This document shows, piece after piece, positions 1 to 64,000 of a stretch of DNA of 64,000 nucleotides. Below the pieces are notes generated by a model. It was not told the origin of the DNA. It worked only from the letters and a program-made list of their open reading frames with translations, and did no database searches. The stretch covers positions 1-64,000 of the forward strand of contig JANYHM010000040.1 in the NCBI GenBank assembly GCA_025359065.1, written 5' to 3'. Numbering within the stretch: position 1 is the stretch's first letter; the number at the start of each line of letters is the position of its first letter. The DNA comes from Synechococcales cyanobacterium GL140_1_metabinner_5_sub. Lineage in GTDB: Bacteria; Cyanobacteriota; Cyanobacteriia; Cyanobacteriales; Chamaesiphonaceae. The position numbers and the translations under genes are program-made.

Positions 1-1
1 T

Positions 2-187
2 CAATTGGGTAAGCAGGTAGTGAATCCAACACTCAGATGGGTTTTTCAATGTTTTATGGCAGTTCACCTAGTAACCATTGAAGGCGTTAAGCAGATCATC
101 AACTTTACCGATGAACGAAGGCACATCTTAAAATTCTTCAGTCCTGCCTGCCAGAACTACTATCTTCTTCTGGAGACAGATCCGTAA
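2..187 (+). pseudogene. C-terminal end of an IS1634-type transposase (cut by window edge)
   Basis: The frame is open from the window edge to the TAA at 185-187, so this is the tail of a longer gene or a relic. The protein shows NPTLRWVFQCF, then a VKQIINFTDERR-like stretch and a Tyr-rich end. From memory, this is how the C-terminus of cyanobacterial IS1634/DUF4277 transposases reads. Such enzymes are DDE transposases that cut and join the ends of their insertion sequence. The catalytic residues would lie outside the window, so whether the element is intact cannot be judged. The apparent TTG start at position 5 is not a real start. Confidence 0.6.
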
Positions 188-245
188 TTGTTTTCCAGCC
201 CTCTGGAAGAGCGGAACGTGGGATAAATATGAGTATCTTATTTAA

Positions 246-1427
246 TCAATTGTAGCTACGACCACGCCATTCTTTGGGTGAATTTTGGGATGAGAGCCAA
301 ATTCGATACCAGGCAGCAGGGTCAGCTAAAGGAGAAAACCAAAAAGTCCAAGACATTTGTGTATCTGGCGCAGCTTCATAGGTGGGCAAAATAGCCAAGA
401 GCAAAGCCCAGCGAATTACTAGCAAACCACCGTTGAGTCCTAGCAATGCTTCGATCGGCAAAGATTGATTACCCAACCCCCAAGCTATCACCGCTAAAAT
501 CATCACCAGCAACGGCAACCCCTGAGTTGCTCCCAATAGCCACAAATCGCCCCAGATCTGCCCAGGAGTACTGGCATCTTTTAAATCTAGCGATCGACCC
601 CATTCTCGCCAAGTCTCGGCCATCCCAATATACATTCGCACCTTAATCACCTTTGAGCCATCCCAAAACCCCACCTTATAGCCCGCATCCGCAATCTGGC
701 GCGCCAAAGTCACATCATCACAAAAAGAACCAGCAGCGCCAGTATAGCCATCAATTTTTTCTAAGACCGATCGACGACACAAAAAACACTGTCCATTAGC
801 CATCACTCGATCGGGCGAACTATTCTGCTCCCCCGCCGCCCCGAACCGATAGATCAAAGTCATCAACAAAGCAGGCTGCAACCACCATTCCCCCGCCTGA
901 GCCAAAATAAACTTCGGAGACAAAGATACCAAATCATATCCGGCCTCTTCGGCCTCTGTGACCAGCCCTGCAATCAGACCCGCTTGGGGCTGAGTATCGG
1001 CATCAATCCCCAAAATCCAGCGTCCTGAGCCAGCCAAAAAACCATTGTGCAAAGCCCAAGGTCTACCCACCCAGCCTTTGGGCAACGGTGGATCGGTAAT
1101 GTGCCGCAAGCGCGGGTCAGTCAGGCTATATCGATCGACCAAAGCCAAAGTGCCATCTTGAGAACGACTATCTACCACGATCGCTTCTTTAAGTTCATAG
1201 CTTTGCAACTTCAAGCCTTCTAGGCAAGGAGTTAATCGATCGGCTTCATTCAAAGTCGGCACCACCACCGACACCGCCCCCAACAAATTGGGAGTACTCA
1301 CCCGAGGCTGCACAGGCGGTCGCCGAAAAGGCCCTCGAATTAAACGGGTCAACAAAAGCAAAGCAGCCGGAGCCTGCAAAATCAACAAAAAGATCGCAAC
1401 AAAACTAGGAGCAGCAGAGAGATTCAA
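246..1427 (-). CDS. cruG: CruG-type carotenoid glycosyltransferase (GT2)
   Basis: Membrane-bound family 2 glycosyltransferase of 393 aa. One hydrophobic segment lies near residues 8-27. The GT-A domain starts near residue 51 with VSVVVPTLNEADR and holds the metal-binding DAD at about 142-144 (GIDADTQP). Two or three further membrane segments lie after residue 300. The length and the N-TM, GT2, C-TM layout match CruG, which is known to attach the sugar to the 2'-hydroxyl of myxol to make myxoxanthophyll, an outer- and cell-membrane carotenoid of cyanobacteria. The gene is divergent from wecB. No other carotenoid gene is in view, so the sugar and acceptor are inferred from family resemblance. 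An alternative is another membrane GT2 of the same layout. Confidence 0.72.
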   Translation of the reverse strand: MNLSAAPSFVAIFLLILQAPAALLLLTRLIRGPFRRPPVQPRVSTPNLLGAVSVVVPTLNEADRLTPCLEGLKLQSYELKEAIVVDSRSQDGTLALVDRYSLTDPRLRHITDPPLPKGWVGRPWALHNGFLAGSGRWILGIDADTQPQAGLIAGLVTEAEEAGYDLVSLSPKFILAQAGEWWLQPALLMTLIYRFGAAGEQNSSPDRVMANGQCFLCRRSVLEKIDGYTGAAGSFCDDVTLARQIADAGYKVGFWDGSKVIKVRMYIGMAETWREWGRSLDLKDASTPGQIWGDLWLLGATQGLPLLVMILAVIAWGLGNQSLPIEALLGLNGGLLVIRWALLLAILPTYEAAPDTQMSWTFWFSPLADPAAWYRIWLSSQNSPKEWRGRSYN

Positions 1428-1612
1428 AGTAATTCAAGTTCAGTCATAGTGGCCATTAGCCATCATACGATATCCAGCCAAATCAGTGGGCAGAGAGATC
1501 AGGGACAACAATCAAGCTAGGATGTTGACACCAATTCGATTCGCCGAAGGCGCAAGCTTTGCTATCGAACATCCAATTAGTGAAAGCTCCGCGCACGACC
1601 TCTCTCACCCCG

Positions 1613-2725
1613 ATGGATAACACCAAACCCACAGTCTGCTTCACATTAGGCACCCGCCCCGAAGCCATCAAACTTGCCCCCGTAATCAAAGCCTGCCAAA
1701 AATCTGCCAAATTCTACACCCAGGTAGTCCTCACCGGCCAACATCGAGAAATGGTTGCTCAGGTGATGGAAATCTTTGAGCTGCAAGCCGATGTGGACTT
1801 AGACATTATGCAGTCTCAACAAACTCTCACCGATATTACCCAACGCTGCCTACAAGGATTAGAAAAACTCTTCAAAGAATCTCAGCCCAGTCTTGTGGTC
1901 GTCCAAGGTGACACCACCACGGCCTTTGCTGCGGCTTTGGCGGCTTTTTATCAACAAATCCCGATCGGACACGTCGAAGCGGGTCTGCGCACCGATAACC
2001 TCTTTGACCCCTACCCCGAAGAAGCCAACCGTCGGCTGATTTCTCAGATTGCCCAACTGCACTTTGCCCCCACTGACCTAGCCGTAGCCAACTTGCGCAA
2101 ATCTGATGTCACTGGCCAAGTCCACAATACCGGCAACACCGTTATCGATGCCCTGCTCACCGTCGCCGCCCAAAAACCCGACTGCCCCATCCCTGGCCTA
2201 GAGTGGTCAAAATACCGCACCATCTTAGCCACTGTTCACCGCCGAGAAAACTGGGGCGAACCATTGACCAGCATTGGTAAAGGCTTTTTACAGGTGCTAG
2301 AAAAGTTTTCTGACACCGCATTGCTATTGCCTCTTCATCGCAATCCTACAGTTCGTGACCCGCTACAAAAAATGCTCGGTGAGCATCCGCGAGTATTTTT
2401 AACCGAGCCATTAAATTACCTAGAATTAGTGGGTGCTATTCAGCGCTGTCATTTATTGCTGACCGATTCTGGCGGTCTACAAGAAGAAGCGCCGAGTTTG
2501 GGTAAGCCCGTGTTGGTGATGCGCGAGACTACCGAAAGACCGGAGGCAGTAACTGGTGGTACGGCAAAACTGATCGGTACAAATAGCGATCGAATCACCG
2601 CTGCTGTCTCTGAACTATTGGAAAATCCAGCGGCCTATGCCCAGATGTCTAACGCGATCAATCCTTTTGGTGATGGTCATGCTGCTGAGAAGATTTTGAT
2701 GGCGATCGAACAGTTTTTGATTTAG
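1613..2725 (+). CDS. wecB: UDP-N-acetylglucosamine 2-epimerase (non-hydrolysing)
   Basis: Interconverts UDP-GlcNAc and UDP-ManNAc, supplying ManNAc-type sugars for surface polysaccharide in the cytosol. The 370-aa protein has the family hallmarks: GTRPEAIKLAPV at the start, a GDTTT motif, GHVEAGLRT, and near the C-terminus TDSGGLQEEAP followed by RETTERPEA. The length is normal. I chose the ATG at 1613 because the family begins a few residues before the GTRPE motif; the frame is open upstream to a TTG at 1559, but those 18 residues do not look conserved. Divergent from cruG, with about 185 bp between the two coding regions that must hold both promoters. Confidence 0.9.
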   Translation: MDNTKPTVCFTLGTRPEAIKLAPVIKACQKSAKFYTQVVLTGQHREMVAQVMEIFELQADVDLDIMQSQQTLTDITQRCLQGLEKLFKESQPSLVVVQGDTTTAFAAALAAFYQQIPIGHVEAGLRTDNLFDPYPEEANRRLISQIAQLHFAPTDLAVANLRKSDVTGQVHNTGNTVIDALLTVAAQKPDCPIPGLEWSKYRTILATVHRRENWGEPLTSIGKGFLQVLEKFSDTALLLPLHRNPTVRDPLQKMLGEHPRVFLTEPLNYLELVGAIQRCHLLLTDSGGLQEEAPSLGKPVLVMRETTERPEAVTGGTAKLIGTNSDRITAAVSELLENPAAYAQMSNAINPFGDGHAAEKILMAIEQFLI

Positions 2726-2737
2726 CAAAAACCATAG

Positions 2738-3604
2738 TTATTGCTCTGCTGATAATTTCAAGTTAATCACCGACAACACCAAGATCGCCAAAAACATTAC
2801 CAGGCCGATCGCACAGGCATAGCTCAGATCTTGAGAAGTGCCAAAGCCTTTTTCGTACAGATAATAAATCACTGTCTTCGAGCCATTGCGCGGCCCCCCT
2901 TGAGTCATCACATAGACCTCTTCAAATACCTTAGTGGCCGCGATCGCCGACACCACTGCCACCAAGGCCATATAAGGCTGCATCAAGGGCATGGTAATTG
3001 TCCAATGTCTAGATAGACCGTCTACCCCATCGATCGCCGCCGCCTCATATAAATCTGCCGGAATTGACTGCAAACCCGCCAAATAAATTGTCATGTAATA
3101 TCCCAACCCCTTCCACACCGTCACCGCCATCACACTCCAAATTGCCCAACGGGGACTAGTGAGCCACTCGATCGGCGGTAAATGCAGCCCTATCAACAAC
3201 TGATTCAACAACCCATTCTCGGCATACATAAATTTCCAAGCAATCCCCGCCACCACCATCGAAATAATTACTGGCACATAGTAAGCCGCCCGAAACCAGC
3301 TCATCCCCATCAATTTATTGTTAACGGCGATCGCCAGCGCTAAAGGCAACACTGTGAGTAAGGGCACCGCCACCAACAAATACAGCAAAGTATTGCCCAC
3401 TGTTTTCCAAAATAGAGCATCTTTGATCAGCCGATCGAAGTTTGCCAAACCCACCCAAGGCGCATCACCAGTTAGCAAATTAAAGTTAGTAAAACTCAAA
3501 TAAAATGCCTGCAAAGCGGGTACAAACACCGTCAAACTCAACCCCAACAAAGCAGGCAACAAAAACAAATAAGCAGTAAAAGGCAAACGGCGAACAATAT
3601 TCAT
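2738..3604 (-). CDS. Sugar ABC transporter permease, MalF/UgpA type
   Basis: Inner-membrane permease of a carbohydrate-uptake ABC transporter. The 288-aa protein has about six membrane segments and the EAA loop that contacts the ATPase (EAAAIDGVDGLSRHWTITMP, roughly residues 190-210). It begins with a hydrophobic first helix (YLFLLPALLGLSLTVFVPAL), typical of MalF-like subunits without the large periplasmic insert. The start is the ATG at 3604; a TTG at 3622 would add six residues. No MalG partner, binding protein or ATPase is next to it, so this is a scattered component and its substrate cannot be told. It converges on wecB with only 12 bp between the stops. Confidence 0.85.
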   Translation of the reverse strand: MNIVRRLPFTAYLFLLPALLGLSLTVFVPALQAFYLSFTNFNLLTGDAPWVGLANFDRLIKDALFWKTVGNTLLYLLVAVPLLTVLPLALAIAVNNKLMGMSWFRAAYYVPVIISMVVAGIAWKFMYAENGLLNQLLIGLHLPPIEWLTSPRWAIWSVMAVTVWKGLGYYMTIYLAGLQSIPADLYEAAAIDGVDGLSRHWTITMPLMQPYMALVAVVSAIAATKVFEEVYVMTQGGPRNGSKTVIYYLYEKGFGTSQDLSYACAIGLVMFLAILVLSVINLKLSAEQ

Positions 3605-3639
3605 AAAAATCCCAGCATCCAAACAAAATAAAAATCCAA

Positions 3640-3703
3640 TTCGTAGGGGCAGGTTTATCTTTAAACACAGGCAAAACTAAAATAACAGCCCGCCCTCTAC
3701 GAA
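3640..3703. repeat. Small dispersed inverted-repeat element
   Basis: A 64-bp intergenic element with imperfect inverted ends. TTCGTAGGGGCAGG at the left mirrors CCCGCCCTCTACGAA at the right; the outer 7 bp (3640-3646 and 3697-3703) pair perfectly. Short elements beginning GTAGGGGCGGGTTT and ending in the complement are a common interspersed repeat type in filamentous cyanobacteria (recalled, not searched). It lies between the permease start and the next gene's stop. Confidence 0.5.
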
Positions 3704-3737
3704 ATCTATAAAACTCAAGATTCTTCTGAATATCAAT

Positions 3738-3768
3738 GGTCGAAGCCAGCGCGCCGATGGCTTCGACC
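3738..3768. terminator. 10-bp stem hairpin after the cysteine lyase gene
   Basis: GGTCGAAGCC (3738-3747) pairs perfectly with GGCTTCGACC (3759-3768) across an 11-nt loop, four bases past the stop codon of the minus-strand lyase gene. There is no clear T-run on the minus strand, so it may be a processing or mRNA-stabilising hairpin rather than a true intrinsic terminator. Confidence 0.45.
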
Positions 3769-3772
3769 TTGC

Positions 3773-4927
3773 TCAACCAACGCTGTTCAAAGCAGCCAAC
3801 AGAGTATCAATTTCTTCATAGGTCGTCAAATAATGGACACAGGCTCGAATACAGTCTGGGAAAAATAGCGTTCGCAAGAAAATTCCTTGAACTTCGAGCT
3901 TTTGCACCACTCGATCGTGCTCCCCCGATGCCAACTGAAAAGAAACCAACCCAGTCTGCGGAGCCTCTGGCAACCAACACTTCACCCCCGGCAACTTATT
4001 GAGACCTGTCCATAAATAATCACTCAGTTCAATAACCTGCCGATATCTTTCTTCCATTCCCCCACAGCGATCCTGGGTCGCCAATGCTTCCGTTAACCCC
4101 GCATACAAAGGATAAGCCGAAGTCGCCACCTCATACTGCCGACCATCAGGCAAAAATCCTCCGCCTGCTGCCGCCTCAAAATCCAAACTGCGCCAGCCAA
4201 TAAACGTGGGTTTAAGGATCGATCGAGCATCATTACTCACATACAAACCACCCACTCCCTCGGGGCCACAACACCACTTATGCCCAGTAAAAGCATAAAA
4301 ATCCACCCCTAACTCCATCAAATTCAAAGGCATCATCCCCACCGACTGCGCCGCATCCACCAGCACCCTGATCTCTGGGTTGTAGGCTTTCACCGCCTGC
4401 ACAATCTTTGCCAATGGCAAAATCTGCCCAGTATTCCACAATACATGACTGATCACCACCAACTTCGTGGCTGGAGTGAGATGACTCACCAACAAAGCTG
4501 TGGCATCCGCAGCCATCAGTAAAGGTGCCGCAGTAGAAGTAACCCCATAGCGTCGCTGGATTTCTTGAATCGACGCAATCACCCCCGGATGTTCACAATC
4601 CGTCAACAAAATATGATCGCCAGCCTGCCAAGGCATTCCCCACAGCGCAATATTGCAGCCGATCGTCACATCTTCTGTCAGAGAAATATTTCCAGCATCC
4701 ACCTGCAAAAGCTTGGCCAACTGCTGTCTGGCCTGCTGTGCCACCTGATTCGTCCAGGCATTAACCCGCAGACCAAACGGCCCCGATCGCTGAACATGCT
4801 CAAAAGCCTCTACAATAGCGGTGAGTGTTGGCTTTGCTAGTACACCTTGACCACCATAATTAAAGTAACTTTTATTTGCCAAAGCCGGAAAAAGCTGCCG
4901 GTGGCTGATCAGAGAAAACTCATTCAT
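3773..4927 (-). CDS. Class V aminotransferase-fold enzyme, C-DES-like cysteine/cystine C-S lyase
   Basis: PLP enzyme of 384 aa in the NifS/SufS superfamily. The N-terminal SYFNYGGQG, the DCEHPGVIASI stretch, LVDAAQSVG and the pyridoxal-binding lysine in FTGHKW match what I recall of cyanobacterial C-DES. That enzyme splits L-cysteine or cystine to pyruvate, ammonia and a (per)sulfide able to feed Fe-S cluster assembly. A longer frame begins at 5050, but it would overlap the divergent dnaJ gene at 5034; the ATG at 4927 matches the family start, so I used that. Functional alternatives are a group I/II cysteine desulfurase or an isopenicillin epimerase-like enzyme. No suf genes are nearby. Confidence 0.72.
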   Translation of the reverse strand: MNEFSLISHRQLFPALANKSYFNYGGQGVLAKPTLTAIVEAFEHVQRSGPFGLRVNAWTNQVAQQARQQLAKLLQVDAGNISLTEDVTIGCNIALWGMPWQAGDHILLTDCEHPGVIASIQEIQRRYGVTSTAAPLLMAADATALLVSHLTPATKLVVISHVLWNTGQILPLAKIVQAVKAYNPEIRVLVDAAQSVGMMPLNLMELGVDFYAFTGHKWCCGPEGVGGLYVSNDARSILKPTFIGWRSLDFEAAAGGGFLPDGRQYEVATSAYPLYAGLTEALATQDRCGGMEERYRQVIELSDYLWTGLNKLPGVKCWLPEAPQTGLVSFQLASGEHDRVVQKLEVQGIFLRTLFFPDCIRACVHYLTTYEEIDTLLAALNSVG

Positions 4928-5033
4928 AATATTATGGAGTTGCAGGTTAGTTCTGGTTGGAAAAAGGGAATGATAATTCGATGAGAGCCGCGCAGCACAA
5001 TACTTCGACGGTCGCTCGACTGGATAACTTGCT

Positions 5034-5987
5034 ATGAGTACAGATTTCAAAGACTACTATTTGGTTTTGGGCATCGCCAAAACCGCCAGCGCCGAGGAGA
5101 TTAAAAAATCTTACCGGCGTTTGGCGCGCAAATATCACCCCGACATGAATCCTGGTGATAAAGCCGCTGAAACTCGCTTTCGGGAAGTGACCGAAGCCTA
5201 CGAAGTGCTAGCCGACACCGAAAAGCGTCGCAAGTACGACCAATTTGGCAAATATTGGAAACAGCCCGCCCCGGCCAACTCTCGCCCTGCTGGCGCTCCC
5301 GGCGGCTATCGTCCGGCCAATCCTGCTGATGTAGATTTTGCCAACTACGGTAGTTTCGATGAATTTCTCAACGAGCTATTAGGACGCAAAACCGGTACGG
5401 CACGACCAAAAACTGGCGTGGAAGATTTCGCTTCGGCGACTACTAGCGCCAACGGCGATCGAGATGCCACCATTAATCTCACTATGATGGAAGCCTTCAA
5501 AGGCGTAGAAAAATCTTTCACGATCGGCAATGAGAGCATCAAAATCCGCATCCCCCTAGGCGCGAAACCGGGCAGCAGAATTCGAGTTAAAGGCAAGGGC
5601 AGCGTTAGCCCTTATAATCAGCAGCGCGGTGACTTGTATCTGATGATCGCCATTAAGCCCCACGAATTTTTCCAGTTCGACAAAGAAAACCTTACCTGCG
5701 AAATCCCCATTTCCCCAGAAGAAGCTGTACTGGGTGCTCAAATTCAGGTGCCTACTCCCGATGGCTTTGTGATGCTAAATGTGCCTGCTGGCGTAAAATC
5801 TGGTCAGTCCCTGCGGCTGCGGGGCAAAGGCTGGTACAACTCCAAAGGTGAACGCGGCGACCAAATTGCCAAGCTGATGATCGCCACTCCCAAAAACATT
5901 ACACCAGCAGAGCAAGAGCTATACGAAAAGCTGCGGAGAGTTAGAAGCACCGATCCACGCAGTAATTTTAGTCGCATTACACTTTGA
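5034..5987 (+). CDS. DnaJ/CbpA-type co-chaperone without zinc finger
   Basis: Type II Hsp40 of 317 aa that would stimulate a DnaK ATPase and deliver unfolded clients. The J-domain fills residues 1-70, with the essential HPD at about 35-37 (KYHPDMNPG). A Gly/Pro-rich linker follows (about 80-105), with no CxxCxGxG zinc repeats, and then the two beta-sandwich client-binding domains of DnaJ_C from about residue 140 ([18 protein letters not shown] and [17 protein letters not shown] are the conserved loops). The start ATG is at 5034. The gene is divergent from the lyase gene, with 106 bp between the starts. Cyanobacteria carry several such paralogues, so which one this is cannot be said. Confidence 0.88.
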
Positions 5988-6060
5988 GCCGACCAAATTG
6001 TGACCTGAAATAAAGCGACCTGATAAAGTAAAGATAGTGTGAATACCCAGGGAGTCGTAT

Positions 6061-7308
6061 ATGCCGATCGATGATCATACTTCAGAGAATCCGCCAGTCA
6101 TCAAATCGCGCACCGGCAAGTTTTTGCAGGGCATGTTCGACAAAAAAGCCCCTGCTCGCAACATGTCTCGCCCCAGAACCACACCAACTAGCTCACCAGC
6201 AGAACTTTTACAGGTTGTTCCTGAGCCGATCACCTGGGATGAAAGTGAAGAAACCAATTGGGACGACGACTTTGTTGAAGCACCCCAGCCAGCTTTTGAC
6301 TCACCCCCCAGCGCTGCCGCAATTCCAGATACTCCGCCGCCAGGACAACCACCAGTTTCACCTGTACCCCCACCGCCGCCCACCGCATTTCAAAAGGCAG
6401 TCCCAAAAGTTCTTACTAACCCTATTGTTGAGCAAAGCACCGCCGATAATTCCCCAGAAGCTTTCCCCTCAGAGCCACCCAGCTTTATAGTGGCCAAAAC
6501 TAACGAAGTCAGCAAGCCTGAAGGAAATCGATCAACCAATATCGAAGTCAGCATTCCTCGCCCCAAAAATATTAAGTACAAGTCGAAAGATCCCAATGCC
6601 GAGCCTGCTGCTCCAGCCAAGCCGGCCAAAAGTGAGGCGATCGAGCTAGATATTCAGCGCCCCAAAAACATTAAATACAAAACACCTCCACCAGCTAAAG
6701 TCAGTTTGCCCGACCGATTACTAGCTCCGGTTAAAACTCTGTTTGCCAAAATATCTGCACCGTTCGATCGATCGCCCAAAATTTACATTGAACAAGTCCC
6801 GGCTGATGGCAAAATCCCCGTCAAGAAGAAATCTTGGCAACTACCATCTTTAGGCCGCGAAAATCTGCGCCAAATTTTAATAATTGCTGGTGCCCTGTTC
6901 TTGGCGATGACTGTAGCCTGGGCTGTAATTAACTTCTGGCCTCGGCCTAGCTCTGTAGTCGCTGCTCCTCCAGCCCCAGTGATCCAACCCGCTCCCGTAC
7001 AACCAATTATTAGCCCAGAAGCAGCTTTGCTAGAAGCTGTAAAGAATCGATCGCAGGCTTTGGCTAGTCTATACCCAGCCGGGTTAATTGCGAACTTGGA
7101 ACTAGATAATCAGCAAGGTTTGGCCACTGTGAATGTTGGCGATCTGTGGTTTAACCTGACTCCTGAGCAACAGCAGCAAACCGCCCAAAGCCTGTGGCAA
7201 CAAGCCCGCAGTTATCAAATGTCTGGATTAGAAGTTAGGGGTACTACCGATCGACTGTTAGCACGTAGTCCATTGGTGGGTACAGAAGCAATTGTAATAT
7301 CTCAATAG
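6061..7308 (+). CDS. Proline-rich single-pass membrane protein of unknown function
   Basis: 415 aa, not recognised as a named family. Residues 1-130 are Pro/Ser/Thr-rich and likely disordered. Two near-identical motifs, each centred on RPKNIKYK and preceded by an acidic/hydrophobic IxVxI or IxLDI stretch, occur at about residues 165 and 205. A single transmembrane helix lies at about 271-292 (LIIAGALFLAMTVAWAVINF). The last 100 residues look folded (a YPAGLIANLELD stretch, then an amphipathic QTAQSLWQQARSY helix). This suggests a long cytosolic N-terminus and a small C-terminal domain across the membrane. It lies 73 bp after dnaJ on the same strand and 19 bp before the S1-domain gene, so all three may be co-transcribed. 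Confidence 0.7.
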   Translation: MPIDDHTSENPPVIKSRTGKFLQGMFDKKAPARNMSRPRTTPTSSPAELLQVVPEPITWDESEETNWDDDFVEAPQPAFDSPPSAAAIPDTPPPGQPPVSPVPPPPPTAFQKAVPKVLTNPIVEQSTADNSPEAFPSEPPSFIVAKTNEVSKPEGNRSTNIEVSIPRPKNIKYKSKDPNAEPAAPAKPAKSEAIELDIQRPKNIKYKTPPPAKVSLPDRLLAPVKTLFAKISAPFDRSPKIYIEQVPADGKIPVKKKSWQLPSLGRENLRQILIIAGALFLAMTVAWAVINFWPRPSSVVAAPPAPVIQPAPVQPIISPEAALLEAVKNRSQALASLYPAGLIANLELDNQQGLATVNVGDLWFNLTPEQQQQTAQSLWQQARSYQMSGLEVRGTTDRLLARSPLVGTEAIVISQ

Positions 7309-7327
7309 AGTTTAATTTGAATCAGCT

Positions 7328-7666
7328 ATGGATGAACAAACCTGGTATAGCATTAAGGCCAAGTATCCGATCGACAGTTTTGTACGCGGCAAAGTGATTA
7401 AGCACAAACCTTTTGGCATCTTTTTAGATATTGGAGAGCCAGGAGTTACAGGCTTAATTCGGATTGTAGATTTTGTCGATGTGGGTGAAATGCGCGAAGA
7501 TATGTATCCTCCGATCGGGGCTACTATCGGCGGCATTATTTATGAGAATAGCGATAGCACCAACGCCCAAATCAACATCACCACTAAGCCCAGTGCGATT
7601 CACGATTTTTTGATGAATCTGCGCAAGCAAGACGAAATTGATCCCACATATCTCCAAGATATGTAA
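7328..7666 (+). CDS. Small S1-domain RNA-binding protein
   Basis: 112 aa made almost wholly of one S1-like OB fold: VRGKVIKHKPFGIFLDIGEPGVTGLIRI carries the typical G-x-V and pFGvFvdig-x-x-GLi pattern (residues 19-47). The end is an alpha-helical tail (DFLMNLRKQDEID). Single S1 proteins bind RNA; the target here is unknown. It starts 19 bp after the proline-rich membrane protein gene and probably shares its transcript. No catalytic domain is attached. Confidence 0.7.
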   Translation: MDEQTWYSIKAKYPIDSFVRGKVIKHKPFGIFLDIGEPGVTGLIRIVDFVDVGEMREDMYPPIGATIGGIIYENSDSTNAQINITTKPSAIHDFLMNLRKQDEIDPTYLQDM

Positions 7667-7751
7667 CAAGATAGTTTTGAGCTGTTATGGCAAAATGGTT
7701 TCCGGCTGAGAGAATATAGTATCTTCATATATGTGCCATGTGGTAAATGTC

Positions 7752-8132
7752 ATGACTTCAACGCACACCTTTACAGGCGGCTGTCACTGTGGGGCGGTAC
7801 GCTACCTAGTGACAGTGGAGCAATTGGCGGCGATCGACTGTAATTGTTCCATCTGTACCAAAAAAGGTTTCTTACACTTAATTGTGCCTCGATCGCAATT
7901 TACGCTGCTGCAAGGTAGCGATGCACTGAACACCTATACTTTTAATACCGGCATCGCCCAACATCATTTCTGTCGCCACTGTGGCATTCATGCTTTCTAT
8001 CAGCCGCGTTCTCATCCAGACAGCTATGATGTCAATGTTCGTTGCCTGGATGGCAAAGTGTTGGACTTGTTTATGATCTCGCCTTTTGATGGACAACATT
8101 GGGAAGACAATGTTCACCAAATTCGCGATTAG
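7752..8132 (+). CDS. GFA-family zinc protein (glutathione-dependent formaldehyde-activating enzyme fold)
   Basis: 126 aa with the complete Cys set of the GFA/CENP-V fold: GCHCGAVRY near the start, CNCSICTKKG in the middle and FCRHCGIHAFYQPRSHP near the end. These cysteines bind two zinc ions. The founding member speeds addition of formaldehyde to glutathione, but most small members have no proven reaction. I used the ATG at 7752 because the family begins close to the GCHCG motif; an ATG at 7731 in the same frame is possible. It stands alone on its transcript direction with the small ORF at 8177 downstream. Confidence 0.82.
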   Translation: MTSTHTFTGGCHCGAVRYLVTVEQLAAIDCNCSICTKKGFLHLIVPRSQFTLLQGSDALNTYTFNTGIAQHHFCRHCGIHAFYQPRSHPDSYDVNVRCLDGKVLDLFMISPFDGQHWEDNVHQIRD

Positions 8133-8176
8133 CAGTGGTTCTAGAGTTTTTGAGTCACATTCATTTACAAGAAATC

Positions 8177-8404
8177 ATGATTTTAAACGAAACACAGTAT
8201 GACTTGACTAAAGCCAGCTTAGAGCATTTTCAAGATAGCGTCACAGAAATTGCGGCCTATGAACCAGCGATCGATAATCTCAACGAGCAACTGCGCCGAC
8301 AGTTACATCTTGACGCTGCCCAAAGCCAAGTTGCCATTTTGGTCGCAGAAATTGCTGTCTACGAGCAGCTTAAAACTGTTCAAGTGAATAAATTTGGAGA
8401 TTAA
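8177..8404 (+). CDS. Small helical protein resembling the N-terminus of HigA-type antitoxins
   Basis: 75 aa, predicted all-helical. The opening MILNETQYDLTKASLEHF and the ending LVAEIAVYEQLK resemble, from memory, the N-terminal arm of HigA/Xre-like regulators (IKNERQYRITKAQ..., ...LRAEIREYE). In those proteins a helix-turn-helix domain follows; here the protein stops at that point and no HTH is present. It may be a stand-alone arm, a truncated antitoxin or an unrelated small protein. The start is the ATG at 8177, 44 bp after the GFA gene; a longer frame from 8099 would overlap the GFA gene. No toxin gene is adjacent. Confidence 0.5.
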   Translation: MILNETQYDLTKASLEHFQDSVTEIAAYEPAIDNLNEQLRRQLHLDAAQSQVAILVAEIAVYEQLKTVQVNKFGD

Positions 8405-8560
8405 TGCCTTTCTATCTGTGGGTTACGACCGTCCAGATTCCCAATAACCTTGCACCAAAATTTCCATTAGGGATCTGTGATGTTCACCATTTGTTACCAT
8501 CGTCAACCGTAAAATATGTAAAGGTAATATTGATCGATGTCAGAAAAATAATTTAAAACC

Positions 8561-9145
8561 ATGGACTTTTCTAGCGTTCAGAACCTTGGCAGCAGCCTGC
8601 CCCTGATTTACCTCACCGCCTTCATCCTTTTGCTGGTAGGGTCTGCCGTGGTTGTCGGTAAACAAGTCCTCAAAAACCGCGTTCTAGAAAACGACCTCGG
8701 CAAACTAGAAAAAAGAGTCCTCGCTGATGACTGTACCGCCCAAGAATACTACGCTCTAGCCAGCATCTACTTAGATAAAAGACTATTTGTGCAGGCGGTT
8801 AAACTGCGGCAAAAAGTCCTGAAAAGCAAATCTGTTGATGCAGAATCTGAAGACAGTGTGATCGAAGCCGACAACTTCGCCCCTGTTCACAACGCCCTTG
8901 GCTACGCCTACGAATGACAAGAGCAATTCGACCTAGCCATCCGCAATTACAAAGAAGCCATCAAACAAGATCCCAGCTATGTCACGGCTATAAACAACTT
9001 GGGTCATGCCTATGAGCAAAAAAAACTCATGAGTCAATCCTTAGAAAGCTACGAACAAGCCCTGGCTCTTGAACCGAAAAACGAAACCGCCAACCGTCGG
9101 GTCACATCCCTGCGTCGTCGCCTAGTTACCACCACCAACAGTTAA
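8561..9145 (+). pseudogene. ycf37: Ycf37-like TPR protein interrupted by one in-frame TGA
   Basis: Read as one frame of 194 codons this is a Ycf37-like protein: an N-terminal membrane helix (LPLIYLTAFILLLVGSAVVVG, about residues 14-34), then TPR units including EYYALASIYLDKRLFVQAV, ALGYAYE-x-QEQFDLAIRNYK and INNLGHAYEQKKLMSQSLE. Ycf37 is a thylakoid protein involved in photosystem I assembly or stability. Codon 119 is TGA (8915-8917), inside the second TPR, and reading resumes in the same frame with full homology to the TAA at 9143. A single base change explains this, so it is either a recent nonsense mutation, a sequencing error or a readthrough site. Without readthrough the product is 118 aa and lacks most TPRs. 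Confidence 0.8.
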
Positions 9146-9190
9146 CGTGGTCGATCACATTTCAAAAACACAGGTTTAATCCTAATTGAC

Positions 9191-9229
9191 GAATAAATAT
9201 TTTGACCGAATCGGTCAGAATATTTATTC
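9191..9229. terminator. Long AT-rich hairpin downstream of ycf37
   Basis: GAATAAATATTTTGACCGA at 9191-9209 mirrors TCGGTCAGAATATTTATTC at 9211-9229, a 19-bp stem with one wobble pair and almost no loop. It lies 45 bp past the ycf37 stop, just before the inverted-repeat element at 9232. It could act as a bidirectional terminator or be the end of a mobile element. Confidence 0.5.
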
Positions 9230-9231
9230 TG

Positions 9232-9355
9232 ACAGCAATTCTAAATTCAAACATTCTGTGACCTAAAAGGTCGAGTGTTCATGCTAATCAATCTCCTCTA
9301 GAGGTTACGTGATGATTGGAATGACCTAAACTGGTTGTGAATTTAGAATTGCTGT
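9232..9355. mobile_element. MITE-like element, 124 bp, 18-bp terminal inverted repeats
   Basis: ACAGCAATTCTAAATTCA (9232-9249) and its exact complement (9338-9355) bound a 124-bp segment with no coding capacity. Terminal inverted repeats of this size around a short non-coding core fit a miniature inverted-repeat transposable element moved by a transposase elsewhere. A target duplication is not obvious by eye. Confidence 0.6.
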
Positions 9356-9450
9356 TATAGCGGTTCCGGCTCGAATGTGGTGTGAGTGATTGTTGCCTAG
9401 CAAGGCTTAAAGCTACTTGAATTTATTTCATCCGAGGTAGAACCGCTATA
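9356..9450. mobile_element. MITE-like element, 95 bp, 11-bp terminal inverted repeats
   Basis: TATAGCGGTTC (9356-9366) is perfectly mirrored by GAACCGCTATA (9440-9450). Pairing resumes a few bases inward (CTCG with CGAG). The flanking TA at each end would suit a TA-targeting (IS630/Tc1-like) element. It directly abuts the 124-bp element, so two small elements lie head to tail. Confidence 0.6.
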
Positions 9451-9638
9451 TCATGCAATGATTTGGTGAATGAGATAAAATTTAACCCTAACACTCATTC
9501 TTAAATACTGTTGATCATTAATCAAAGTTCGATCACAGATACATAGAAACATTTGTGAATTTTGCTCTACTGGCAGAACCTCAATACAACTGGCGATGAA
9601 TCTATCAATAGTTATAGTTATGATGAGTCTAATTGAGA
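9451..9638. other. Non-coding gap before the accessory operon
   Basis: AT-rich sequence between the MITE-like pair and the stop of the 187-aa gene. I see no ORF, tRNA or clear terminator in it. HIP1 cores are absent, as in the rest of the island. Confidence 0.5.
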
Positions 9639-10202
9639 TTAATTATCCTTCGAATTTTCGGATACTTGAGATTTCCCATATTTTTCAATCCACTCATTAG
9701 CTTTCTTTATATGTTTTTCACCACTTACTTCACCAACATATTTTTTTACTATACTCAGCATACTTGTCTCAGTTTTTGAATCTGAAATTTTTGGGAATCG
9801 TCTAATTTCTCCATTACAACGTAAGAATAATTCGATTGAGGTAATTATATTTGTTGATTCAACATCAAGTAACTCATGATGAAGATTCCCAACAGAAGGC
9901 AATGGAAATTGAGAGTTGGGGACATGGACAATATTAATCGGTGAGTTTTCAAAGCAGCATTTGTTAAGCCCAATAAATTCTACTCTGTCAAGACTTCCTT
10001 TGCACAACACAAAACCAAGTGCAATTTTTTCTAATTCCTCATTATTCGATGACTTCCATATTGAGGGAAATCCTTTTCCTGTTGTCATATGACTTAGGTA
10101 TGCGCTCTTTTCAACATCAGGGGGGAAAGATTTTATATCTTTCCCCTTTCTCCAGATATCTGAACTTTTACTCAGGCTTCGATAATAAAGAAACTGCTCC
10201 AC
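9639..10202 (-). CDS. Unknown protein, third gene of the TIGR04255-type operon
   Basis: 187 aa, not recognised. The start is a GTG at 10202, three bases after the stop of the preceding gene, so it is translationally tied to it. The body looks like a mixed alpha/beta fold with an NxPINIVHVPNSQFPLPSVGNLHHELLD-like central part, a pair of adjacent cysteines (NKCCFE) and a Lys/Glu-rich helical tail (HIKKANEWIEKYGK). There is no signal peptide or membrane segment. Its only clue to function is its fixed position behind the TIGR04255-type gene and the HEAT-like gene. Confidence 0.7.
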   Translation of the reverse strand: MEQFLYYRSLSKSSDIWRKGKDIKSFPPDVEKSAYLSHMTTGKGFPSIWKSSNNEELEKIALGFVLCKGSLDRVEFIGLNKCCFENSPINIVHVPNSQFPLPSVGNLHHELLDVESTNIITSIELFLRCNGEIRRFPKISDSKTETSMLSIVKKYVGEVSGEKHIKKANEWIEKYGKSQVSENSKDN

Positions 10203-10205
10203 AAA

Positions 10206-10781
10206 TTAAAGGGACTCCAAATAATCGAGGACGTATCCAGGCTCTTCATTTTTTAGCAAGTCATTTGCTTCTTCTAATAATAAACCCGCAATAGAAACTA
10301 TCCCCAATCCAGCCGCAATAACATCTAAAGCTGCATATCTCAGACTAGTGGATGAGGACTTTAATAAATTTCGGACGATGAGTTGTATGTCATCAGAGTA
10401 TGCAGAATTTTCAATTAGTGCCTCTAAAAGACTTGCTAATGCTACTAAAATCAATTGAGCTGATTTCTCGCTCTGGGCAATAAGTTGCTTGTTGCAATTA
10501 AAAATTCCTTTAAGTAGATTCATTTCTTGTTCCGATAAAGCAGTATTACCTTTGAGTAAGTCATCTCTCAGATCTTCTACTCTTCTTTCCAATTGAGCAA
10601 CATCAGAGCTTGCAAGAAGATATTGAATTTCAGTACGCTCTTGATACTTTATTTGTGCTTCAACTTGTTTGTATTCATCGCTTTCACCTCTACTGGAGCT
10701 TATAGTAACTCTATAGATACCTGATTTTGTGGCTGTCCGAATAGGACTTTGCACAGTAGTTAAACGCTCTGAGACAGTCAT
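10206..10781 (-). CDS. Unknown helical protein, second gene of the TIGR04255-type operon
   Basis: 191 aa, not recognised. After a basic, Ser/Thr-rich N-terminus, residues 35-95 are charged and likely coiled-coil (QLERRVEDLRDDLLKGNTAL). The second half is hydrophobic-helical (LILVALASLLEALIEN, then LRYAALDVIAAGLGIVSIAG) and could be HEAT-like repeats or a weakly membrane-inserting hairpin. The ATG at 10781 overlaps the upstream stop in ATGA, so translation is coupled to the 254-aa gene. It is AT-rich and HIP1-free like its neighbours. Confidence 0.7.
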   Translation of the reverse strand: MTVSERLTTVQSPIRTATKSGIYRVTISSSRGESDEYKQVEAQIKYQERTEIQYLLASSDVAQLERRVEDLRDDLLKGNTALSEQEMNLLKGIFNCNKQLIAQSEKSAQLILVALASLLEALIENSAYSDDIQLIVRNLLKSSSTSLRYAALDVIAAGLGIVSIAGLLLEEANDLLKNEEPGYVLDYLESL

Positions 10782-11542
10782 TTTAAAAGCTCCTGTGTTT
10801 TTTCAGTGATACCATTTAAGAATATATCATTTTTGAATGGTCGTAAGTTGTTGATAAAAATGGATTTGATGGAAATGTCTTGAGTGTCAAGATTTACATC
10901 CTGAAAGACCTCGATATCAAAAATCAAAGGGACATATTTTTGACCATCTTTTGACTCCATGTTTCCAATTGTTTGATTCACTATTGCCATAGAAGGTTTA
11001 TACCTTTCAGATGAAAGGGATATCTGCATGAAGTATCCAGAAATCGACATTGATAAGTCATCAGAAACTTCGGGAAATATTTTTATGTAGTCTTGCAGTT
11101 TCAATGGATTACCGTTGAAGGGTATTGATATTGAGTTTAGATAGCGCAACCCAAGACGCTTGACTCGACTAGCTGAGGTTACCTCCACATAATCAGCAAA
11201 AAATTCACTTGCTTCTTTATGGAAAGATTCCCATGTTTCATAGGGACACAATTTGCTAAAAGAGAAATTATCTACGTCAGATTGAATAACTTTTGTACTA
11301 TCATCAGAAGTTAAACGATGACCTTGCAGAACATTACTGATGGAAGAATTTATATTGTGTGGATCGTCAGTACGGAAAGATATTTCATTCTTGAGAAACC
11401 TTCGCTCTTCTCCATTGAAGGTAGGAAAATTTTCAGTGATGTAGCTAGCATATTCATTCAACTTCTCATAGTCAAACTCACCTTCACGTTCTACAACGAC
11501 ATGAAGTATGGCTTCAACAATTGGCGGCTTAGAGAGTTTCAT
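10778..11542 (-). CDS. TIGR04255-type protein, first gene of the operon
   Basis: 254 aa. The start MKLSKPPIVEAILHVVVE, the central VKRLGLRYLNSISIP, and the end in which a late hydrophobic stretch leads to an NGITEKTQELL helix match, from memory, TIGR04255, described as a sporadically distributed family of unknown function. Members usually begin with pPivEaivei and finish with a helix of the form F-x-x-xT-x-K-x-x. There is no membrane segment or known catalytic motif. It is the first gene of a tightly packed three-gene minus-strand operon whose DNA is more AT-rich than its surroundings. The patchy distribution and island setting suggest horizontal transfer and perhaps a defence or conflict role, which is inference. 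Confidence 0.7.
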   Translation of the reverse strand: MKLSKPPIVEAILHVVVEREGEFDYEKLNEYASYITENFPTFNGEERRFLKNEISFRTDDPHNINSSISNVLQGHRLTSDDSTKVIQSDVDNFSFSKLCPYETWESFHKEASEFFADYVEVTSASRVKRLGLRYLNSISIPFNGNPLKLQDYIKIFPEVSDDLSMSISGYFMQISLSSERYKPSMAIVNQTIGNMESKDGQKYVPLIFDIEVFQDVNLDTQDISIKSIFINNLRPFKNDIFLNGITEKTQELLK

Positions 11543-12258
11543 TACTTATTTACTGGAAAAGCATCTAAATTTATACATACTAAACACCTTAACAATTAAG
11601 ATAAAGCTTACAGCAGTTTTTGTCAACAGTACATTCATATTGGAGGCTTTTATCCAAGAAAAGCATAGAACACTTCAAACATGTCACCAGAAAATTAGAT
11701 TTATGGATCAAGATAAGGTATTTTACTGTTCACACAAGCATATTTTTCACCTATCTAACTGCTTTGAGCCTCAACCTTAACACACAGCCTGGATAAATGG
11801 AAAGCGATCAATGTATAACTGAGTGTCCAAGAGGTTACCTACTCAATGTTCCCATTTTAGTTCACGGAAGTGTCATGCGACAAAGCAATCCTTTTGCGTA
11901 GCGTTAATTATTTGTATCTTTGTTGTTTATGGCGGAGTTGGAGTTCTTGATTGCCGCTTGGTTGTATATCTCGATCATATCTCTTCGCTTCAGTCTTTGA
12001 CATCATTGGCCTCCGATCAATACAATATTTCATACAGCGGGTGGGAATGCCGACTAACAACACTCCTTACCGGAACCCCATACATTACGTTTTCAAAGCA
12101 CTATCTTGTTTCGCTTTTCTTGCCAGAAAACCCGACAGGCACAAGTTTCTGGATACTTGCAGTGTGTATTACCGCCACCTTGTCTATGTATTGTTTAACC
12201 CCATTCCCTTTATCAAAAACTGCTACCGCACTCTAATCAGATCAATTCGGAGATTTAG
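11543..12258. other. Gap of about 700 bp between the island operon and the exporter
   Basis: AT-rich stretch between divergent transcription units. It should contain the promoter of the TIGR04255-type operon at its left end and that of the exporter at its right. Several overlapping open frames exist (from 11508, 11823 and 11951), but only the 11823 frame looks even slightly like a protein. I see no tRNA, transposase remains or terminator. Confidence 0.45.
11823..12236 (+). CDS. Doubtful small membrane protein upstream of the exporter
   Basis: 137 codons from a GTG. Two hydrophobic stretches are seen: FCVALIICIFVVYGGVGVL near residue 25 and SFWILAVCITATLSMYCL near residue 110. It ends 22 bp before the exporter gene, which could mean co-transcription. 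Against it: the start is weak, a second frame of 125 codons overlaps it, and the composition (many Cys, Ser and Thr) is not typical of the region's real genes. Treat it as a hypothesis; it may be chance. Confidence 0.22.
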   Translation: MSKRLPTQCSHFSSRKCHATKQSFCVALIICIFVVYGGVGVLDCRLVVYLDHISSLQSLTSLASDQYNISYSGWECRLTTLLTGTPYITFSKHYLVSLFLPENPTGTSFWILAVCITATLSMYCLTPFPLSKTATAL

Positions 12259-13878
12259 ATGGAAATTCTTTGGTTACTGCTCAAAGCATCTTGGCGCGGT
12301 ATGGCAGCAGCGATCGGCATGGGTCTGATCAGTGGAGCCAGCAGCGCTGCTTTAATTGCCCTTGTCAGCCGCGCCACCAGCGGTATTGCTGCCGATATGC
12401 TATGGCCATTTGTAGGCTTGGCGATCGTTTCTTTAGTTACCGGATTGGGTTCACAGTTCATGCTGATTCAGCTTGCCCAAGACTCCATTCACGATTTGCG
12501 CATGAGCTTGAGCGCCAGGATTCTGGCTGCGCCTTTAGCCAAAATTGAAGAGCTAGGAGCCAGTAAGCTCTTGGCGACTCTGACTGACGATGTGGCCATG
12601 TTATCCAATACTATTGCCGTAATTCCTTTTTTGTGTATTGACTTAGCAATTATTGGTAGTTGCTTAACCTATCTCGCGGTGCTGTCTGGTGCGGTATTTT
12701 TGGTAACAATTGTGCTGATGATTATTAGCATTGTGATTGTGCAAATTGCGATCGCCAAGGCTAACAATCTTTTTTATGGAGCGCGAGAAGAAAACGATCG
12801 ACTGCTGAAGCATTTTCAGGCAATCACCGACGGCATCAAAGAACTCAAACTCAATCGCTTACGCCAAAATGACTTTTTAAATAACGAGCTACAGATCAGC
12901 GCTGATATTTCCCGCACTCGCAATATCAAAGGGTTAAGGATCTTTGCCCTAACCGCGATCGTCGGTCAGGTAATTTTCTTCGGAATTTTAGGCGTGTTGA
13001 TTTTTGGTTCAAAAGACTGGTTGACTTTAAATTCCACCACTCTAAGCGCCTATGTGCTGACTTTGACTTATTTGATGACTCCCTTGCAAAATATGGTGCA
13101 ACGTCTACCCATGCTGGTAAGAGCCAATGTGGCGATCAAAAAAGTTGAGAGTATGGGGTTATCTCTGGCCGAAAGTAGCGAAATACCGCTGGCAGAACAT
13201 GCTGCCCTACCCCACCAACTCGAAGTGCAATCTCTAGAACTGTCCCAAATTAATCATAGTTATAAAGGCAGCGACGGATCATTCTATTTAGGAGAAATTG
13301 ATCTGAAGTTTACAGCAAATGAATTGGTATTTATTGTCGGCGGTAATGGCAGCGGTAAATCTACTTTAGCTAAGATTCTTACTGGCTTATATGCTCCGGA
13401 AACTGGTGAGGTTAAGCTGAATAGTCAAAGCATCAACAATGCTAATCGAGACTGGTACCGACAGCATTTTGCCGTAGTATTTGTAGATTTTTACTTGTTT
13501 GAAAAGCTGTTGGGCTTGAACCCGGCCACCGTGGATGCCGAAGCCAACAAGTATTTAGAGCTATTGCAGATTGCCCACAAAGTGCAAATCAAAGATAGTT
13601 ACTTATCTACAGTAGATTTATCTCAAGGGCAGCGGAAGCGGTTGGCGCTACTAACGGCTTATTTGGACGATCGACCAATTTATTTGTTCGATGAGTGGGC
13701 AGCAGACCAAGACCCAGTATTCAGAGATATTTTTTATCGGGAGCTATTGCCAGCGCTCAAACGCCGGGGCAAAATGATTTTTGCCATTAGCCACGACGAT
13801 CGCTATTTCCACTTGGCCGATCGAGTAATTAAGCTAGATTATGGCCAAGTAGAAAGAGATTATGTTCCCAGTAATTAG
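12259..13878 (+). CDS. PvdE/SyrD/YojI-type peptide or siderophore ABC exporter
   Basis: 539 aa, half-transporter with six membrane helices in residues 1-290 and a C-terminal ATPase. Walker A is GGNGSGKST (about residue 363), the signature is LSQGQRKRLAL in place of LSGGQ, and Walker B is IYLFDEWAADQDP, where the usual DEAT/DEPT is replaced by DEWA, as in the cyclic-peptide exporter family (PvdE, SyrD, YojI). These export peptides or peptide siderophore precursors across the inner membrane as homodimers. A GGAG ribosome site precedes the ATG at 12259. No peptide synthetase or recognisable precursor is beside it, so the cargo is unknown. Confidence 0.88.
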   Translation: MEILWLLLKASWRGMAAAIGMGLISGASSAALIALVSRATSGIAADMLWPFVGLAIVSLVTGLGSQFMLIQLAQDSIHDLRMSLSARILAAPLAKIEELGASKLLATLTDDVAMLSNTIAVIPFLCIDLAIIGSCLTYLAVLSGAVFLVTIVLMIISIVIVQIAIAKANNLFYGAREENDRLLKHFQAITDGIKELKLNRLRQNDFLNNELQISADISRTRNIKGLRIFALTAIVGQVIFFGILGVLIFGSKDWLTLNSTTLSAYVLTLTYLMTPLQNMVQRLPMLVRANVAIKKVESMGLSLAESSEIPLAEHAALPHQLEVQSLELSQINHSYKGSDGSFYLGEIDLKFTANELVFIVGGNGSGKSTLAKILTGLYAPETGEVKLNSQSINNANRDWYRQHFAVVFVDFYLFEKLLGLNPATVDAEANKYLELLQIAHKVQIKDSYLSTVDLSQGQRKRLALLTAYLDDRPIYLFDEWAADQDPVFRDIFYRELLPALKRRGKMIFAISHDDRYFHLADRVIKLDYGQVERDYVPSN

Positions 13879-13910
13879 TAGACACAGAATACTTTATGCC
13901 ACCTGAGAGT

Positions 13911-13942
13911 TGTTGGGTATTTCGTGCTAAGCTTACCCAACA
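13911..13942. repeat. Short hairpin repeat between exporter and tautomerase genes
   Basis: TGTTGGGTA (13911-13919) is perfectly mirrored by TACCCAACA (13934-13942), with a 14-nt loop. It resembles a widespread cyanobacterial dispersed repeat of the form GTTGGGTTTCGTT...AACCCAAC (recalled). It could also stabilise or end the exporter transcript; no T-run follows. Confidence 0.45.
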
Positions 13943-13963
13943 TTAAAATCAGGAGCAATAGTT

Positions 13964-14350
13964 ATGGTGCAAACTAAGATTTATGGTTTGAGAGAAAGTC
14001 TGGAGCCAATTAAGCTGCAACTGTCTGAAATGATTAATTCTTGTGTAGTAGAGGCTCTGGTATATCCACCAGAAAAGCGCTGCCATCGATTTTTTCTGCT
14101 GGATAAGACCGATTTCTTTTATCCGGCTGGTCGTACCGATCGCTACACAATTGTTGAATTCAGTATGATCGAAGGCCGCACGGTGGCAGCGAAAAAACAA
14201 TTAATCCGATTGATGTTTGAGCGCGCTCAAAGCTTAGGTATTTCCACCCAAGATCTAGAAATGACTATTTTTGAAAATCCCAAACACAACTGGGGTTTTC
14301 GGGGTCTACCTGGAGATGAACATAATCTGAACTATAAAATTGAAGTGTGA
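13964..14350 (+). CDS. Tautomerase-superfamily protein (Tautomerase_2 type)
   Basis: 128 aa. The sequence follows the Tautomerase_2 pattern throughout: KIYGLRESLEPIKLQLSEMI at the start, PPEKRCHRFFLLDKTDFFYP, RYTIVEFSMIEGRT, the helix KKQLIRLMFERAQSLGIS, and the conserved end NWGFRGLPGDEHNLNYKIEV. These are 4-oxalocrotonate tautomerase relatives that usually use an N-terminal proline as catalytic base. Here the residue after Met is Val (MVQTKIY), so the classical Pro-1 chemistry is not possible and the true reaction is unknown. It lies 85 bp after the exporter on the same strand. Confidence 0.8.
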   Translation: MVQTKIYGLRESLEPIKLQLSEMINSCVVEALVYPPEKRCHRFFLLDKTDFFYPAGRTDRYTIVEFSMIEGRTVAAKKQLIRLMFERAQSLGISTQDLEMTIFENPKHNWGFRGLPGDEHNLNYKIEV

Positions 14351-14362
14351 GATGCTTTAAAC

Positions 14363-15616
14363 TCATCTTTGAAGCTTCTCTATATTAGACAGGGCATAAG
14401 AATCTTTGTTGTGACCTAGACAAAAGCCGATCGATTGCTCTATGGTCTGATTGCCCCAAATCAGAAATAACAATATAGCTATAGATGCCAGAACAGCGCC
14501 AATCTCAAACACCCCATGGTATCCTACCCGAAAAATTATCGATCCGAACAATGGCGAAGCGATCGCAATGCCTAAGTCTAGTCCTGCGGTGCAGGTAGAC
14601 AATACTTGACCACGATGCTCCGGTATAGATCGATCGGATAATAAAGCAATCACCATCGGAATTAAAGTACCTGTTCCTAAGCCTTCAAAGATTGCGCCAG
14701 CAATAAAAATAATAGTACTGCCGCCCTTGGCGATGCAGCACACACCAACCGTATAACAACACAAGCTACCGGCGATAAAAATACCTCGTCCATAGCGATC
14801 AGATCGACTGCCAATAACAGTCCTGGCGCTAAAGCTGGCCATGGCTGCTATGGTATAAAACAAGCCTGGATTGAGGTTAACATGGCTAGCTTGAATATAG
14901 AGCGGCATGAAAGTATGTAAAGCTCCAAACGGAAAGCCAATCAGTAGTAGCACCGCAGCCGGAATGCTTAAAGCAGGGTTAGTCAGAATTTTTCGGACGG
15001 AGGTTGTCGGCTGATTTTTACTGTGGGGGTCTGGAGAGATTGGTGGTGTAGCTGCTAGCTGATTGGCTCCGAGGTATGAAAGCAAACCAAAAATTATGGA
15101 AATCCAAAAAATAGCGCTGTACAAACCGGCTACTTGCAAATAGCCGCCGATCGCTGGCCCCAGAGCAACGCCGACAGGATGGGCGAGGCTCATGTAGCCA
15201 ATAATTGCTCCACGCCTTTCGATCGGTGAGATATCTACTACTAAAGCGCTATACGCTGTAGTAAAAGCCGCGATACTGACTCCATGAAAAGCCCGAATTA
15301 GCATGAGCAGCGGAACTGAAGTGACTGTTAAGTAGCCCAGTGGGGCGATAGCTGCAACAATCGTCCCAATAATTAGCACCAGCTTGCGACCGCGAGTATC
15401 AGACAATTTCCCGAGTGGTGAACGAGCGGCTAAGAGACCGATCGCAAAAGATCCCATAATCCAGCCCAGATGTTGTTGGCTAATGCCAATTTTGTCAATG
15501 TAGGCTGGTAGAGTGGGCAACAAAATTGCGAGGCTCATCCAAAACAATAAGCCGGTGATAAACAATATCACCAAGCTACGCCGCTGCTTTGGCTCTAGTC
15601 GATCGACAGTGCTCAT
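14363..15616 (-). CDS. MFS transporter
   Basis: 417 aa, twelve predicted membrane helices. The MFS signature after helix 2 is present (GLLAARSPLGKLSDTRGRK, about residues 57-75), and a matching loop occurs in the second half (RTVIGSRSDRYGRG). The type resembles the drug:H+ antiporter-1 / YfcJ-like subfamilies, but substrate cannot be read from sequence. Convergent with the tautomerase gene (12 bp between stops). The 39-bp gene scrap at 15624 and tRNA-Met lie just upstream, so its promoter must be squeezed into or beyond that region. Confidence 0.85.
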   Translation of the reverse strand: MSTVDRLEPKQRRSLVILFITGLLFWMSLAILLPTLPAYIDKIGISQQHLGWIMGSFAIGLLAARSPLGKLSDTRGRKLVLIIGTIVAAIAPLGYLTVTSVPLLMLIRAFHGVSIAAFTTAYSALVVDISPIERRGAIIGYMSLAHPVGVALGPAIGGYLQVAGLYSAIFWISIIFGLLSYLGANQLAATPPISPDPHSKNQPTTSVRKILTNPALSIPAAVLLLIGFPFGALHTFMPLYIQASHVNLNPGLFYTIAAMASFSARTVIGSRSDRYGRGIFIAGSLCCYTVGVCCIAKGGSTIIFIAGAIFEGLGTGTLIPMVIALLSDRSIPEHRGQVLSTCTAGLDLGIAIASPLFGSIIFRVGYHGVFEIGAVLASIAILLFLIWGNQTIEQSIGFCLGHNKDSYALSNIEKLQR

Positions 15617-15623
15617 AATTTCT

Positions 15624-15662
15624 AGCCAAGCTGGCTACTAATGTTCTCAGTTCTTCATCGGT
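15624..15662 (-). pseudogene. Scrap of a small coiled-coil gene (paralogue of the 29126-29491 gene)
   Basis: These 39 bases match 29450-29488 with a single mismatch. Read on the minus strand they give TDEELRTLVASLA, the N-terminus of the 121-aa coiled-coil protein at 29126-29491 (TDKELRTLVASLA). No other part of that gene is present. The scrap lies about 70 bp beyond the 3' end of tRNA-Met, just as its full-length sibling lies beyond the 3' end of tRNA-Val. Confidence 0.75.
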
Positions 15663-15704
15663 TGTTGGAAAACTTGACTACTACAGTTCCAGCAGAGAAA
15701 TGCG

Positions 15705-15729
15705 AAAACCCTACACGAAGCAGGGTTTT
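15705..15729 (-). terminator. Hairpin after tRNA-Met
   Basis: AAAACCCT (15705-15712) pairs with AGGGTTTT (15722-15729), separated by nine bases. Read on the minus strand the descending arm ends in TTTT, six bases past the tRNA 3' end, consistent with an intrinsic terminator. Confidence 0.6.
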
Positions 15730-15734
15730 GATAA

Positions 15735-15807
15735 TGGCTCGAGGCAGACTTGAACTGCCGACCGAAGGCTTATGAGTCCTTAGCTCTACCGACTGAGCTA
15801 TCGAGCC
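15735..15807 (-). tRNA. tRNA-Met (CAT anticodon, probably elongator)
   Basis: On the minus strand the 73 nt fold as a cloverleaf: a 7-bp acceptor stem GGCTCGA/TCGAGCC with discriminator A, D-arm GCTC...GAGC, anticodon stem AAGGA/GCCTT with loop CTCATAA (anticodon CAT), a 5-nt variable region and T-arm GGCAG TTCAAGT CTGCC. The innermost anticodon pair is an A-G mismatch. CCA is not encoded. A CAT anticodon is also used by initiator tRNA and by tRNA-Ile with lysidine; the fully paired first acceptor pair argues against initiator, while tRNA-Ile(k2C) is not excluded. Confidence 0.9.
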
Positions 15808-15861
15808 AAACAAAGCGAACTTCATATTAGCACGACCAGCCCAGATTTGGCTACAAAAAAC

Positions 15862-17115
15862 TTAAAGTTCATCAGGCGGAGCCACTGGCAGCGCCACAGT
15901 AAAGGTTGTCCAGCCGTTGGTACTTTGCACAGTTATTTGGCCGTGAAGCTGTTCTACTAAGCTGCGCACCAGCGACAGGCCGAGACCAGTCCCTCCTTGC
16001 TTATGCCGATCGGCGCTGGGCACTCGGTAAAACCGATCGAATATGTGGGGTAAATCTGCCACCGAAATTTCGGCCTGATTGCCCACCAGTAAATACAGCG
16101 GCTGATTTTTGACCTCTGGATACTCCAACTCGCAATAAATTTCCTGATGCTCTGCCGTGTACTTGCAGGCATTATGCAGTAGCTCACTCACAATCCGTTG
16201 CAGAGAGCCTTCATCGGTGAGCAAATGAGCAGAGGTTGCTGGTAAGCGCAGATCTAGCTGCATATTTTGTTGCTTAGCTCGGTATTGAAAAGTCTCGACT
16301 ACCGTGGGTAGCCAATCTACCAGATCGATCGACTGTAATTCTAAGGATATATTGCCAGTTTCTAGTTTTTGTAAGTCCAAAACATTATTGATTAAGCCAA
16401 TCTCTCGTTCACATTCACTTTCTAGAATCTGCATATAATTACTATGGCGTTCGTTAGCCAAAATTGCTAAAGCCGCAGGATCTTTGCTGGTGCTGATTTT
16501 GAACATTTTGAGCGCCATCCGCATATTCATCAGCGGTGCCCGCAAATCATGAGAAATTTTGCTGATAAACTCATCTTTGAGGCGATCCTGAGCAATTAAT
16601 TTACTGATTTGCTGATATAAATCATCTTTGTTTTCATATTGGAATTTAGCAGTTGCCTCTGTATTCTTCTCTGAGTTTAAAGTAATTTGTGGGGGTAAAG
16701 AAAATATAGCAGATAGTGATTGACCTAATAATTTAGAGATTGATAACAACCAATCTTGATCGCGGTTTTGCAAGAAACCCTGAGTACTAATAATGCAAAT
16801 TCTGCCCCAAAGCTGTTCTTTGGCTGAAGGTTCAACCCCACAAAATATGGGCAGGAGTAGACAATCACCAGCAATTGTGACTAGCCCAACCTTTGTAGTT
16901 ATTTTGAAATTCACCGCCGCTGCATCTTGTAGCTTTTGACTTACAGAATCAGAAAGATCACCGCTAATATCATGGGGAATACCGTCTGCTAAAACCTCAG
17001 ATAGAGGTTGCCAGGAACCAGATAGATAGCATTGAATCGAAACATGGCGAGCGGCAGAAACTTCCCGGATTTGGGCAATGGTAGATTCGCACAAATGCAG
17101 TAATTGAGATTGCAT
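15862..17115 (-). CDS. Sensor histidine kinase with GAF-like input domain
   Basis: 417 aa, soluble. Residues 1-140 look like a GAF-type sensor without a clear chromophore Cys motif. The phosphoacceptor histidine is at about 189 in ISHDLRAPLMN (H-box). The ATPase domain has the N-box ELLHNACKYT, the DLPHIFDRFYR segment and the G-box GGTGLGLSLV. I placed the start at the ATG at 17115 (MQSQLLHLCEST); a TTG at 17136 would add seven residues. No response regulator is adjacent, so this is an orphan kinase. It is divergent from the HEAT-repeat gene. Confidence 0.87.
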   Translation of the reverse strand: MQSQLLHLCESTIAQIREVSAARHVSIQCYLSGSWQPLSEVLADGIPHDISGDLSDSVSQKLQDAAAVNFKITTKVGLVTIAGDCLLLPIFCGVEPSAKEQLWGRICIISTQGFLQNRDQDWLLSISKLLGQSLSAIFSLPPQITLNSEKNTEATAKFQYENKDDLYQQISKLIAQDRLKDEFISKISHDLRAPLMNMRMALKMFKISTSKDPAALAILANERHSNYMQILESECEREIGLINNVLDLQKLETGNISLELQSIDLVDWLPTVVETFQYRAKQQNMQLDLRLPATSAHLLTDEGSLQRIVSELLHNACKYTAEHQEIYCELEYPEVKNQPLYLLVGNQAEISVADLPHIFDRFYRVPSADRHKQGGTGLGLSLVRSLVEQLHGQITVQSTNGWTTFTVALPVAPPDEL

Positions 17116-17207
17116 TAACTTCAAATGGTTCAGCAAAGGGAATGGTTGGGTGGAACTAGCCAGAAATTCTTGTTACTATTGACATATATTAAGTTTGGTA
17201 ACAGATT

Positions 17208-17876
17208 ATGAGTGAATACGACTTGGCAGCACTCTCCTTGAAATTAGAGAGCAGCGATCTCAAAGACCGGATGGTCGCCTTGGCTTCGCTCCGGGAAGTG
17301 CCAGCAGAAAGCGCTTTTCCTCTGATCAAAAAAGTCTTGAATGATGAGAATCTTCAGCTCCGATCGATGGCAGTATTTGCCCTGGGCGTAAAAGGCACTG
17401 CGGAATCTTATCCGATTTTAGTAAGTTTACTGGAAAATGACCCAGATTACGGGATCCGCGCTGATGCGGCTGGGGCACTAGGCTACTTGGAAGATATTCG
17501 TGCTTTCAACAGTCTGGTTCGTGCTTTTTACGAAGACACTGATTGGTTGGTGCGTTTCAGTGCCGCTGTGGCTCTAGGAAATTTGAAGGATCCTCGGGCT
17601 ACTGATGTGTTGATCAAAGCTTTGGATTCGCCCGAAGTGGTGGTACAACAGGCGGCGATCGCGGCTCTCGGTGAAATTAAGGCGGTGGGCGCAGTGGATA
17701 AAATTCTGCGTTTTACGGATGCCGAAGATTGGCTGGTGCGCCAGCGTTTGGCCGAGGCTTTGGGTTCTATGCCGGGAGAGAAAACTGTTTCGGCGCTGAG
17801 ATATATGACTAAAGATGCCAACATTAACGTGTCTCAGTCGGCGAACCTTTCTTTGGAGCGGCTGGGTGCCAGTTAA
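17208..17876 (+). CDS. HEAT-repeat protein
   Basis: 222 aa, built of about six HEAT/PBS-lyase-type repeats of roughly 31 residues. Typical units are AFPLIKKVLNDENLQLRSMA, YGIRADAAGALGYLED and RATDVLIKALDSPEVVVQQA. Related cyanobacterial proteins include phycobilin lyase subunits and NblB-like proteins, but this compact all-HEAT protein is not clearly either; a scaffold or binding role is the safe statement. The ATG at 17208 fits the first repeat. It ends 21 bp before the GH10-like gene and may share its transcript. Confidence 0.8.
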   Translation: MSEYDLAALSLKLESSDLKDRMVALASLREVPAESAFPLIKKVLNDENLQLRSMAVFALGVKGTAESYPILVSLLENDPDYGIRADAAGALGYLEDIRAFNSLVRAFYEDTDWLVRFSAAVALGNLKDPRATDVLIKALDSPEVVVQQAAIAALGEIKAVGAVDKILRFTDAEDWLVRQRLAEALGSMPGEKTVSALRYMTKDANINVSQSANLSLERLGAS

Positions 17877-17897
17877 TTATCGTCAGGATGATAAGCA

Positions 17898-18905
17898 ATG
17901 CGCGGAATATGGCTGACCAACACCGATAGCAAAATACTGCACTCTTTAGAAAACATCGAGCATAGCCTAAAACAGCTCAAATCCTTGGGTTTTGATACCA
18001 TCTATCCCGCAGTGTGGCATCGTGGCTATACGCTGTATCCCAGCGAAATCGCCGCTAAACACACCGGCTGCGGCACTTTGCCCAATTCTCCTTATGTGGG
18101 CAGAGATTGTTTAGCCGAATTAATTCTGATCGCCAAAAACCTAGGGATGCGCGTAATCGCTTGGTGGGAATATGGCCTGATGCTGCCCCCCGATTGTGGC
18201 ATGGCTCAAAAATACCCTGGCTCCTTGACCTTTACCAATACCGGCACCACTCAACGGCGCAAAGCCACCAGCGCTCAGCTAGACCCCTGTGTGTGGCTGA
18301 ACCCCTGTGACCCTGATGTATCGGAGCGGATGAATGAATTATTAATAGACTTGGTGCAACGCTATGACCTAGATGGCGTGCAGTTTGATGACCATTGGGC
18401 TTGGCCGGTCGAATTCGGTTTCGACTCTGCAACCCAAGCTTTTTATCGTCAGTCCCAGACTAGTATTTGGCCATTTGGAGAGCGCCAGAGCTGGGCGGAG
18501 TGGTCAACAGACCAAATGACTCTTTGTTTTCGATCGGCAGTTAACAGCATCAAAGCCTTACGTCCCGATCTACAAATCTCTGTTGCTCCCAATCCCCTGC
18601 GCTTTTCGATCAACAACTACCGAATGGACTGGGCAAGGTGGTTAGATCTGGTAGATGAACTAGTAATTCAAATCTATCGCTATGATTTAAAGGGATTTCA
18701 GGGAGAGTTAGAGAAATCAGAGCTACAGGCGATCAAGTACAAAACTTCGATCGGGATTCTCACTGGCTTAAAAGGCAAGGTACAGCCACTCCAGTTAATC
18801 CAAGAACAAATAGCTGCCATAGAAGCCGCTGATTTTCAGGGCTATGCTTGCTTTTTCTATGAGACGGCGATCGATCCTAGTCTTGCAGCAGCTTTTCAAA
18901 AATAG
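17898..18905 (+). CDS. Glycoside hydrolase-like GHL10 / DUF187-type protein
   Basis: 335 aa TIM-barrel protein of the glycosyl-hydrolase-like 10 family. The start MRGIWLTNTDSKIL, the YPAVWHRGYTLYPS strand, WWEYGLMLPP and the acidic DLDGVQFDDHWAWP motif, likely part of the active site, are typical. Relatives act on peptidoglycan or surface glycans, some as exported proteins; no signal peptide is visible here, so it may be cytosolic. It lies 21 bp downstream of the HEAT-repeat gene and about 280 bp before rbcL. Confidence 0.8.
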   Translation: MRGIWLTNTDSKILHSLENIEHSLKQLKSLGFDTIYPAVWHRGYTLYPSEIAAKHTGCGTLPNSPYVGRDCLAELILIAKNLGMRVIAWWEYGLMLPPDCGMAQKYPGSLTFTNTGTTQRRKATSAQLDPCVWLNPCDPDVSERMNELLIDLVQRYDLDGVQFDDHWAWPVEFGFDSATQAFYRQSQTSIWPFGERQSWAEWSTDQMTLCFRSAVNSIKALRPDLQISVAPNPLRFSINNYRMDWARWLDLVDELVIQIYRYDLKGFQGELEKSELQAIKYKTSIGILTGLKGKVQPLQLIQEQIAAIEAADFQGYACFFYETAIDPSLAAAFQK

Positions 18906-19055
18906 GAGAAAATCTTCTTCGCTAACTCCAATCCTTGGTCGTGGGCAGTGTCCACCATCCAGATAATTCTCTGTAACGTGAAATGTATAGAGCTTAACTG
19001 CCGATCGGTATACCATTACTCCAACAGTCCAAAGTACATTTGATTTAGGGATCAG

Positions 19056-19089
19056 ACTGTTCCCCAGAAACAGTATAAGGAATGCTTAT
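19056..19089 (+). promoter_or_regulatory. Possible LysR-type operator upstream of rbcL
   Basis: Two adjoining inverted repeats lie about 95-130 bp before the rbcL start: ACTGTT/AACAGT (19056-19061, 19069-19074) and ATAAG/CTTAT (19075-19079, 19085-19089). The second has the arm-5-arm form typical of LysR-family sites. RuBisCO operons are commonly controlled by the LysR-type RbcR/CbbR, so this is a reasonable operator candidate, but the site is inferred only from symmetry and position. Confidence 0.4.
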
Positions 19090-19183
19090 GATTTACCAAG
19101 AAAGATTAAAATTCAAACTTATACCTTCACTGCTATATTTGTACCTGTATGAATTGCTAACTAATTCCTGAAGGTAGGAAGAT

Positions 19184-20614
19184 ATGAGTTATACCCAAAC
19201 CCAAACCCAAGCTAAATCTGGGTACCAGGCTGGTGTACAAGATTATAGACTGACTTATTACACGCCCGACTACACTCCGAAAGACACAGATTTACTCGCT
19301 GCTTTCCGGATGACACCACAACCTGGTGTTCCTCCTGAAGAAGCTGCTGCGGCAGTAGCGGCTGAGTCTTCCACCGGTACATGGACTACCGTATGGACAG
19401 ATTTGTTGACTGACCTAGATCGCTATAAAGGTCGTTGCTATCATATTGAGCCAGTTGCTGGCGAAGATAATCAGTATTTCTGCTTCATTGCTTATCCTTT
19501 GGATCTGTTTGAAGAAGGTTCTGTAACCAACATGCTGACCTCCTTGGTTGGCAACGTATTTGGCTTTAAGGCATTGCGTGCTCTTCGTTTAGAAGATCTG
19601 CGGATTCCTGTGGCTTACCTGAAGACTTTCCAAGGTCCTCCACACGGTATTACTGTAGAGCGCGACAAGCTGAATAAGTATGGTCGTCCTTTGTTGGGCT
19701 GTACCATTAAGCCAAAGCTTGGTCTTTCTGCTAAGAACTACGGTCGTGCAGTTTATGAATGTCTGCGCGGCGGTTTGGACTTCACTAAAGATGATGAAAA
19801 CATCAACTCCCAGCCATTCATGCGTTGGAGAGACAGATTCTTGTTCGTTCAAGAGGCGATCGAGAAAGCTCAGGCTGAGACTGGTGAAATTAAAGGTCAC
19901 TACCTGAACGTAACTGCTCCTACCAATGAGCAAATGATGGAACGCGCTGAATTCGCTAAAGAAATCGGCACTCCTATCATCATGCATGACTTCTTGACTG
20001 GTGGTTTTACCGCCAACACTTCTCTGTCGAAGTGGTGTCAAGCCAACGGCGTATTACTGCACATTCACCGCGCAATGCACGCAGTAATCGATCGTCAAAA
20101 AAATCACGGTATTCACTTCCGCGTTTTGGCGAAGTGCTTACGGATGTCTGGTGGAGATCACCTGCACTCCGGTACCGTTGTAGGTAAGCTCGAAGGCGAA
20201 AAAGGCATCACTATGGGTTTTGTAGACCTGATGCGCGAAAACTACATCGAAGAAGATCGCTCACGCGGTATTTTCTTCACTCAAGATTGGGCTTCCATGC
20301 CTGGTGTAATGCCAGTTGCTTCTGGTGGTATCCACGTATGGCACATGCCTGCGCTGGTTGAAATCTTCGGCGACGATTCTTGCCTCCAATTTGGTGGTGG
20401 TACCTTGGGTCACCCATGGGGTAGCGCACCTGGTGCGGCTGCTAACCGGGTAGCTTTAGAAGCTTGTATTCAAGCTCGTAACGAAGGTCGTAACTTGATG
20501 CGTGAAGGTGGCGACATTCTTCGTGAAGCTGGTAAATGGTCTCCTGAACTTGCTGTTGCTCTCGAACTCTGGAAAGAAATCAAGTTCGAATTTGAAGCAA
20601 TGGATACTCTGTAA
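19184..20614 (+). CDS. rbcL: RuBisCO large subunit, form IB
   Basis: 476 aa. It fixes CO2 onto ribulose 1,5-bisphosphate in the carboxysome, as an L8S8 enzyme. The carbamylated lysine is at about 202 in [17 protein letters not shown], loop 6 is [12 protein letters not shown], and [11 protein letters not shown] carries the active-site lysine. The N-terminus ([21 protein letters not shown]) and the order rbcL-rbcX-rbcS are form IB and typically beta-cyanobacterial. A ribosome site (AGGAAG) lies seven bases before the ATG. Codon use is noticeably biased compared with the neighbours, as expected of a very highly expressed gene. Confidence 0.98.
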
Positions 20615-20693
20615 GATCTTATATATTTTTGGGTGGGAGTAGGTTTGGCATAAATTCTTGCTAAACTATACCCAACCTGAAATCTAGAGATCG

Positions 20694-21110
20694 ATGGACA
20701 TTAAAGCAGTTGCTAAAGATTCAACAGCAATGTTGGCGAGTTATCTCACCTACCAAGCTGTGCGGATTGTTCTAGCTCAATTAACCGAGAATAATCCTCC
20801 CCAAGCCCAATGGCTAAATGGGTTTTCTGGTCAGTCTATTTTGCAAGATGGTGAAGCCTACTTGCGATCGCTGACAGCAGCTAATCAAGAACTAGCGCTG
20901 CGAATTATGACGGTGCGTGAGCATTTGGTTGAAGAAGTGGTGGATGAGTTGCCAGAAATGGTGCGCAGAAGCATTTCTCAGCAAAATATGGAACATCGTC
21001 GTCAGCAGCTCGAAAGATTGACTCAGCTTACAATGCCTGATCCCAACGTCGAGTCATTAGCTGAATCATTAAATGTGGAGTTAACTCCCCTTGAAGGTGA
21101 TTCCCCCTAA
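20694..21110 (+). CDS. rbcX: RuBisCO assembly chaperone RbcX
   Basis: 138 aa, all-helical dimer that clamps the C-terminal tail of RbcL until RbcS displaces it. It has the family start MDIKAVAKDSTAMLASYLTYQAVR, the conserved tyrosine/glutamine groove, and a variable tail. It lies 79 bp after rbcL, with a weak stem (TAGGTTTGGCA opposite TGCTAAACTA) in that gap which might help set the much lower expected level of RbcX relative to the two subunits. Confidence 0.95.
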   Translation: MDIKAVAKDSTAMLASYLTYQAVRIVLAQLTENNPPQAQWLNGFSGQSILQDGEAYLRSLTAANQELALRIMTVREHLVEEVVDELPEMVRRSISQQNMEHRRQQLERLTQLTMPDPNVESLAESLNVELTPLEGDSP

Positions 21111-21140
21111 CCATCTAAATTTCAGACTTATAAGAGCAAA

Positions 21141-21470
21141 ATGCAAACTTTTCCTAAAATTCGTCGTTTTGAGACGCTTTCTTACCTTCCCCCTTTGTCT
21201 GATGAACAAATCATGAGACAGGTTCAATACATTTTGGACAAAGGCTATATTCCTGGTGTAGAGTTCAGCGAAGAATCTGAGCCTACCCAACACTACTGGA
21301 CTCTTTGGAAGTTGCCTTTGTTCAACGCCAAATCTACTTCTGACGTTTTGAATGAAGTGCGCTCTTGCCGCTCGGACTACAGTAACTGCTTTATTCGGGT
21401 CGTTGGTTTCGACAACATCAAACAATGCCAAGTGCTTAGTTTTATTGTTCATAAGCCTAACCAACGTTAA
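21141..21470 (+). CDS. rbcS: RuBisCO small subunit
   Basis: 109 aa, with the form IB pattern: [26 protein letters not shown] at the start, the [23 protein letters not shown] core, and a C-terminal beta strand ([14 protein letters not shown]). It caps the L8 core to complete the L8S8 enzyme. It lies 30 bp after rbcX, the last gene of the operon, and is followed by a clear terminator at 21528. Confidence 0.97.
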
Positions 21471-21527
21471 TGTTTTTCACTTGCTCTGCAAGTGATCGGT
21501 TTAATTTGAAATTGTTTAAATGAATTC

Positions 21528-21555
21528 ACAGGAGGCGCAAGTCTCCTGTTTTTTT
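21528..21555 (+). terminator. Intrinsic terminator of the rbcLXS operon
   Basis: ACAGGAG (21528-21534) pairs with CTCCTGT (21543-21549), loop of eight, followed by a run of T to 21555. It lies 58 bp after the rbcS stop. This is a classic rho-independent terminator. Confidence 0.85.
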
Positions 21556-21579
21556 GTTGATGGATAGTTATTAAAAATC

Positions 21580-22101
21580 TTGAGAAAAAAGAGCGGAATA
21601 TGGGATCAATCTAAATATGGCTGGATTTTGCCGATGTTAGGTCTGGCGATCAGCATTGCCTGCAAAGCCTTGGTGATGTTTCCCAGTTACAAAAATAGTC
21701 AGCAAACCAACGTGTTGACCTTAATGTCTGACCCTTACGCTAGTCCGCTGCGTGGCAAATCTGTACAGTTATCTGGTCGGGTGATTGGGCGTGGTGATGC
21801 TGGATATGTAGCTGGTTCAGACTTAATGCTACAGGATAAAACTGGCTTGTTGTATTTACATCATGCTTCGCGGTTGGGTCCGATCGGCAATTTTTTGTTT
21901 GGTCTACGCCGAGTGCAGCGCTTAATTTGGGCAGATGTGGCAGCAGTGGGCTGGTTCCGGCGGGGTGCTTCACCTTGGTTAGATTTGGTCAGACTAACTA
22001 GCAGTGATGGCACTATTGTTAAGAGCTATCATCGTTTCTGGTCATTTGTTTCCAGTGGTTTTTTCTTGCTGGTAGCTGTCATGCTCTGGAAATTTCTATA
22101 G
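21580..22101 (+). CDS. Stand-alone domain resembling the C-terminus of cyanobacterial M48 proteases
   Basis: 173 aa. A membrane helix at the start (WILPMLGLAISIACKALVMF), a middle stretch SDPYASPLRGKSVQLSGRVIGRGDAGY...DLMLQDKTGLLYLHHASR, and a second helix at the end. From memory this whole segment is the C-terminal extension found behind the HtpX-like peptidase domain in many cyanobacterial M48 proteins (an OB-like domain between membrane helices). Here the protease part (HExxH) is missing: the frame has a stop just upstream, and the TTG at 21580 is the only start. Whether it is functional or a remnant is open. It ends in a shared terminator with the RTX gene. Confidence 0.6.
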   Translation: MRKKSGIWDQSKYGWILPMLGLAISIACKALVMFPSYKNSQQTNVLTLMSDPYASPLRGKSVQLSGRVIGRGDAGYVAGSDLMLQDKTGLLYLHHASRLGPIGNFLFGLRRVQRLIWADVAAVGWFRRGASPWLDLVRLTSSDGTIVKSYHRFWSFVSSGFFLLVAVMLWKFL

Positions 22102-22104
22102 AGC

Positions 22105-22140
22105 AGAAAAAGCCTTGATTGAAAAATCAAGGCTTTTTCT
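22105..22140. terminator. Bidirectional terminator, 16-bp perfect stem
   Basis: AGAAAAAGCCTTGATT (22105-22120) and its exact complement (22125-22140) enclose a 4-nt GAAA loop. A-run before and T-run after let it act for both the + gene ending at 22101 and the - gene ending at 22158. Confidence 0.9.
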
Positions 22141-22157
22141 TGAGGAGTATTCTGAAA

Positions 22158-23162
22158 CTATTCCGCTAATGCAGAAGAGAACTTGCCGAAAGATTGACCA
22201 TCAGCTAGGTTGAAAGTTTTAGTCGTAGTCAGCGGATCTGCTGGAGCATCGAGAGCTACTGCCGCAGATTTTTGGAAACTGGTGATACCATTTACTGGTG
22301 CATAACCAATTTTGGCGATCAAATCTAGGTTTTGAGCACCGTTATCGCCTACATTCACAGCAAATAACTGGGTTTCATCAGCATTTAAGGCATAGCTGCC
22401 ATTGGCTAAGAAAATTTGATCAGCGCCATCTGTAAAGTCAGTGATCTTGGCAAAGTCAGTATCACCACCGCCGTTGTAGTAAAGATTAGCACCACGACCA
22501 AGGACAAACCTATCATTGCCACCGCCGCCAGTAAGAGTATCAACTTCACCCAAACCAGGGAAAGAGCCAACACCGCTGGTTCCAGCAATGGTATCGTTGC
22601 CGTTCCCGCCGTTGATGGAGTTGTTTTTGCGATCACCAGTAATACGGTCATTATTGTTGGTGCCAACCACATCTTCAAAATTCTCGACGGTGAACCTTAA
22701 GCCGTTAGGAATTCCGGGAATGTCAAGTACACTCAGGCTGTTGAGAGACAGATCTGCCTCAATGCGAGCTACCCCTGACCCGTTAGAGGCATCGATCACA
22801 TCACCAGTTAGTTGACTAGCAACTATTCTCTCAACTCCATTGAGTTGGTCTGTACCAAATGCTCCTTTGTTGACAGTCCCAGTTGCACCCAACCGAATTG
22901 CACCACCCAGTCGAGCATAGCTCATGGTATCAAAACCAGCACCACCATTGATAATATCATTGCCGCGACTGCCAGTAATTTGATCATCACCAGCGAAAGC
23001 ATTCACCAAATCATTTCCTGTGGTAGTGGAAATAATATTATTTTGGTCATCACCATTGATGACATTGACACGAGGGCGGGGAAATATGGGGCGGAAATCG
23101 TTGATTGGATCGATCGGTTCGATAATAGGACTAGGAGCTACGGAGGTTAATAATTCTTCCAT
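22158..23162 (-). CDS. RTX-type calcium-binding protein
   Basis: 334 aa. Tandem nonapeptide RTX units occupy roughly residues 35-75 (NDLVNAFAGDDQITGSRGND) and 165-235 (GNGNDTIAGTS..., TGGGGNDRF), each binding calcium in a beta-roll. Such proteins are usually exported by type I systems with an uncleaved C-terminal signal; no N-terminal signal peptide is present. The C-terminal 100 residues (GDTDFAKITDFTDGADQIFLANGSY onward) resemble the extension common to many cyanobacterial RTX proteins. No hydrolase or toxin domain is visible, so a surface or S-layer-like role is possible. No type I exporter gene is nearby. Confidence 0.8.
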   Translation of the reverse strand: MEELLTSVAPSPIIEPIDPINDFRPIFPRPRVNVINGDDQNNIISTTTGNDLVNAFAGDDQITGSRGNDIINGGAGFDTMSYARLGGAIRLGATGTVNKGAFGTDQLNGVERIVASQLTGDVIDASNGSGVARIEADLSLNSLSVLDIPGIPNGLRFTVENFEDVVGTNNNDRITGDRKNNSINGGNGNDTIAGTSGVGSFPGLGEVDTLTGGGGNDRFVLGRGANLYYNGGGDTDFAKITDFTDGADQIFLANGSYALNADETQLFAVNVGDNGAQNLDLIAKIGYAPVNGITSFQKSAAVALDAPADPLTTTKTFNLADGQSFGKFSSALAE

Positions 23163-23657
23163 GGTTTTTGTTTTGGTTAATTACTATTGGATACCAGCAC
23201 AATATATTTAGTAACACTGCTACTTGGCACCTAATTATCAATAGGCTGTCATGTTATGAGGACTGAAAATAAATATCTAATGGCTGAATACCTTGTCGAT
23301 AGACCACTTCAGGCTAAGGTGTGTCGTATGTTACATTTCAGTACCTAATGCTTTAATAGGCCATGAATTGCATTAACAGCGATATAATGAACTAATACTT
23401 TAGGTTGTTATTGATTCTTTCCTCGAAAAGATATAGTAATCTGATTTCATTCGTGAGAGTTTTTAGAACTGAAGCTCTGGCTCACGGTCATTCTCACAAT
23501 CTATATCGGACTGCTGTAGTATCAGAACAACTTTTGCATCAAAAAACTGGCCGTATTTTGAATGATCGCCTATTTACAGTATTAGCGTTCTTCGGCATAA
23601 TCCACATTTGACCATAATACCTATCAATAAACAGAGCTAAGTAGCCCTATATTACCC
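23163..23657. other. Intergenic gap, nothing recognised
   Basis: About 500 bp between two divergent genes, AT-rich. A 68-codon open frame (23405-23611) has no protein-like features and I do not call it. I see no tRNA or repeat. It should contain both promoters. Confidence 0.5.
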
Positions 23658-24728
23658 ATGTGTATGACTTCCACAAAAACACGTGGTCTGTTTTCTCTTA
23701 ACCCAATCGATCATCCTATCTTACATATAGTACCTATGAAACAACTTTTCCCCGAAGCAATTTCTACCTGGAAATTGAGTGAGCTGTATCATGATTTAGC
23801 TGTGATTAAAGGCCATGCGCTAACCGATTGGGAAAAAACTTGTTTGCGCGGATTGCTCTGTCGCCATAGCCCCAAACATATTGCCCAGCAAACTTATTGG
23901 ACAGTGAACTCTCTACGCACCGAGCTATCACGGCGACTGTATCGCTATATTGAAGGCTTAACTCATCGCCAGGTATCTATCCAGAAAGTTAGTTGGAACA
24001 ATATTGCTGACAGTCTTGATAAGTTGGGATACAAGCAGGCAGAAGCAATGTTAGGTGAGCCTTCTGATGCCATAGCTTTACTCGCCTCAGTTGTGCCGGT
24101 ATCTGAAGTAATTGCTAGCATCACTAAACTAAATATGCTCAGCAGTCTAGAAGATGACAAAATTGTTAACTTGGCCAGCAAACGGTTGAAAGAGGGAAAT
24201 CTCTATCTTCAGCAGCAAAAATATGATCGGGCATTGCAATGCTACTATTACGGGGTAGTTTCTTCGACCAATTTGGATACTAGCATCATTATCAATATTG
24301 CTGTTTGTTATGATCGACTAAAGCTGCATGGCGATGCGCTGGCACTATGTTACTTTATTTTGAATCTTTTACCACATGCGGTAGATAGTTGTTTAGATAG
24401 ATATAAAGTTCACAATTGTATTGGAAGTATTTTTCACGTGTTGGCCATAGAAAAAAGTGATCCCACCTATTTCAATATCGCTTTAGAACATTATGATGCG
24501 GCAATCCATTACAACGCTCTGGATATTAGTCCTCTACGCCAACAGCTAGACCTGATCTTGGCGGCTATCGGTGATCAGCGGTTTTCGGAGATCGATCGAC
24601 AGCGGTATTTAGATTTAGCCCGCAAAAAAATCTATAAACTGTCAGAATTCTCGAATCCTAAGCAGCAAAAGGGAAACGAGATTAACGAGCAAATTTTAGC
24701 AAGGTGCCAATCAACAGCACAATACTAA
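23658..24728 (+). CDS. HTH-like N-terminus fused to TPR-like repeats, unknown role
   Basis: 356 aa, or 330 if the ATG at 23736 (MKQLFPEAIS) is the true start. Residues 40-95 look like a LuxR/sigma-4-type helix-turn-helix: LTDWEKTCLRGLLCRHSPKHIAQQTYWTVNSLRTELSRRLYRYI. Similar small HTH modules open many cyanobacterial multidomain signalling proteins. After residue 170 come TPR-like helices (GNLYLQQQKYDRALQCYYYG, INIAVCYDRLKLHGDALALC). It could be a DNA-binding or protein-scaffold regulator. Its 3' end overlaps the convergent coiled-coil gene by 47 bp, so the two transcripts are antisense there. Confidence 0.6.
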   Translation: MCMTSTKTRGLFSLNPIDHPILHIVPMKQLFPEAISTWKLSELYHDLAVIKGHALTDWEKTCLRGLLCRHSPKHIAQQTYWTVNSLRTELSRRLYRYIEGLTHRQVSIQKVSWNNIADSLDKLGYKQAEAMLGEPSDAIALLASVVPVSEVIASITKLNMLSSLEDDKIVNLASKRLKEGNLYLQQQKYDRALQCYYYGVVSSTNLDTSIIINIAVCYDRLKLHGDALALCYFILNLLPHAVDSCLDRYKVHNCIGSIFHVLAIEKSDPTYFNIALEHYDAAIHYNALDISPLRQQLDLILAAIGDQRFSEIDRQRYLDLARKKIYKLSEFSNPKQQKGNEINEQILARCQSTAQY

Positions 24729-25860
24729 GGATTAATCCTCCCGAGAGGATCTTAATCCAGATTTGTTGACGCTGCTGGAGTTTTTCGATGTTGATCTGTT
24801 TCTTCTTGACATCACTCCAAGAAGAAGTCAGTTCTTCATAGCGTTGATGAAGTTGGCTAACTTGTTGCTTGCTCTCACCATCAACATTTTCTCGCAAGTC
24901 TTCAAATTTGAACTGCAAAGTTTGAATGGCCTCCCAATCTTTGCTGACCTGTTTGGCCATCTCGGCAAACTGCGATCGCATGGCATCGGTTTTGTTAATG
25001 GTATCGGCAGTCAGTTGATAAAATTGCTGTTTCTCATGTTGTACTGATTCGGCTAGCTCCATAAAATTTTGCTGCAACTGATCGGAATTTCTGGAGAGTC
25101 CTTTTTGTAAACCAAGCAAGCTAGTGTGTAGCTGCTGAGCCTCTTGGGAATTTTGAGTGACCAGAGTTTGCAGTGCGATCGTTCGCTCTCGATCGGCACG
25201 AATAGTATCTAAAAGTTGTTCAAACTCAGCTTGGCCTTGGAGTAAATTTCGCTCCGCAGTGTTGCTGCGTTTTTCCACCTGTTTTTGGATTGCTTGTAAA
25301 GATTCGTACAGGCCAGACTGATGAGCTTGCAGCTTTTCATTGGCTTGGCGTAGTGATAAATCAGCCGCCAGAATTTTTTGCAGCATTGGTTCGAGCTGCT
25401 CATAGTGACCAAAACCATCCAAAGACTGGACAATGGTTTTTCGGATGCCATCGAAAGATCGCAGCATTTCTTGCATTTGCCGTACTTGTAGCTTGCTATA
25501 TTTAGCTAGCTGTTCGGTACGCTGCTGTAACTGTTGAGATTGATTAACCCCGCGTTCGATCGCCTGTATTTGTACTTGGCTATTGCGCTGAATATCGGTG
25601 AGCTCATTTTTAGCTGCGGCGATTGACTGAGCCAATTTTTGGCTTTCGGTATTAATTACATAACTATTTTCAGGAGTAGCTGACCCAATGCTCTCCAATA
25701 AAGCTCTCAATTCACGATCAATATCCGAATGTTCTTCTGGAGATTTTTCTGTCTGTTTTTTAGTTGCCGCAGCACGATCAACCATCTGGTTTTGTTCAGT
25801 GGCCTGTTCGAGCTGGAGAAAATCCGAATGGGTGCTTTCGTTGCTCGGTACTGTGGACAT
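24682..25860 (-). CDS. Long coiled-coil protein with C-terminal membrane anchor
   Basis: 392 aa. From about residue 65 to 365 the sequence is Gln/Leu/Glu-rich heptads typical of a long coiled coil (e.g. QLQQRTEQLAKYSKLQVRQM), followed by one transmembrane helix at the very end (IWIKILSGGLILSIVLLIGT). The topology is that of a tail-anchored rod reaching into the cytosol. There is no enzymatic motif. I used the ATG at 25860 (MSTVPSNES); a longer frame to 25935 is not convincing. The 3' end overlaps the HTH/TPR gene by 47 bp. Confidence 0.7.
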   Translation of the reverse strand: MSTVPSNESTHSDFLQLEQATEQNQMVDRAAATKKQTEKSPEEHSDIDRELRALLESIGSATPENSYVINTESQKLAQSIAAAKNELTDIQRNSQVQIQAIERGVNQSQQLQQRTEQLAKYSKLQVRQMQEMLRSFDGIRKTIVQSLDGFGHYEQLEPMLQKILAADLSLRQANEKLQAHQSGLYESLQAIQKQVEKRSNTAERNLLQGQAEFEQLLDTIRADRERTIALQTLVTQNSQEAQQLHTSLLGLQKGLSRNSDQLQQNFMELAESVQHEKQQFYQLTADTINKTDAMRSQFAEMAKQVSKDWEAIQTLQFKFEDLRENVDGESKQQVSQLHQRYEELTSSWSDVKKKQINIEKLQQRQQIWIKILSGGLILSIVLLIGTLLKFAR

Positions 25861-26053
25861 ATAAAAATTTGTGATTGGAGTATATTCATTTCTATTCTTG
25901 TCGAGTATTATAGCAATCCCCTCTAAAGCACTCAACAGCCTTTATGCCGATATGTGACTTCGGCTTCGTTCACCCACCATAATGACCTTGTAAGGGACTT
26001 AGAAGCTTATAATATCAATCAAAGAAAAATAATATAAATATAGGTAATCGCTT

Positions 26054-27145
26054 GTGACTGCCACTAATTCATCGCCTACGCGGCGCGTCGTGTTTCCTTT
26101 TACTGCCATCGTGGGGCAAGAGGAAATGAAATTAGCTCTGCTACTCAATATCATTGATCCTTTTATTGGTGGGGTAATGATTATGGGCGATCGAGGCACC
26201 GGGAAATCCACCACCATCCGTGCTCTGGCCGATTTGCTGCCCGAAATTCCGGTGGTGGCCAATGATCCTTTTAACAGTCATCCCAGCGACCCAGACTTGA
26301 TGAGCGATGAGCTGCGCCAACTTTTTTATGATAATCAACAGGCTTTTCCGGTTAGCAGCAAGAAAGTCCCCATGGTTGATTTGCCCCTAGGCGCTACCGA
26401 AGACCGGGTTTGCGGCACGATCGATATTGAAAAAGCTCTTTCTGAAGGGGTGAAAGCCTTTGAACCAGGGCTGTTGGCCAAGGCTAACCGGGGCATTTTG
26501 TATGTGGATGAAGTCAACTTGCTGGATGATCACTTGGTAGACGTGTTGCTAGACTCGGCAGCCAGTGGCTGGAACACTGTAGAGCGGGAAGGAATATCGA
26601 TTCGTCACCCAGCTCGGTTTGTCTTGGTGGGTTCGGGCAACCCAGAAGAAGGAGAGCTGCGCCCGCAGTTGTTGGACAGATTTGGGATGCACGCCGAGAT
26701 TCGTACCGTGAAAGAGCCAGTTTTGCGGGTACAGATTGTGGAGCAGCGGTCAGATTTCGATCGGCAGCCCTATGATTTCTTAAACCAGTATCAAAACCAG
26801 CAAACTGCTTTGCAAGCCAAGATTGTAGAAGCACAGGAGCGATTGGAGCATGTGACGATTGACTATGACCTGCGGGTAAAAATCTCAGAAGTCTGTTCGG
26901 CCTGCGACGTAGATGGCCTGCGGGGTGACATTGTGACCAATCGCACGGCCAAGGCTTTGGCGGCTTTTGAGGGGCGCACTGAAGTAACGGTAGATGACAT
27001 TCGCCGGATTATTGCTCTTTGTCTACGTCACCGCTTACGCAAAGATCCTTTGGAATCGATCGACTCGGGGGTCAAGATCGACAAGATTTTTGCCGATGTT
27101 TTTGGTACTGAGTTAGTAGAACGCTTACCTGCTGGAGTTGCATAG
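26054..27145 (+). CDS. chlI: Magnesium chelatase subunit I
   Basis: 363 aa AAA+ ATPase that, with ChlD and ChlH, inserts Mg2+ into protoporphyrin IX, the first step of chlorophyll synthesis. Walker A is [10 protein letters not shown] (about residues 48-57), Walker B is [13 protein letters not shown], and sensor and arginine-finger region [19 protein letters not shown] follows. The conserved CSACD cysteines seen in redox-sensitive ChlI proteins are present. The start is a GTG at 26054. ChlD and ChlH are not in the window. It ends in a long shared terminator with thiC. Confidence 0.96.
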
Positions 27146-27192
27146 AAATGGAGGGCTGGGGGTTCCGACCCCATCTGAACTTCAGCTAAAAA

Positions 27193-27253
27193 TTTCATAC
27201 CAATATGAAAAGACCCGTCGAACTTCGACGGGTCTTTTCATATTGGTATGAAA
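27193..27253. terminator. Bidirectional terminator, perfect 29-bp stem
   Basis: Bases 27193-27221 are the exact reverse complement of 27225-27253, with a 3-nt loop (ACT). The stem core is AAAAGACCCGTCGA/TCGACGGGTCTTTT, so A and T runs serve both strands. It lies between the stops of chlI (+) and thiC (-), four bases from the latter. Confidence 0.92.
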
Positions 27254-27257
27254 AACC

Positions 27258-28740
<1,483 letters not shown>

Positions 28741-28741
28741 C

Positions 28742-29125
28742 CATCACAGAATTCTAACACCGAGTTTGGGTTAGTTTCATCTCGTCAACAAATTTAATAC
28801 TTGGCGATTGCTCTCATCTGCAACGCGATCAGTGTAAGGCGAAATTTCTTTATTTCTTGCTACCTTAAAACTGCCTTTCTTGAGCTATACCCCAAAGAGT
28901 AGCACTTTCTAGATACCCTTCCAAGCCAATGGACACAACAGAACTCGAATCTGTGACCTCTTCGATGTCAACGAAGCGTACAAGTCCGCATAACCTTTTA
29001 CTGGAAGCAGATTCAACGACTGGAGAAAATAGAGGTGGTCTAATCGCTGGTCAGATGGCTGTTTTATGGCAGAGTTAAACGTTAGTCAAAAACCGTGAAA
29101 ATCTTGCTGAGTAAGGCTTGCGACG
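28742..29125. other. Gap containing the left copy of the tRNA-derived repeat
   Basis: No ORF. The promoter of thiC should lie at the left. The 50-bp tRNA-Val copy begins at 28929. The rest (28979-29125) belongs to the mini-element described separately. Confidence 0.55.
28929..28978 (-). repeat. Truncated tRNA-Val copy (att-like 50-bp direct repeat, left)
   Basis: These 50 bp are identical to 29817-29866. On the minus strand they give the tRNA from the anticodon stem to the 3' end (T-arm and acceptor 3' strand included), but nothing of the 5' half. This is the arrangement left by integration at a tRNA 3' end. Confidence 0.85.
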
Positions 29126-29491
29126 TTACGGTTCTTCTAGCTTGGTAATTCGTCCCCGATCGGCCTTGTTATCGCTAATGACAATGCCCAGCATTTGCTT
29201 CATTTCGGTAATGTCGTTTCTCAGGTGGTCAAGATTTCTGGCAGTGCTAGCTGATAGCTTGAGGGCTTCGGCTGCCAACTCTAAAGAATTTGCTACCGTC
29301 TCAGTGTTGTAAGTCATCCCTTCCCGCATCAACTCTATGCTTCGGGCTTGGCTCTCAGCAGTTTCCCGCAGTGATGTAAGGCCATTGGTTAAATCTCTAA
29401 TAGCTTCGGTATTGGTACGGGCTTCGGTTGCATTGTTGGCCGTCGATACAGCCAAGCTGGCTACTAATGTTCTCAGTTCTTTATCGGTCAT
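29126..29491 (-). CDS. Small coiled-coil protein carried by the tRNA-Val element
   Basis: 121 aa. After MTDKELRTLVASLAV, residues 20-115 are Ala/Thr/Glu/Leu-rich heptads (RTNTEAIRDLTNGLTSLRET) and predicted to be one coiled coil with no membrane segment or catalytic motif. Similar short proteins starting MTDEELRxLVAS are, from memory, widespread multi-copy families in cyanobacterial genomes with no known function. A 39-bp scrap of a second copy lies at 15624 beside tRNA-Met. It is the only gene between the two tRNA-derived repeats. Confidence 0.7.
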   Translation of the reverse strand: MTDKELRTLVASLAVSTANNATEARTNTEAIRDLTNGLTSLRETAESQARSIELMREGMTYNTETVANSLELAAEALKLSASTARNLDHLRNDITEMKQMLGIVISDNKADRGRITKLEEP

Positions 29492-29816
29492 GAGATGCTA
29501 TCCTCTATTTCGATCTTAATCTAATTGGGATGCTTCAGCGTTAATTTGTAGCCCTCTGCCCCACGCCCAAGATTCAAAACCCAATGCTGCCTGGTGAAAA
29601 AGAGAATAATAAACCAATAATTCAGTATCACTAGTAAAATTTTGCTAGCTTAGCTGACACCCTACAGCCGTTGTTAATAGAAAAGCTAAAATCCAGAAAA
29701 AGCGAGTATCTTGCGCTCTCTGGTCTGCTTTTATGTCACTAATTTGGGTTTGAATTCCTTATTTGGCTTACCGCCAAGTGCTAACGCACTCTGGCAGAAA
29801 TACTTCGGAAGTTTAG
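29492..29816. other. Non-coding right part of the tRNA-Val element
   Basis: About 325 bp between the coiled-coil gene start and the right repeat. It should hold the gene's promoter. I see no ORF or strong repeat. Confidence 0.45.
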
Positions 29817-29817
29817 A

Positions 29818-29891
29818 TGGACACAACAGAACTCGAATCTGTGACCTCTTCGATGTCAACGAAGCGCTCTAACCAACTGAGCTATGCGTCC
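29818..29891 (-). tRNA. tRNA-Val (GAC)
   Basis: On the minus strand: acceptor GGACGCA/TGTGTCC (one G-T pair) with discriminator A, D-arm GCTC...GAGC, anticodon stem CTTCG/CGAAG with loop TTGACAT (anticodon GAC), variable AGGTC, T-arm ACAGA TTCGAGT TCTGT. All stems pair. CCA is not encoded. Its 3' half (49 bp plus one flanking base) is repeated exactly at 28929-28978. Confidence 0.95.
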
Positions 29892-30144
29892 AGGATTCTT
29901 CATTGTACACAAGAGTTCGTCGATTGTAAACCTTTCCTTCCCGGGTAACTGGCTGTTTTTGATGATCCGATGCAATTGGGATTAGGCCATCATGGCCTAG
30001 ATTAAGATTTTGAAAAACCTATGAATTTTTAATGTGTAACTTAACAATTGCGCACATTCGCTGCCCCGATCGATCTAGGAGAGGGTGTAAACTCAGTAAT
30101 ATTATTGGCTACTAACTTCAGATTTGCCTTCCCAAAACATCAGC

Positions 30145-32028
30145 ATGACCACCGTTTATTGCACCAAAGGCCATGACAACCAAGACAGCAACCGTTTCTG
30201 TCAAATTTGCGGTGAAAAACTAAGTTCCCCAGTGCCGCAAAATACTCTGGTGGCAGGGAAAGTTCTAGAAGACCGTTACCGGATTGTGCAGCAAATTGGC
30301 CAAGGTGGTTTTGGTCGTACTTATCTGTGCGAAAATCTGACCCGCTTTAATGAACCTTGTGTGCTGAAAGAATTCGCTCCTCAGGTGCAAGGTACCTACG
30401 CACTGGATAAAGCCAAAAAACTATTTGAGCGGGAAGCCAGCGTCTTACATAACCTTGCCCACCCACAAATTCCCCGCTTTCGAGAACTGTTCGAGCTAAA
30501 AACTGGGTCTCAGGGATTGTTTTTGGTGCAAGACTACGTGGCAGGTCAAACATATCGCTATCTGTTGGCTGCTCGTCAAAACCAAAACCGCCTGTTTACT
30601 GAAGATGAAATACGGCAGTTGTTAACAGATACGTTGCCCGTCTTGCAATATATTCACTCTCTAGGTGTAATTCATCGGGACATTGCCCCCGATAACTTGA
30701 TGCTGCGATCGAGCGACAATTTGCCAGTATTGATCGACTTTGGCGGAGTAAAGCAAATCGCCGTCAACGCCGAAATTCAAGCTACCGGCAATACCGAAGT
30801 GCCCACCTGCTTGGGCAAAGTTGGCTATGCTCCCCATGAACAGATGCAGCGGGGCACCGTGTCGCCAAATACTGATCTCTATGCTTTAGCTGCTACATGC
30901 TTAGTGTTATTGACCGGCAAAGAACCCACCGAGTTAATTGACCCCCAATCTTTAACTTGGAACTGGCGATCGGTCATTAACTTGGAATCTAACTTAGGCC
31001 AACTGTTCGACAAAATGTTGCAGCCTAATCCAGTTGCGCGTTTTCAGTCAGCAAGTGAAGTTTTGGGCGCATTAAAACAACAGGTGCCAACACCCAAAAT
31101 GCCCGTCACTCAGCCACCAGTTCAGCCAGCGAACTCTCAGATCGGGACGGTAGTAGTGTCACCCGGTGCTGCCAGTCAAAAACAGCCAAATGCCGCCTAC
31201 CAAACCTCAACTCCTGGTAACGACAGCAGCTTTCTCAAAATTCTGGGTCAAAGCTGGCTGGCTCTTTTGGGTGTGGGTGTAGTAGGAGTGGTCGCCTGGG
31301 TAGGCAACAGTATTTTCAATAAGCCGACTGCTCCTACCACGCCGACTCCAGCCGTTATTTCTACCCCTAGTTCTTCAACATCCACACCCATAACTGAATC
31401 GACTCCAAGTAATACCCCCGATGCTAACGGGAACACTCGTAGTACCAATAATAGTAGTACTGGCAATGACAGTAGTAACACTAGCAAAATTATTATTGGT
31501 AATCCCAACAAAGACAAACCTAGTGAAGTGAATAGCGGAGGCGATGCTACTGGTGAAGAAAAAAGGAGATCTGCCAGTAACGGTATTTCCAAGCCACCAA
31601 AAGAAGCCGACAATGGTGACAGCAGTTCCCGCAGCGATCGACCACGCCGCAATAGCGCCATCATCACTCCTCCCGTTCGACGCAGTACAGCAAATGATGA
31701 GCCGGTTTTTATACCCAGCAAGCCGACCACTCAATCACCGATCATAGAAGAGTTTGATACCAAGCTACGTTCACCGAAGGTGCCAGCAGAAAGCAAACCG
31801 GCTAAGCCATCTAAAATAGAAGAACTTGACACTAAACCTCGCCCACCCAAAACTGTCTCGGAAGATAAGCCAGCTTCGCGGCCACCCAAAGTGGAAGAAT
31901 TTGATACCAAACCTCGTCGCCAAGTATCTCGACCAGAATCAGCAACAAAACCAAGCAACCCAGATAAGCCTACTAAGAAGCCAGCGAAAAAGACTGAAAG
32001 CGGTAATGATGATGATCCACTCTTCTAG
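30145..32028 (+). CDS. Serine/threonine protein kinase with N-terminal zinc ribbon
   Basis: 627 aa, typical of the cyanobacterial Pkn family. A short zinc-ribbon opens the protein (MTTVYCTKGHDN...RFCQICGEKL). The kinase domain follows from about 45 to 310: GQGGFGRTYLCE glycine loop, VLKEFAP lysine, VIHRDIAPDNLMLR (catalytic loop, Ala in place of the usual Lys), LIDFGGVKQI (DFG). A transmembrane helix lies near 375 (SWLALLGVGVVGVVAWVG). The outer part is low-complexity Ser/Thr/Pro with three repeats of EE(F/L)DTK near the end. I used the ATG at 30145; a TTG at 30124 is upstream. The loss of the catalytic-loop Lys is seen in other cyanobacterial kinases. Confidence 0.9.
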   Translation: MTTVYCTKGHDNQDSNRFCQICGEKLSSPVPQNTLVAGKVLEDRYRIVQQIGQGGFGRTYLCENLTRFNEPCVLKEFAPQVQGTYALDKAKKLFEREASVLHNLAHPQIPRFRELFELKTGSQGLFLVQDYVAGQTYRYLLAARQNQNRLFTEDEIRQLLTDTLPVLQYIHSLGVIHRDIAPDNLMLRSSDNLPVLIDFGGVKQIAVNAEIQATGNTEVPTCLGKVGYAPHEQMQRGTVSPNTDLYALAATCLVLLTGKEPTELIDPQSLTWNWRSVINLESNLGQLFDKMLQPNPVARFQSASEVLGALKQQVPTPKMPVTQPPVQPANSQIGTVVVSPGAASQKQPNAAYQTSTPGNDSSFLKILGQSWLALLGVGVVGVVAWVGNSIFNKPTAPTTPTPAVISTPSSSTSTPITESTPSNTPDANGNTRSTNNSSTGNDSSNTSKIIIGNPNKDKPSEVNSGGDATGEEKRRSASNGISKPPKEADNGDSSSRSDRPRRNSAIITPPVRRSTANDEPVFIPSKPTTQSPIIEEFDTKLRSPKVPAESKPAKPSKIEELDTKPRPPKTVSEDKPASRPPKVEEFDTKPRRQVSRPESATKPSNPDKPTKKPAKKTESGNDDDPLF

Positions 32029-32193
32029 GAGGAGTGGGGATGTTAACCCGGGCTGGATCAATGAAAAAATAGCTAGAATGGTTATTAATGACCCAAGTGG
32101 ATTTTACAGCCAGCAGTAAAATGTAGATTTGGCTATGGTTCATGGCACCAAAATGCCATAATATTTTTTCACGACTTTTTTAAGAGATATCAA

Positions 32194-34728
32194 ATGCTAG
32201 CAGCTTATCGCCAACATGCCGCCGATCGAGCCAACTTAGGGATTCCGCCCCTACCGTTGGATGCCAATCAAACTCAGGCACTATGCGATCTGTTGCAGCA
32301 ACCCAGTGCCACTGCCGAACTGTATGATTTATTGCGAGACCGAGTACCCCCTGGAGTAGATCCTGCTGCTTACGTAAAAGCCACTTTTTTGACCGCGATT
32401 ACTAAAGGCAGCATTACCAGTCCTTTGATCTCACACTTCCAGGCGATCGAACTCCTGGGAACTATGTTGGGTGGCTACAATGTTCAAGCATTAATTGATA
32501 CCCTCAAATTAGAGAACTTAGAGCTAGCCCAAGCCGCTGCTAACGCTCTGAGCAAAATCACCCTAGTTTACGATGCCTTCAATGACTTATGGGATCTATC
32601 TCAGACCAACAGTTATGCCCGCCAAGTGATCGATGCCTGGGCAGCAGGCACTTGGTTTACCAGCAAGCCTCATTTGCCAGAATCTGTGACCTTGACAGTA
32701 TTTAAGGTATCCGGCGAAACCAACACCGACGACCTTTCCCCCGCACCCCACGCTACTACTCGACCAGATATTCCGCTGCATGCTCTGGCGATGTTGGAAA
32801 GCAAACAGCCTGGTAGTTTAGAGACGATCGAACAGCTCAAAGCCCAAGGTCATCCCCTGGTGTATGTGGGCGATGTGGTTGGCACCGGCTCTTCTCGAAA
32901 ATCGGCGATTAACTCCGTGCTCTGGCATACCGGCTTGGATATTCCCTGTGTACCCAACAAGCGTACGGGAGGCTATTTACTGGGTGGTAAAATTGCGCCG
33001 ATTTTCTTTAATACTGCCGAAGATTCTGGGATGCTGCCGATCGAGTGCGATGTCACCAAGCTAGAAACCGGTATGGTAATCACTATCCATATCACCAGAG
33101 GCCAAATCGTCAATGCTGCTGGCGAAATCCTCAGCACCTTTAGCCTCAAGCCCGAAACCATTTTAGATGAAGTGCGCGCTGGTGGTCGCATTCCCCTCCT
33201 AATTGGTCGCGCACTCACCGACAAAACCCGCATTGCCCTAGGTCTTCCAGCCAGCGATCTGTTTATCCGACCCCAATTTGCCCAGGCTTCCAACAAAGGC
33301 TACACCTTGGCACAAAAAATGGTGGGCAAAGCCTGTGGTTTACCAGGAGTCAGGCCGGGTATTGCCTGCGAGCCGTTAATGACTACAGTTGGCTCTCAAG
33401 ATACCACTGGACCAATGACTCGGGATGAATTAAAAGAATTGGCTTGTTTGGGTTTCAGCGCCGATTTGGTAATGCAAAGCTTCTGTCACACCGCTGCCTA
33501 CCCCAAACCTGTAGACATCAAAACTCACCATGATTTACCTGATTTCTTTGCTCAGCGTGGTGGTGTAGCTCTGCGCCCCGGTGATGGCATTATTCACTCC
33601 TGGTTAAACAGAATGTTGTTACCAGATACCGTCGGTACTGGCGGCGATTCTCACACTCGTTTTCCGTTAGGAATTTCGTTTCCGGCTGGCTCTGGTCTGG
33701 TGGCTTTTGCGGCAGCATTAGGGGCAATGCCTTTAGATATGCCAGAATCAGTGCTGGTAAGATTTAGCGGTAAGCTACAGCCCGGGGTTACTTTACGAGA
33801 TGTAGTTAATGCAATTCCTTATGTAGCTATTCAAAGAGGACTGCTCACCGTCACGCAAGAAAACAAAAAAAATGTTTTCTCGGGACGGATCATGGAAATA
33901 GAAGGACTACCAGATCTGAAGGTAGAGCAGGCTTTTGAGCTAACAGATGCCACCGCTGAGCGCTCTTGTGCTGGTTGTACAATCAAACTTGGCGTAGAGA
34001 CAGTCGCTGAATATATCCGATCGAATGTCGCCCTACTAAAAAATATGATAGTCAAGGGCTATAGTGACCCTAAAACTATTCTCCGCCGAGTTGCTCAAAT
34101 GGAAGAATGGCTAGCTAACCCGGTGCTACTCAGTGCCGATAGCAATGCAGAATATGCCGAAATCATTGAAATTGATTTGAATCAAATCACTGAGCCGATC
34201 GTCGCGGCTCCGAACGATCCTGATAATGTGAAGTTACTCAGCGAAGTAGCAGGCAATAAAATCGAGGAGGTATTTGTCGGTTCCTGTATGACAAATATTG
34301 GTCACTATCGCGCCACTGCCAAGGTATTAGAAGGTGAACCACCCGTAACTACTCGCCTCTGGATCTGTCCGCCAACCCGTATGGATGAGCAACAGCTTAA
34401 AGAAGAAGGGGTTTATAGTGTATTTGGTGCTGCCGGTGCCCGCACCGAGATGCCTGGCTGTAGTCTCTGTATGGGAAATCAGGCGCGGGTAGCCGATAAT
34501 TCTACGGTGTTTTCGACTTCCACTCGCAACTTCAATAATCGATTGGGCAAAGGAGCACAGGTTTATCTAGGTTCGGCGGAGCTAGCAGCGGTTTGTTCCC
34601 TTCTAGGTAAGTTGCCGACGGTAGAAGAATACTTAGCAGTGATGGCCAATAAGATTGATCCTTTCGCTGCTGATTTGTATCGTTATTTGAACTTTGATCG
34701 CATGATGGAGTTCAGTGATAATTCTTGA
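32194..34728 (+). CDS. acnB: Aconitate hydratase B
   Basis: 844 aa, the cyanobacterial bifunctional aconitase/2-methylisocitrate dehydratase that interconverts citrate and isocitrate. It has the AcnB domain order: helical HEAT-like N-terminus (MLAAYRQHAADRANLGIPPL), swivel domain, then the Fe-S domains. The cluster ligands include GSCMTNIGHYRA and GCSLCMGNQ (CxxC), and the active-site TVGTGGDSHTRFPLG is present. The length is close to the usual 860. It is convergent with mysD with 17 bp between the stops. Confidence 0.96.
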   Translation: MLAAYRQHAADRANLGIPPLPLDANQTQALCDLLQQPSATAELYDLLRDRVPPGVDPAAYVKATFLTAITKGSITSPLISHFQAIELLGTMLGGYNVQALIDTLKLENLELAQAAANALSKITLVYDAFNDLWDLSQTNSYARQVIDAWAAGTWFTSKPHLPESVTLTVFKVSGETNTDDLSPAPHATTRPDIPLHALAMLESKQPGSLETIEQLKAQGHPLVYVGDVVGTGSSRKSAINSVLWHTGLDIPCVPNKRTGGYLLGGKIAPIFFNTAEDSGMLPIECDVTKLETGMVITIHITRGQIVNAAGEILSTFSLKPETILDEVRAGGRIPLLIGRALTDKTRIALGLPASDLFIRPQFAQASNKGYTLAQKMVGKACGLPGVRPGIACEPLMTTVGSQDTTGPMTRDELKELACLGFSADLVMQSFCHTAAYPKPVDIKTHHDLPDFFAQRGGVALRPGDGIIHSWLNRMLLPDTVGTGGDSHTRFPLGISFPAGSGLVAFAAALGAMPLDMPESVLVRFSGKLQPGVTLRDVVNAIPYVAIQRGLLTVTQENKKNVFSGRIMEIEGLPDLKVEQAFELTDATAERSCAGCTIKLGVETVAEYIRSNVALLKNMIVKGYSDPKTILRRVAQMEEWLANPVLLSADSNAEYAEIIEIDLNQITEPIVAAPNDPDNVKLLSEVAGNKIEEVFVGSCMTNIGHYRATAKVLEGEPPVTTRLWICPPTRMDEQQLKEEGVYSVFGAAGARTEMPGCSLCMGNQARVADNSTVFSTSTRNFNNRLGKGAQVYLGSAELAAVCSLLGKLPTVEEYLAVMANKIDPFAADLYRYLNFDRMMEFSDNS

Positions 34729-34745
34729 AAGTGAGTTACCATGAC

Positions 34746-35762
34746 CTACCGCATCGCACTTGCTAACATCTCTTGAAAAAAATCATCCAGAGAAACCCCG
34801 GTTGATTTAACCATTGCTGACAGCACACTGGTCTCAGCGAAAGAACAGTACAGCCCTGCTTCCAAAAACCAGGGTTCTCCCTGTGGGTCTATCCGGAAAT
34901 CGAATAAACTATAGTGGCGACAGCCCAGAGCAATGTGACATTTTCTGGCCATTGCCCACACTTTTTCAGTGACTGGATCACTAGGCTCAACAATCCAAGA
35001 CTTTTGGCTGTCTTTAGCAGCAAAGTCTAAATTGCCGTCGGCGTTTTGCTTTAACTTATCAGCATAGCTGCGGATTGGCCGAGCCGCATCTAAAGCATAT
35101 TCTTCCAATGGTAAGCAAATCAACCGATCATCTCGCACCACAATTCCACAGCGGACTTCTCGACCTAGCTCAATGAACTTCTCTACCAGTATTTCATTGG
35201 TATAAGTTAAAGCCCTTTGCAGAGCCACATCCAAATCTGCTGCATTCTTTACCAGAGCAACTCCTAAAGAATTATCTGTATTTAAAGGCTTAACTACGAT
35301 CGGTAGTTCTAAGGTAGGTAAGTCTCCGGCCTGTAAAACCTCTCCAGCAGGAATTGGCACTCCAGCAGCCGCAACTATCGATCGAGTTCTGACCTTATTA
35401 GCTACTAGCGCCATTAGCTCTGCCGTATTCCCTACATAGGGTATTTGGAGCAAATCAAACAGGGCGCGATATTGAGTCATGCCTGGAAGGCAAAACATTT
35501 GGGGCACCACCACATCAATTTGCAAATCTATTAGTACTTGAATAGCAGTAGCGATCGATTTTGGCTGGGCGGCGGCGATCGACTCCAGATCTAATGAATC
35601 TGGAAACCGCCACTGTCGATCGGGCGAGACGTATGCGATGTGAAACTCATAGCAGTCAGCGTTAGCATTCACCAAACAATCTTGGGCGTAAAGCCGTGAT
35701 AGGTCACAGTAAAACTCACTCTCTGCAGAACCCACCAAATGTAAAACTTTTAATGGTTTCAT
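34746..35762 (-). CDS. mysD: MysD, mycosporine-like amino acid ligase (D-Ala-D-Ala ligase type)
   Basis: 338 aa ATP-grasp enzyme. Known MysD proteins attach serine, threonine or another amino acid to mycosporine-glycine, giving imine MAAs such as shinorine or porphyra-334. It has the ATP-grasp core: VVKPLNTDNSLGVALVKN loop, EKFIELGREVRCGIVV, and FDFRIDPQGEPWFLEAGLYC near the metal site, with the overall layout of a D-alanine ligase. The ATG at 35762 lies two bases past the mysC stop (a TTG at 35768 is less likely). It is the last gene of mysABCD, and the gene set identifies it better than the sequence alone, since a plain D-Ala-D-Ala ligase would look similar. Confidence 0.88.
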   Translation of the reverse strand: MKPLKVLHLVGSAESEFYCDLSRLYAQDCLVNANADCYEFHIAYVSPDRQWRFPDSLDLESIAAAQPKSIATAIQVLIDLQIDVVVPQMFCLPGMTQYRALFDLLQIPYVGNTAELMALVANKVRTRSIVAAAGVPIPAGEVLQAGDLPTLELPIVVKPLNTDNSLGVALVKNAADLDVALQRALTYTNEILVEKFIELGREVRCGIVVRDDRLICLPLEEYALDAARPIRSYADKLKQNADGNLDFAAKDSQKSWIVEPSDPVTEKVWAMARKCHIALGCRHYSLFDFRIDPQGEPWFLEAGLYCSFAETSVLSAMVKSTGVSLDDFFQEMLASAMR

Positions 35763-35764
35763 GC

Positions 35765-37126
35765 TCAATCTCCACCTACTTCTACCAGTTTGCCAATATT
35801 AAAGTCAATCCGAATCCATTCTTTGGGGTGAAGCAAATTGCCCCACAGCAACAGCGGAATCTGCCAGTGATGCACCAACAAAAACGGCAGAGGATCGTTC
35901 CAATCAAAAATTGCATCTTTGCCTTGAGCAATAATTTGTAAGCGCTGCCAAGTTTGAGAGGGCGACCAAAGGTGAGTTAGTAAACGCCAAATTTCATGAT
36001 AGATCCAGTATGTGGGGCGACTAGCGGCGAGGGGCTGTGCAGTCTGCGCCGGTTTAGAGTCTAAGTAGGCCGCAGCTACGTCGGGGTGATCGTAAAACAT
36101 AGTGATAGCTGAGTGGGTGCGGGGGTTGCACTCGATCGCATAAACTTGTCCATCATCATCTGCCCGAATGAAATCTAGCGAGATTTGACCAGTCAGACTC
36201 AATCCACCCGCAAACTTTCGGATCCAGTCTTCAATTTCTGGTTGCTCAACATGCTCATAATTTACCTGAAACGCCGAAGATTCACAGCAGCAGTGTAGCT
36301 GTAAGTGACCATCTCGAACTGTACTGTGGGTGCAGTATTCTTGCCCCGGGATATACTCTTGCATTACCCAAGGTCTATCTGGTGAAATTGGCAAAGATCT
36401 GACAAAAGCTGCCGTCTTAGCTGGAGTTTCGCAGGGTAATTTCGTTAGATCCAACCGCCGAATTGAATCATAGGGAATGCTTTTGAGAATATATTTGCGC
36501 TGAACTTCTGTGAAATCAAAATCGATTACCTGCTGAGGATCAGTGATTTTGTAAGACTTTGGTGCTTTTAAGCATAAACTTTGCGCAATAGTGGCAAACT
36601 CATACTTATCATCCAGACGCTGAAGGGTATCAACATCTAAGTGCATGACGACACAGTGAGCATTTAAGACTTTTTGGACTGCGGCATCGTAATAGCTAGC
36701 TACAGGGCTGCAAACCGGCACATAAACATCTACTTTTTCTTGCTGGACAATTTCTAATAAAGCTTCAGCATACTCAGCAGACTGTGGATTGGGAACCGTG
36801 TAGAATCGATCGACAGCCCAAGAATAACGATGGCCAGTTAGCCAGTATTTGTGAGTCTCTAGTAAAATCACTCGATGACCAGCTCGGTGGAACGATCGAG
36901 CTAACTGTAGTGCTTTGGTCATTTTACCCCCGCTGATCAAAATAGTTTGCGGTGAATCTGAGCTAGCATCCTGAAACCTTTGTGGCTTTAAAACCGCCGA
37001 TCGAAGTAAAGCTACCAAAGTTAGAGTCAGGTTCAAAGGCAGTACCATCAGCAACAGTACTAAAGTTGCAATAGTCTTAGCCTGAGAACCGATTAAGTTA
37101 ACGGGGTTCATATATATGGCCGTCAT
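35765..37126 (-). CDS. mysC: MysC, ATP-grasp mycosporine-glycine synthase
   Basis: 453 aa. Known MysC joins glycine to 4-deoxygadusol, making mycosporine-glycine, by an ATP-dependent mechanism. An unusual N-terminal hydrophobic segment (TIATLVLLLMVLPLNLTLTLVAL, about residues 17-40) precedes the ATP-grasp fold. The ligand-binding parts include MQEYIPGQEYCTHSTVRDG and AIECNPRTHSAITMF. The ATG at 37126 shares its A with the mysB stop (TGATG coupling). The hydrophobic start suggests membrane association, which is inference. Confidence 0.9.
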   Translation of the reverse strand: MTAIYMNPVNLIGSQAKTIATLVLLLMVLPLNLTLTLVALLRSAVLKPQRFQDASSDSPQTILISGGKMTKALQLARSFHRAGHRVILLETHKYWLTGHRYSWAVDRFYTVPNPQSAEYAEALLEIVQQEKVDVYVPVCSPVASYYDAAVQKVLNAHCVVMHLDVDTLQRLDDKYEFATIAQSLCLKAPKSYKITDPQQVIDFDFTEVQRKYILKSIPYDSIRRLDLTKLPCETPAKTAAFVRSLPISPDRPWVMQEYIPGQEYCTHSTVRDGHLQLHCCCESSAFQVNYEHVEQPEIEDWIRKFAGGLSLTGQISLDFIRADDDGQVYAIECNPRTHSAITMFYDHPDVAAAYLDSKPAQTAQPLAASRPTYWIYHEIWRLLTHLWSPSQTWQRLQIIAQGKDAIFDWNDPLPFLLVHHWQIPLLLWGNLLHPKEWIRIDFNIGKLVEVGGD

Positions 37127-37923
37127 CACACCCGCCTAATCAAGGTTAAGCCATCTCGTAGGGGCAGCAATACTTGCTCTACTCGCGGATCATCAGCTAC
37201 GGCTTGGTTAAACTTAGCGATCGCCACACCGTTGTCAGATGTTGGACCTGATAAATAGGGCTGTCCCTGCATTAGCGTGTTGTCAGCACAGATCAGACCA
37301 TCTGTAGCTAACAAAGAAGTGCTCAGCAGTAGATTTAGGTAATCAATGTATCCAGATTTGTCAGCATCAATAAAAACTAGATCAAACGCTTCACCCGCAG
37401 TAGCCAACTGCTGTATGGTTTCTAACGCTGGAGCTATTCGCACTGAAATTTTATATCCCACAGTAGAATCATCAAAGCATTGCTGAGCAAACTTTGCTGC
37501 ATAAGGATCTACTTCACAGGCTACTACTTCACCATCTTCGGGCAGCGCTTCGGCCATTGCTAGAGCCGAATAGCCAGTGAACATACCTATCTCTAAGACT
37601 CGACGAGCTTTGGTTAAATGAACCAAAAACTTTAACATTTGGCCTTCCACATGGCCAGAAAGCATTTCCTGTTCTAGAGGACGAACGGTTTCACCACCGG
37701 CGAAACGACCCGTCCAATCTTCCGTTTGGGTGCGCTGCACCAGCTTCGCTAAATCTGGTGATTCGGGAGTGGTGCAGCGGTCTACGTAGGCATCTAAACC
37801 ATTAGCCAACTCGTAAGCCTGCTGAAGTTCGGCCTTAAAAACTGGAGCCGGAGAAGACGCTGTTTTCTGAATGAGCACCTCTAACTTGGCTGCCAAGATA
37901 GAGATCGGAGTAACTGGCCTCAT
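37126..37923 (-). CDS. mysB: MysB, O-methyltransferase
   Basis: 265 aa SAM-dependent methyltransferase of the caffeoyl-CoA OMT type. Known MysB methylates 2-demethyl-4-deoxygadusol to 4-deoxygadusol. The SAM site is VLEIGMFTGYSALAMAEALP, the acidic ribose-binding residue is in VVACEVDPYAAKFA, and the metal-site aspartates are in FDLVFIDADKSGYIDYLNL. It begins two bases past the mysA stop and overlaps mysC through TGATG, so all four genes are tightly coupled. Confidence 0.93.
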   Translation of the reverse strand: MRPVTPISILAAKLEVLIQKTASSPAPVFKAELQQAYELANGLDAYVDRCTTPESPDLAKLVQRTQTEDWTGRFAGGETVRPLEQEMLSGHVEGQMLKFLVHLTKARRVLEIGMFTGYSALAMAEALPEDGEVVACEVDPYAAKFAQQCFDDSTVGYKISVRIAPALETIQQLATAGEAFDLVFIDADKSGYIDYLNLLLSTSLLATDGLICADNTLMQGQPYLSGPTSDNGVAIAKFNQAVADDPRVEQVLLPLRDGLTLIRRV

Positions 37924-37925
37924 AG

Positions 37926-39152
37926 CTACACTCTCGCCTCGGTTTTTTCTAGCACCAAGTACATGTCTTGACCATCACCCTGACGGAGAAACTTCTGACA
38001 AATTTCTCGATGTATAGCCAAAACCTGGTCTAGCTCGGCGCGAGTCAAATCGTTCATAAAAACACAGCTTCCGATCGGATTGGGAGCTGCCGCTCGCTGT
38101 AAACCATCCCGAGTACGACTAATCGAGGTGGTGGCTTTCCAAAGCAGCTCTGGGGTGAGATACTTGCTGTCGATCGCCAGTCCTAGCCGACTCATTAAGC
38201 CTAAGATTCGGTCACGGTCTAGCTCCGAAATATAGCCACGCTGTTGGGCAATTGTTGCGGTAAATGCCATATCAATACTGACGCTGTGGCCGTGGAACAT
38301 GGGTGGTTCTGGAGTTAATTCTAAAGTAGGACTCCACGTATGGCCGTAAGCAATTACTCGGTCTAGATCCAGCTCATGTAGATTTGGTACTTCTAGTGCC
38401 AGCATAGATTGAATGGCACTGTAGGTGAGCTTGTGAGCCACTTCTCGCAGTTCATCTGTGCCGTTTACATGGCCAAAATGACTTTGGAGTAGTGCTTCGC
38501 CATAACTTTCTAGCAGCTCAAAGATCTCTTTGTTGCCGACCACCGCAATCTTAATCAGCTCAGCCATTCCATTGCGAACTTGATCGATCGGTAAAGTCTG
38601 TAAAAACGAGAAATCTAAAATGACTTTTTGGGAGGCATGATAGGCACCCAATCTATTTTTTAGCTTACCGTGATTCACTGCTACTTTAATTGCAACACTG
38701 GCATCAATTAAGCCAATCAGGGTGGTTGGAACCCGAATGTAATTAGTGCGACGACGATAGGTGGAACATGCAAAACCAGCAACGTCAGTAGTTAACCCAC
38801 CACCAACTACCAAGACTGGCTCTTTGCGCACCAGGCCAAAATCTACAAAAGCATCAATGATCTTCTCTGCTGTTGCCAGAGTCTTGTCTGTCTCTTTAAT
38901 GCTTACTGTGAAAACAGTAAGCTCGATTTCGTAATGCCGAAAATATTCTTGTATCTGTCTGCCGTACAGGCCATAAACTGCCTGATCAACCACCATCAAA
39001 CAGCGGCCAAAATGCCTGTAGCTGTCGGCGATTTCAGGGTTTGCAACCTTGAAAGCACCCTCTACATAGAGTAAACTAAAATCTATTTTTTCATGTCCTT
39101 CAACATGAAAAGCATTGTCGCTAGAAGTGAAAGACGCTTGGATGCCACTCAT
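37926..39152 (-). CDS. mysA: MysA, 2-demethyl-4-deoxygadusol synthase
   Basis: 408 aa sugar phosphate cyclase related to 3-dehydroquinate synthase. Known MysA (DDGS) cyclises sedoheptulose 7-phosphate with NAD+ and zinc, the first step of MAA synthesis. Hallmarks: [59 protein letters not shown], and the metal-binding GHTWSPTLE and HGHSVSIDM. The methyltransferase downstream makes MysA more likely than the related 2-epi-5-epi-valiolone synthase. The promoter lies in the 386-bp gap to the left of the 62-aa gene. Confidence 0.94.
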
Positions 39153-39538
39153 AAATTCTTAGTACTAGTAAATGAATCGGTCAGATAATGTCTCGTCCTT
39201 AAGACCTTGTACGCGCCAGCGTATTCAAGGGCTACCCAGATGGATAGCTAGATGAAGCGAGGATGATTGATTGCTGGGAAATTGAGAAACTGCGAGAGGT
39301 CTAGGCGTGAAGATTGCTCTGGAATACTCACACCCTCGTAAGGTAACGGATTTTTTTCTTTTATTCAATGAAAACCTGGTTAAGCCTCAAAATAAACTGC
39401 AGAAGACTTCCAAAAAAAGTAATTTAGTATACGCGGCAATAATTTGTCCAAAAATTGCGATCTTGATCAAGGGGGACGTTGATCAAGATTGAGGCGATCG
39501 ATTAGATTAGAGAACGAAGAGCTACTGAACGACTCGCC
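39153..39538. other. Divergent promoter region of the mys operon
   Basis: About 390 bp. It must contain the mysA promoter (minus strand) and the promoter of the small gene at 39539. A 61-codon frame (39307-39492) is not protein-like. I see no clear operator; UV-B or stress control is known for MAA genes but cannot be read here. Confidence 0.5.
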
Positions 39539-39727
39539 ATGACCAAAAGAACTTCTCTCGATCATCTCAGCAACTGGGATGATGCCCCAGACATTGAGCG
39601 AATTGTCCAAGATAAGCGATCAGCTAAGCGGGCTTCTCCAGCAAAAGGTCGTCGTCGCAACCGTCGCTATGAGAATCGATTGCTCAATACCCAGGTTGAT
39701 AATTGGTTAGAATATGAGAACCCGTAA
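39539..39727 (+). CDS. Small basic protein, conserved-looking, unknown
   Basis: 62 aa. An acidic start (HLSNWDDAPDIERIVQD) leads into a strongly basic middle (SAKRASPAKGRRRNRRYENR) and ends TQVDNWLEYENP. From memory, similar short proteins occur in other cyanobacteria. RNA or ribosome binding is possible given the basic patch, but that is inference. It lies 102 bp before ndhS on the same strand. Confidence 0.6.
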   Translation: MTKRTSLDHLSNWDDAPDIERIVQDKRSAKRASPAKGRRRNRRYENRLLNTQVDNWLEYENP

Positions 39728-39829
39728 AGGCCAAAGGCTCCAGAAAATAGTTTAACTACATCATAAGTGCAGTATCTGGGGCGAGAATCGCTTAAGATAT
39801 GGTGGTAGTCATTAAATATTCGAGCAATT

Positions 39830-40000
39830 ATGATTCTTCCTGGCTCGGTGGTCAAGATCACCAACAAAACTGATACCTACTATAACTTTCAAGGGTTTGT
39901 CCAAAGAATCACCGACGGCAAGGCAGCGGTGATTTTTGAAGGAGGCAACTGGGACAAAATGGTCACTTTTCGGCTCAGTGAACTAGAAGAAGTAAAGTAA
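39830..40000 (+). CDS. ndhS: NDH-1 complex subunit S
   Basis: 56 aa. The protein reads [20 protein letters not shown], then [20 protein letters not shown] and [15 protein letters not shown], the full SH3-like fold of NdhS. NdhS sits on the cytosolic side of the photosynthetic NDH-1 complex and forms the ferredoxin-binding site, supporting cyclic electron flow. The gene is complete (ATG at 39830, TAA at 39998) and is followed by a terminator. It is short and easily missed. Confidence 0.92.
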
Positions 40001-40006
40001 GTTAAA

Positions 40007-40038
40007 AGCCCTCAGCCTGATAACGGCTGGGGGCTTTC
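40007..40038 (+). terminator. Terminator of ndhS
   Basis: AGCCCTCAGCC (40007-40017) pairs with GGCTGGGGGCT (40025-40035, one wobble), loop TGATAAC, followed by a short TT run. It lies six bases past the ndhS stop. Confidence 0.8.
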
Positions 40039-40136
40039 GCTTAAACTGCATCAACTTACTTTTTCAGACGATCGAACTAGTTCGCCATTAAAACTGCTGG
40101 CCGATAATGGAGACTTGGATGCAGAGCAATGTGGCT

Positions 40137-42926
40137 CTAACTCTCACCCGGACTGAACTGGAACATCGAATAGACTACATTTCGGCGAATGTCAGTCATC
40201 ATTTCTAAGAACATTTCATAGCCTTCTTGCTTGTATTCGATCAGCGGATCCTTTTGGCCGTAGCCCCGTAGACCCACCGATTCCCGCAGAGATTCCATGG
40301 CCTGTAAGTGTTCACGCCAAAGATTATCAATTTGTTGCAGAATAAAGAATCTTTCTGCCTGACGCATCAAGCCGGGTTGAACCTTATCTACCAAGCCTTC
40401 CTTCACGTCGTAAGCCTTGCGGGCTTCTTCGTACATAAAAGCCCGAATCTCTGGATATGTCATATCTTCAAGCTGAGTGGGATTAAGATCTTCAAACAGA
40501 TTGACGAATTCTCGCGCCTTAGAAACCATTGGCTCTAGCTTCCATTCTTCTGGAGGCAATTCAGGATCGATGTTGACATCAATAATATCCTGCATAGTTT
40601 TTTCGGCGTAGACTAGCACCTGCTCTTTGAGATCTTGGCCTTCGAGCACCCGACGGCGTTCGGCATAGATGGCTCGACGTTGGTTGTTCATCACCTCGTC
40701 GTACTCAAATACCTGCTTCCGCATGTCGTAATAATAAGTCTCGACTTTCTTTTGAGCACCTTCCAAACTATTGGTAAGCATTTTGGACTCGATCGGCATA
40801 TCTTCTTCAACTTGGAACATATCCATCATCTTGCCCACCCGATCGCCACCAAAGATCCGCATCAAGTTATCTTCTAAGCTCAAGAAAAAGCGAGTTGAAC
40901 CCTTATCACCCTGGCGACCTGCCCGACCGCGAAGCTGGTTATCAACTCGACGCGATTCGTGGCGTTCGGTACCAACTACATGTAGACCACCAATATTTAG
41001 CACTTCTTCATGCTCTCGATCGGTGAAAGCATCATAGTCTTTGCGGATTGATCGGTAGGCATCCCGCAGCTTTTGAATAGCCTGGTTATCGGTAGGCGCT
41101 TTTTCGCAGGCAACTGCAATTACTTCCTCAGCATCTAGCTCTGAAAGACTTTGTAAACCGTAATGAGTAATGGCAAAATCGATCGATGACTTCAGGAGCT
41201 TTTCAGTTTCTGCTGAAATTTTGGTCGGGAAAATATCTGGTGAAGCTTTCCAGGTTTTGACCTTTTTCGGCGGGCCACCAAAGCCCTGACCAGAAGCACT
41301 GCTGACCATTTCTGTACCCGCTACTTGCAGTGGCGCAAACTTACTGTCATCTTCTGGAGCAACGATGCGGGGGAATAAATATTCCCGAATCTTCAGCCTT
41401 GCCATATAGTCGGAGTTACCGCCCAAAATAATATCAGTGCCTCGACCAGCCATGTTAGTGGCGATCGTTACGGCTCCCTTACGGCCTGCTTGCGCGACGA
41501 TTTCTGATTCCCGCTCTACATTCTCGGGTTTAGCATTCAGCAAATTATGAGGAATTTCGAGCTGATTGAGCAACCGAGAAAGCACTTCCGATTTTTCTAC
41601 ACTGGTCGTACCTACTAATACTGGTCGGCCTGCCTCGTGATATTCTTGGCATTCCCCAGCTACAGCATTCCATTTACCCATCTCAGTTTTAAATACCATA
41701 TCGGCGTAGTCCATCCGCTGGCGAATGCGATTGGTGGGCATTACTGTAACTTGAATTTTATAGGTTTTCTCTAGCTCTACCTCTTCAGTTTTAGCTGTCC
41801 CAGTCATCCCGCTGAGCTTGGGATAGATTAAAAAGAAGTTTTGGTAGGTGATAGTAGCTAGAGTTTGGCTTTCATTTTTAATTTCTACGCCTTCTTTAGC
41901 TTCTACGGCTTGGTGTAAGCCATCACTCCAACGGCGACCGCTCAAAACCCGACCTGTGGATTCATCCACAATCACGATTTCGCCATCACGAATGATGTAG
42001 CTAACATCGTTAATATATAGCTCTTTGGCTTTAATGGCGTTAAATATATAGTGTGCCCAAGGATCTTCCTCGTTGTATAGGTCTTCTACACCCAAGATTT
42101 TCTCAGCTTCAGCAAAGCCTTCGTCAGTCAGCAGCGCATTTTTGGCTTTTTCATCTACTTCATAATGCTGCTCTTTCTTCAACATTTTGGCGACATTGGT
42201 AGCCTGTTGATATTTTTCGGTAGGTCTTTCGACCTGGCCAGAAATAATCAGCGGTGTTCTAGCTTCATCGATCAAAATGGAATCTACTTCATCAATTACA
42301 CAGTAATTAAATGTGCGCTGTACTACGTCAGAAATGGAAGTAGCCATATTATCACGCAAATAGTCGAAGCCCAGTTCACTATTAGTTGCATAGGTAATAT
42401 CACAACGGTAGTTTTTTTGTCGCTCTGCCGGATTCATTTCTGATTGAATCAAGCCCACTGATAAACCTAAAAAGCGATGAATCTGACCCATCCATTCCGC
42501 ATCACGCCTTGCTAAATAATCGTTGACCGTAATGACATGCACGCCTTTGCCGCTGAGAGCGTTGAGATAAGCAGGCAAAGTTGCCACCAGGGTTTTGCCT
42601 TCGCCCGTTTTCATTTCAGCGATCTGACCATTGTGTAACACCATGCCACCCAGCATTTGCACATCAAAGTGCCGCATCCCCAAAACTCTTTTGCCCGCTT
42701 CGCGTACTACGGCAAAAGCTTCGGGTAAAATTTCGTCTAAGATTTCCTTTTCTTCTTCGTTGTTGTCTGCTTTTTCCAGACGCAGCTTAAACTCAGTGGT
42801 TTTGGATTTCAGTTGCTCATCGCTCAATGTTTGCAGCTCTTCTTCTAGGAGACTGATCTCGGTGACGATCGGCTGGAATTTCTTTAATTTACGAGCGTTG
42901 GGGTCGCCTAGGAGTTTTTTCAGCAT
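40137..42926 (-). CDS. secA: Preprotein translocase ATPase SecA
   Basis: 929 aa motor that drives unfolded preproteins through SecYEG at the plasma and thylakoid membranes. DEAD-type motifs are complete: [14 protein letters not shown] (Walker A), [15 protein letters not shown] (Walker B), [14 protein letters not shown] and [21 protein letters not shown] in the second ATPase half. The C-terminal zinc SEC-C motif (CxCxSG...CH) of E. coli SecA is absent; the protein ends MFQFSPGES, the usual cyanobacterial form. It lies alone on its strand. Confidence 0.97.
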
Positions 42927-43189
42927 GGTCGGCAGATAGGTGATCTATAAAATTAAACATCTCTGGCAATTTCCCTCTAAAGAGATAATCTCGCCAAAGG
43001 TTATATCAACAGGCGGGTTAGTCGATTGAAAATACTTTCCGACCCAGACCCCGCCTGCTAATTATCACAGGATTTTAACATTTATATAGAAACTTGTACC
43101 GAGGGAGAGCAAGTTGCCGTCGGGCAATATTTTGTAAACCAGGTCTTGGCTCTCAAACCACATTGTCTAGAACCAATTTCTATGAACGA

Positions 43190-43663
43190 TTAGAACCGAT
43201 AACCGCCACCGATACTCATCACTGTTCCTAATGGAGCGCTGGTAATCGGTACTTTTACATCAGCAGTAATGGCAATACTATCATTTGCTGCTATGTCTAC
43301 TCCAATCTGAGCAAAAGGCGCGATCGAGGTTTCTGGTTTACCACCATTATCAGAATTGTAAGAATTTATGCCGACTCCAGCGAAGGGTCTGAAGGGAGAA
43401 TTTTTGATATCAAACTCATAGGTCGCTGACCCCCCCGCGACCGTTACACCAGAACCAGAAAGGTTGGCAAAGCTGTAGGATGGCCGCACGGCAATGCTAT
43501 TAGTGATATGCAGTTTGCCACCGATACCCACTGTGGTCTGACCATTTACAAAAGTCACGATCGGGCCCAAAAAGCTGTCATTTTTGTCAGACTCGGCCTG
43601 TGCTGATCTGGCTGACCAAGAAATAAGAGCGATCGGAATGCCCAACAACAAAAAACTTTTCAT
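43190..43663 (-). CDS. Outer-membrane beta-barrel-like protein, paralogue 1
   Basis: 157 aa. A signal peptide (SFLLLGIPIALISWSARSAQA, cleavage about residue 23) precedes alternating beta strands, and the chain ends GGGYRF, with the terminal Phe that BAM recognises in outer-membrane proteins. Eight or so strands fit an OmpA/OmpX-sized barrel. It is a clear paralogue of the next gene (both have FxNGQTTVGIGGKLHIT or FGSGSSTFGVEGKLHLT near the start). Function is unknown. Confidence 0.7.
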   Translation of the reverse strand: MKSFLLLGIPIALISWSARSAQAESDKNDSFLGPIVTFVNGQTTVGIGGKLHITNSIAVRPSYSFANLSGSGVTVAGGSATYEFDIKNSPFRPFAGVGINSYNSDNGGKPETSIAPFAQIGVDIAANDSIAITADVKVPITSAPLGTVMSIGGGYRF

Positions 43664-43800
43664 GGAGATGTGCCGAAAATTAGGGGTTCTATGGGAGTCA
43701 GACTGGGCTGATAACTGAATTGTGCCCCGTTCGATTTGCAGCTAACCAATCTTAAGCCTACTGTGGCTAGTTGTTGTGAGCCGAATTACGGGAACTTGGG

Positions 43801-44340
43801 TCAAAATCGATAGCTAGCTCCCACAGAGAAATTAGTATTCAGCTTACTGTTAAAAGGAAATTGGACACTGCCATTGAGCGATAAATTTTGGCTGGCATTG
43901 ATTTCTAATCCGGCTTGGCCATAAAAAGTCACCTGACTGAATTGTTCACTGGTGGATGACGTACCAAAAAGACCAGGAGTGGTTGAAATGCCATTCAATG
44001 AAGCAAGACCAATGCCCGCATAGGGTGTGGCCTGCGAGTAGCGAGGAAAATCGAAGTCGTAAGTCACACCTGCCCCAACATCAATACCATTAGCCGGGAA
44101 GCGGAGGAAGGGTCGCAGTGATAGATTATTTTTCACTTGGAAAACATTTTCGGTTAGGTGTAACTTGCCTTCGACCCCGAAGGTGCTACTCCCGCTGCCA
44201 AAAGTCAAGGTTGGGCCAATACCATTTTGTTTGGTTTGGGCGAGGACAATCTGTTCAGAGTAGGCAATGGTCGCTAAAACCAAGCAACTGACAGAAAAAA
44301 ATCTAACAGGAGAAGAATTGATCGCAAAAAGCTGGTGCAT
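43801..44340 (-). CDS. Outer-membrane beta-barrel-like protein, paralogue 2
   Basis: 179 aa, same layout as paralogue 1: hydrophobic signal segment (VRFFSVSCLVLATIAYSEQIVLA), strands with the shared motif GKLHLTEN, PYAGIGLASLNG, and a terminal GASYRF. It lies 137 bp upstream of paralogue 1 in the same direction, so the pair is a local tandem duplication that has since diverged strongly. Confidence 0.7.
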   Translation of the reverse strand: MHQLFAINSSPVRFFSVSCLVLATIAYSEQIVLAQTKQNGIGPTLTFGSGSSTFGVEGKLHLTENVFQVKNNLSLRPFLRFPANGIDVGAGVTYDFDFPRYSQATPYAGIGLASLNGISTTPGLFGTSSTSEQFSQVTFYGQAGLEINASQNLSLNGSVQFPFNSKLNTNFSVGASYRF

Positions 44341-44618
44341 GGATGTGTATGAGATTATTTCCTTGGTCGAGAGTAATATACCTTACAAATACTGAGCAAA
44401 ATTTCAGCCAATATGCTGAGCTGCAAAGTTGAAAAAAAAAGCTGTCGGCTATGCTTGCTTTAATGTTCAGCCTCTTTTGAATACCTAATTAGAGCGTAAT
44501 GCTCAGAATGATTACCCCCAAAACTACAAAAAATAAATGATTAAAATTTCATATACTTGAGTTTCTAACGGTTTGCCCAGTTATTCCACTTATTTCGCCC
44601 TAAATTACGCCTTTATCT

Positions 44619-45077
44619 ATGCCTCATCTTGTATTAGTTAACCCCCAAATTCCACCGAACACTGGTAACATTGCCCGGACTTGTGCTGCCACTAAAACTG
44701 ACCTACATCTGGTTAAGCCACTGGGTTTTGAGATTACCGATCGGTACCTCAAACGGGCGGGGCTAGACTATTGGCCTTATGTAAAATTACACATCCATGA
44801 GTCGATCGAAGATTTGTTAGAAATTCAGCGGCAGCAAAATAGTCGATGGGTAGGTTTTACCGTCAGGGGGGCTGGCCCTTTTCAAGATTTTTCTTTTAAA
44901 GAAGATGATTGGCTGCTGTTTGGTAGTGAGACACAAGGCTTGCCTGCTATAGCTTTAGACAATTGTGCGGCCAAGCTATATATTCCCATGCGCGAGCCGG
45001 GAGTGAGGAGCTTGAACCTTTCAGTAAGTGTGGCCGCTGGTTTGTGCGAGGTCTATCGACAAATTGGCTGGGATTAA
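44619..45077 (+). CDS. trmL: tRNA (cytidine(34)-2'-O)-methyltransferase
   Basis: 152 aa SPOUT methyltransferase. It methylates the wobble ribose of tRNA-Leu. The family motifs are present: VNPQIPPNTGNIARTCAAT at the N-terminus, LFGSETQGLP in the knot, and IPMREPGVRSLNLSVSVAAG for SAM binding. The length is normal for TrmL, the smallest SPOUT type. It lies alone between convergent and divergent units. Confidence 0.93.
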   Translation: MPHLVLVNPQIPPNTGNIARTCAATKTDLHLVKPLGFEITDRYLKRAGLDYWPYVKLHIHESIEDLLEIQRQQNSRWVGFTVRGAGPFQDFSFKEDDWLLFGSETQGLPAIALDNCAAKLYIPMREPGVRSLNLSVSVAAGLCEVYRQIGWD

Positions 45078-45815
45078 ATTCTTGCTATTTGTTGCTAGAC
45101 AGCATTTGAGAAACAAGTCATATTTAGTTTTGTAACAGATTATACAGTTGACTCATAAGTAATTATTATTGAAGATCTGCTCTGATCGGACTAAAAAAAT
45201 TGGATTCTTTTTTGTGTCGATGGTCTTCATTATCTGAAAATGGCTCAGAGTGGAAGCTTACGGTTTGTAATATTTTGTATTTCTGGCCAGATGGAGAGAT
45301 TTCCTACGCAAATATACGGTTGTAAGATGTAGAGATACTGAATTAAAGTCGTGCTATCGACATCCATCTGGTGTAAGTGACTGCTTGCGTAATACTCAAA
45401 TGAGTATTATTTGTCAGAGTCAGCGAAATCAAGCCTCAGGTTAAGTAGATATTAAACTTTTCTAACCGTTATGTAGCTTAATAAACTGGCAGTTGAACAA
45501 GGCTAGAATGAGAATATTTTTTCAGAAAAGCTTGCAAAACGTTACACATTCCCATAAAGTTGTTTTTGAGCAGTAAAGCTTTTGACTTACTGGGTCTGAG
45601 TTCTGCTCAGATTCTCGCCCTGGGGTTAACCTAGCTGTTAGCCAAGGATAAAAATTTGCTGATAAGTTGCAGCAAATTTTCCAGAAGACGTGGTGCTAAG
45701 TTTTATTATTTGGTGTGATTGGAGTTGCTATGTTGGCCACCGAACTTAAGTGGGAATTGTTTCTCACTAACATTGTTCGATCGCCATCTCGTCCATTCAA
45801 AATAGGAGTTTATTT
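45078..45815. other. Long leader region upstream of the M23 peptidase, with several stems
   Basis: No ORF. Stem candidates: CCAGATGGA (45286-45294) with TCCATCTGG (45363-45371); AATACTCA/TGAGTATT (45391-45398 and 45401-45408); and AAAATTTGCTG/CAGCAAATTTT (45651-45661 and 45670-45680). This may hold a structured 5' UTR. It does not match any riboswitch class I know by eye. Confidence 0.45.
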
Positions 45816-46688
45816 TTGAAGACCGAAATTTCTCAGAAGGCTTTATTAGAGCCTTCAACAGCCGCTTTTAGCGCTACATCTAACAACCAATCGTTCTTTT
45901 CGTTGTTTCAAGTTATTCAGCCTACAGGCCGATTTCAAAAGCAGTCTGTCTCCAAGCTTATTGCCAGAGTTTCATTGGCACTCGGTATTTGTGGTTTAGC
46001 GGTCTCACCTCTTTGCGAGGGAGTCAATGCCACCAGAGTTCCTACTCAGGAAAGCAATCACGTTGTACTGAATTCGGTGGATTCAGAGTATCAAGGCTCT
46101 GATGCTGGACTTGTTGGTCCGAAGGCAGTAGCTCAACGTATTAGCATCAATCAAACATCTGCTCCCCGCTATACTAGTACTAGTGTAAGCGCCAGCACTG
46201 TCAATGCAACTGGTGTCAATCTGTTTGTTCCTGCTCCTCGCACCAGTGTGATTCCTGCTGCCGTTCAAACTAAGGTTGCTACCGGTAGCAGCTATGGCTC
46301 TGAGCAAATTGCTGCTAACTTTGTTTGGCCAACTAGAGGCACTCTCAGCTCTAGCTACGGCAGACGTTGGGGCAGAATGCACCAAGGTATCGACATTGCT
46401 GGCCCGATCGGCACTCCTGTAGTATCCGCTGCCGATGGTACAGTAGTTTCTTCTAGCTATCAGAGTGGTGGTTACGGCAACGTAATTGATGTTCAGCACT
46501 CTGATGGCAGCATGACTCGCTATGGTCATAACAATCGTCTGATTGCTGCTGTTGGTCAGCAGGTAAAGCAGGGTCAGCACATTGCTGATATGGGTAACAC
46601 TGGTCGTAGCACTGGTCCTCACTTGCACTTCGAGATTCACCCCGGTGGTGGCAGCGCAGTAAATCCGATAGCTTATTTACCTAGATAA
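45816..46688 (+). CDS. M23/LytM-type peptidoglycan endopeptidase
   Basis: 290 aa. An N-terminal membrane or signal segment (KLIARVSLALGICGLAVSPL, about residues 44-63) is followed by a Ser/Thr/Val-rich linker and a LytM domain. The zinc ligands are in MHQGIDIAG (H...D) and GPHLHFEIH (HxH). It would cut cross-links in the periplasm, as in cell growth or septum splitting. The start is a TTG at 45816, supported by an AGGAG site seven bases before it and by the lack of an ATG near the domain. The 740-bp upstream region is unusually long. Confidence 0.85.
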   Translation: MKTEISQKALLEPSTAAFSATSNNQSFFSLFQVIQPTGRFQKQSVSKLIARVSLALGICGLAVSPLCEGVNATRVPTQESNHVVLNSVDSEYQGSDAGLVGPKAVAQRISINQTSAPRYTSTSVSASTVNATGVNLFVPAPRTSVIPAAVQTKVATGSSYGSEQIAANFVWPTRGTLSSSYGRRWGRMHQGIDIAGPIGTPVVSAADGTVVSSSYQSGGYGNVIDVQHSDGSMTRYGHNNRLIAAVGQQVKQGQHIADMGNTGRSTGPHLHFEIHPGGGSAVNPIAYLPR

Positions 46689-46723
46689 GTTTCTAGATTA
46701 GTTTATAAAAAATTGATGGACGA

Positions 46724-46758
46724 GAAGGGGCGCACAGCGCCCTTTTCTGCGTGTTTTT
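46724..46758 (+). terminator. Terminator of the M23 peptidase gene
   Basis: GAAGGGGCGC (from 46724) pairs with GCGCCCTTTTC (to about 46747) around an ACA loop. A T-run follows a short spacer (TGCGTGTTTTTT). It lies about 35 bp after the stop. Confidence 0.75.
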
Positions 46759-46821
46759 TGGGCAGATATTTGCTATATTGGTATGTCCGCACTGTTCGGT
46801 ATCTAAACTACTTAGCATCTT

Positions 46822-49635
46822 ATGACTTTGCCAAATCGAGACAAGATTCGGATTATGGGTGCCCGCCAGCATAATCTGAAAAATATCAGTTTAGAGTTAC
46901 CCCGCGATCGACTAATTGTATTTACTGGTATTTCTGGCTCTGGTAAATCTTCTTTGGCCTTTGATACGATTTTTGCCGAGGGACAGCGCCGCTATGTAGA
47001 ATCTCTCAGTGCTTACGCCCGCCAATTTTTAGGTCAGCTCGATAAACCCGAAGTAGATGCGATCGAGGGGTTAAGTCCGGCAATTTCGATCGACCAAAAA
47101 TCTACCTCCAACAACCCTCGCTCTACGGTGGGTACAGTAACAGAGATTTATGATTATCTCAGGCTTCTCTTTGGGCGCGCCGGAGTTCCGCATTGTCCCC
47201 ACTGCGATCGATCAATTGCACCCCAAACTATTGATGAAATGTGCGATCGGGTGGCTGAGCTGCCCGAGAAAACTAAGTTTCAGATCCTGGCACCAGTAAT
47301 GCGGGGCAAAAAAGGCACCCATCAAAAATTGCTGTCTAGCTTAGCCGCTAGCGGTTTTGTGCGGGTGCGGGTAAATGGCGAAATTCGGGAGCTGTCCGAT
47401 CGGATTGCTCTAGATAAAAACCAGCAGCATACGATCGAAATTGTGATCGATCGGCTGGTGCAGAAAGCCGGAATTGCGTCACGGGTGGCGGATTCTTTGG
47501 CAACTTGTTTAAAACAGTCCGATGGAATTGCGGTGATCAATATCTTGGCGGATGATGAGATTGCCGATTTAGTGTTTTCGGAGAAATTTGCCTGCCCCGA
47601 ACATGGAGCGGTGATGGAAGAACTGACTCCGCGCTTATTTTCGTTTAACTCGCCCTACGGAGCCTGCCCCGAATGTCATGGTTTGGGCAACCTGCGCTTG
47701 TTTGCGCCAGAATTGATTGTGCCAGACCCCCAAGCGCAGCTCTATGGCGCGATTTTACCCTGGGCAGACAAGGATAATTCTTACTACTTATCTCTGTTGC
47801 AAAATCTCGGGCAAGCCTATGGGTTTGAGCTAAATACACCCTGGGAAAAACTGACCGCCGAGCAGCAGCAAATTATTCTACACGGCACTAATGAACCGGT
47901 ATGGATGGAGAATATTGGCGAATTTCGTCACTATCGCGGGGTGATCAAAATTTTACGGCGGCAGTACGATGATGGCTCGGAGTTGCAGAAGCAAAGACTA
48001 GATGCTTTCTTAGTCGATCGGCCTTGTCCGACTTGTCAAGGACGGCGCTTGAAGCCCGAAGCCCTGGCGGTAAGAATTGGTCAGTATGGAATTTTAGACT
48101 TTACAGACTGTTCGATCGATCAATGTCAGCAGCGCATTCAGCAAGTAGAGCTGAGTGAGCGACAGGCCAAAATTGCCGAGTTGGTATTGCAAGAAATCAA
48201 AGCCCGCCTGAAGTTTTTGTTGGATGTGGGGCTAGATTATTTAACCCTGGGTCGATCGGCTACCACGTTATCTGGCGGAGAAGCCCAACGGATTCGGTTA
48301 GCGACCCAGATTGGATCGGGTTTGACGGGAGTATTGTATGTGTTGGATGAGCCGAGTATTGGTCTGCACCAAAGAGACAATGATCGGTTGTTGGCCACTT
48401 TGCTCAAGCTGCGGGATTTGGGAAATACCTTGATTGTGGTGGAGCATGACGAAGACACCATGCGGGCGGCGGATTATATTGTAGATATTGGGCCAGGGGC
48501 AGGTGTCCATGGGGGTGAAATTGTCTCTCAAGGGACTTTGAAAGATTTGTTAAAGGCCAAGAATTCTTTGACCGGAGATTATTTGTCGGGGCGCAAGTCG
48601 ATTCCTACACCAGCTTTGCGGCGAGAAGGCTCTGGCAAGTCGATCGGGCTACGGCAAGCCTGTCGGCATAATTTGAAAAAGATTGATATCGATTTTCCGC
48701 TGGGAATGCTGGTTTCGGTGACAGGGGTATCGGGTTCTGGCAAATCTACGCTGGTCAATGATTTGCTGCATCCAGCCTTACAGCATCACCTAACTCGCCG
48801 GGTGCCATTTCCTACGGAAGTGAAAAAACTTACTGGCATTGAGGCGATCGATAAAGTAATTGTGATCGATCAATCACCGATCGGGCGGACTCCTCGTTCT
48901 AATCCTGCTACTTATACGGGTCTGTTTGATCTGATTCGGGAGGCTTTTTCCCTGACGATCGAAGCCAAAACTCGCGGATATAAGCCGGGGCAGTTTTCTT
49001 TTAATGTCAAAGGTGGACGCTGTGAGGCTTGCAGCGGGCAAGGCGTAAATATTATTGAGATGAACTTTTTGCCGGATGTATATGTGACCTGTGAAGTTTG
49101 CAAGGGCGATCGGTATAACCGAGAGACTTTGCAGGTAAAGTACAAAGAGAAATCGATCGCCGAGGTTTTAAATATGACGATCGAAGAAGCTTTAGTCTTT
49201 TTCGAGAATATTCCCCGCGCAGCCACCAAGCTGCAAACTTTGTTGGATGTGGGGTTGGGCTATGTGCGGCTGGGGCAAACTGCGCCGACTTTATCGGGCG
49301 GGGAAGCTCAGCGGATGAAGCTGGCGGCGGAGTTATCCAAGCGGGCGACTGGTAAAACTTTGTATTTAATTGATGAGCCAACGACCGGCTTGTCTTTTTA
49401 TGATGTGCATAAGTTGCTGGATGTACTGCAAAGATTGGTAGATAAGGGCAATTCGGTAATTGCGATCGAGCATAACTTAGACGTAATACGCTGTAGTGAC
49501 TGGGCGATCGATCTGGGTCCCGAGGGCGGTGGTGCGGGGGGACAAATTGTGGTGGCTGGTACACCAGAAACAGTGGCGGCACATCCTACTTCTTATACTG
49601 GACGGTACCTTAAGAACGTCTTGGCCAAGGGGTAA
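46822..49635 (+). CDS. uvrA: Excinuclease ABC subunit A
   Basis: 937 aa, ABC ATPase that scans DNA for bulky lesions such as UV photoproducts and loads UvrB. Two Walker A sites ([14 protein letters not shown] and [14 protein letters not shown]), two signatures ([13 protein letters not shown] and [13 protein letters not shown]) and zinc modules ([16 protein letters not shown], and CEACSGQGV...CEVCKG) are complete. Its presence beside UV-sunscreen genes within the window is of note but they are 7 kb apart and not co-transcribed. Confidence 0.97.
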
Positions 49636-49753
49636 AATAAATTCATTGGCATTTGCTGGTAAGCTTGACAGGCCAGACCGTGGTGCTAATGAATCTTTAT
49701 CACTGGCACAAATGGTTTATGTGCTGTTATCAAGAACAAATTGGTAAGCTGTG

Positions 49754-50587
49754 ATGAAAATCGATATTATTTTTTCGCTGAACTCGGCCTATTTATTTGG
49801 GTTATTAGCTACAGTAAACTCAATCATTCAAAATACAGCGCAGCCCGAAAGACTTCGCTTTAACATCATTATCCCTGAAGGTGAAATCCAGTTTTTTGAA
49901 GCTGAACTAGCTAAATATTTTCCAGGCGATCGGGCATTTGAGTTTCAGATTAAGGAATACCAGCCTTCTACCGAAATTCAGCAATATGTCGTTAACAAGT
50001 ACAAGCCAACGCCCGAAAGAGCCATTGCATTGTATATGTTGTTTTCTCGATTGTATTTAAATAAAATCTTTCCAGATTTAAAAAAGATTATTTATTTAGA
50101 TACCGATATTGTTGTGATCGAAGATATTGCCAAGCTGTATGACTCGATGGATTTCTCTGCTCAACAGTACTTTGCATCTTGCCCTCACTTTTTTCCGGCA
50201 ATCTTTCATTTCGCCAAACCTTTGAAGGCTATCCAAGAACTGCGTAAGTTCAAAAAAACTTTTAATGCAGGAGTACTATTTACTGATATATCTTTCTGGT
50301 CAGAAGAATACTACAACAAATTAAGCTATTACTTAGACTGGGATAAGCAGTGCGGTTACATATTTCAGCTCAACGATGAAACGATTCTCAATCTAATCTT
50401 TAAGGATTATATTCAATTAGATCGACGCTGGAATCGCTGTGGGTTTGGCAATACTAAGCTGATCACCTGGTTACTAAAAAAAGAATTGTCAGAAATTGCC
50501 ATTATTCATTGGAGTGGCGGACACCACAAGCCTTGGAAAACTGCAAATATCCTCTATGGAGATATCTGGCAGAAGTATAAGATGTAA
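49754..50587 (+). CDS. Family 8 glycosyltransferase
   Basis: 277 aa GT-A fold retaining glycosyltransferase. The metal-binding DxD is in IIYLDTDIVVIEDI (about residues 113-116), with GT8 marks FNAGVLFTDI, LNDETILNLIF and HWSGGHHKPW. Related enzymes move glucose or galactose from UDP-sugars onto lipooligosaccharide or glycogenin-like targets. I used the ATG at 49754 rather than the GTG three bases earlier. It lies about 32 bp before the Anbu gene on the same strand and might share its transcript. Confidence 0.85.
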   Translation: MKIDIIFSLNSAYLFGLLATVNSIIQNTAQPERLRFNIIIPEGEIQFFEAELAKYFPGDRAFEFQIKEYQPSTEIQQYVVNKYKPTPERAIALYMLFSRLYLNKIFPDLKKIIYLDTDIVVIEDIAKLYDSMDFSAQQYFASCPHFFPAIFHFAKPLKAIQELRKFKKTFNAGVLFTDISFWSEEYYNKLSYYLDWDKQCGYIFQLNDETILNLIFKDYIQLDRRWNRCGFGNTKLITWLLKKELSEIAIIHWSGGHHKPWKTANILYGDIWQKYKM

Positions 50588-50619
50588 TCTATACTGGGCA
50601 GAGAATTTGGAGAAAAACA

Positions 50620-51432
50620 GTGACATATTGTCTGGGAATTATTACTTGCCATGGACTGGTGATGGCCGCCGATTCACGCACGAATGCTGGCGTAGATCAC
50701 GTTTCTACGTATCGAAAGCTATTCAACTTTTCCCGATCGAGCGACACTAGCGAAAGCGCCTACTCTGCCGTAAATGATCGAGTGCTGATTCTTTGTACCT
50801 CGGGGAACTTATCAATTACCCAGGCCACCATCACCGCCCTGCAAGAAGACCTCAAAGATCCTGAGCGTGAAAACCTGCATAATATTGTGACCATAGCCGA
50901 AGCTGCTCGCTACATTGGCCAAACCCTCAGAGGCATTCAGGATCGTGAGCGAGTCTGGTTAGAAAAAGACGGCATTGACTACCACTGTAATTTTCTGCTG
51001 GGTGGTCAGATTGGCGAAAGTCCTTCTGCCCTGTATATGATTTATAGCCAAGGTAACTTTATTCGAGCAATGCCCGAAACTCCCTTTTTGCAGATTGGAG
51101 AAATCAAATATGGGCGGCCAATTTTAGACCGTACCCTGACATTTGAGACCAAAATTGAAGACGCAGCTAAATGTGCTTTGCTGTCGATCGACTCCACTAT
51201 GAAATCAAATATTTCGGTTGGACCACCAATTGATTTGATCATGTATCACAATAACAGCCTGCGCATTGATCATCAGATGAAGCTGCGACGGGGCGATCCT
51301 TACCTGCTGAAAGTCCGTCAGCAGTGGGAGACTTCTTTGCAAGAAGCCTTCGATCGAGTACCGCCAATATCTTGGACTACAGATTTTACCAAAAATCCTG
51401 AACATAGTGACTTCTCAGGATTTTTGAATTAA
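50620..51432 (+). CDS. Anbu, proteasome-related peptidase-fold protein
   Basis: 270 aa Ntn-hydrolase fold. Known Anbu proteins form helical, lock-washer-like assemblies related to HslV and the 20S proteasome. The start MTYCLGIITCHGLVMAADSRTN gives Thr as the residue after Met, which would be the catalytic N-terminus; the AADSR motif is that of beta subunits. Other marks are LLGGQIGE and LLSIDSTMKSN. The start is a GTG at 50620. Its three typical partner genes lie next to it on the opposite strand, and its 3' end overlaps the transglutaminase-like gene by 18 bp. Confidence 0.9.
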   Translation: MTYCLGIITCHGLVMAADSRTNAGVDHVSTYRKLFNFSRSSDTSESAYSAVNDRVLILCTSGNLSITQATITALQEDLKDPERENLHNIVTIAEAARYIGQTLRGIQDRERVWLEKDGIDYHCNFLLGGQIGESPSALYMIYSQGNFIRAMPETPFLQIGEIKYGRPILDRTLTFETKIEDAAKCALLSIDSTMKSNISVGPPIDLIMYHNNSLRIDHQMKLRRGDPYLLKVRQQWETSLQEAFDRVPPISWTTDFTKNPEHSDFSGFLN

Positions 51433-52257
51433 AAGTTGATCCGTCATGGTTTCAGCCGCTTTGCCTTGGAATTTTCCTTCGACTGGCATGGTTTGCTGTT
51501 GAAGAGGAGCCGTAGCCAGCACAATATGATCATCGGCTACCACCAACCCATGAGTCGGGTCGTAGCCGCGCCAGCCAGCTCCAGGTAAAAAAACTTCAGC
51601 CCAAGCGTGTAAGTATCGATCGGGAGACTCGACCCCAGCTTCATAGCCACTCACAAACCGGGCAGCCAAACCAACCGATCGGCAGACTTCTATAAACAAA
51701 ACGGCCAAGTCACGACAAGAGCCAGATCTTTTACTCCAAGTTATTCCTGGTGGCCAAGGCAAACCATCTATTCGCAGCAAATACCCGCAAGACTGATAGA
51801 TTTTTTGATTCAAAGAATTTAAAAAATTGCCAATGCCCTGATGCTCTGACCAAATCTCTGCCCCTAACTGAGTGGCCACGGGGTCAATGGCACTGCCCAA
51901 ATAGCCTTGTAAATAGGGCTGTAATCTTTGCCAAACAGAGTGAGGGTAATCGATCGGGAGATTTACCGCCCAAGGTTCTAGTAAATAGTCAAAAGGAGCA
52001 CTGAGGTCAGAAATCACCTGTACTTGGCTCTGAATCTGGAGCTTTTGCACCGGGACAGCTTCAAACCACACTTGCAAAATATCATTGCCGTCTAGATCGC
52101 GCACGTCAACCATTTTTAGTGGCGCTGGCAAAATTCGTAGTGCAAACTGAGCGACTGACTGCTGACCACTACTTTGTGGTCGCAAGCGCAATTTATGTGG
52201 CAGCAAAATTACTGGTTGAGAATATTCGTAGGTAATTGAGTGAGCAATTTGAAACAT
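51415..52257 (-). CDS. Transglutaminase-like cysteine protease, Anbu partner
   Basis: 280 aa. N-terminal beta domain of the bacterial transglutaminase-like type (residues 1-150), then the catalytic core with Cys in RSGSCRDLAVLFIEVCRSVG, His in LHAWAEVFLPGAGWRGYDP and the Asp in the same stretch (YDPTHG). These enzymes may cut or ligate an isopeptide bond. It forms the known gene set with alpha-E, circularly permuted ATP-grasp and Anbu; it lies 14 bp after the alpha-E gene. Confidence 0.88.
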   Translation of the reverse strand: MFQIAHSITYEYSQPVILLPHKLRLRPQSSGQQSVAQFALRILPAPLKMVDVRDLDGNDILQVWFEAVPVQKLQIQSQVQVISDLSAPFDYLLEPWAVNLPIDYPHSVWQRLQPYLQGYLGSAIDPVATQLGAEIWSEHQGIGNFLNSLNQKIYQSCGYLLRIDGLPWPPGITWSKRSGSCRDLAVLFIEVCRSVGLAARFVSGYEAGVESPDRYLHAWAEVFLPGAGWRGYDPTHGLVVADDHIVLATAPLQQQTMPVEGKFQGKAAETMTDQLLIQKS

Positions 52258-52271
52258 ATCAATATTCCAAG

Positions 52272-53207
52272 CTAGTATTCTAAGGTGAAAAAGGTTTCAC
52301 TGATACCCTGACTGATAAAATTCAACCGGCTTTGGGTTTCGTCTAAAAACTCGTGTAGCCCCAGAGATATAGCTTCTTCGATTGACATATAATCTAGCTG
52401 CGATCGCAGTTTCCCCATAGTGCGTTCTGCCGAATTACTCCAGGTGCCGCCATTACCACTAATGCAATACAGCGATTTTTCCGCGCGCAGTAAACAAGAG
52501 TAGATCGATCGGGGAAACTCTCGATCGAACACTAAAAACCGTGCCACGTCACGAGGGTTAATTTGATGAAAGGCTTTGCGATACATTTCATAGCCGCTGG
52601 TTGATTTTAAAAGGGCAATCCATTGCAGCTCATCTAGAGCGGTGCCCAGTCCATCGGGCATTAGTAAAAAATACTTGACATCTAAAATACGCGCTGTTTT
52701 ATCAGCTCGCTCAATCAACCTGCCCAGTTGGCCAAAATGCCAGCCCTCATTGTGTGACATGGTTGCATCCATCACCCCCGCAAATTGATGGCTAGCCGTG
52801 CGTACAGCCGCAAAAAAGTCCGGTAGTTCTGGCAAACTGCCGTCCGGAGAAGAATCTTTCACCATGAAGTAGAAGCTGTTGACCTGCTCCCACATTTCTG
52901 ATGAAATTGCGTCTCTGACTGACTTAGCATTATTTCTAGCGGCACTTAAGCAAGATATAATTGAGTTTGAATATGTTTCATCGTAAGTCAAAAACCTTAC
53001 TACATTTTCAGCCGATGGCGTGCTGTAACGATCTCGAAACATTTCCGCATCACCAGTAGTAATGACCAATGGCTCCCACTGTTGCTCTACAACCACATTG
53101 CAATCTATTAATAGGTTAAGATTGACTTCCACAAACCGGGCAATGTTTTCGGCACGCTCGATGTAGCGATTGAGCCAGTAAATTGAATCTGCGACACGAC
53201 TGAGCAT
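52272..53207 (-). CDS. Alpha-E domain protein, Anbu partner
   Basis: 311 aa, all-helical. The family start MLSRVADSIYWLNRYIERAENIARFV and a second copy of the ExRA helix (GRLIERADKTARILDVKYFLL) are clear. The function is unknown; the domain is almost always found with the circularly permuted ATP-grasp and a transglutaminase-like protein, and a role in making or trimming a peptide modification has been proposed. The gene lies in that order here (ATP-grasp, alpha-E, transglutaminase). Confidence 0.9.
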   Translation of the reverse strand: MLSRVADSIYWLNRYIERAENIARFVEVNLNLLIDCNVVVEQQWEPLVITTGDAEMFRDRYSTPSAENVVRFLTYDETYSNSIISCLSAARNNAKSVRDAISSEMWEQVNSFYFMVKDSSPDGSLPELPDFFAAVRTASHQFAGVMDATMSHNEGWHFGQLGRLIERADKTARILDVKYFLLMPDGLGTALDELQWIALLKSTSGYEMYRKAFHQINPRDVARFLVFDREFPRSIYSCLLRAEKSLYCISGNGGTWSNSAERTMGKLRSQLDYMSIEEAISLGLHEFLDETQSRLNFISQGISETFFTLEY

Positions 53208-53267
53208 AAAGCATCTCGGAAAAATTAATAGTTAGTATTGAATTAATAGTTAGTATTAAGTGGTTTG

Positions 53268-54698
53268 CTATTGCACCACCCAGGTATCTTTGGTGCCGCC
53301 ACCCTGCGAAGAGTTCACCACTAAGGAACCATCGTTGAGAGCAACTCTAGTTAAGCCGCCCGGGTTAACATAGATTTCTTGACCATGTAAAATGTAGGGA
53401 CGCAGATCTACGTGCCTACCAGCTAAACCGTCATTAAACAAAGTAGGGACTCGGGATAAGCATAGGGTGGGCTGGGCGATATAGTTACGAGGGTTAGCCC
53501 GAATGCGATCGGCAAATTCGCTGCGCTCTAGCGCCGTAGACTGTGGACCAATTAACATGCCATAGCCTCCTGATTCGCCGGTGGCTTTAACTACTAGCTT
53601 TTCTAGATGCTCTAATACGTACTGCTGCTGATTGGACTCGGAGCAAAGATAGGTAGGCACATTGGGAATGATTTGTTCTTCATCTAAATAATATTTAATG
53701 ATTTGAGGCATGTAAGCATATACCGCTTTGTCGTCAGCGACTCCAGTACCCAAGGCATTGGCGATCGCTACTCGCCCTGCCCGATAAACCTCCATCAATC
53801 CAGGTACTCCTAGAAGTGAATCTGAGCGAAAAGCCTGTGGGTCAATAAATTCATCGTCAATGCGTCGATAAATCACGTCTACTTTTTGGAATCCTTTGGT
53901 GGTGCGCATTTGCACATAGCCATTGGCAACCTTTAAGTCGCGGCATTCTACTAGCTGCACTCCCATTTGCTGTGCCAAAAAAGAATGCTCAAAATAAGCT
54001 GAGTTGTAAATTCCTGGGGTAAGCACAACTACAGTGGGGCTGAGCAAAGACTCCGGTGCTAAGTGCATCAAAGTACTTAGCAAATGGCTGGGATAATCTT
54101 CTACAGGCAAAATTGGGGTACTTTCAAATAGCTGGGGAAAAGTTGATTTCATCACTCGCCGGTTTTCGATCACGTAAGAAACCCCGGAAGGACAGCGCAA
54201 ATTGTCTTCTAATACATACCACTTGCCATCTTTGTCTCTCACCAAATCGGTACCCGTAATATGGCACCAAATTTGCCGAGGGGGCTGTAAGCCCATACAG
54301 GGCTTTAAAAATCCTGGAGCAGAAAAAATTAGCTCAGCGGGCACTACTGCATCCTTAATAATTTTTTGGTCGCCATAAATGTCTGCTAAAAATAAATTTA
54401 ATGCTTCAATGCGCTGCTTTAGCCCCTGTTCTAGCCACTTCCACTCTCCGATCGGCAAAATTCGAGGGATAATATCAAACGGTAAGATTTTTTCAGTAGA
54501 TTGATTATCGGCATAGTGGTTAAATGTCACGCCCATTTTCAACAGCGCTAGTTGTGCCATCTGTTGGTGGTGCTGCAATTGTTCGATCGATAGAGTAGCA
54601 ACTCGATCGAGCAGGGTAGTGGCGGCTGGCCGAAAACTGCCATCAGCCAAAAACAGCTCATCATAGAACTCGCCTAACTGATAGCTTGATAATTGCAT
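53268..54698 (-). CDS. Circularly permuted ATP-grasp protein, Anbu partner
   Basis: 476 aa of the COG2308/DUF407 type. The segment EDNLRCPSGVSYVIENRRVM and the ATP loop VVKATGESGGYGMLIGP are characteristic, as is RPYILHGQEIYVNPGGLTRVAL near the C-terminus. ATP-grasp enzymes join a carboxylate to an amine using ATP; a peptide-like product is expected, substrate unknown. It heads the minus-strand three-gene operon, 60 bp before the alpha-E gene. Confidence 0.92.
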   Translation of the reverse strand: MQLSSYQLGEFYDELFLADGSFRPAATTLLDRVATLSIEQLQHHQQMAQLALLKMGVTFNHYADNQSTEKILPFDIIPRILPIGEWKWLEQGLKQRIEALNLFLADIYGDQKIIKDAVVPAELIFSAPGFLKPCMGLQPPRQIWCHITGTDLVRDKDGKWYVLEDNLRCPSGVSYVIENRRVMKSTFPQLFESTPILPVEDYPSHLLSTLMHLAPESLLSPTVVVLTPGIYNSAYFEHSFLAQQMGVQLVECRDLKVANGYVQMRTTKGFQKVDVIYRRIDDEFIDPQAFRSDSLLGVPGLMEVYRAGRVAIANALGTGVADDKAVYAYMPQIIKYYLDEEQIIPNVPTYLCSESNQQQYVLEHLEKLVVKATGESGGYGMLIGPQSTALERSEFADRIRANPRNYIAQPTLCLSRVPTLFNDGLAGRHVDLRPYILHGQEIYVNPGGLTRVALNDGSLVVNSSQGGGTKDTWVVQ

Positions 54699-54827
54699 GG
54701 GTACTCAAAAATGTTTTTCTATACGTAAATCAATAATCTGTTTAAGTCACTACTAACTGTATTCATTGATACTAACGTAGCGCAGGCTATTGCTCTAAAT
54801 AGTTTTGTTAAAACAGCAGCCTGACGA

Positions 54828-54992
54828 TTAGCGAGTTACAGATGCTCCTAAGCCTAGCTGTACCTGCCACAGACTAGCATAGATTTTGTTGGCTGCTAGC
54901 AATTCCTCCTGATTACCACTTTCCACCACTCGCCATCGATCCATCACGTAAATACAGTGAGCATGACGGATAGTTGAAAGACGATGAGTGAT
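54828..54992 (-). pseudogene. Relic of an ABC exporter 3' end (paralogue of the gene at 57277)
   Basis: Read on the minus strand, 54 codons from ITHRLSTIRHAHCIYVMDR to LGLGASVTR and a stop TAA (54828-54830) match the last part of the exporter at 57277-59079 (IAHRLSTIRHAHRIYVMDR, ...LGLGEST) at most positions. The frame is undamaged, but everything before the H-loop region is missing, and the upstream side is now the promoter of the Uma2-type gene. It cannot make a functional ATPase. Confidence 0.85.
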
Positions 54993-55073
54993 CTAAATCT
55001 GGTTTGTGCTGTGCCCGAACCAGAATCTTTGAGGTAAAATGAAACATAAGTTCTCTTTACTCGGAGACAAACC

Positions 55074-55934
55074 ATGGTCGTAGCCAAACCTTCCACTAAC
55101 CTGCCTCTACCAGACCACAAGCAGTTGCCAGAGTCCGATGGTACATTTGTGAAAAATTTTCAAGAGCATCCTCAGAGCCTGCTGCTTACCAGCTCCATCC
55201 AGCCAGTACTAGAAACTTTGCATCCCAACGGCCAGTATACGATCGGTCAAGACTGCGGCATCTATTGGAACCTTACTGATCCACCAGAACGCGGTGCCGA
55301 AGCCCCGGACTGGTTTTACGTTCCCAACGTCCCACCCCTGCTAGACGGTGAGCGTCGTCGATCTTATGTGCTCTGGAAAGAAAAAGTGATACCAGCGATC
55401 GCTCTAGAATTCGTTTCCGGCAATGGTGAAGAAGAACGAGACAACACCGCTTCTTCAGAAACCACTAAAGCTGGCAAATTCTGGGTCTATGAACAGGCCG
55501 TGAAGATTCCCTTTTATGGGATCTATGAAGTAGACAAGGCCACCGTGGAAGTTTACCAACTGGTGGCTGGTCGCTATCAGCGCTGTGTTCCAGACGATCG
55601 AGGGCACTATTTTATTCCGCCATTAGGTATCGCTCTGGGCATCTGGCAGGGCGAGTACATGCATCAAAATCTACCTTGGCTGCGCTGGTGGGATGCTGCG
55701 GGTAATCTACTACTGAGCGGTGATGAGCGTGCGGAAGTGGAAAAGCAACGGGCTGATCTAGAACAACAACGAGCAACCCAAGAGCAGCAGAGAGCTGACA
55801 CCCAGCAACAGCGAGCAATTCAGGAGCAACAGCGAGCTGATGATGAACAGCAACGGGCAACACAAGAGAAACAAAGAGCCGATCGATTAGCAGCTAAGCT
55901 CCGAGAACTAGGTATTGATCCTCAAGACATTTAA
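55074..55934 (+). CDS. Uma2-family (DUF820) nuclease-like protein with heptad tail
   Basis: 286 aa. Residues 20-215 form the PD-(D/E)XK-like Uma2 fold common in cyanobacteria: PNVPPLLDGERRRSYVLWKE, IALEFVSGNGEEERD with possible catalytic acids, and FWVYEQAVKIPFYGIYEVD. The last 60 residues are a Gln/Arg/Ala coiled coil built of seven exact-length heptads (EQQRATQ-like, 55740-55886). Uma2 genes are multi-copy and often mobile; their targets are unknown. A GGAG site precedes the ATG at 55074. Confidence 0.85.
   Translation: MVVAKPSTNLPLPDHKQLPESDGTFVKNFQEHPQSLLLTSSIQPVLETLHPNGQYTIGQDCGIYWNLTDPPERGAEAPDWFYVPNVPPLLDGERRRSYVLWKEKVIPAIALEFVSGNGEEERDNTASSETTKAGKFWVYEQAVKIPFYGIYEVDKATVEVYQLVAGRYQRCVPDDRGHYFIPPLGIALGIWQGEYMHQNLPWLRWWDAAGNLLLSGDERAEVEKQRADLEQQRATQEQQRADTQQQRAIQEQQRADDEQQRATQEKQRADRLAAKLRELGIDPQDI
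55740..55886 (+). repeat. Seven tandem 21-bp repeats encoding heptads
   Basis: Within the Uma2 gene, seven consecutive 21-bp units encode E/Q-K/Q-QRA-x-x heptads (EKQRADL, EQQRATQ, EQQRADT, QQQRAIQ, EQQRADD, EQQRATQ, EKQRADR). The array stays in frame and could change length by slippage without breaking the protein. Confidence 0.85.
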
Positions 55935-55976
55935 GCAAGTTGATGATTTGAGTTGTACTGATTCTCGGCAAACCCT

Positions 55977-56312
55977 TTGCCAAAATCCTTAGAGTTAATG
56001 ATCGAGACTATTGCCCAAGGCAGCAGTTTGGAGCAAGCTATTGCTGCTTTGACTGCGCCTGAATTATTAGCAGAATTGGCACCGATCGATCCCTTAGCTG
56101 TGGCCAGATTAAAGGGGATGAAGGTCAAACAAGATTTGTTGTATGGGGATGGACAACCCTTGCGGAGTGAAGAAGTCGCTCAGTTACTGGGGATATCCCG
56201 GCAGGCTGTGGATAAACGGCGCAGTAAAATGGTTTTTTCTAGAAGGCTGAAGTCTGTAAAATATTGCCTTGTCAATGTAAGCTCGGTAGCTACCTCCAAA
56301 AAACAGACGTGA
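55977..56312 (+). pseudogene. Truncated HTH protein (Xre/MbcA-like N-terminal part)
   Basis: 111 codons from a TTG (or from the ATG at 55998). The first 80 residues look real: IETIAQGSSLEQAIAALTAPELL, DPLAVARLKGMKVKQDLLYGDG, then a helix-turn-helix RSEEVAQLLGISRQAVDKRRSK. In relatives this is followed by a GRLIGLTQGRRGY-type segment and a longer C-terminus; here the reading leaves the pattern right after KRRSK and ends. It looks like a gene cut off in its 3' half. Such regulators are often antitoxins to RES toxins, but no RES gene is present. Confidence 0.6.
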
Positions 56313-56560
56313 TTTACCCACTTTTCTTTAAGGCTGTTGCTGCTTAACATATTGCACCTCAGATTTGAATTGGCGGAACAATAAAACTCTTGTAACAACC
56401 TTGGCTGTTGATATATTTATGCACCGATTGTTGGTGAAAAATATCCATACTTCAGCCAATTGACCGATCTTTGGATCTTGAATGTGCATAATTTCAGAAA
56501 AATACCCCAATATGTTCGGTAGATAGCCATGAGAAATTATAAAAGTTACAGTTAGGCAAT

Positions 56561-57094
56561 ATGAAACTAAAATTCATCTTTGGAATAGTTGGGTACACAC
56601 TATTAGGACTTTCAACATCGATTTCACTTAACGAGCCAGCTTCAGCAGGATCCACTCCCCGTACTTGTGCATCGCTGAAAAGCCCCACCAAAGGCGCACC
56701 GACTATCGCACAAGCAGAGGCTTACTTTATTTGTGGTGCAGAACGTTCTAGTAACCGTGTCAGAGACTATCGCGTAAGACTCGTCCGCAATGTTCAAATG
56801 GAGATGTCTCCAAAACCTATTTTCGTAAACGCAGCTAATGCAAGCAATGTTAGAGATACTATAAGTGATTCATACATTACCGTAGATGTCGAAAAGCCCA
56901 TGTATGCTATCCGAGGCAGTTTCGCGAATTATTCCTGTAACGGTGGCAATAACTCCCCAACATGTCTCGAATCTATTATTGTGGAAGCTAAGGGTTTCTG
57001 TTTTGTAGATACTTTTAGCGATTGGCATTGCATTATGAAAGGAAAGTTAGGTCGAGATACCCGCCATAATGTTCCTCTTCCAGCAGGTAGTTAG
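56561..57094 (+). CDS. Small secreted cysteine-containing protein, unknown
   Basis: 177 aa. A signal peptide is clear (MKLKFIFGIVGYTLLGLSTS, cleavage after ASA at about residue 29). The mature part has seven cysteines (CASL, FICG, NYSCNGG, PTCLES, GFCFVD, WHCIMKG), enough for up to three disulfides in the periplasm. I do not recognise the family. It lies in the rearranged zone between two relics and may have come with the Uma2 gene. Confidence 0.65.
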   Translation: MKLKFIFGIVGYTLLGLSTSISLNEPASAGSTPRTCASLKSPTKGAPTIAQAEAYFICGAERSSNRVRDYRVRLVRNVQMEMSPKPIFVNAANASNVRDTISDSYITVDVEKPMYAIRGSFANYSCNGGNNSPTCLESIIVEAKGFCFVDTFSDWHCIMKGKLGRDTRHNVPLPAGS

Positions 57095-57162
57095 CGATCG
57101 ATTTGCGTAGCGTAGGCAAATCTAAACTTCTGCCTATTTGATCGAATCGCTCGCCATTATGT

Positions 57163-57258
57163 AATTTGATGATGCGGGTTTTGATAGCTGAGTTGGTCAT
57201 GAGATTTTAACAACTGAGTAGTTACATTGTAAGTGCATGTCTGATGGTTGTCGATTTG
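57163..57258 (-). pseudogene. Relic of a mazE-like antitoxin start and promoter
   Basis: On the minus strand MTNSAIKTRIIKL begins at 57200 and copies the first dozen codons of mazE (start 60101). The bases upstream of the start (57201-57258) also match the mazE promoter side (60102-60159) with a modest number of changes. After codon 13 the sequence no longer resembles an antitoxin. No toxin gene follows. Confidence 0.75.
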
Positions 57259-57276
57259 ATCAATCTCTTTGCATGT

Positions 57277-59079
57277 TCACCTACCTCCCACGGTGGATTC
57301 TCCTAAACCTAACTGCACTTGCCACAGACTGGCGTAGATTTTATTCAGCGACAGCAGTTCTTCATGAGTACCACTTTCCACTACCCTACCGCGATCCATC
57401 ACATAGATGCGGTGAGCATGGCGGATCGTCGAAAGACGATGGGCGATCGAAATCGTAGTTCTATCCTTAGTAATAGTTGCCAAAGATCTTTGAATTGCTG
57501 CCTCAGTTTCATTATCTACCGCTGAAGTGGCTTCATCTAACACCAAAATCGGCGGATCTTTCAGAACGGCGCGGGCGATCGAAATCCGTTGGCGCTGTCC
57601 ACCAGAAAGCTTTTGGCCTCGTTCACCAACAATGGTGTCGTAACCTTGAGGCAAAGTCTGAATAAACTCATGGGCTTCGGCGACTTTGGCCGCTGCCTGG
57701 ATTTTTTCAAAGTTAGCATTGGGCATTCCGTAAGCAATATTCTCCCGAACAGTACCGTAAAACAAAAACACATCCTGACTAACCAGACCAATATTCCGCC
57801 TTAGGTCAGAAGTATGAAACTCGCGGATATTAGTGCCATCGATCGAAATCACGCCTCCCTGAATTTCATATAGCCGCAGTAATAGCTTTGAGATGGTACT
57901 TTTCCCCGAACCAGTAGCGCCCACAATTCCAATAGTTTGACCTCTGGGGACCATCAGAGACAAGTTTTCAAACAGAGGTGGGTTGCCCACATAAGCAAAG
58001 CCCACTTGTTGAAAAGCCACATCACCTTGAACCCGATCGATCGACCGCGTGCCAGTGTTATCGATCGGCTTGGGGGTATTCAACAAATCCATCACCCGTC
58101 GGGTAGAAGCCATCGATCTTTGATACAGATCCAAAGTCTCGCCTAATCTAGTCAAAGGCCACAGTAACCGCTGAGTCATAAACACCAAACCGCTGTAGAT
58201 GGCCACCGATAAATTGCCATTGACTACCTCAAACCCCCCGTAGAGCAGCGTGGCCGAAAAACCCGCCAGCACCAGAATCCGAATTAAGGGCACAAAGGCG
58301 GCGCTAAGAGCGATCGCCTTGCGGTTACTCTGCCGATAAGCTGCGCTACTCGCGCTAACCTGCTGCTGCTCATAGGCTTCGGTAGTGAAGCTTTTAATGG
58401 TAGTAATGCCACCCAGGTTATTAGAGAGTCGATCGTTCAACAAACCCGCTCGATCGCGCACTTCTGCATAGTAAGGAGCCAACTTGCCCTGAAACCAAAT
58501 TGAGCCAACAATAATTGGCACGATTGGCAGCATTGCAAACAGGGCAATTTTGGGAGTCAAGAAAAAGAAAGCACCACCGATCGCCAAAACAGAGACGATA
58601 AGCTGAATTAACTCATTGGCTCCGCCGTTTAAAAAGCGCTCTAGCTGGTTAATATCATCATTGAGAATCGACATCAGGTTGCCGGTATTACTGTTCTCAA
58701 AAAAAGCCAGATCCATTTCCTGTAAATGACCGTAGGCCGCCAGTCGCATCTCGTGCTGAATATTTTGTGCCAAGCCCCGCCACAGCCGGGTGGCAATATA
58801 TTGAGAGATAGATTCTGCCACCCAAATGGCGATCGTCACCCCCGTCAGCACCAATAACTGCTGGGTAATATCCACAAAGCCTAGCTTGGCTAAGAAAGAC
58901 TGCTGCTTCTGTACCACCACATCCACGGCAGCCGCAATTAGTACCTCTGGGGCAATGTCAAAAATCTTATTGGCGATCGAAGCCACAATGGCTTGGTTGG
59001 TGGCCGATCGATAGTTTGCGCCGTAGGCGATCACCTGCCGCAAGGGCGCAATTGAGGTAGAGCGAGGAGAGTCAGCCAT
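57277..59079 (-). CDS. ABC exporter, MsbA/MDR type
   Basis: 600 aa half-transporter. Six membrane helices (residues 20-310) precede the ATPase: Walker A GATGSGKSTISK, signature LSGGQRQRISIARA, Walker B ILVLDEATSAVDNE, H-loop ISIAHRLSTIRHAHRI. It fits homodimeric exporters of lipids, polysaccharide precursors or drugs; substrate unknown. I used the ATG at 59079 (MADSPRSTSIAPL); the frame is open to 59136 but that would overlap the rpsO leader. A relic of its 3' end lies at 54828. Confidence 0.9.
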   Translation of the reverse strand: MADSPRSTSIAPLRQVIAYGANYRSATNQAIVASIANKIFDIAPEVLIAAAVDVVVQKQQSFLAKLGFVDITQQLLVLTGVTIAIWVAESISQYIATRLWRGLAQNIQHEMRLAAYGHLQEMDLAFFENSNTGNLMSILNDDINQLERFLNGGANELIQLIVSVLAIGGAFFFLTPKIALFAMLPIVPIIVGSIWFQGKLAPYYAEVRDRAGLLNDRLSNNLGGITTIKSFTTEAYEQQQVSASSAAYRQSNRKAIALSAAFVPLIRILVLAGFSATLLYGGFEVVNGNLSVAIYSGLVFMTQRLLWPLTRLGETLDLYQRSMASTRRVMDLLNTPKPIDNTGTRSIDRVQGDVAFQQVGFAYVGNPPLFENLSLMVPRGQTIGIVGATGSGKSTISKLLLRLYEIQGGVISIDGTNIREFHTSDLRRNIGLVSQDVFLFYGTVRENIAYGMPNANFEKIQAAAKVAEAHEFIQTLPQGYDTIVGERGQKLSGGQRQRISIARAVLKDPPILVLDEATSAVDNETEAAIQRSLATITKDRTTISIAHRLSTIRHAHRIYVMDRGRVVESGTHEELLSLNKIYASLWQVQLGLGESTVGGR

Positions 59080-59151
59080 GGGGGTTGGGAAATGTCGAAA
59101 GGAAGTGCTAATATAATTAATCGCACAATTCGCCAAAATCTAGAAGGATTC

Positions 59152-59421
59152 ATGTCTTTAACGCAAGAGCGTAAGCAAGAAATTATGTCGGAGCATCAGC
59201 GCCATGCCACCGACACTGGTTCCGCTGACTTACAAGTGGCTATGCTGACTGATCGGGTCAACCAGTTGACTGTTCATCTCAAGACTAACAAAAGCGATCA
59301 TGCCTCTCGGCGTGGTCTGCTACTCATGATCAGCAAACGCAAGCGTCTGTTGGCCTACATCAAAAGAGAAGAGCAATCTCGTTACGAAGCACTCATTGCT
59401 AAACTCGGTATCCGGGGTTAG
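59152..59421 (+). CDS. rpsO: Ribosomal protein S15
   Basis: 89 aa. MSLTQERKQEIMSEHQRHAT, LQVAMLTDRVNQLTVHLKTN, HASRRGLLLMISKRKRLLAYI are the standard S15 helices that bind 16S rRNA. The ATG at 59152 has an AAGGAT ribosome site and the correct family length. In most cyanobacteria, from memory, pam68 follows directly; here mazEF lies between them. Confidence 0.96.
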   Translation: MSLTQERKQEIMSEHQRHATDTGSADLQVAMLTDRVNQLTVHLKTNKSDHASRRGLLLMISKRKRLLAYIKREEQSRYEALIAKLGIRG

Positions 59422-59424
59422 GTT

Positions 59425-59511
59425 GAGGCTCGCCTCACCAATGAGCAGTGGCGATCGGAGTTCGCTCAAGCTTGTCGGACTCCCTGCTTTTTTTCTGTAT
59501 TAGGGCTAATT
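59425..59511 (+). terminator. Probable terminator region after rpsO
   Basis: A small stem TGAGGC/GCCTCA (59425-59438) and a larger imperfect one in which GGAGT pairs with ACTCC and AGCAG with CTGCT, ending in a seven-T run (about 59490-59496). This would end rpsO transcription before the convergent mazEF. Confidence 0.6.
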
Positions 59512-59520
59512 TTTTTGCTC

Positions 59521-59844
59521 CTACTGAGCAAGCATTTCGGCTAAAATTTCTAAAACAAGCCTCTGCTCATCTTCGTTGATACTACCTAGATATTTTACGA
59601 AGCGAGTTTTGTCTACAGTCCGAATCTGGTCTAGAACTATCAGACCCTCTTTTCCTGCAAACTGGCACAAAATGCGAGTAGGATACACTTTTCCTTGAGT
59701 TGTCATTGGCGCTACGATCACGGTAGCAATCTTTCGATTCATTTCGTCTGGTGAAATTACTACGCAAGGTCTGGTTTTTTGAATCTCGCTGCCGATCGTG
59801 GGGTCTAGATCAATCAGCCAAACATCAAATCTTTGTACTACCAT
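59521..59844 (-). CDS. mazF: MazF-type toxin (PemK family)
   Basis: 107 aa endoribonuclease toxin. RFDVWLIDLDPTIGSEIQKTRPCVVIS has the conserved RPCVV strand with the family Arg, and VIVAPMTTQG gives the second active-site strand; LIVLDQIRTVDKTRF is the third. I used the ATG at 59844 (MVVQRFDVW), which overlaps the mazE stop by seven bases; a GTG at 59850 is possible. Paired with mazE upstream in the usual antitoxin-first order. Confidence 0.9.
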   Translation of the reverse strand: MVVQRFDVWLIDLDPTIGSEIQKTRPCVVISPDEMNRKIATVIVAPMTTQGKVYPTRILCQFAGKEGLIVLDQIRTVDKTRFVKYLGSINEDEQRLVLEILAEMLAQ

Positions 59845-60101
59845 TCCCACTCTTCTTGATCCCAGTTAGTAGCAATTGGCTCATCTAAAAGCACGTCTTC
59901 TTGCTGTGTTGACATCACACCAAAAGCTTCATCCCAGCCCGATCTTGTCTCAGCAGCTTTGCGAATAGTCAGCTTATCGCCATCGACTTGAATTTCTACT
60001 TCGGTGTCGATTCCACTTTGTTCAAGTAAAATCTTAGGAATCCTGATTCCTTGAGAATTGCCAATTTTGATGATGCGGGTTTTGATAGCTGAGTTAGTCA
60101 T
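59838..60101 (-). CDS. mazE: MazE-type antitoxin (AbrB/SpoVT fold)
   Basis: 87 aa. The DNA-binding swapped-hairpin N-terminus is IKTRIIKIGNSQGIRIPKILLEQ, followed by the acidic C-terminus that wraps MazF (EEWEW at the end). It should repress its own promoter, in the short gap before pam68. The first codons and promoter region are duplicated at 57163-57258. Confidence 0.92.
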   Translation of the reverse strand: MTNSAIKTRIIKIGNSQGIRIPKILLEQSGIDTEVEIQVDGDKLTIRKAAETRSGWDEAFGVMSTQQEDVLLDEPIATNWDQEEWEW

Positions 60102-60231
60102 GAGATCCCAACAACTGAGTAATTACATTGTAGATACATAATTTGACGATTGTCAATTTCGATTTTTCATGATTTCCTACTTAGAGAGCTGCTTTTTGTT
60201 AGGCTTAAGGAAGTATTTTTTAACGCTGCTC

Positions 60232-60696
60232 ATGACTGAAGAATCTCGTAAGCCCTTACCCTTTGAACCAGATACGGCCAAAAAGCCCAAGGTAGCAAAA
60301 CCTGCGGCGAAGAAGCGCCCGCCGGTAGTCATGAATAAGCCCGAGCGTCCTCGATCGAGCGCCGACAATCGCATTCCAGAGCCGGTGAGTAAGCGGATGA
60401 TTACTCGATCGGTAGTTTGCAGCGGTATTCCCACACTTATGGGCATTGGCATATTTATTGGGGCTTATTTTTTGGCCTTGAATGGCATGAGGTTGCCAAA
60501 CGTCGTAGTATTGCTGGTCAGCATGGGCTGTTTGGGTTTGGGGGTCGCGGGCTTGACCTACGGCATTTTGTCGGCTTCCTGGGAAGATACTGACGGTAGT
60601 TTTTGGGGGTTGGATGAGTTTAAGATTAACTTCGATCGGATGAAGGCTGGTTACAAAGCCAACAAAGAGCTGCGAAAAGATATGGATTTCGACTAG
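60232..60696 (+). CDS. PAM68-family photosystem assembly protein
   Basis: 154 aa. A basic, Pro/Lys-rich N-terminus (residues 1-55) precedes two membrane helices (GIPTLMGIGIFIGAYFLAL and VVVLLVSMGCLGLGVAGLTY), then the conserved SASWEDTDGSFWGLDEFKINF stretch. PAM68 binds ribosomes and chlorophyll-binding proteins during photosystem II assembly in the thylakoid membrane. I used the ATG at 60232; the longer frame from 60169 does not look coding. Divergent from mazE. Confidence 0.92.
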   Translation: MTEESRKPLPFEPDTAKKPKVAKPAAKKRPPVVMNKPERPRSSADNRIPEPVSKRMITRSVVCSGIPTLMGIGIFIGAYFLALNGMRLPNVVVLLVSMGCLGLGVAGLTYGILSASWEDTDGSFWGLDEFKINFDRMKAGYKANKELRKDMDFD

Positions 60697-60814
60697 TTTG
60701 CAATTAATCCTAGTTTTCTAAAAAAGTAAGATTAGTGCAGTTGACACACAAGGTATTACCGCTTTTGGCAATACAACTGATTCCGAAACAACTGCTCACT
60801 AGTCTAACAATTAA

Positions 60815-61762
60815 CTATTCTGACTTTGCTGAACTTTCACTAGGAAAATCGACTCTTTCGAGCTGCCACAGAATTTGATTGCCTTCTTTGCGCGCACGAG
60901 AAACAATCCAATTGCGCCAGATCCAGTGATCACCACGGCTAGTTACTGCACCAGCATTGATATCCATTAAATCTGCCAACTCTGAACTAGTAATAAAATA
61001 GCCCTGTGCCGCAATTTTGTCGGCAATATGCAGCGTATCGATCATGTAATTGAGATGGGCGACTCGTTCTTCTCGGGGCAGATTTTCGCTGTCGCTGTGG
61101 TGAGAATGATGCTCTTCAGTAATTTTGGCAGAAGTAGAACTAGGGGCGATCGTAGAATTTGGCATCGTAGAATTTGAAACAGCGTTGGGGTCTGGGACAA
61201 GAGAAAGTTGAGCAGGTGAAGATGGTACAGGCTGCACCGCAGCTTGAACCGTAGATTTTAAGTTGGACTGTAACGCCGGTTGACGTAAAGAAACCGGTTT
61301 GCCCTGGGCGAATGAACTAGCAATGACATCACAACGTTCGTTGCCTACATTACCAGCATGGCCTTTGACATGCTCCCATTTTAAAGGTTTCCCCTTAGCT
61401 TGCAAGCGGATAGTACTACTCAATTCATCTAAGGTTTCCCAAAGATCTTGGTTGAGTACTGGTTTGCCTGCGGCTGTTTTCCAGCCTCGGCTTTTCCATC
61501 CTTTGATCCAGCTTGTGACCCCCTTAATCACATACTCGCTGTCGGTATACAGAGTGCATGGGGTGGTTTGACCCGATCGAACAAAAAACTTCATGGCTTC
61601 GATCGCCGCACACATTTCCATCCGATTATTGGTGGTGTCTGGTTCTCTGCCACCAAGTTCAGCTACCGAACCATCGGTGAAATAAGCCACCGCACCCCAG
61701 CCACCAGTGCCAGGATTGCCTTTACAAGCACCATCACCGTAGAGACTCTGAATTTCAGCCAT
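60815..61762 (-). CDS. rnhA: Ribonuclease HI with C-terminal extension
   Basis: 315 aa. The RNase H domain fills residues 1-150 with its four acidic residues: D in YGDGACKGNPGTGG, E in NNRMEMCAAIEAMKFF, D in TLYTDSEYVIKG and D in GNERCDVIASSF. It removes RNA from RNA-DNA hybrids. After a Ser/Pro-rich linker (about 165-225) there is a C-terminal domain of about 90 residues (AHLNYMIDTLHIADKIAAQGYFITSSELADL) that looks like a helical DNA-binding or regulatory module and is not part of the minimal enzyme. Its ATG overlaps the upstream stop (TAATG). Confidence 0.93.
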   Translation of the reverse strand: MAEIQSLYGDGACKGNPGTGGWGAVAYFTDGSVAELGGREPDTTNNRMEMCAAIEAMKFFVRSGQTTPCTLYTDSEYVIKGVTSWIKGWKSRGWKTAAGKPVLNQDLWETLDELSSTIRLQAKGKPLKWEHVKGHAGNVGNERCDVIASSFAQGKPVSLRQPALQSNLKSTVQAAVQPVPSSPAQLSLVPDPNAVSNSTMPNSTIAPSSTSAKITEEHHSHHSDSENLPREERVAHLNYMIDTLHIADKIAAQGYFITSSELADLMDINAGAVTSRGDHWIWRNWIVSRARKEGNQILWQLERVDFPSESSAKSE

Positions 61763-62814
61763 TAGCTTTGACCACTAATTTGTTCTTGCATTTGGGCCAT
61801 GACCGTGTCTACTACCACCTGTGGATCGGTGGTTTCAATGCCCAACTGTTGAGAAATATCTCGCACTAAATCTGGGTCACTTTGTAACATTGCTGCAAAT
61901 TCTTCAATGCTAATTTCTTGCTGTTCTACGGGAGGCTGTAAAGGGTGTTCGATCATAGCTTCTTCTAGATCGATCGGCTGTAAAAAGCCTGATGGGGGTG
62001 GCGGCGGCGCGGCTTTTTTGGGAGTACTGTCCAAACGCAAATCAGCAGGGACTTCGCCAAAAGTGGGGAAATCGTCCTCTGTGTCTACCAAATTCGCCAA
62101 GGGCTGACGAGATTTGTACATAGGCTCAGGTAAAACAAGGTCATCTTCTAAGGATTTTGCTGTTGCTGCTTCAAAATCTTTTGCGAAGATTTCTTCGTGC
62201 TGTGGCAAATCTAGCGGTAATTCCAGTGGCGGGTTATGGGCGGCAACATCTTTTTGCTCTTCTGGATTAAAGCCACCGCTAAATCCAAAACCTGTGAGGT
62301 CATCAGATACTGAGTCCTGCTCAAAGATATCTTCTAGTGAACTATCGGCAACAAAATTCTGATCAGATAACTCTTGGGCGGCCATTTCCTGAGCCATCAT
62401 TTCGGTCAGATAATCTTCGTCGCTGACGTTGCCGTAAATTTTGCCCAAAATTTGGTGGCCATAGTCGCCCGCTAAGCTGGTGACTTCGCTACAGTCCAAG
62501 TCACTAAGCTGAATCATTCGGCGTGCCAGTTCTTCATTGGGAGTGGGGGAATTTACCGCCCGATCGCCAAAGGTATTTATCCAGATTACCCACTGAGATT
62601 TGGGGGCGCGCTGCTTAATTTTGCGGAAAAACTCGATCGCCCGAGGCTGCTGCCAGCCATGAGAGACTCCTTCTAGCAACTGCATAAACAAATATTCATA
62701 GTCTGGATCGGTGAGTGGTGGTAGATCGGCGCTGGCTGCCAGAGCTTTTTGGGGGGTGGTGCCCACCAGGGATTGCCACCATTTTGAGACTGGCCGCCAA
62801 ATTCCTTTAAACAT
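61762..62814 (-). CDS. Conserved acidic protein of unknown function, coupled to rnhA
   Basis: 350 aa, not recognised as a named family. Residues 30-130 look folded and helical (EYLFMQLLEGVSHGWQQPRAIEFFRKI, PKSQWVIWINTFGDRAV). The middle is long, acidic and low-complexity, rich in Asp, Glu and Pro with a PPPPPSG stretch. The last 70 residues (EFAAMLQSDPDLVRDISQQL) look like a small helical domain. There is no membrane segment. Its stop and the rnhA start overlap by one base (TAATG), so the two proteins are made together. Confidence 0.75.
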   Translation of the reverse strand: MFKGIWRPVSKWWQSLVGTTPQKALAASADLPPLTDPDYEYLFMQLLEGVSHGWQQPRAIEFFRKIKQRAPKSQWVIWINTFGDRAVNSPTPNEELARRMIQLSDLDCSEVTSLAGDYGHQILGKIYGNVSDEDYLTEMMAQEMAAQELSDQNFVADSSLEDIFEQDSVSDDLTGFGFSGGFNPEEQKDVAAHNPPLELPLDLPQHEEIFAKDFEAATAKSLEDDLVLPEPMYKSRQPLANLVDTEDDFPTFGEVPADLRLDSTPKKAAPPPPPSGFLQPIDLEEAMIEHPLQPPVEQQEISIEEFAAMLQSDPDLVRDISQQLGIETTDPQVVVDTVMAQMQEQISGQS

Positions 62815-63045
62815 TTACCGATATCCTTGAGCTGTAGTAGTACACGGGTTTTATTTTAGTTGAAATGCCCTTAATATAGTAAGCAAGAGTGACCAAATTA
62901 AGGACATTGCTGTTAATATTTTGGGCTAAACTTTAAGCCAAAATTTGGGCTAAGATTCGATGGCATCCGGGAGGCATCCCTACAATTTAACTATCCCAAA
63001 AGGGGATAACTAGCTACAGGTTCGACTTTAAATATTGATCCCCAG

Positions 63046-64000
63046 ATGAGTTACCTTCCTTTCCATCATAAGTATAGACCGCAGACCTTTGCCGATTTAG
63101 TCGGTCAAGAGGCGATTTCGGCGACTCTAACCAATGCCTTACGCTTGGGGAAAGTAGCACCTGCCTATCTGTTTACCGGGCCGCGCGGCACTGGTAAAAC
63201 TTCTAGCGCCCGGATTTTTGCCAAGTCTCTCAATTGTACCGCGAGTGCAGTACCCACAGCGGAACCCTGTGGTCAGTGCTCGGTCTGTCGATCGATTACT
63301 GCTGGCAACGCCATGGATGTAATCGAAATTGATGCCGCCAGTAATACCGGCGTAGACAATATTAGGGAGCTAATTGAACGTGCGCAGTATGCGCCAGTAC
63401 AGTGCCGGTACAAAGTTTACACCATTGATGAATGCCACATGCTCAGTACGGCGGCCTTTAATTCGCTGCTGAAAACCCTAGAAGAGCCGCCCAATCGGGT
63501 GGTATTTATCCTGGCCACCACCGATCCTCAGCGGGTGTTACCCACCATTATTTCGCGCTGCCAAAAATTTGATTACCGGCGGATTCCTTTAGAAGCCATG
63601 GTTGGGCATTTGGATTACATCGCCAAGAATGAGCAGATGTTGATCGATCCCGCTGCCCTACGTTTGGTGGCTCAGATCTCTCAGGGTGGACTGCGGGACG
63701 CAGAGAGTTTATTAGATCAGCTCAGTTTAGTGGGCGAACAAGTCACCATTGATCGGGTGTGGGACTTGGTGGGTTCGGTGCCAGAAGGTGATTTATTGGA
63801 GATCTGTACGGCCTTGCAGCAGGGAGACTTGACAGCAGTTATTGATCGCTGTCGGCAGTTGTTAGAAAGAGGCAAAGAGCCTTTGACCGTACTGCAAAAC
63901 TTGACCGGCTTTTATCGAGATTTATCGATCGCCAAAACTGCCCCTCAACGCCCAGACTTGACTAGTCTCACCAATGAAACTTGGCAGCAAGCAGTAGCTT
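63046..64000 (+). CDS. dnaX: DNA polymerase III subunit gamma/tau (cut by window edge)
   Basis: The first 318 codons are seen; the gene runs off the window. It is the clamp-loader motor. Order of motifs: MSYLPFHHKYRPQTFADLVG, Walker A GPRGTGKTSSARIFAKSLNC, zinc module with cysteines in NCTA...EPCGQCSVCRS, Walker B YTIDECHMLS, sensor ILATTDPQRV and the SRC arginine-finger motif. Domain III has begun by residue 245. Cyanobacterial dnaX genes often contain inteins; none is visible in the part shown. Whether a gamma/tau frameshift site exists cannot be seen. Confidence 0.95.
   Translation, partial: MSYLPFHHKYRPQTFADLVGQEAISATLTNALRLGKVAPAYLFTGPRGTGKTSSARIFAKSLNCTASAVPTAEPCGQCSVCRSITAGNAMDVIEIDAASNTGVDNIRELIERAQYAPVQCRYKVYTIDECHMLSTAAFNSLLKTLEEPPNRVVFILATTDPQRVLPTIISRCQKFDYRRIPLEAMVGHLDYIAKNEQMLIDPAALRLVAQISQGGLRDAESLLDQLSLVGEQVTIDRVWDLVGSVPEGDLLEICTALQQGDLTAVIDRCRQLLERGKEPLTVLQNLTGFYRDLSIAKTAPQRPDLTSLTNETWQQAVA

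What the first reader, a model, noticed from the sequence alone, without database searches (positions are those of the whole stretch)
9639..11542. Three-gene AT-rich operon led by a TIGR04255-type gene: candidate uncharacterised conflict system
Three minus-strand genes (254, 191 and 187 aa) are packed with an ATGA overlap and a 3-bp gap, so they are almost certainly made together. The first looks like the TIGR04255 family, known for patchy distribution and no assigned function. The second has a coiled-coil part and a hydrophobic HEAT-like part, the third is unrecognised. The block is more AT-rich than its flanks, and I find no HIP1 core CGATCG by eye from about 8272 to 12312, although elsewhere it occurs every few hundred bases. 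Two MITE-like elements border it. A sporadic, co-translated, foreign-looking set of unknown proteins is what an undescribed defence or toxin-type cassette looks like. The role is inference.
Basis: partly seen in the sequence, partly recalled or inferred. Interest (0 to 1): 0.8.

Follow-up and report, generated by a model that had tools for sequence, protein, structure and literature searches.

The report
Modular three-gene TIGR04255 conflict cassette
A mobile three-gene cassette in a cyanobacterium turns out to be one member of a wide set of cassettes that keep the same first gene but swap the other two, often for toxin-like proteins, and phages carry loose pieces of the middle gene, so this looks like an undescribed modular bacterial conflict system.

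Summary
The cassette is real. Three AT-rich genes, TIGR04255 (104 bits) plus two unrecognised proteins, recur in the same order and with the same 4-bp overlap in all 8 cyanobacterial genomes found that carry gene 3, one of them on a mobilisable plasmid. The bigger result is general. Of 57 TIGR04255 loci examined, 55 head a tight three-gene operon. TIGR04255 is the constant part. The third gene belongs to at least ten unrelated classes, including HEPN, PIN, zeta-toxin and MBL-fold proteins. On the TIGR04255 tree the third gene has been swapped several times with strong support. In one clear chimera the N-half of the middle protein tracks TIGR04255 and its C-half tracks the third gene. Phage contigs carry C-parts of middle genes without the other two genes. 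One phage carries parts of three types, including the window's. Best reading: a tripartite toxin-antitoxin-like conflict module, with the third gene as effector, the middle as two-ended antitoxin/adaptor and TIGR04255 as shared sensor or stabiliser. It resembles toxin-antitoxin-chaperone systems, but no SecB match was found. Both structure predictions failed, nothing was tested at the bench, and the activity of the window's gene 3 is unknown.

The parts
10778..11542 (-). gene 1: TIGR04255 family protein, 254 aa; the constant component of the module (proposed shared sensor or stabiliser)
   Evidence: NCBIfam TIGR04255 E 8.5e-30, 104.4 bits, profile 1-252/252; heads 55 of 57 three-gene operons examined
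10206..10781 (-). gene 2: middle protein, 191 aa; proposed two-ended antitoxin/adaptor. Variable N-part (about 1-60), conserved helical C-part (about 60-191)
   Evidence: ATGA overlap with gene 1 kept in all 8 cassettes; conserved C-part in alignment A6; the C-part recurs in a phage ORF (27-38% identity to the eight class members, L134); no family hit
9639..10202 (-). gene 3: class-specific third protein, 187 aa, GTG start; proposed effector of unknown activity. Residues kept in both the near and the distant relatives: R8, W17, S47, W49, H108
   Evidence: co-occurs with gene 2 in 8/8 genomes; weak match to phrog_10743 (E 0.0013), shared by distant third genes of other TIGR04255 operons; profile match to those E 6.6e-4
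10778..10781 (-). 4-bp ATGA overlap of genes 1 and 2 (translational coupling)
   Evidence: sequence; gap of -4 in all eight cassettes of this class
9353..9453 (.). MITE-like element, 25-bp arms, downstream of the cassette
   Evidence: inverted repeat; further copies at 74-99% identity in the same genome
9232..9355 (.). second MITE-like element, 18-bp perfect inverted ends, abutting the first
   Evidence: inverted repeat; further copies at 80-83% identity in the same genome
8274..12310 (.). stretch without HIP1 core CGATCG

Best explanation
The cassette is one class of a large, mobile, three-part conflict module that works like a toxin-antitoxin system with a third, shared component. Gene 3 is the effector slot, filled elsewhere by HEPN, PIN, zeta-toxin, MBL-fold or unknown proteins. 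Gene 2 is a two-ended antitoxin/adaptor: its C-terminal part fits the effector and its N-terminal part fits TIGR04255. Gene 1, TIGR04255, is the common part that holds gene 2 in its inhibiting state and most likely senses the trigger, probably phage infection, much as the chaperone CmdC does in CmdTAC. When TIGR04255 is drawn away, gene 2 lets go and the effector acts on the cell. Phages seem to answer by carrying the effector-facing parts of middle genes. Shown here: operon constancy, swapping of the third gene, one two-part middle protein, carriage by mobile elements, phage-borne middle fragments. Inferred: toxicity, neutralisation, sensing, direction of control, anti-phage role.
For: Genes 2 and 3 always travel together behind TIGR04255 (8/8), sporadically: 5 of 386 genomes in a phylum sample and 8 of 391 in an order sample; one copy is on mobilisable plasmid pCRI9333.03 beside a type I R-M system. 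55 of 57 TIGR04255 loci head tight three-gene operons. Third-gene domains: HEPN E 4.7e-8 and zeta toxin E 3.1e-12, PIN E 6.8e-11, MBL like Avs1a E 2.7e-8, PDC-M32B E 9.7e-6 and HEPN_IX E 1.7e-5. Third-gene swaps sit on branches with 99-100% bootstrap. L092 middle protein: residues 30-124 match middle proteins of its TIGR04255 sisters (z 7.6-9.5 for the best three), residues 151-270 match those that share its third gene (z 38-43). Same three-gene order on Sinorhizobium, Rhizobium, Sphingomonas, Kocuria and Chroococcidiopsis plasmids. Tailed-phage contig L134/L148 (portal E 2e-64, major head E 3e-67) carries C-parts of three middle-gene types and no TIGR04255 or third gene; L157, L158 and L159 carry one each.
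Against: No bench data. Gene 3 of the window has no recognised catalytic motif, and gene 2 has no known antitoxin domain. The N-half rule rests on one middle protein (L092); other sister pairs show no detectable N-part match, including L123 with the same TIGR04255 relatives. Many copies sit between housekeeping genes, not in defence islands. The HEPN proteins here read RN-x-A/C-D-Y, so a catalytic Rx4-6H motif is not confirmed. Both fold predictions failed (pLDDT 34.5 and 34.9). Phage copies of HTH-type middle proteins could serve as ordinary regulators.
Confidence: 0.6

Rival explanations
1. A plain addiction or stabilisation toxin-antitoxin module of plasmids and mobile elements, with no role against phages. 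TIGR04255 is a regulator or stabiliser only.
For: Plasmid carriage; toxin-like third genes; many chromosomal copies are not in defence islands.
Against: Phage contigs keep effector-facing middle parts without toxin or TIGR04255, which is hard to explain if phages gain nothing by neutralising the effector. MBL-type and PDC-M32B-like third genes resemble defence components.
Confidence: 0.18
2. A true toxin-antitoxin-chaperone (TAC) system: TIGR04255 is a divergent SecB-type chaperone that folds the middle antitoxin.
For: Same logic of one constant partner with swapped toxins and antitoxins. TAC antitoxins carry a separate, transferable chaperone-binding part (PMC5105189), as L092 may do here. 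The secondary structure of the poor model ends in strands followed by helices.
Against: None of 44 TIGR04255 proteins matches Pfam SecB, and no PDB sequence matches the profile. The TIGR04255-linked part of the middle protein is N-terminal, whereas the TAC chaperone-addiction part is C-terminal. At about 250 aa it is longer than SecB (own knowledge).
Confidence: 0.12
3. Roles reversed: TIGR04255 is the effector and the variable second and third genes are sensors that read different cues.
For: The constant component could in principle be the killing part; roles were not tested.
Against: Third genes include HEPN, PIN and zeta-toxin families, which act as toxins elsewhere. In Hymenobacter and Limnohabitans an F-class third gene sits behind a different first protein.
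Confidence: 0.07
4. A co-inherited metabolic or regulatory operon with no conflict role; AT-richness and patchiness only reflect horizontal transfer.
For: No known toxin domain in the window's own genes 2 and 3.
Against: Third-gene swapping among unrelated toxin-like domains and phage capture of middle fragments are not expected of metabolism.
Confidence: 0.1

Closest known systems
Toxin-antitoxin-chaperone (TAC) systems, in particular the anti-phage system CmdTAC (PMC11618068, PMC5105189)
   Same: Three co-expressed genes; one constant partner with varying toxin-antitoxin pairs; an antitoxin with a separable part for the constant partner; in CmdTAC the constant partner senses a phage protein.
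   Different: The constant partner is TIGR04255, with no detectable SecB match. It is the first gene rather than the last. The part linked to the constant partner appears N-terminal, not C-terminal.
Panacea/PanA (DUF4065) hyperpromiscuous antitoxin modules (PMC8832971)
   Same: One widespread domain paired with many unrelated toxins.
   Different: PanA systems are two-gene and PanA itself neutralises. Here the constant protein is separated from the effector by a class-specific middle protein.
PADLOC phage-defence candidate PDC-M32
   Same: One third-gene class (F, L053) matches PDC-M32B at E 9.7e-6.
   Different: The window's proteins match no PADLOC model. In the related pairs seen in Hymenobacter and Limnohabitans the first protein is not TIGR04255.
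omega-epsilon-zeta toxin-antitoxin systems
   Same: The Vibrio operon ends in a zeta toxin after two other genes.
   Different: The first gene is a 241-aa TIGR04255 protein, not the small omega repressor (own knowledge).
Phage-encoded antitoxin mimics such as the one countering DarTG (PMC11481870)
   Same: Phage gene resembling the antitoxin part of a host system.
   Different: Here the phage parts are C-terminal pieces of middle genes, in one phage from three system classes; neutralisation is untested.

Membership tests
TIGR04255 (NCBIfam) | score above the curated cut-off of 30 bits over the model | tested here: met
   104.4 bits, profile 1-252 of 252
Toxin-antitoxin-chaperone (TAC) | SecB-family chaperone as third component | tested here: not met
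   no SecB match among 44 TIGR04255 proteins; no PDB sequence match
Toxin-antitoxin-chaperone (TAC) | C-terminal chaperone-addiction region on the antitoxin | tested here: inconclusive
   one middle protein (L092) shows a two-part build, with the TIGR04255-linked part N-terminal
Type II toxin-antitoxin system | toxic protein neutralised by its partner | not testable with these tools
   needs expression assays
Type II toxin-antitoxin system | tight operon, mobile, sporadic, toxin-family domain | tested here: inconclusive
   operon, mobility and patchiness met; toxin families in sister operons but not in the window's own gene 3
Panacea/PanA (DUF4065) | DUF4065 domain in the constant protein | tested here: not met
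   no such Pfam hit
PDC-M32 (PADLOC) | match to PDC-M32A and PDC-M32B models | tested here: not met
   window proteins match no PADLOC model; only sister class F matches PDC-M32B
   no HEAT match in Pfam or NCBIfam; fold not obtained for gene 2
phrog_10743 (gene 3) | clear profile match | tested here: inconclusive
   E 0.0013 for the window protein, 0.00044-0.031 for relatives; consistent but weak

The most novel reading that the evidence does not exclude
TIGR04255 is the common sensor of a new superfamily of tripartite bacterial immune modules in which sensor (gene 1), two-ended adaptor/antitoxin (gene 2) and effector (gene 3) are exchanged independently across at least three phyla; phages defeat them by carrying pirated effector-facing halves of the adaptors, in one phage against three module classes at once.
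Probability: 0.35. Interest if true: 0.88.

Novelty: new variant of a known kind. Interest (0 to 1): 0.72.

Why it matters
TIGR04255 is a named family with no assigned function, and no paper in the searched open library of 5.39 million mentions it. The operon rule found here gives every TIGR04255 gene a partner pair and a testable role, predicts about a dozen new effector families, including the window's gene 3, and suggests which part of the middle protein faces which partner. If phage-borne middle fragments neutralise effectors, each is a ready reagent for identifying the effector's target and a marker of phages that have met the system.

Tried and rejected
A Foldseek search of the gene 1 model gave several START/Bet v1-type chains at E 0.19 or worse, which I do not use. 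PDB sequence searches: nothing for gene 1; chance hits for gene 3 (cyclin) and gene 2 (coiled-coil viral proteins). Homology of the window's gene 2 with middle proteins of the L110/L113/L116/L120 class was not supported (hhalign 0.057). A phage relative of gene 3 by tblastn: none. The one genome-contig scan returned a single relative. Empty-site test: ABC-transporter homologs in the family were located, but no matches to the window's other flanking genes were found beside them, so no clean pre-insertion site was shown. The PDC-M32A model could not be tested; a guessed accession was another PDC-M32B model. A shared short N-terminal motif in middle proteins of the Gfar/L119/L121 clade looked possible by eye but failed local-alignment tests.

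Full report
Observation. The three ORFs, their overlap and gap, and the TIGR04255 assignment are as described. The cassette is 35.6% GC in a 45.6% GC window and lies in a 4043-bp stretch without CGATCG, by far the longest in the window. The two MITE-like elements are real and repeated in the genome, but both lie downstream of gene 3, at 9232-9355 and 9353-9453. The upstream flank is unique and has no inverted repeat. Genes 2 and 3 match no Pfam, NCBIfam or PADLOC model; gene 3 has a weak match to phrog_10743.

The cassette as a unit. Searching genomes of the window's order and phylum, genes 2 and 3 were found in the same eight genomes, each time as TIGR04255 - gene 2 - gene 3 on one strand, with the 4-bp overlap of genes 1 and 2 kept in all eight. 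Protein identity to the window falls to 29-45% in the more distant five, yet the layout holds. Neighbours differ between the divergent genomes. One copy is on the mobilisable 50.8-kb plasmid pCRI9333.03 of Crinalium, next to a type I restriction-modification system. All eight are poorer in GC than their flanks and nearly or wholly free of HIP1.

The general rule. TIGR04255 occurs in 33 of 386 genomes of the phylum sample. I took 57 loci, including a Vibrio and a Thermus plasmid. In 55, TIGR04255 is the first of three tightly packed co-directional genes; the exceptions are one with no partner (L108) and one with a broken third gene (L098). One of the 55 (L112) has a disrupted TIGR04255 frame, so its operon is counted only by position. 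The third genes fall into many unrelated classes: two 'DCD' groups with motifs such as THDCDL or SQTCDI (A and B), the window class (Gnear), a distant relative (Gfar), three 'SVD...HA' groups (F1-F3), HEPN, PIN, zeta toxin, an MBL-fold protein like Avs1a, and singletons. Gnear and Gfar third genes match each other as profiles at 6.6e-4 and hit the same phrog_10743, so they are probably distant relatives.

Swapping. A maximum-likelihood tree of 54 TIGR04255 proteins carries third-gene classes that change on strongly supported branches. F1 (L092, L123) lies inside the DCD_B clade (100/96, 100/99) while F1 of L105 and L107 is far away. PIN (L119) is sister to DCD_B (L121, L126) at 100/100. PIN (L114) is sister to HEPN (L058, L109) at 100/100. 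F3 (L104) pairs with DCD_B (L059) at 100/100. F3 (L053) pairs with DCD_B (L057, L106) at 99/94. The minimum number of class changes is 16. Long branches exist, so single placements are less sure than the pattern.

The middle protein has two ends. When two operons share the third-gene class but have distant TIGR04255 proteins, their middle proteins match mainly from the centre to the C-terminus and not over the first part (31 pairs, with an exception among weak DCD_A matches). The reverse case, close TIGR04255 and different third gene, is seen clearly once. The L092 middle protein matches the middle proteins of its TIGR04255 sisters over residues 30-124 and those of L105 and L107, which share its third gene, over residues 151-270. 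This is direct sequence evidence for an adaptor with one end for each partner, but it is a single chimera, and L123 does not show the N-part match. In the window class, the C-part of gene 2 is the conserved part and the N-part varies, which fits.

Outside cyanobacteria. A DCD_A third gene used as a query found plasmids of Chroococcidiopsis, Sphingomonas, Sinorhizobium, Rhizobium and Kocuria. In all five inspected a TIGR04255 gene and a middle frame lie just upstream. An IMG/VR contig of proteobacterial type carries the full module between a repressor and a serine recombinase. F-class third genes in Hymenobacter and Limnohabitans follow a middle part with the F-type motif but a different first protein (DUF4209, or a fused N-terminal domain), so the first component may also be exchangeable; this rests on weak matches.

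Phage-borne middle fragments. Phage contig IMGVR_UViG_3300021061_000050 (portal, head protease, major head protein) carries two ORFs. One joins the last 43 residues of an L121-type middle protein (63% identity) to a window-type C-part (27-38%). The other joins a phage domain to residues 56-195 of an L124-type middle protein (93%). No TIGR04255 or third gene was found on the contig. Three more viral contigs carry a DCD_A-type middle C-part without the two other genes in the held stretch: L157 (92% identity to L093), L158 (49%), L159 (45-50%, fused to another domain). A fourth, L160, is cut by the contig end. Against 55 of 57 complete host operons this is a striking contrast. The simplest reading is that phages keep the effector-facing part as an antitoxin mimic, as described for DarTG (PMC11481870, abstract seen). 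Fragments, regulators and absence due to contig ends are the caveats.

Mechanism. I propose that gene 3 is the effector, gene 2 the antitoxin/adaptor and TIGR04255 the shared sensor or stabiliser, by analogy with CmdTAC, where phage capsid protein draws the chaperone CmdC away and the antitoxin is degraded (PMC11618068). Shown: constancy, swapping, the chimera, mobility, phage fragments. Inferred: toxicity, neutralisation, sensing, anti-phage role, and which end of gene 2 binds what. TIGR04255 gave no SecB match, so this is 'works like TAC', not 'is TAC'.

Literature. No paper in the searched open library mentions TIGR04255. Subscription papers, preprints and supplements were not searched, so earlier description under another name remains possible.

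Noticed in passing
window 8561-9145: TPR-type gene with an in-frame TGA at 8915-8917 and the rest of the frame open to 9145; a relative in L044 (15171-15644) is 51% identical over 166 residues. A pseudogene or a sequencing error in the window. In L044 it lies about 4 kb from that genome's own copy of the cassette.
   Followed up: partly
L134:151-771, L134:1000-2136 and L148 (IMGVR_UViG_3300021061_000050): Tailed-phage contig that carries C-terminal parts of three different middle-gene types, fused to each other or to a phage domain, without TIGR04255 or third gene.
   Followed up: yes
L159:593-2053: Viral-contig ORF of 486 aa that joins an apparent cell-wall-hydrolase-like part to a DCD_A-type middle protein.
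   Followed up: no
L155:1606-4405: Hymenobacter plasmid operon with DUF4209 protein, F-type middle protein and an F-class third frame not annotated as a gene: the first component is replaced.
   Followed up: partly
L063 (Thermus brockianus pTB1): TIGR04255-middle-HEPN operon lies near an Argonaute gene, a DNA methylase, a VapC gene and cas6.
   Followed up: no
L122:4480-6801: TIGR04255 operon whose third gene is an MBL-fold protein similar to Avs1a and the 6A-MBL anti-phage enzyme.
   Followed up: no
L053:5097-5462: Third gene matches PADLOC candidate PDC-M32B (E 9.7e-6), linking that candidate system to TIGR04255 operons.
   Followed up: partly
third genes of the DCD classes (e.g. L049:3147-3947, L095:5423-6262): Large family with a W-x-QGD/S-x-[LV] start and a [ST]x[DT]CD[LI] motif, no Pfam or NCBIfam match; one member matches phrog_34320 (E 3.8e-9).
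   Followed up: partly

Follow-up and report, generated by a model that had tools for sequence, protein, structure and literature searches.

An 888-bp unit between tRNA-Val repeats in a cyanobacterial genome, probably a collapsed integrative element

Cis-mobilizable elements (CIMEs) are by definition decayed ICEs or IMEs (PMC5704250, PMC7563491), and two size classes are described among them: classical CIMEs of 1.2–13 kb and microCIMEs of 130–220 bp, which are without genes (PMC7563491). Here we describe an 888-bp unit at the 3' end of tRNA-Val(GAC) in a cyanobacterium. The stretch of DNA analysed, hereafter the window, comprises bases 1–64000 of contig C108 (64,000 nucleotides) within a 3.92-Mb, 121-contig genome (G000). 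Set against these accounts, the unit resembles a CIME in lying at a tRNA 3' end with an att copy on each side, in holding no integrase or transfer genes while retaining cargo, and in having decayed relatives in tandem at the same tRNA target in a genome of the same genus, G001 (PMC5704250, PMC7563491). It differs in size, its 888 bp and one gene falling between the classes described in PMC7563491, and in the gene content of its kin: CIMEs derive from ICEs or IMEs (PMC5704250, PMC7563491), whereas no relaxase or conjugation genes occurred among the related-element proteins scanned. Compared with an autonomous tRNA-Val tyrosine-recombinase island, the unit has the displaced tRNA 3' end but no integrase of its own, and the tRNA-Val integrase has no match in the whole genome. 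We found no account of this locus in the literature, in searching that was not directed at the locus by name.

Our reading is that the unit is very probably a collapsed, CIME-like tRNA-Val integrative element. Its kind is ordinary, a known genomic scar, and its size is unusually small; the oddity is that two tRNA sites have been reduced to the same gene.

The unit and its repeats

The integration target is an intact tRNA-Val(GAC) on the reverse strand (29816–29892), recognized by both ARAGORN and Rfam. The initial annotation reported an exact 50-bp copy of the 3' half of this tRNA at lower window coordinates, and direct sequence comparison bore it out: 28929–28978 and 29817–29866, both on the reverse strand, are identical at 50 of 50 bp, stand 888 bp apart from start to start, and lose identity immediately at both edges. 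The second of these is the tRNA-side att copy, inside the tRNA gene, and the first is the distal att copy, a displaced tRNA-Val 3' half. The Rfam tRNA model (RF00005) picks up the displaced piece (28930–28987) at 34 bits, above the Rfam cut-off; the tRNA 5' part is absent from it and its edge is sharp.

To judge how unusual such a copy is, each of 36 tRNAs of the genome was scanned for copies of itself in up to 6 kb of downstream sequence, less at contig ends. A long self-copy was found for tRNA-Val only, with a score of 50; none of the other 35 tRNAs scored above 13 (top scores 7–13), and an opposite-strand control gave 6–13. The score of 13 belonged to tRNA-Thr, whose copy is anchored at the exact 3' end of the tRNA (positions 59–72 of 72), and tRNA-Val and tRNA-Thr were the only tRNAs with an exact downstream copy of their 13 terminal bases (36 tRNAs, 332,520 downstream bases). 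A chance repeat was rejected, the 50-bp self-copy being unique to tRNA-Val among these 36.

The 838 bp between the fragment and the tRNA hold a gene with paralogues elsewhere, an intact 121-aa reading frame on the reverse strand (29126–29491), and no trace of a tRNA-Val integrase. The earlier description of a single-gene unit without an integrase therefore stands as far as the intact gene and the missing integrase are concerned, and needs amending in one respect: the 3' remnant of a second gene, encoding a coiled coil and a hydrophobic tail, is also inside (29645–29758, reverse strand; tblastn E 1.5e-13). This remnant contains two in-frame stops, one of them directly before the conserved part, and its relative in G001 is an intact 95-aa ORF. 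The presence of a truncated second gene implies that the unit was formerly larger.

The tRNA-distal end of the unit (28979–29125) is non-coding and, from 28991 onwards, homologous to the matching end of a second unit at tRNA-Thr, described below. Just outside the displaced fragment, bases 28912–28928 (reverse strand) resemble the bases that immediately follow tRNA-Val in G001; arm-like sequence in this position is expected if it is the native downstream flank of tRNA-Val. On the other side, where relatives have arm sequence after tRNA-Val, the window has a hairpin segment (29767–29815). Its core (29773–29795), GCCAAGTGCT-NN-CGCACTCTGGC, recurs exactly on contig C117 of G001 and with two core mismatches on contig C68 of G000 (loci L113; L138), and was considered as a candidate att arm.

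To the left of the unit lies a 474-aa ORF (27258–28682) which, given the TPP riboswitch upstream of it, we take to be thiC-like. The riboswitch is on the reverse strand (28651–28748; Rfam RF00059, 56.1 bits). The ORF is followed closely by a long, almost perfect palindrome (27193–27253), probably its terminator.

The 121-aa gene and its copies in the genome

AlphaFold2, run on a two-row alignment, predicts the 121-aa protein to be a single long helix (residues 3–118, mean pLDDT 95, pTM 0.48). Nothing matched it in Pfam at the curated cut-off (best E 0.006) or in PHROGs below E 0.02, and no recombinase match was found in either. Plasmids and phages gave no match by tblastn and viral contigs none to the gene, while a scan of genome contigs returned one locus, in G001. 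Of 291 genomes examined from the order, two, which belong to the same genus, carry the family; it was not found in the sister genus (g2). PADLOC produced weak matches only (best E 0.0009), of the sort that coiled coils produce, and we do not take them to indicate a defence role. The G001 relative contains in-frame 42-bp repeats (L028 3361–3570), from which the coiled coil seems to grow via tandem duplication. Among four copies of the gene, pairwise dN/dS is 0.17–0.25, values that come from paralogues, with several dS near or above saturation; at about 0.2, the gene looks to be kept by selection. Its product may be a soluble coiled-coil cargo, kept by the host or its elements for a putative benefit.

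Other units with the same gene and a tRNA 3' repeat had been proposed as a check, and a second reduced unit was indeed found, at tRNA-Thr. On contig C20, a gene for a 139-aa relative (83% identical to the window protein) sits between tRNA-Thr and a 13-base copy of its 3' end, 764 bp downstream. An alignment of the Val and Thr units that runs from beside the distal att copy through the gene has 575 columns with 76% identity; the tRNA-proximal sides are unrelated. On the proximal side of the Thr unit, a 24-residue stretch resembles integrases of g2 (tblastn E 8e-4; about 5 bits and E >1 by profile) and, when 2700 frame pieces were scanned with a profile, ranked just under the two genuine recombinase loci and level with another copy of the same locus. 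As a putative integrase relic it is suggestive only.

Further relatives of the gene occur on contigs C9 and C6, with no tRNA 3' fragment beside either. In the window itself, 39 bp from the beginning of a family member survive (15624–15662, reverse strand) 3' of tRNA-Met(CAT) (15734–15808); this shred matches the C20 and C9 copies at 39 of 39 positions and the window copy at 97%, and at the corresponding place beside the orthologous tRNA-Met of G001 there is a 327-aa integrase. The tRNA-Met genes of the window and G001 differ by a paired swap in the T-stem, which is what an integrating foreign 3' end would leave. A short dispersed repeat was also seen upstream of several gene copies (L007 2873–2900, L008 3053–3081).

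Elements at the same tRNA in related genomes

G001, the sole same-genus genome returned by the searches, has the same right-hand neighbour at tRNA-Val as the window, while the window's left neighbour, the thiC-like ORF, has no match there. Downstream of its tRNA-Val, three tRNA-Val 3' copies delimit two tandem elements with repeat-to-repeat lengths of 2898 and 2465 bp, each with a broken tyrosine-recombinase gene. The tRNA-proximal element carries a C-terminal integrase fragment beside the tRNA, ORFs of 320 and 128 aa, and, beside its distal repeat, a 196-aa relative of the window gene; gene order and direction agree with those of the window unit. The integrase of the second element is in pieces. 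Homology between G000 and G001 ends exactly at the tRNA 3' end, at Val and at Thr alike, and beyond the gene and the att copies we detected nothing similar to the DNA of the window unit in the elements of G001.

In g2, tRNA-Val(GAC) was found in seven of nine genomes, the match in G009 being tRNA-Val(TAC) and G008 having none. Downstream sequence was readable in five of the seven, the contig ending after about 215 bp in G006 and after 11 bp in G002 (C74). Four of these five have an integrase directly 3' of tRNA-Val, full in G003 and G004 and truncated in G007 and G010; G005 has none. On another contig of G002 (C47), an integrase, a relative of G001's 320-aa ORF and a DUF3854-DUF927 protein come after a displaced tRNA-Val 3' end. 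The tRNA-Val integrases of G001, G002, G003 and G004 match one another and form one family. A clean empty tRNA-Val site was found in neither G001 nor g2; G005 is without an adjacent integrase, but its synteny differs.

The most complete unit is that of G004, with an integrase, a DUF3854 protein and a resolvase; at a distance of 11.9 kb the tRNA-Val sequence is repeated exactly over 46 bp, and a second integrase just past this repeat makes a tandem array here too, as in G001. (In G003, no distal repeat was found within 40 kb.) The G004 element and the window unit share the target tRNA, a repeat of the tRNA 3' half (46 versus 50 bp), and the order of the repeats relative to the tRNA. They differ in that the window unit is without integrase, DUF3854 protein and resolvase, and the 121-aa gene was not found in the G004 element. 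Repeats matching those of the window thus bound integrase elements in relatives, and the derivation of the window unit, which holds just the 121-aa gene and the broken second gene, from an integrase element is supported by these relatives and by the relic.

No tRNA-Val-type integrase was found anywhere in G000. Its two tyrosine recombinases show no match to the tRNA-Val integrase family at E 1e-4 and have no tRNA nearby within the sequence stretches fetched. Elsewhere in the genome, an 8.4-kb contig (C2), possibly a plasmid or phage, carries two unusual adjacent tRNA-like genes (L076, 501–643), one of them found by Rfam and not called by ARAGORN.

Origin of the unit

Integration at the tRNA 3' end, as first proposed, is well supported by the relatives and the internal relics. 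Collapse of a larger island, one of two origins offered in the initial annotation, is likewise well supported, by the related integrase elements at the same tRNA in G001 and g2 and by the broken second gene. For the ancestor's size and content, the order of deletion and any remaining mobility, we infer the following course. An element of several kilobases with a tRNA-Val-specific tyrosine recombinase would have integrated by crossover within the 3' half of tRNA-Val(GAC), its own copy restoring the tRNA and the old 3' half being displaced to 28929–28978. Later deletion from the tRNA-proximal side would have removed the integrase and neighbouring genes and cut into the second gene, leaving only the element's far end, with the 121-aa gene and, next to the distal att copy, about 150 bp. 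Such a remnant would be incapable of self-excision, but both att copies are still there, so that a newly arriving element with matching specificity might insert alongside it or carry it off in cis. Several observations weigh against this course: G001 and g2 offered no clean empty site, the unit bears no trace of the tRNA-Val integrase, the putative integrase relic of the Thr unit is weak, and the DNA of the unit resembles the G001 elements only in the gene and the att copies.

The other origin offered at the outset, a minimal mobile unit with one cargo gene between att sites, moved in trans by the integrase of another element, now seems very unlikely. The tRNA-Val and tRNA-Thr units do contain one and the same gene and have the end beside the distal att copy in common, as a defined minimal mobile unit would, which counts against collapse; the gene shred beside tRNA-Met and the dN/dS of about 0.2 between copies point the same way. 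However, G000 has no tRNA-Val-type integrase to supply movement in trans, which leaves such movement unsupported; the Val unit contains a truncated second gene, the two units have nothing in common at their tRNA-proximal ends, and the C9 and C6 relatives have no adjacent tRNA fragment. Those same two copies, together with the short dispersed repeat upstream of several copies, would suit a single-gene cassette spread by ordinary recombination and lying near tRNAs by chance or through shared dispersed repeats. We regard this as highly improbable, as it does not account for the tRNA 3' end being copied exactly over 50 bp at Val and 13 bp at Thr, the only two such cases among the tRNAs scanned. 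A tandem tRNA-Val duplication followed by decay of one copy, which had been named as the alternative at the outset, is hardly credible: the displaced fragment is tRNA-like enough to pass the Rfam cut-off, but it is without the 5' part and sharply edged, 838 foreign bp intervene, and in relatives, integrase elements lie between fragments of just this pattern.

The perfect identity of the repeats cannot be taken as a sign of recency, as had been suggested. In G001 the outermost repeat is identical to the window tRNA-Val at 43 of 43 positions, yet neither integrase of the array is intact, and near-perfect repeats around such decayed elements mean that repeat identity is no clock. By our estimate, zero differences over 50 bp limit divergence only to roughly 6%.

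Whether the 121-aa gene is itself the cause of the unit's persistence is a separate matter. Independent collapse of integrative elements of this genus at tRNA-Val and tRNA-Thr to one gene under purifying selection, whether domesticated by the host or carried in a minimal att-flanked unit still mobile with the aid of helpers, is an idea that we hold to be rather unlikely. If selection did keep the same gene twice, the two units would offer a handle on the cargo genes that hosts retain. The locus shows how far a cyanobacterial tRNA-integrated element can shrink and still retain its two att copies and a gene apparently under selection. In this family, tRNA-Val(GAC) is documented as a site of recurrent integration, where tandem arrays occur.
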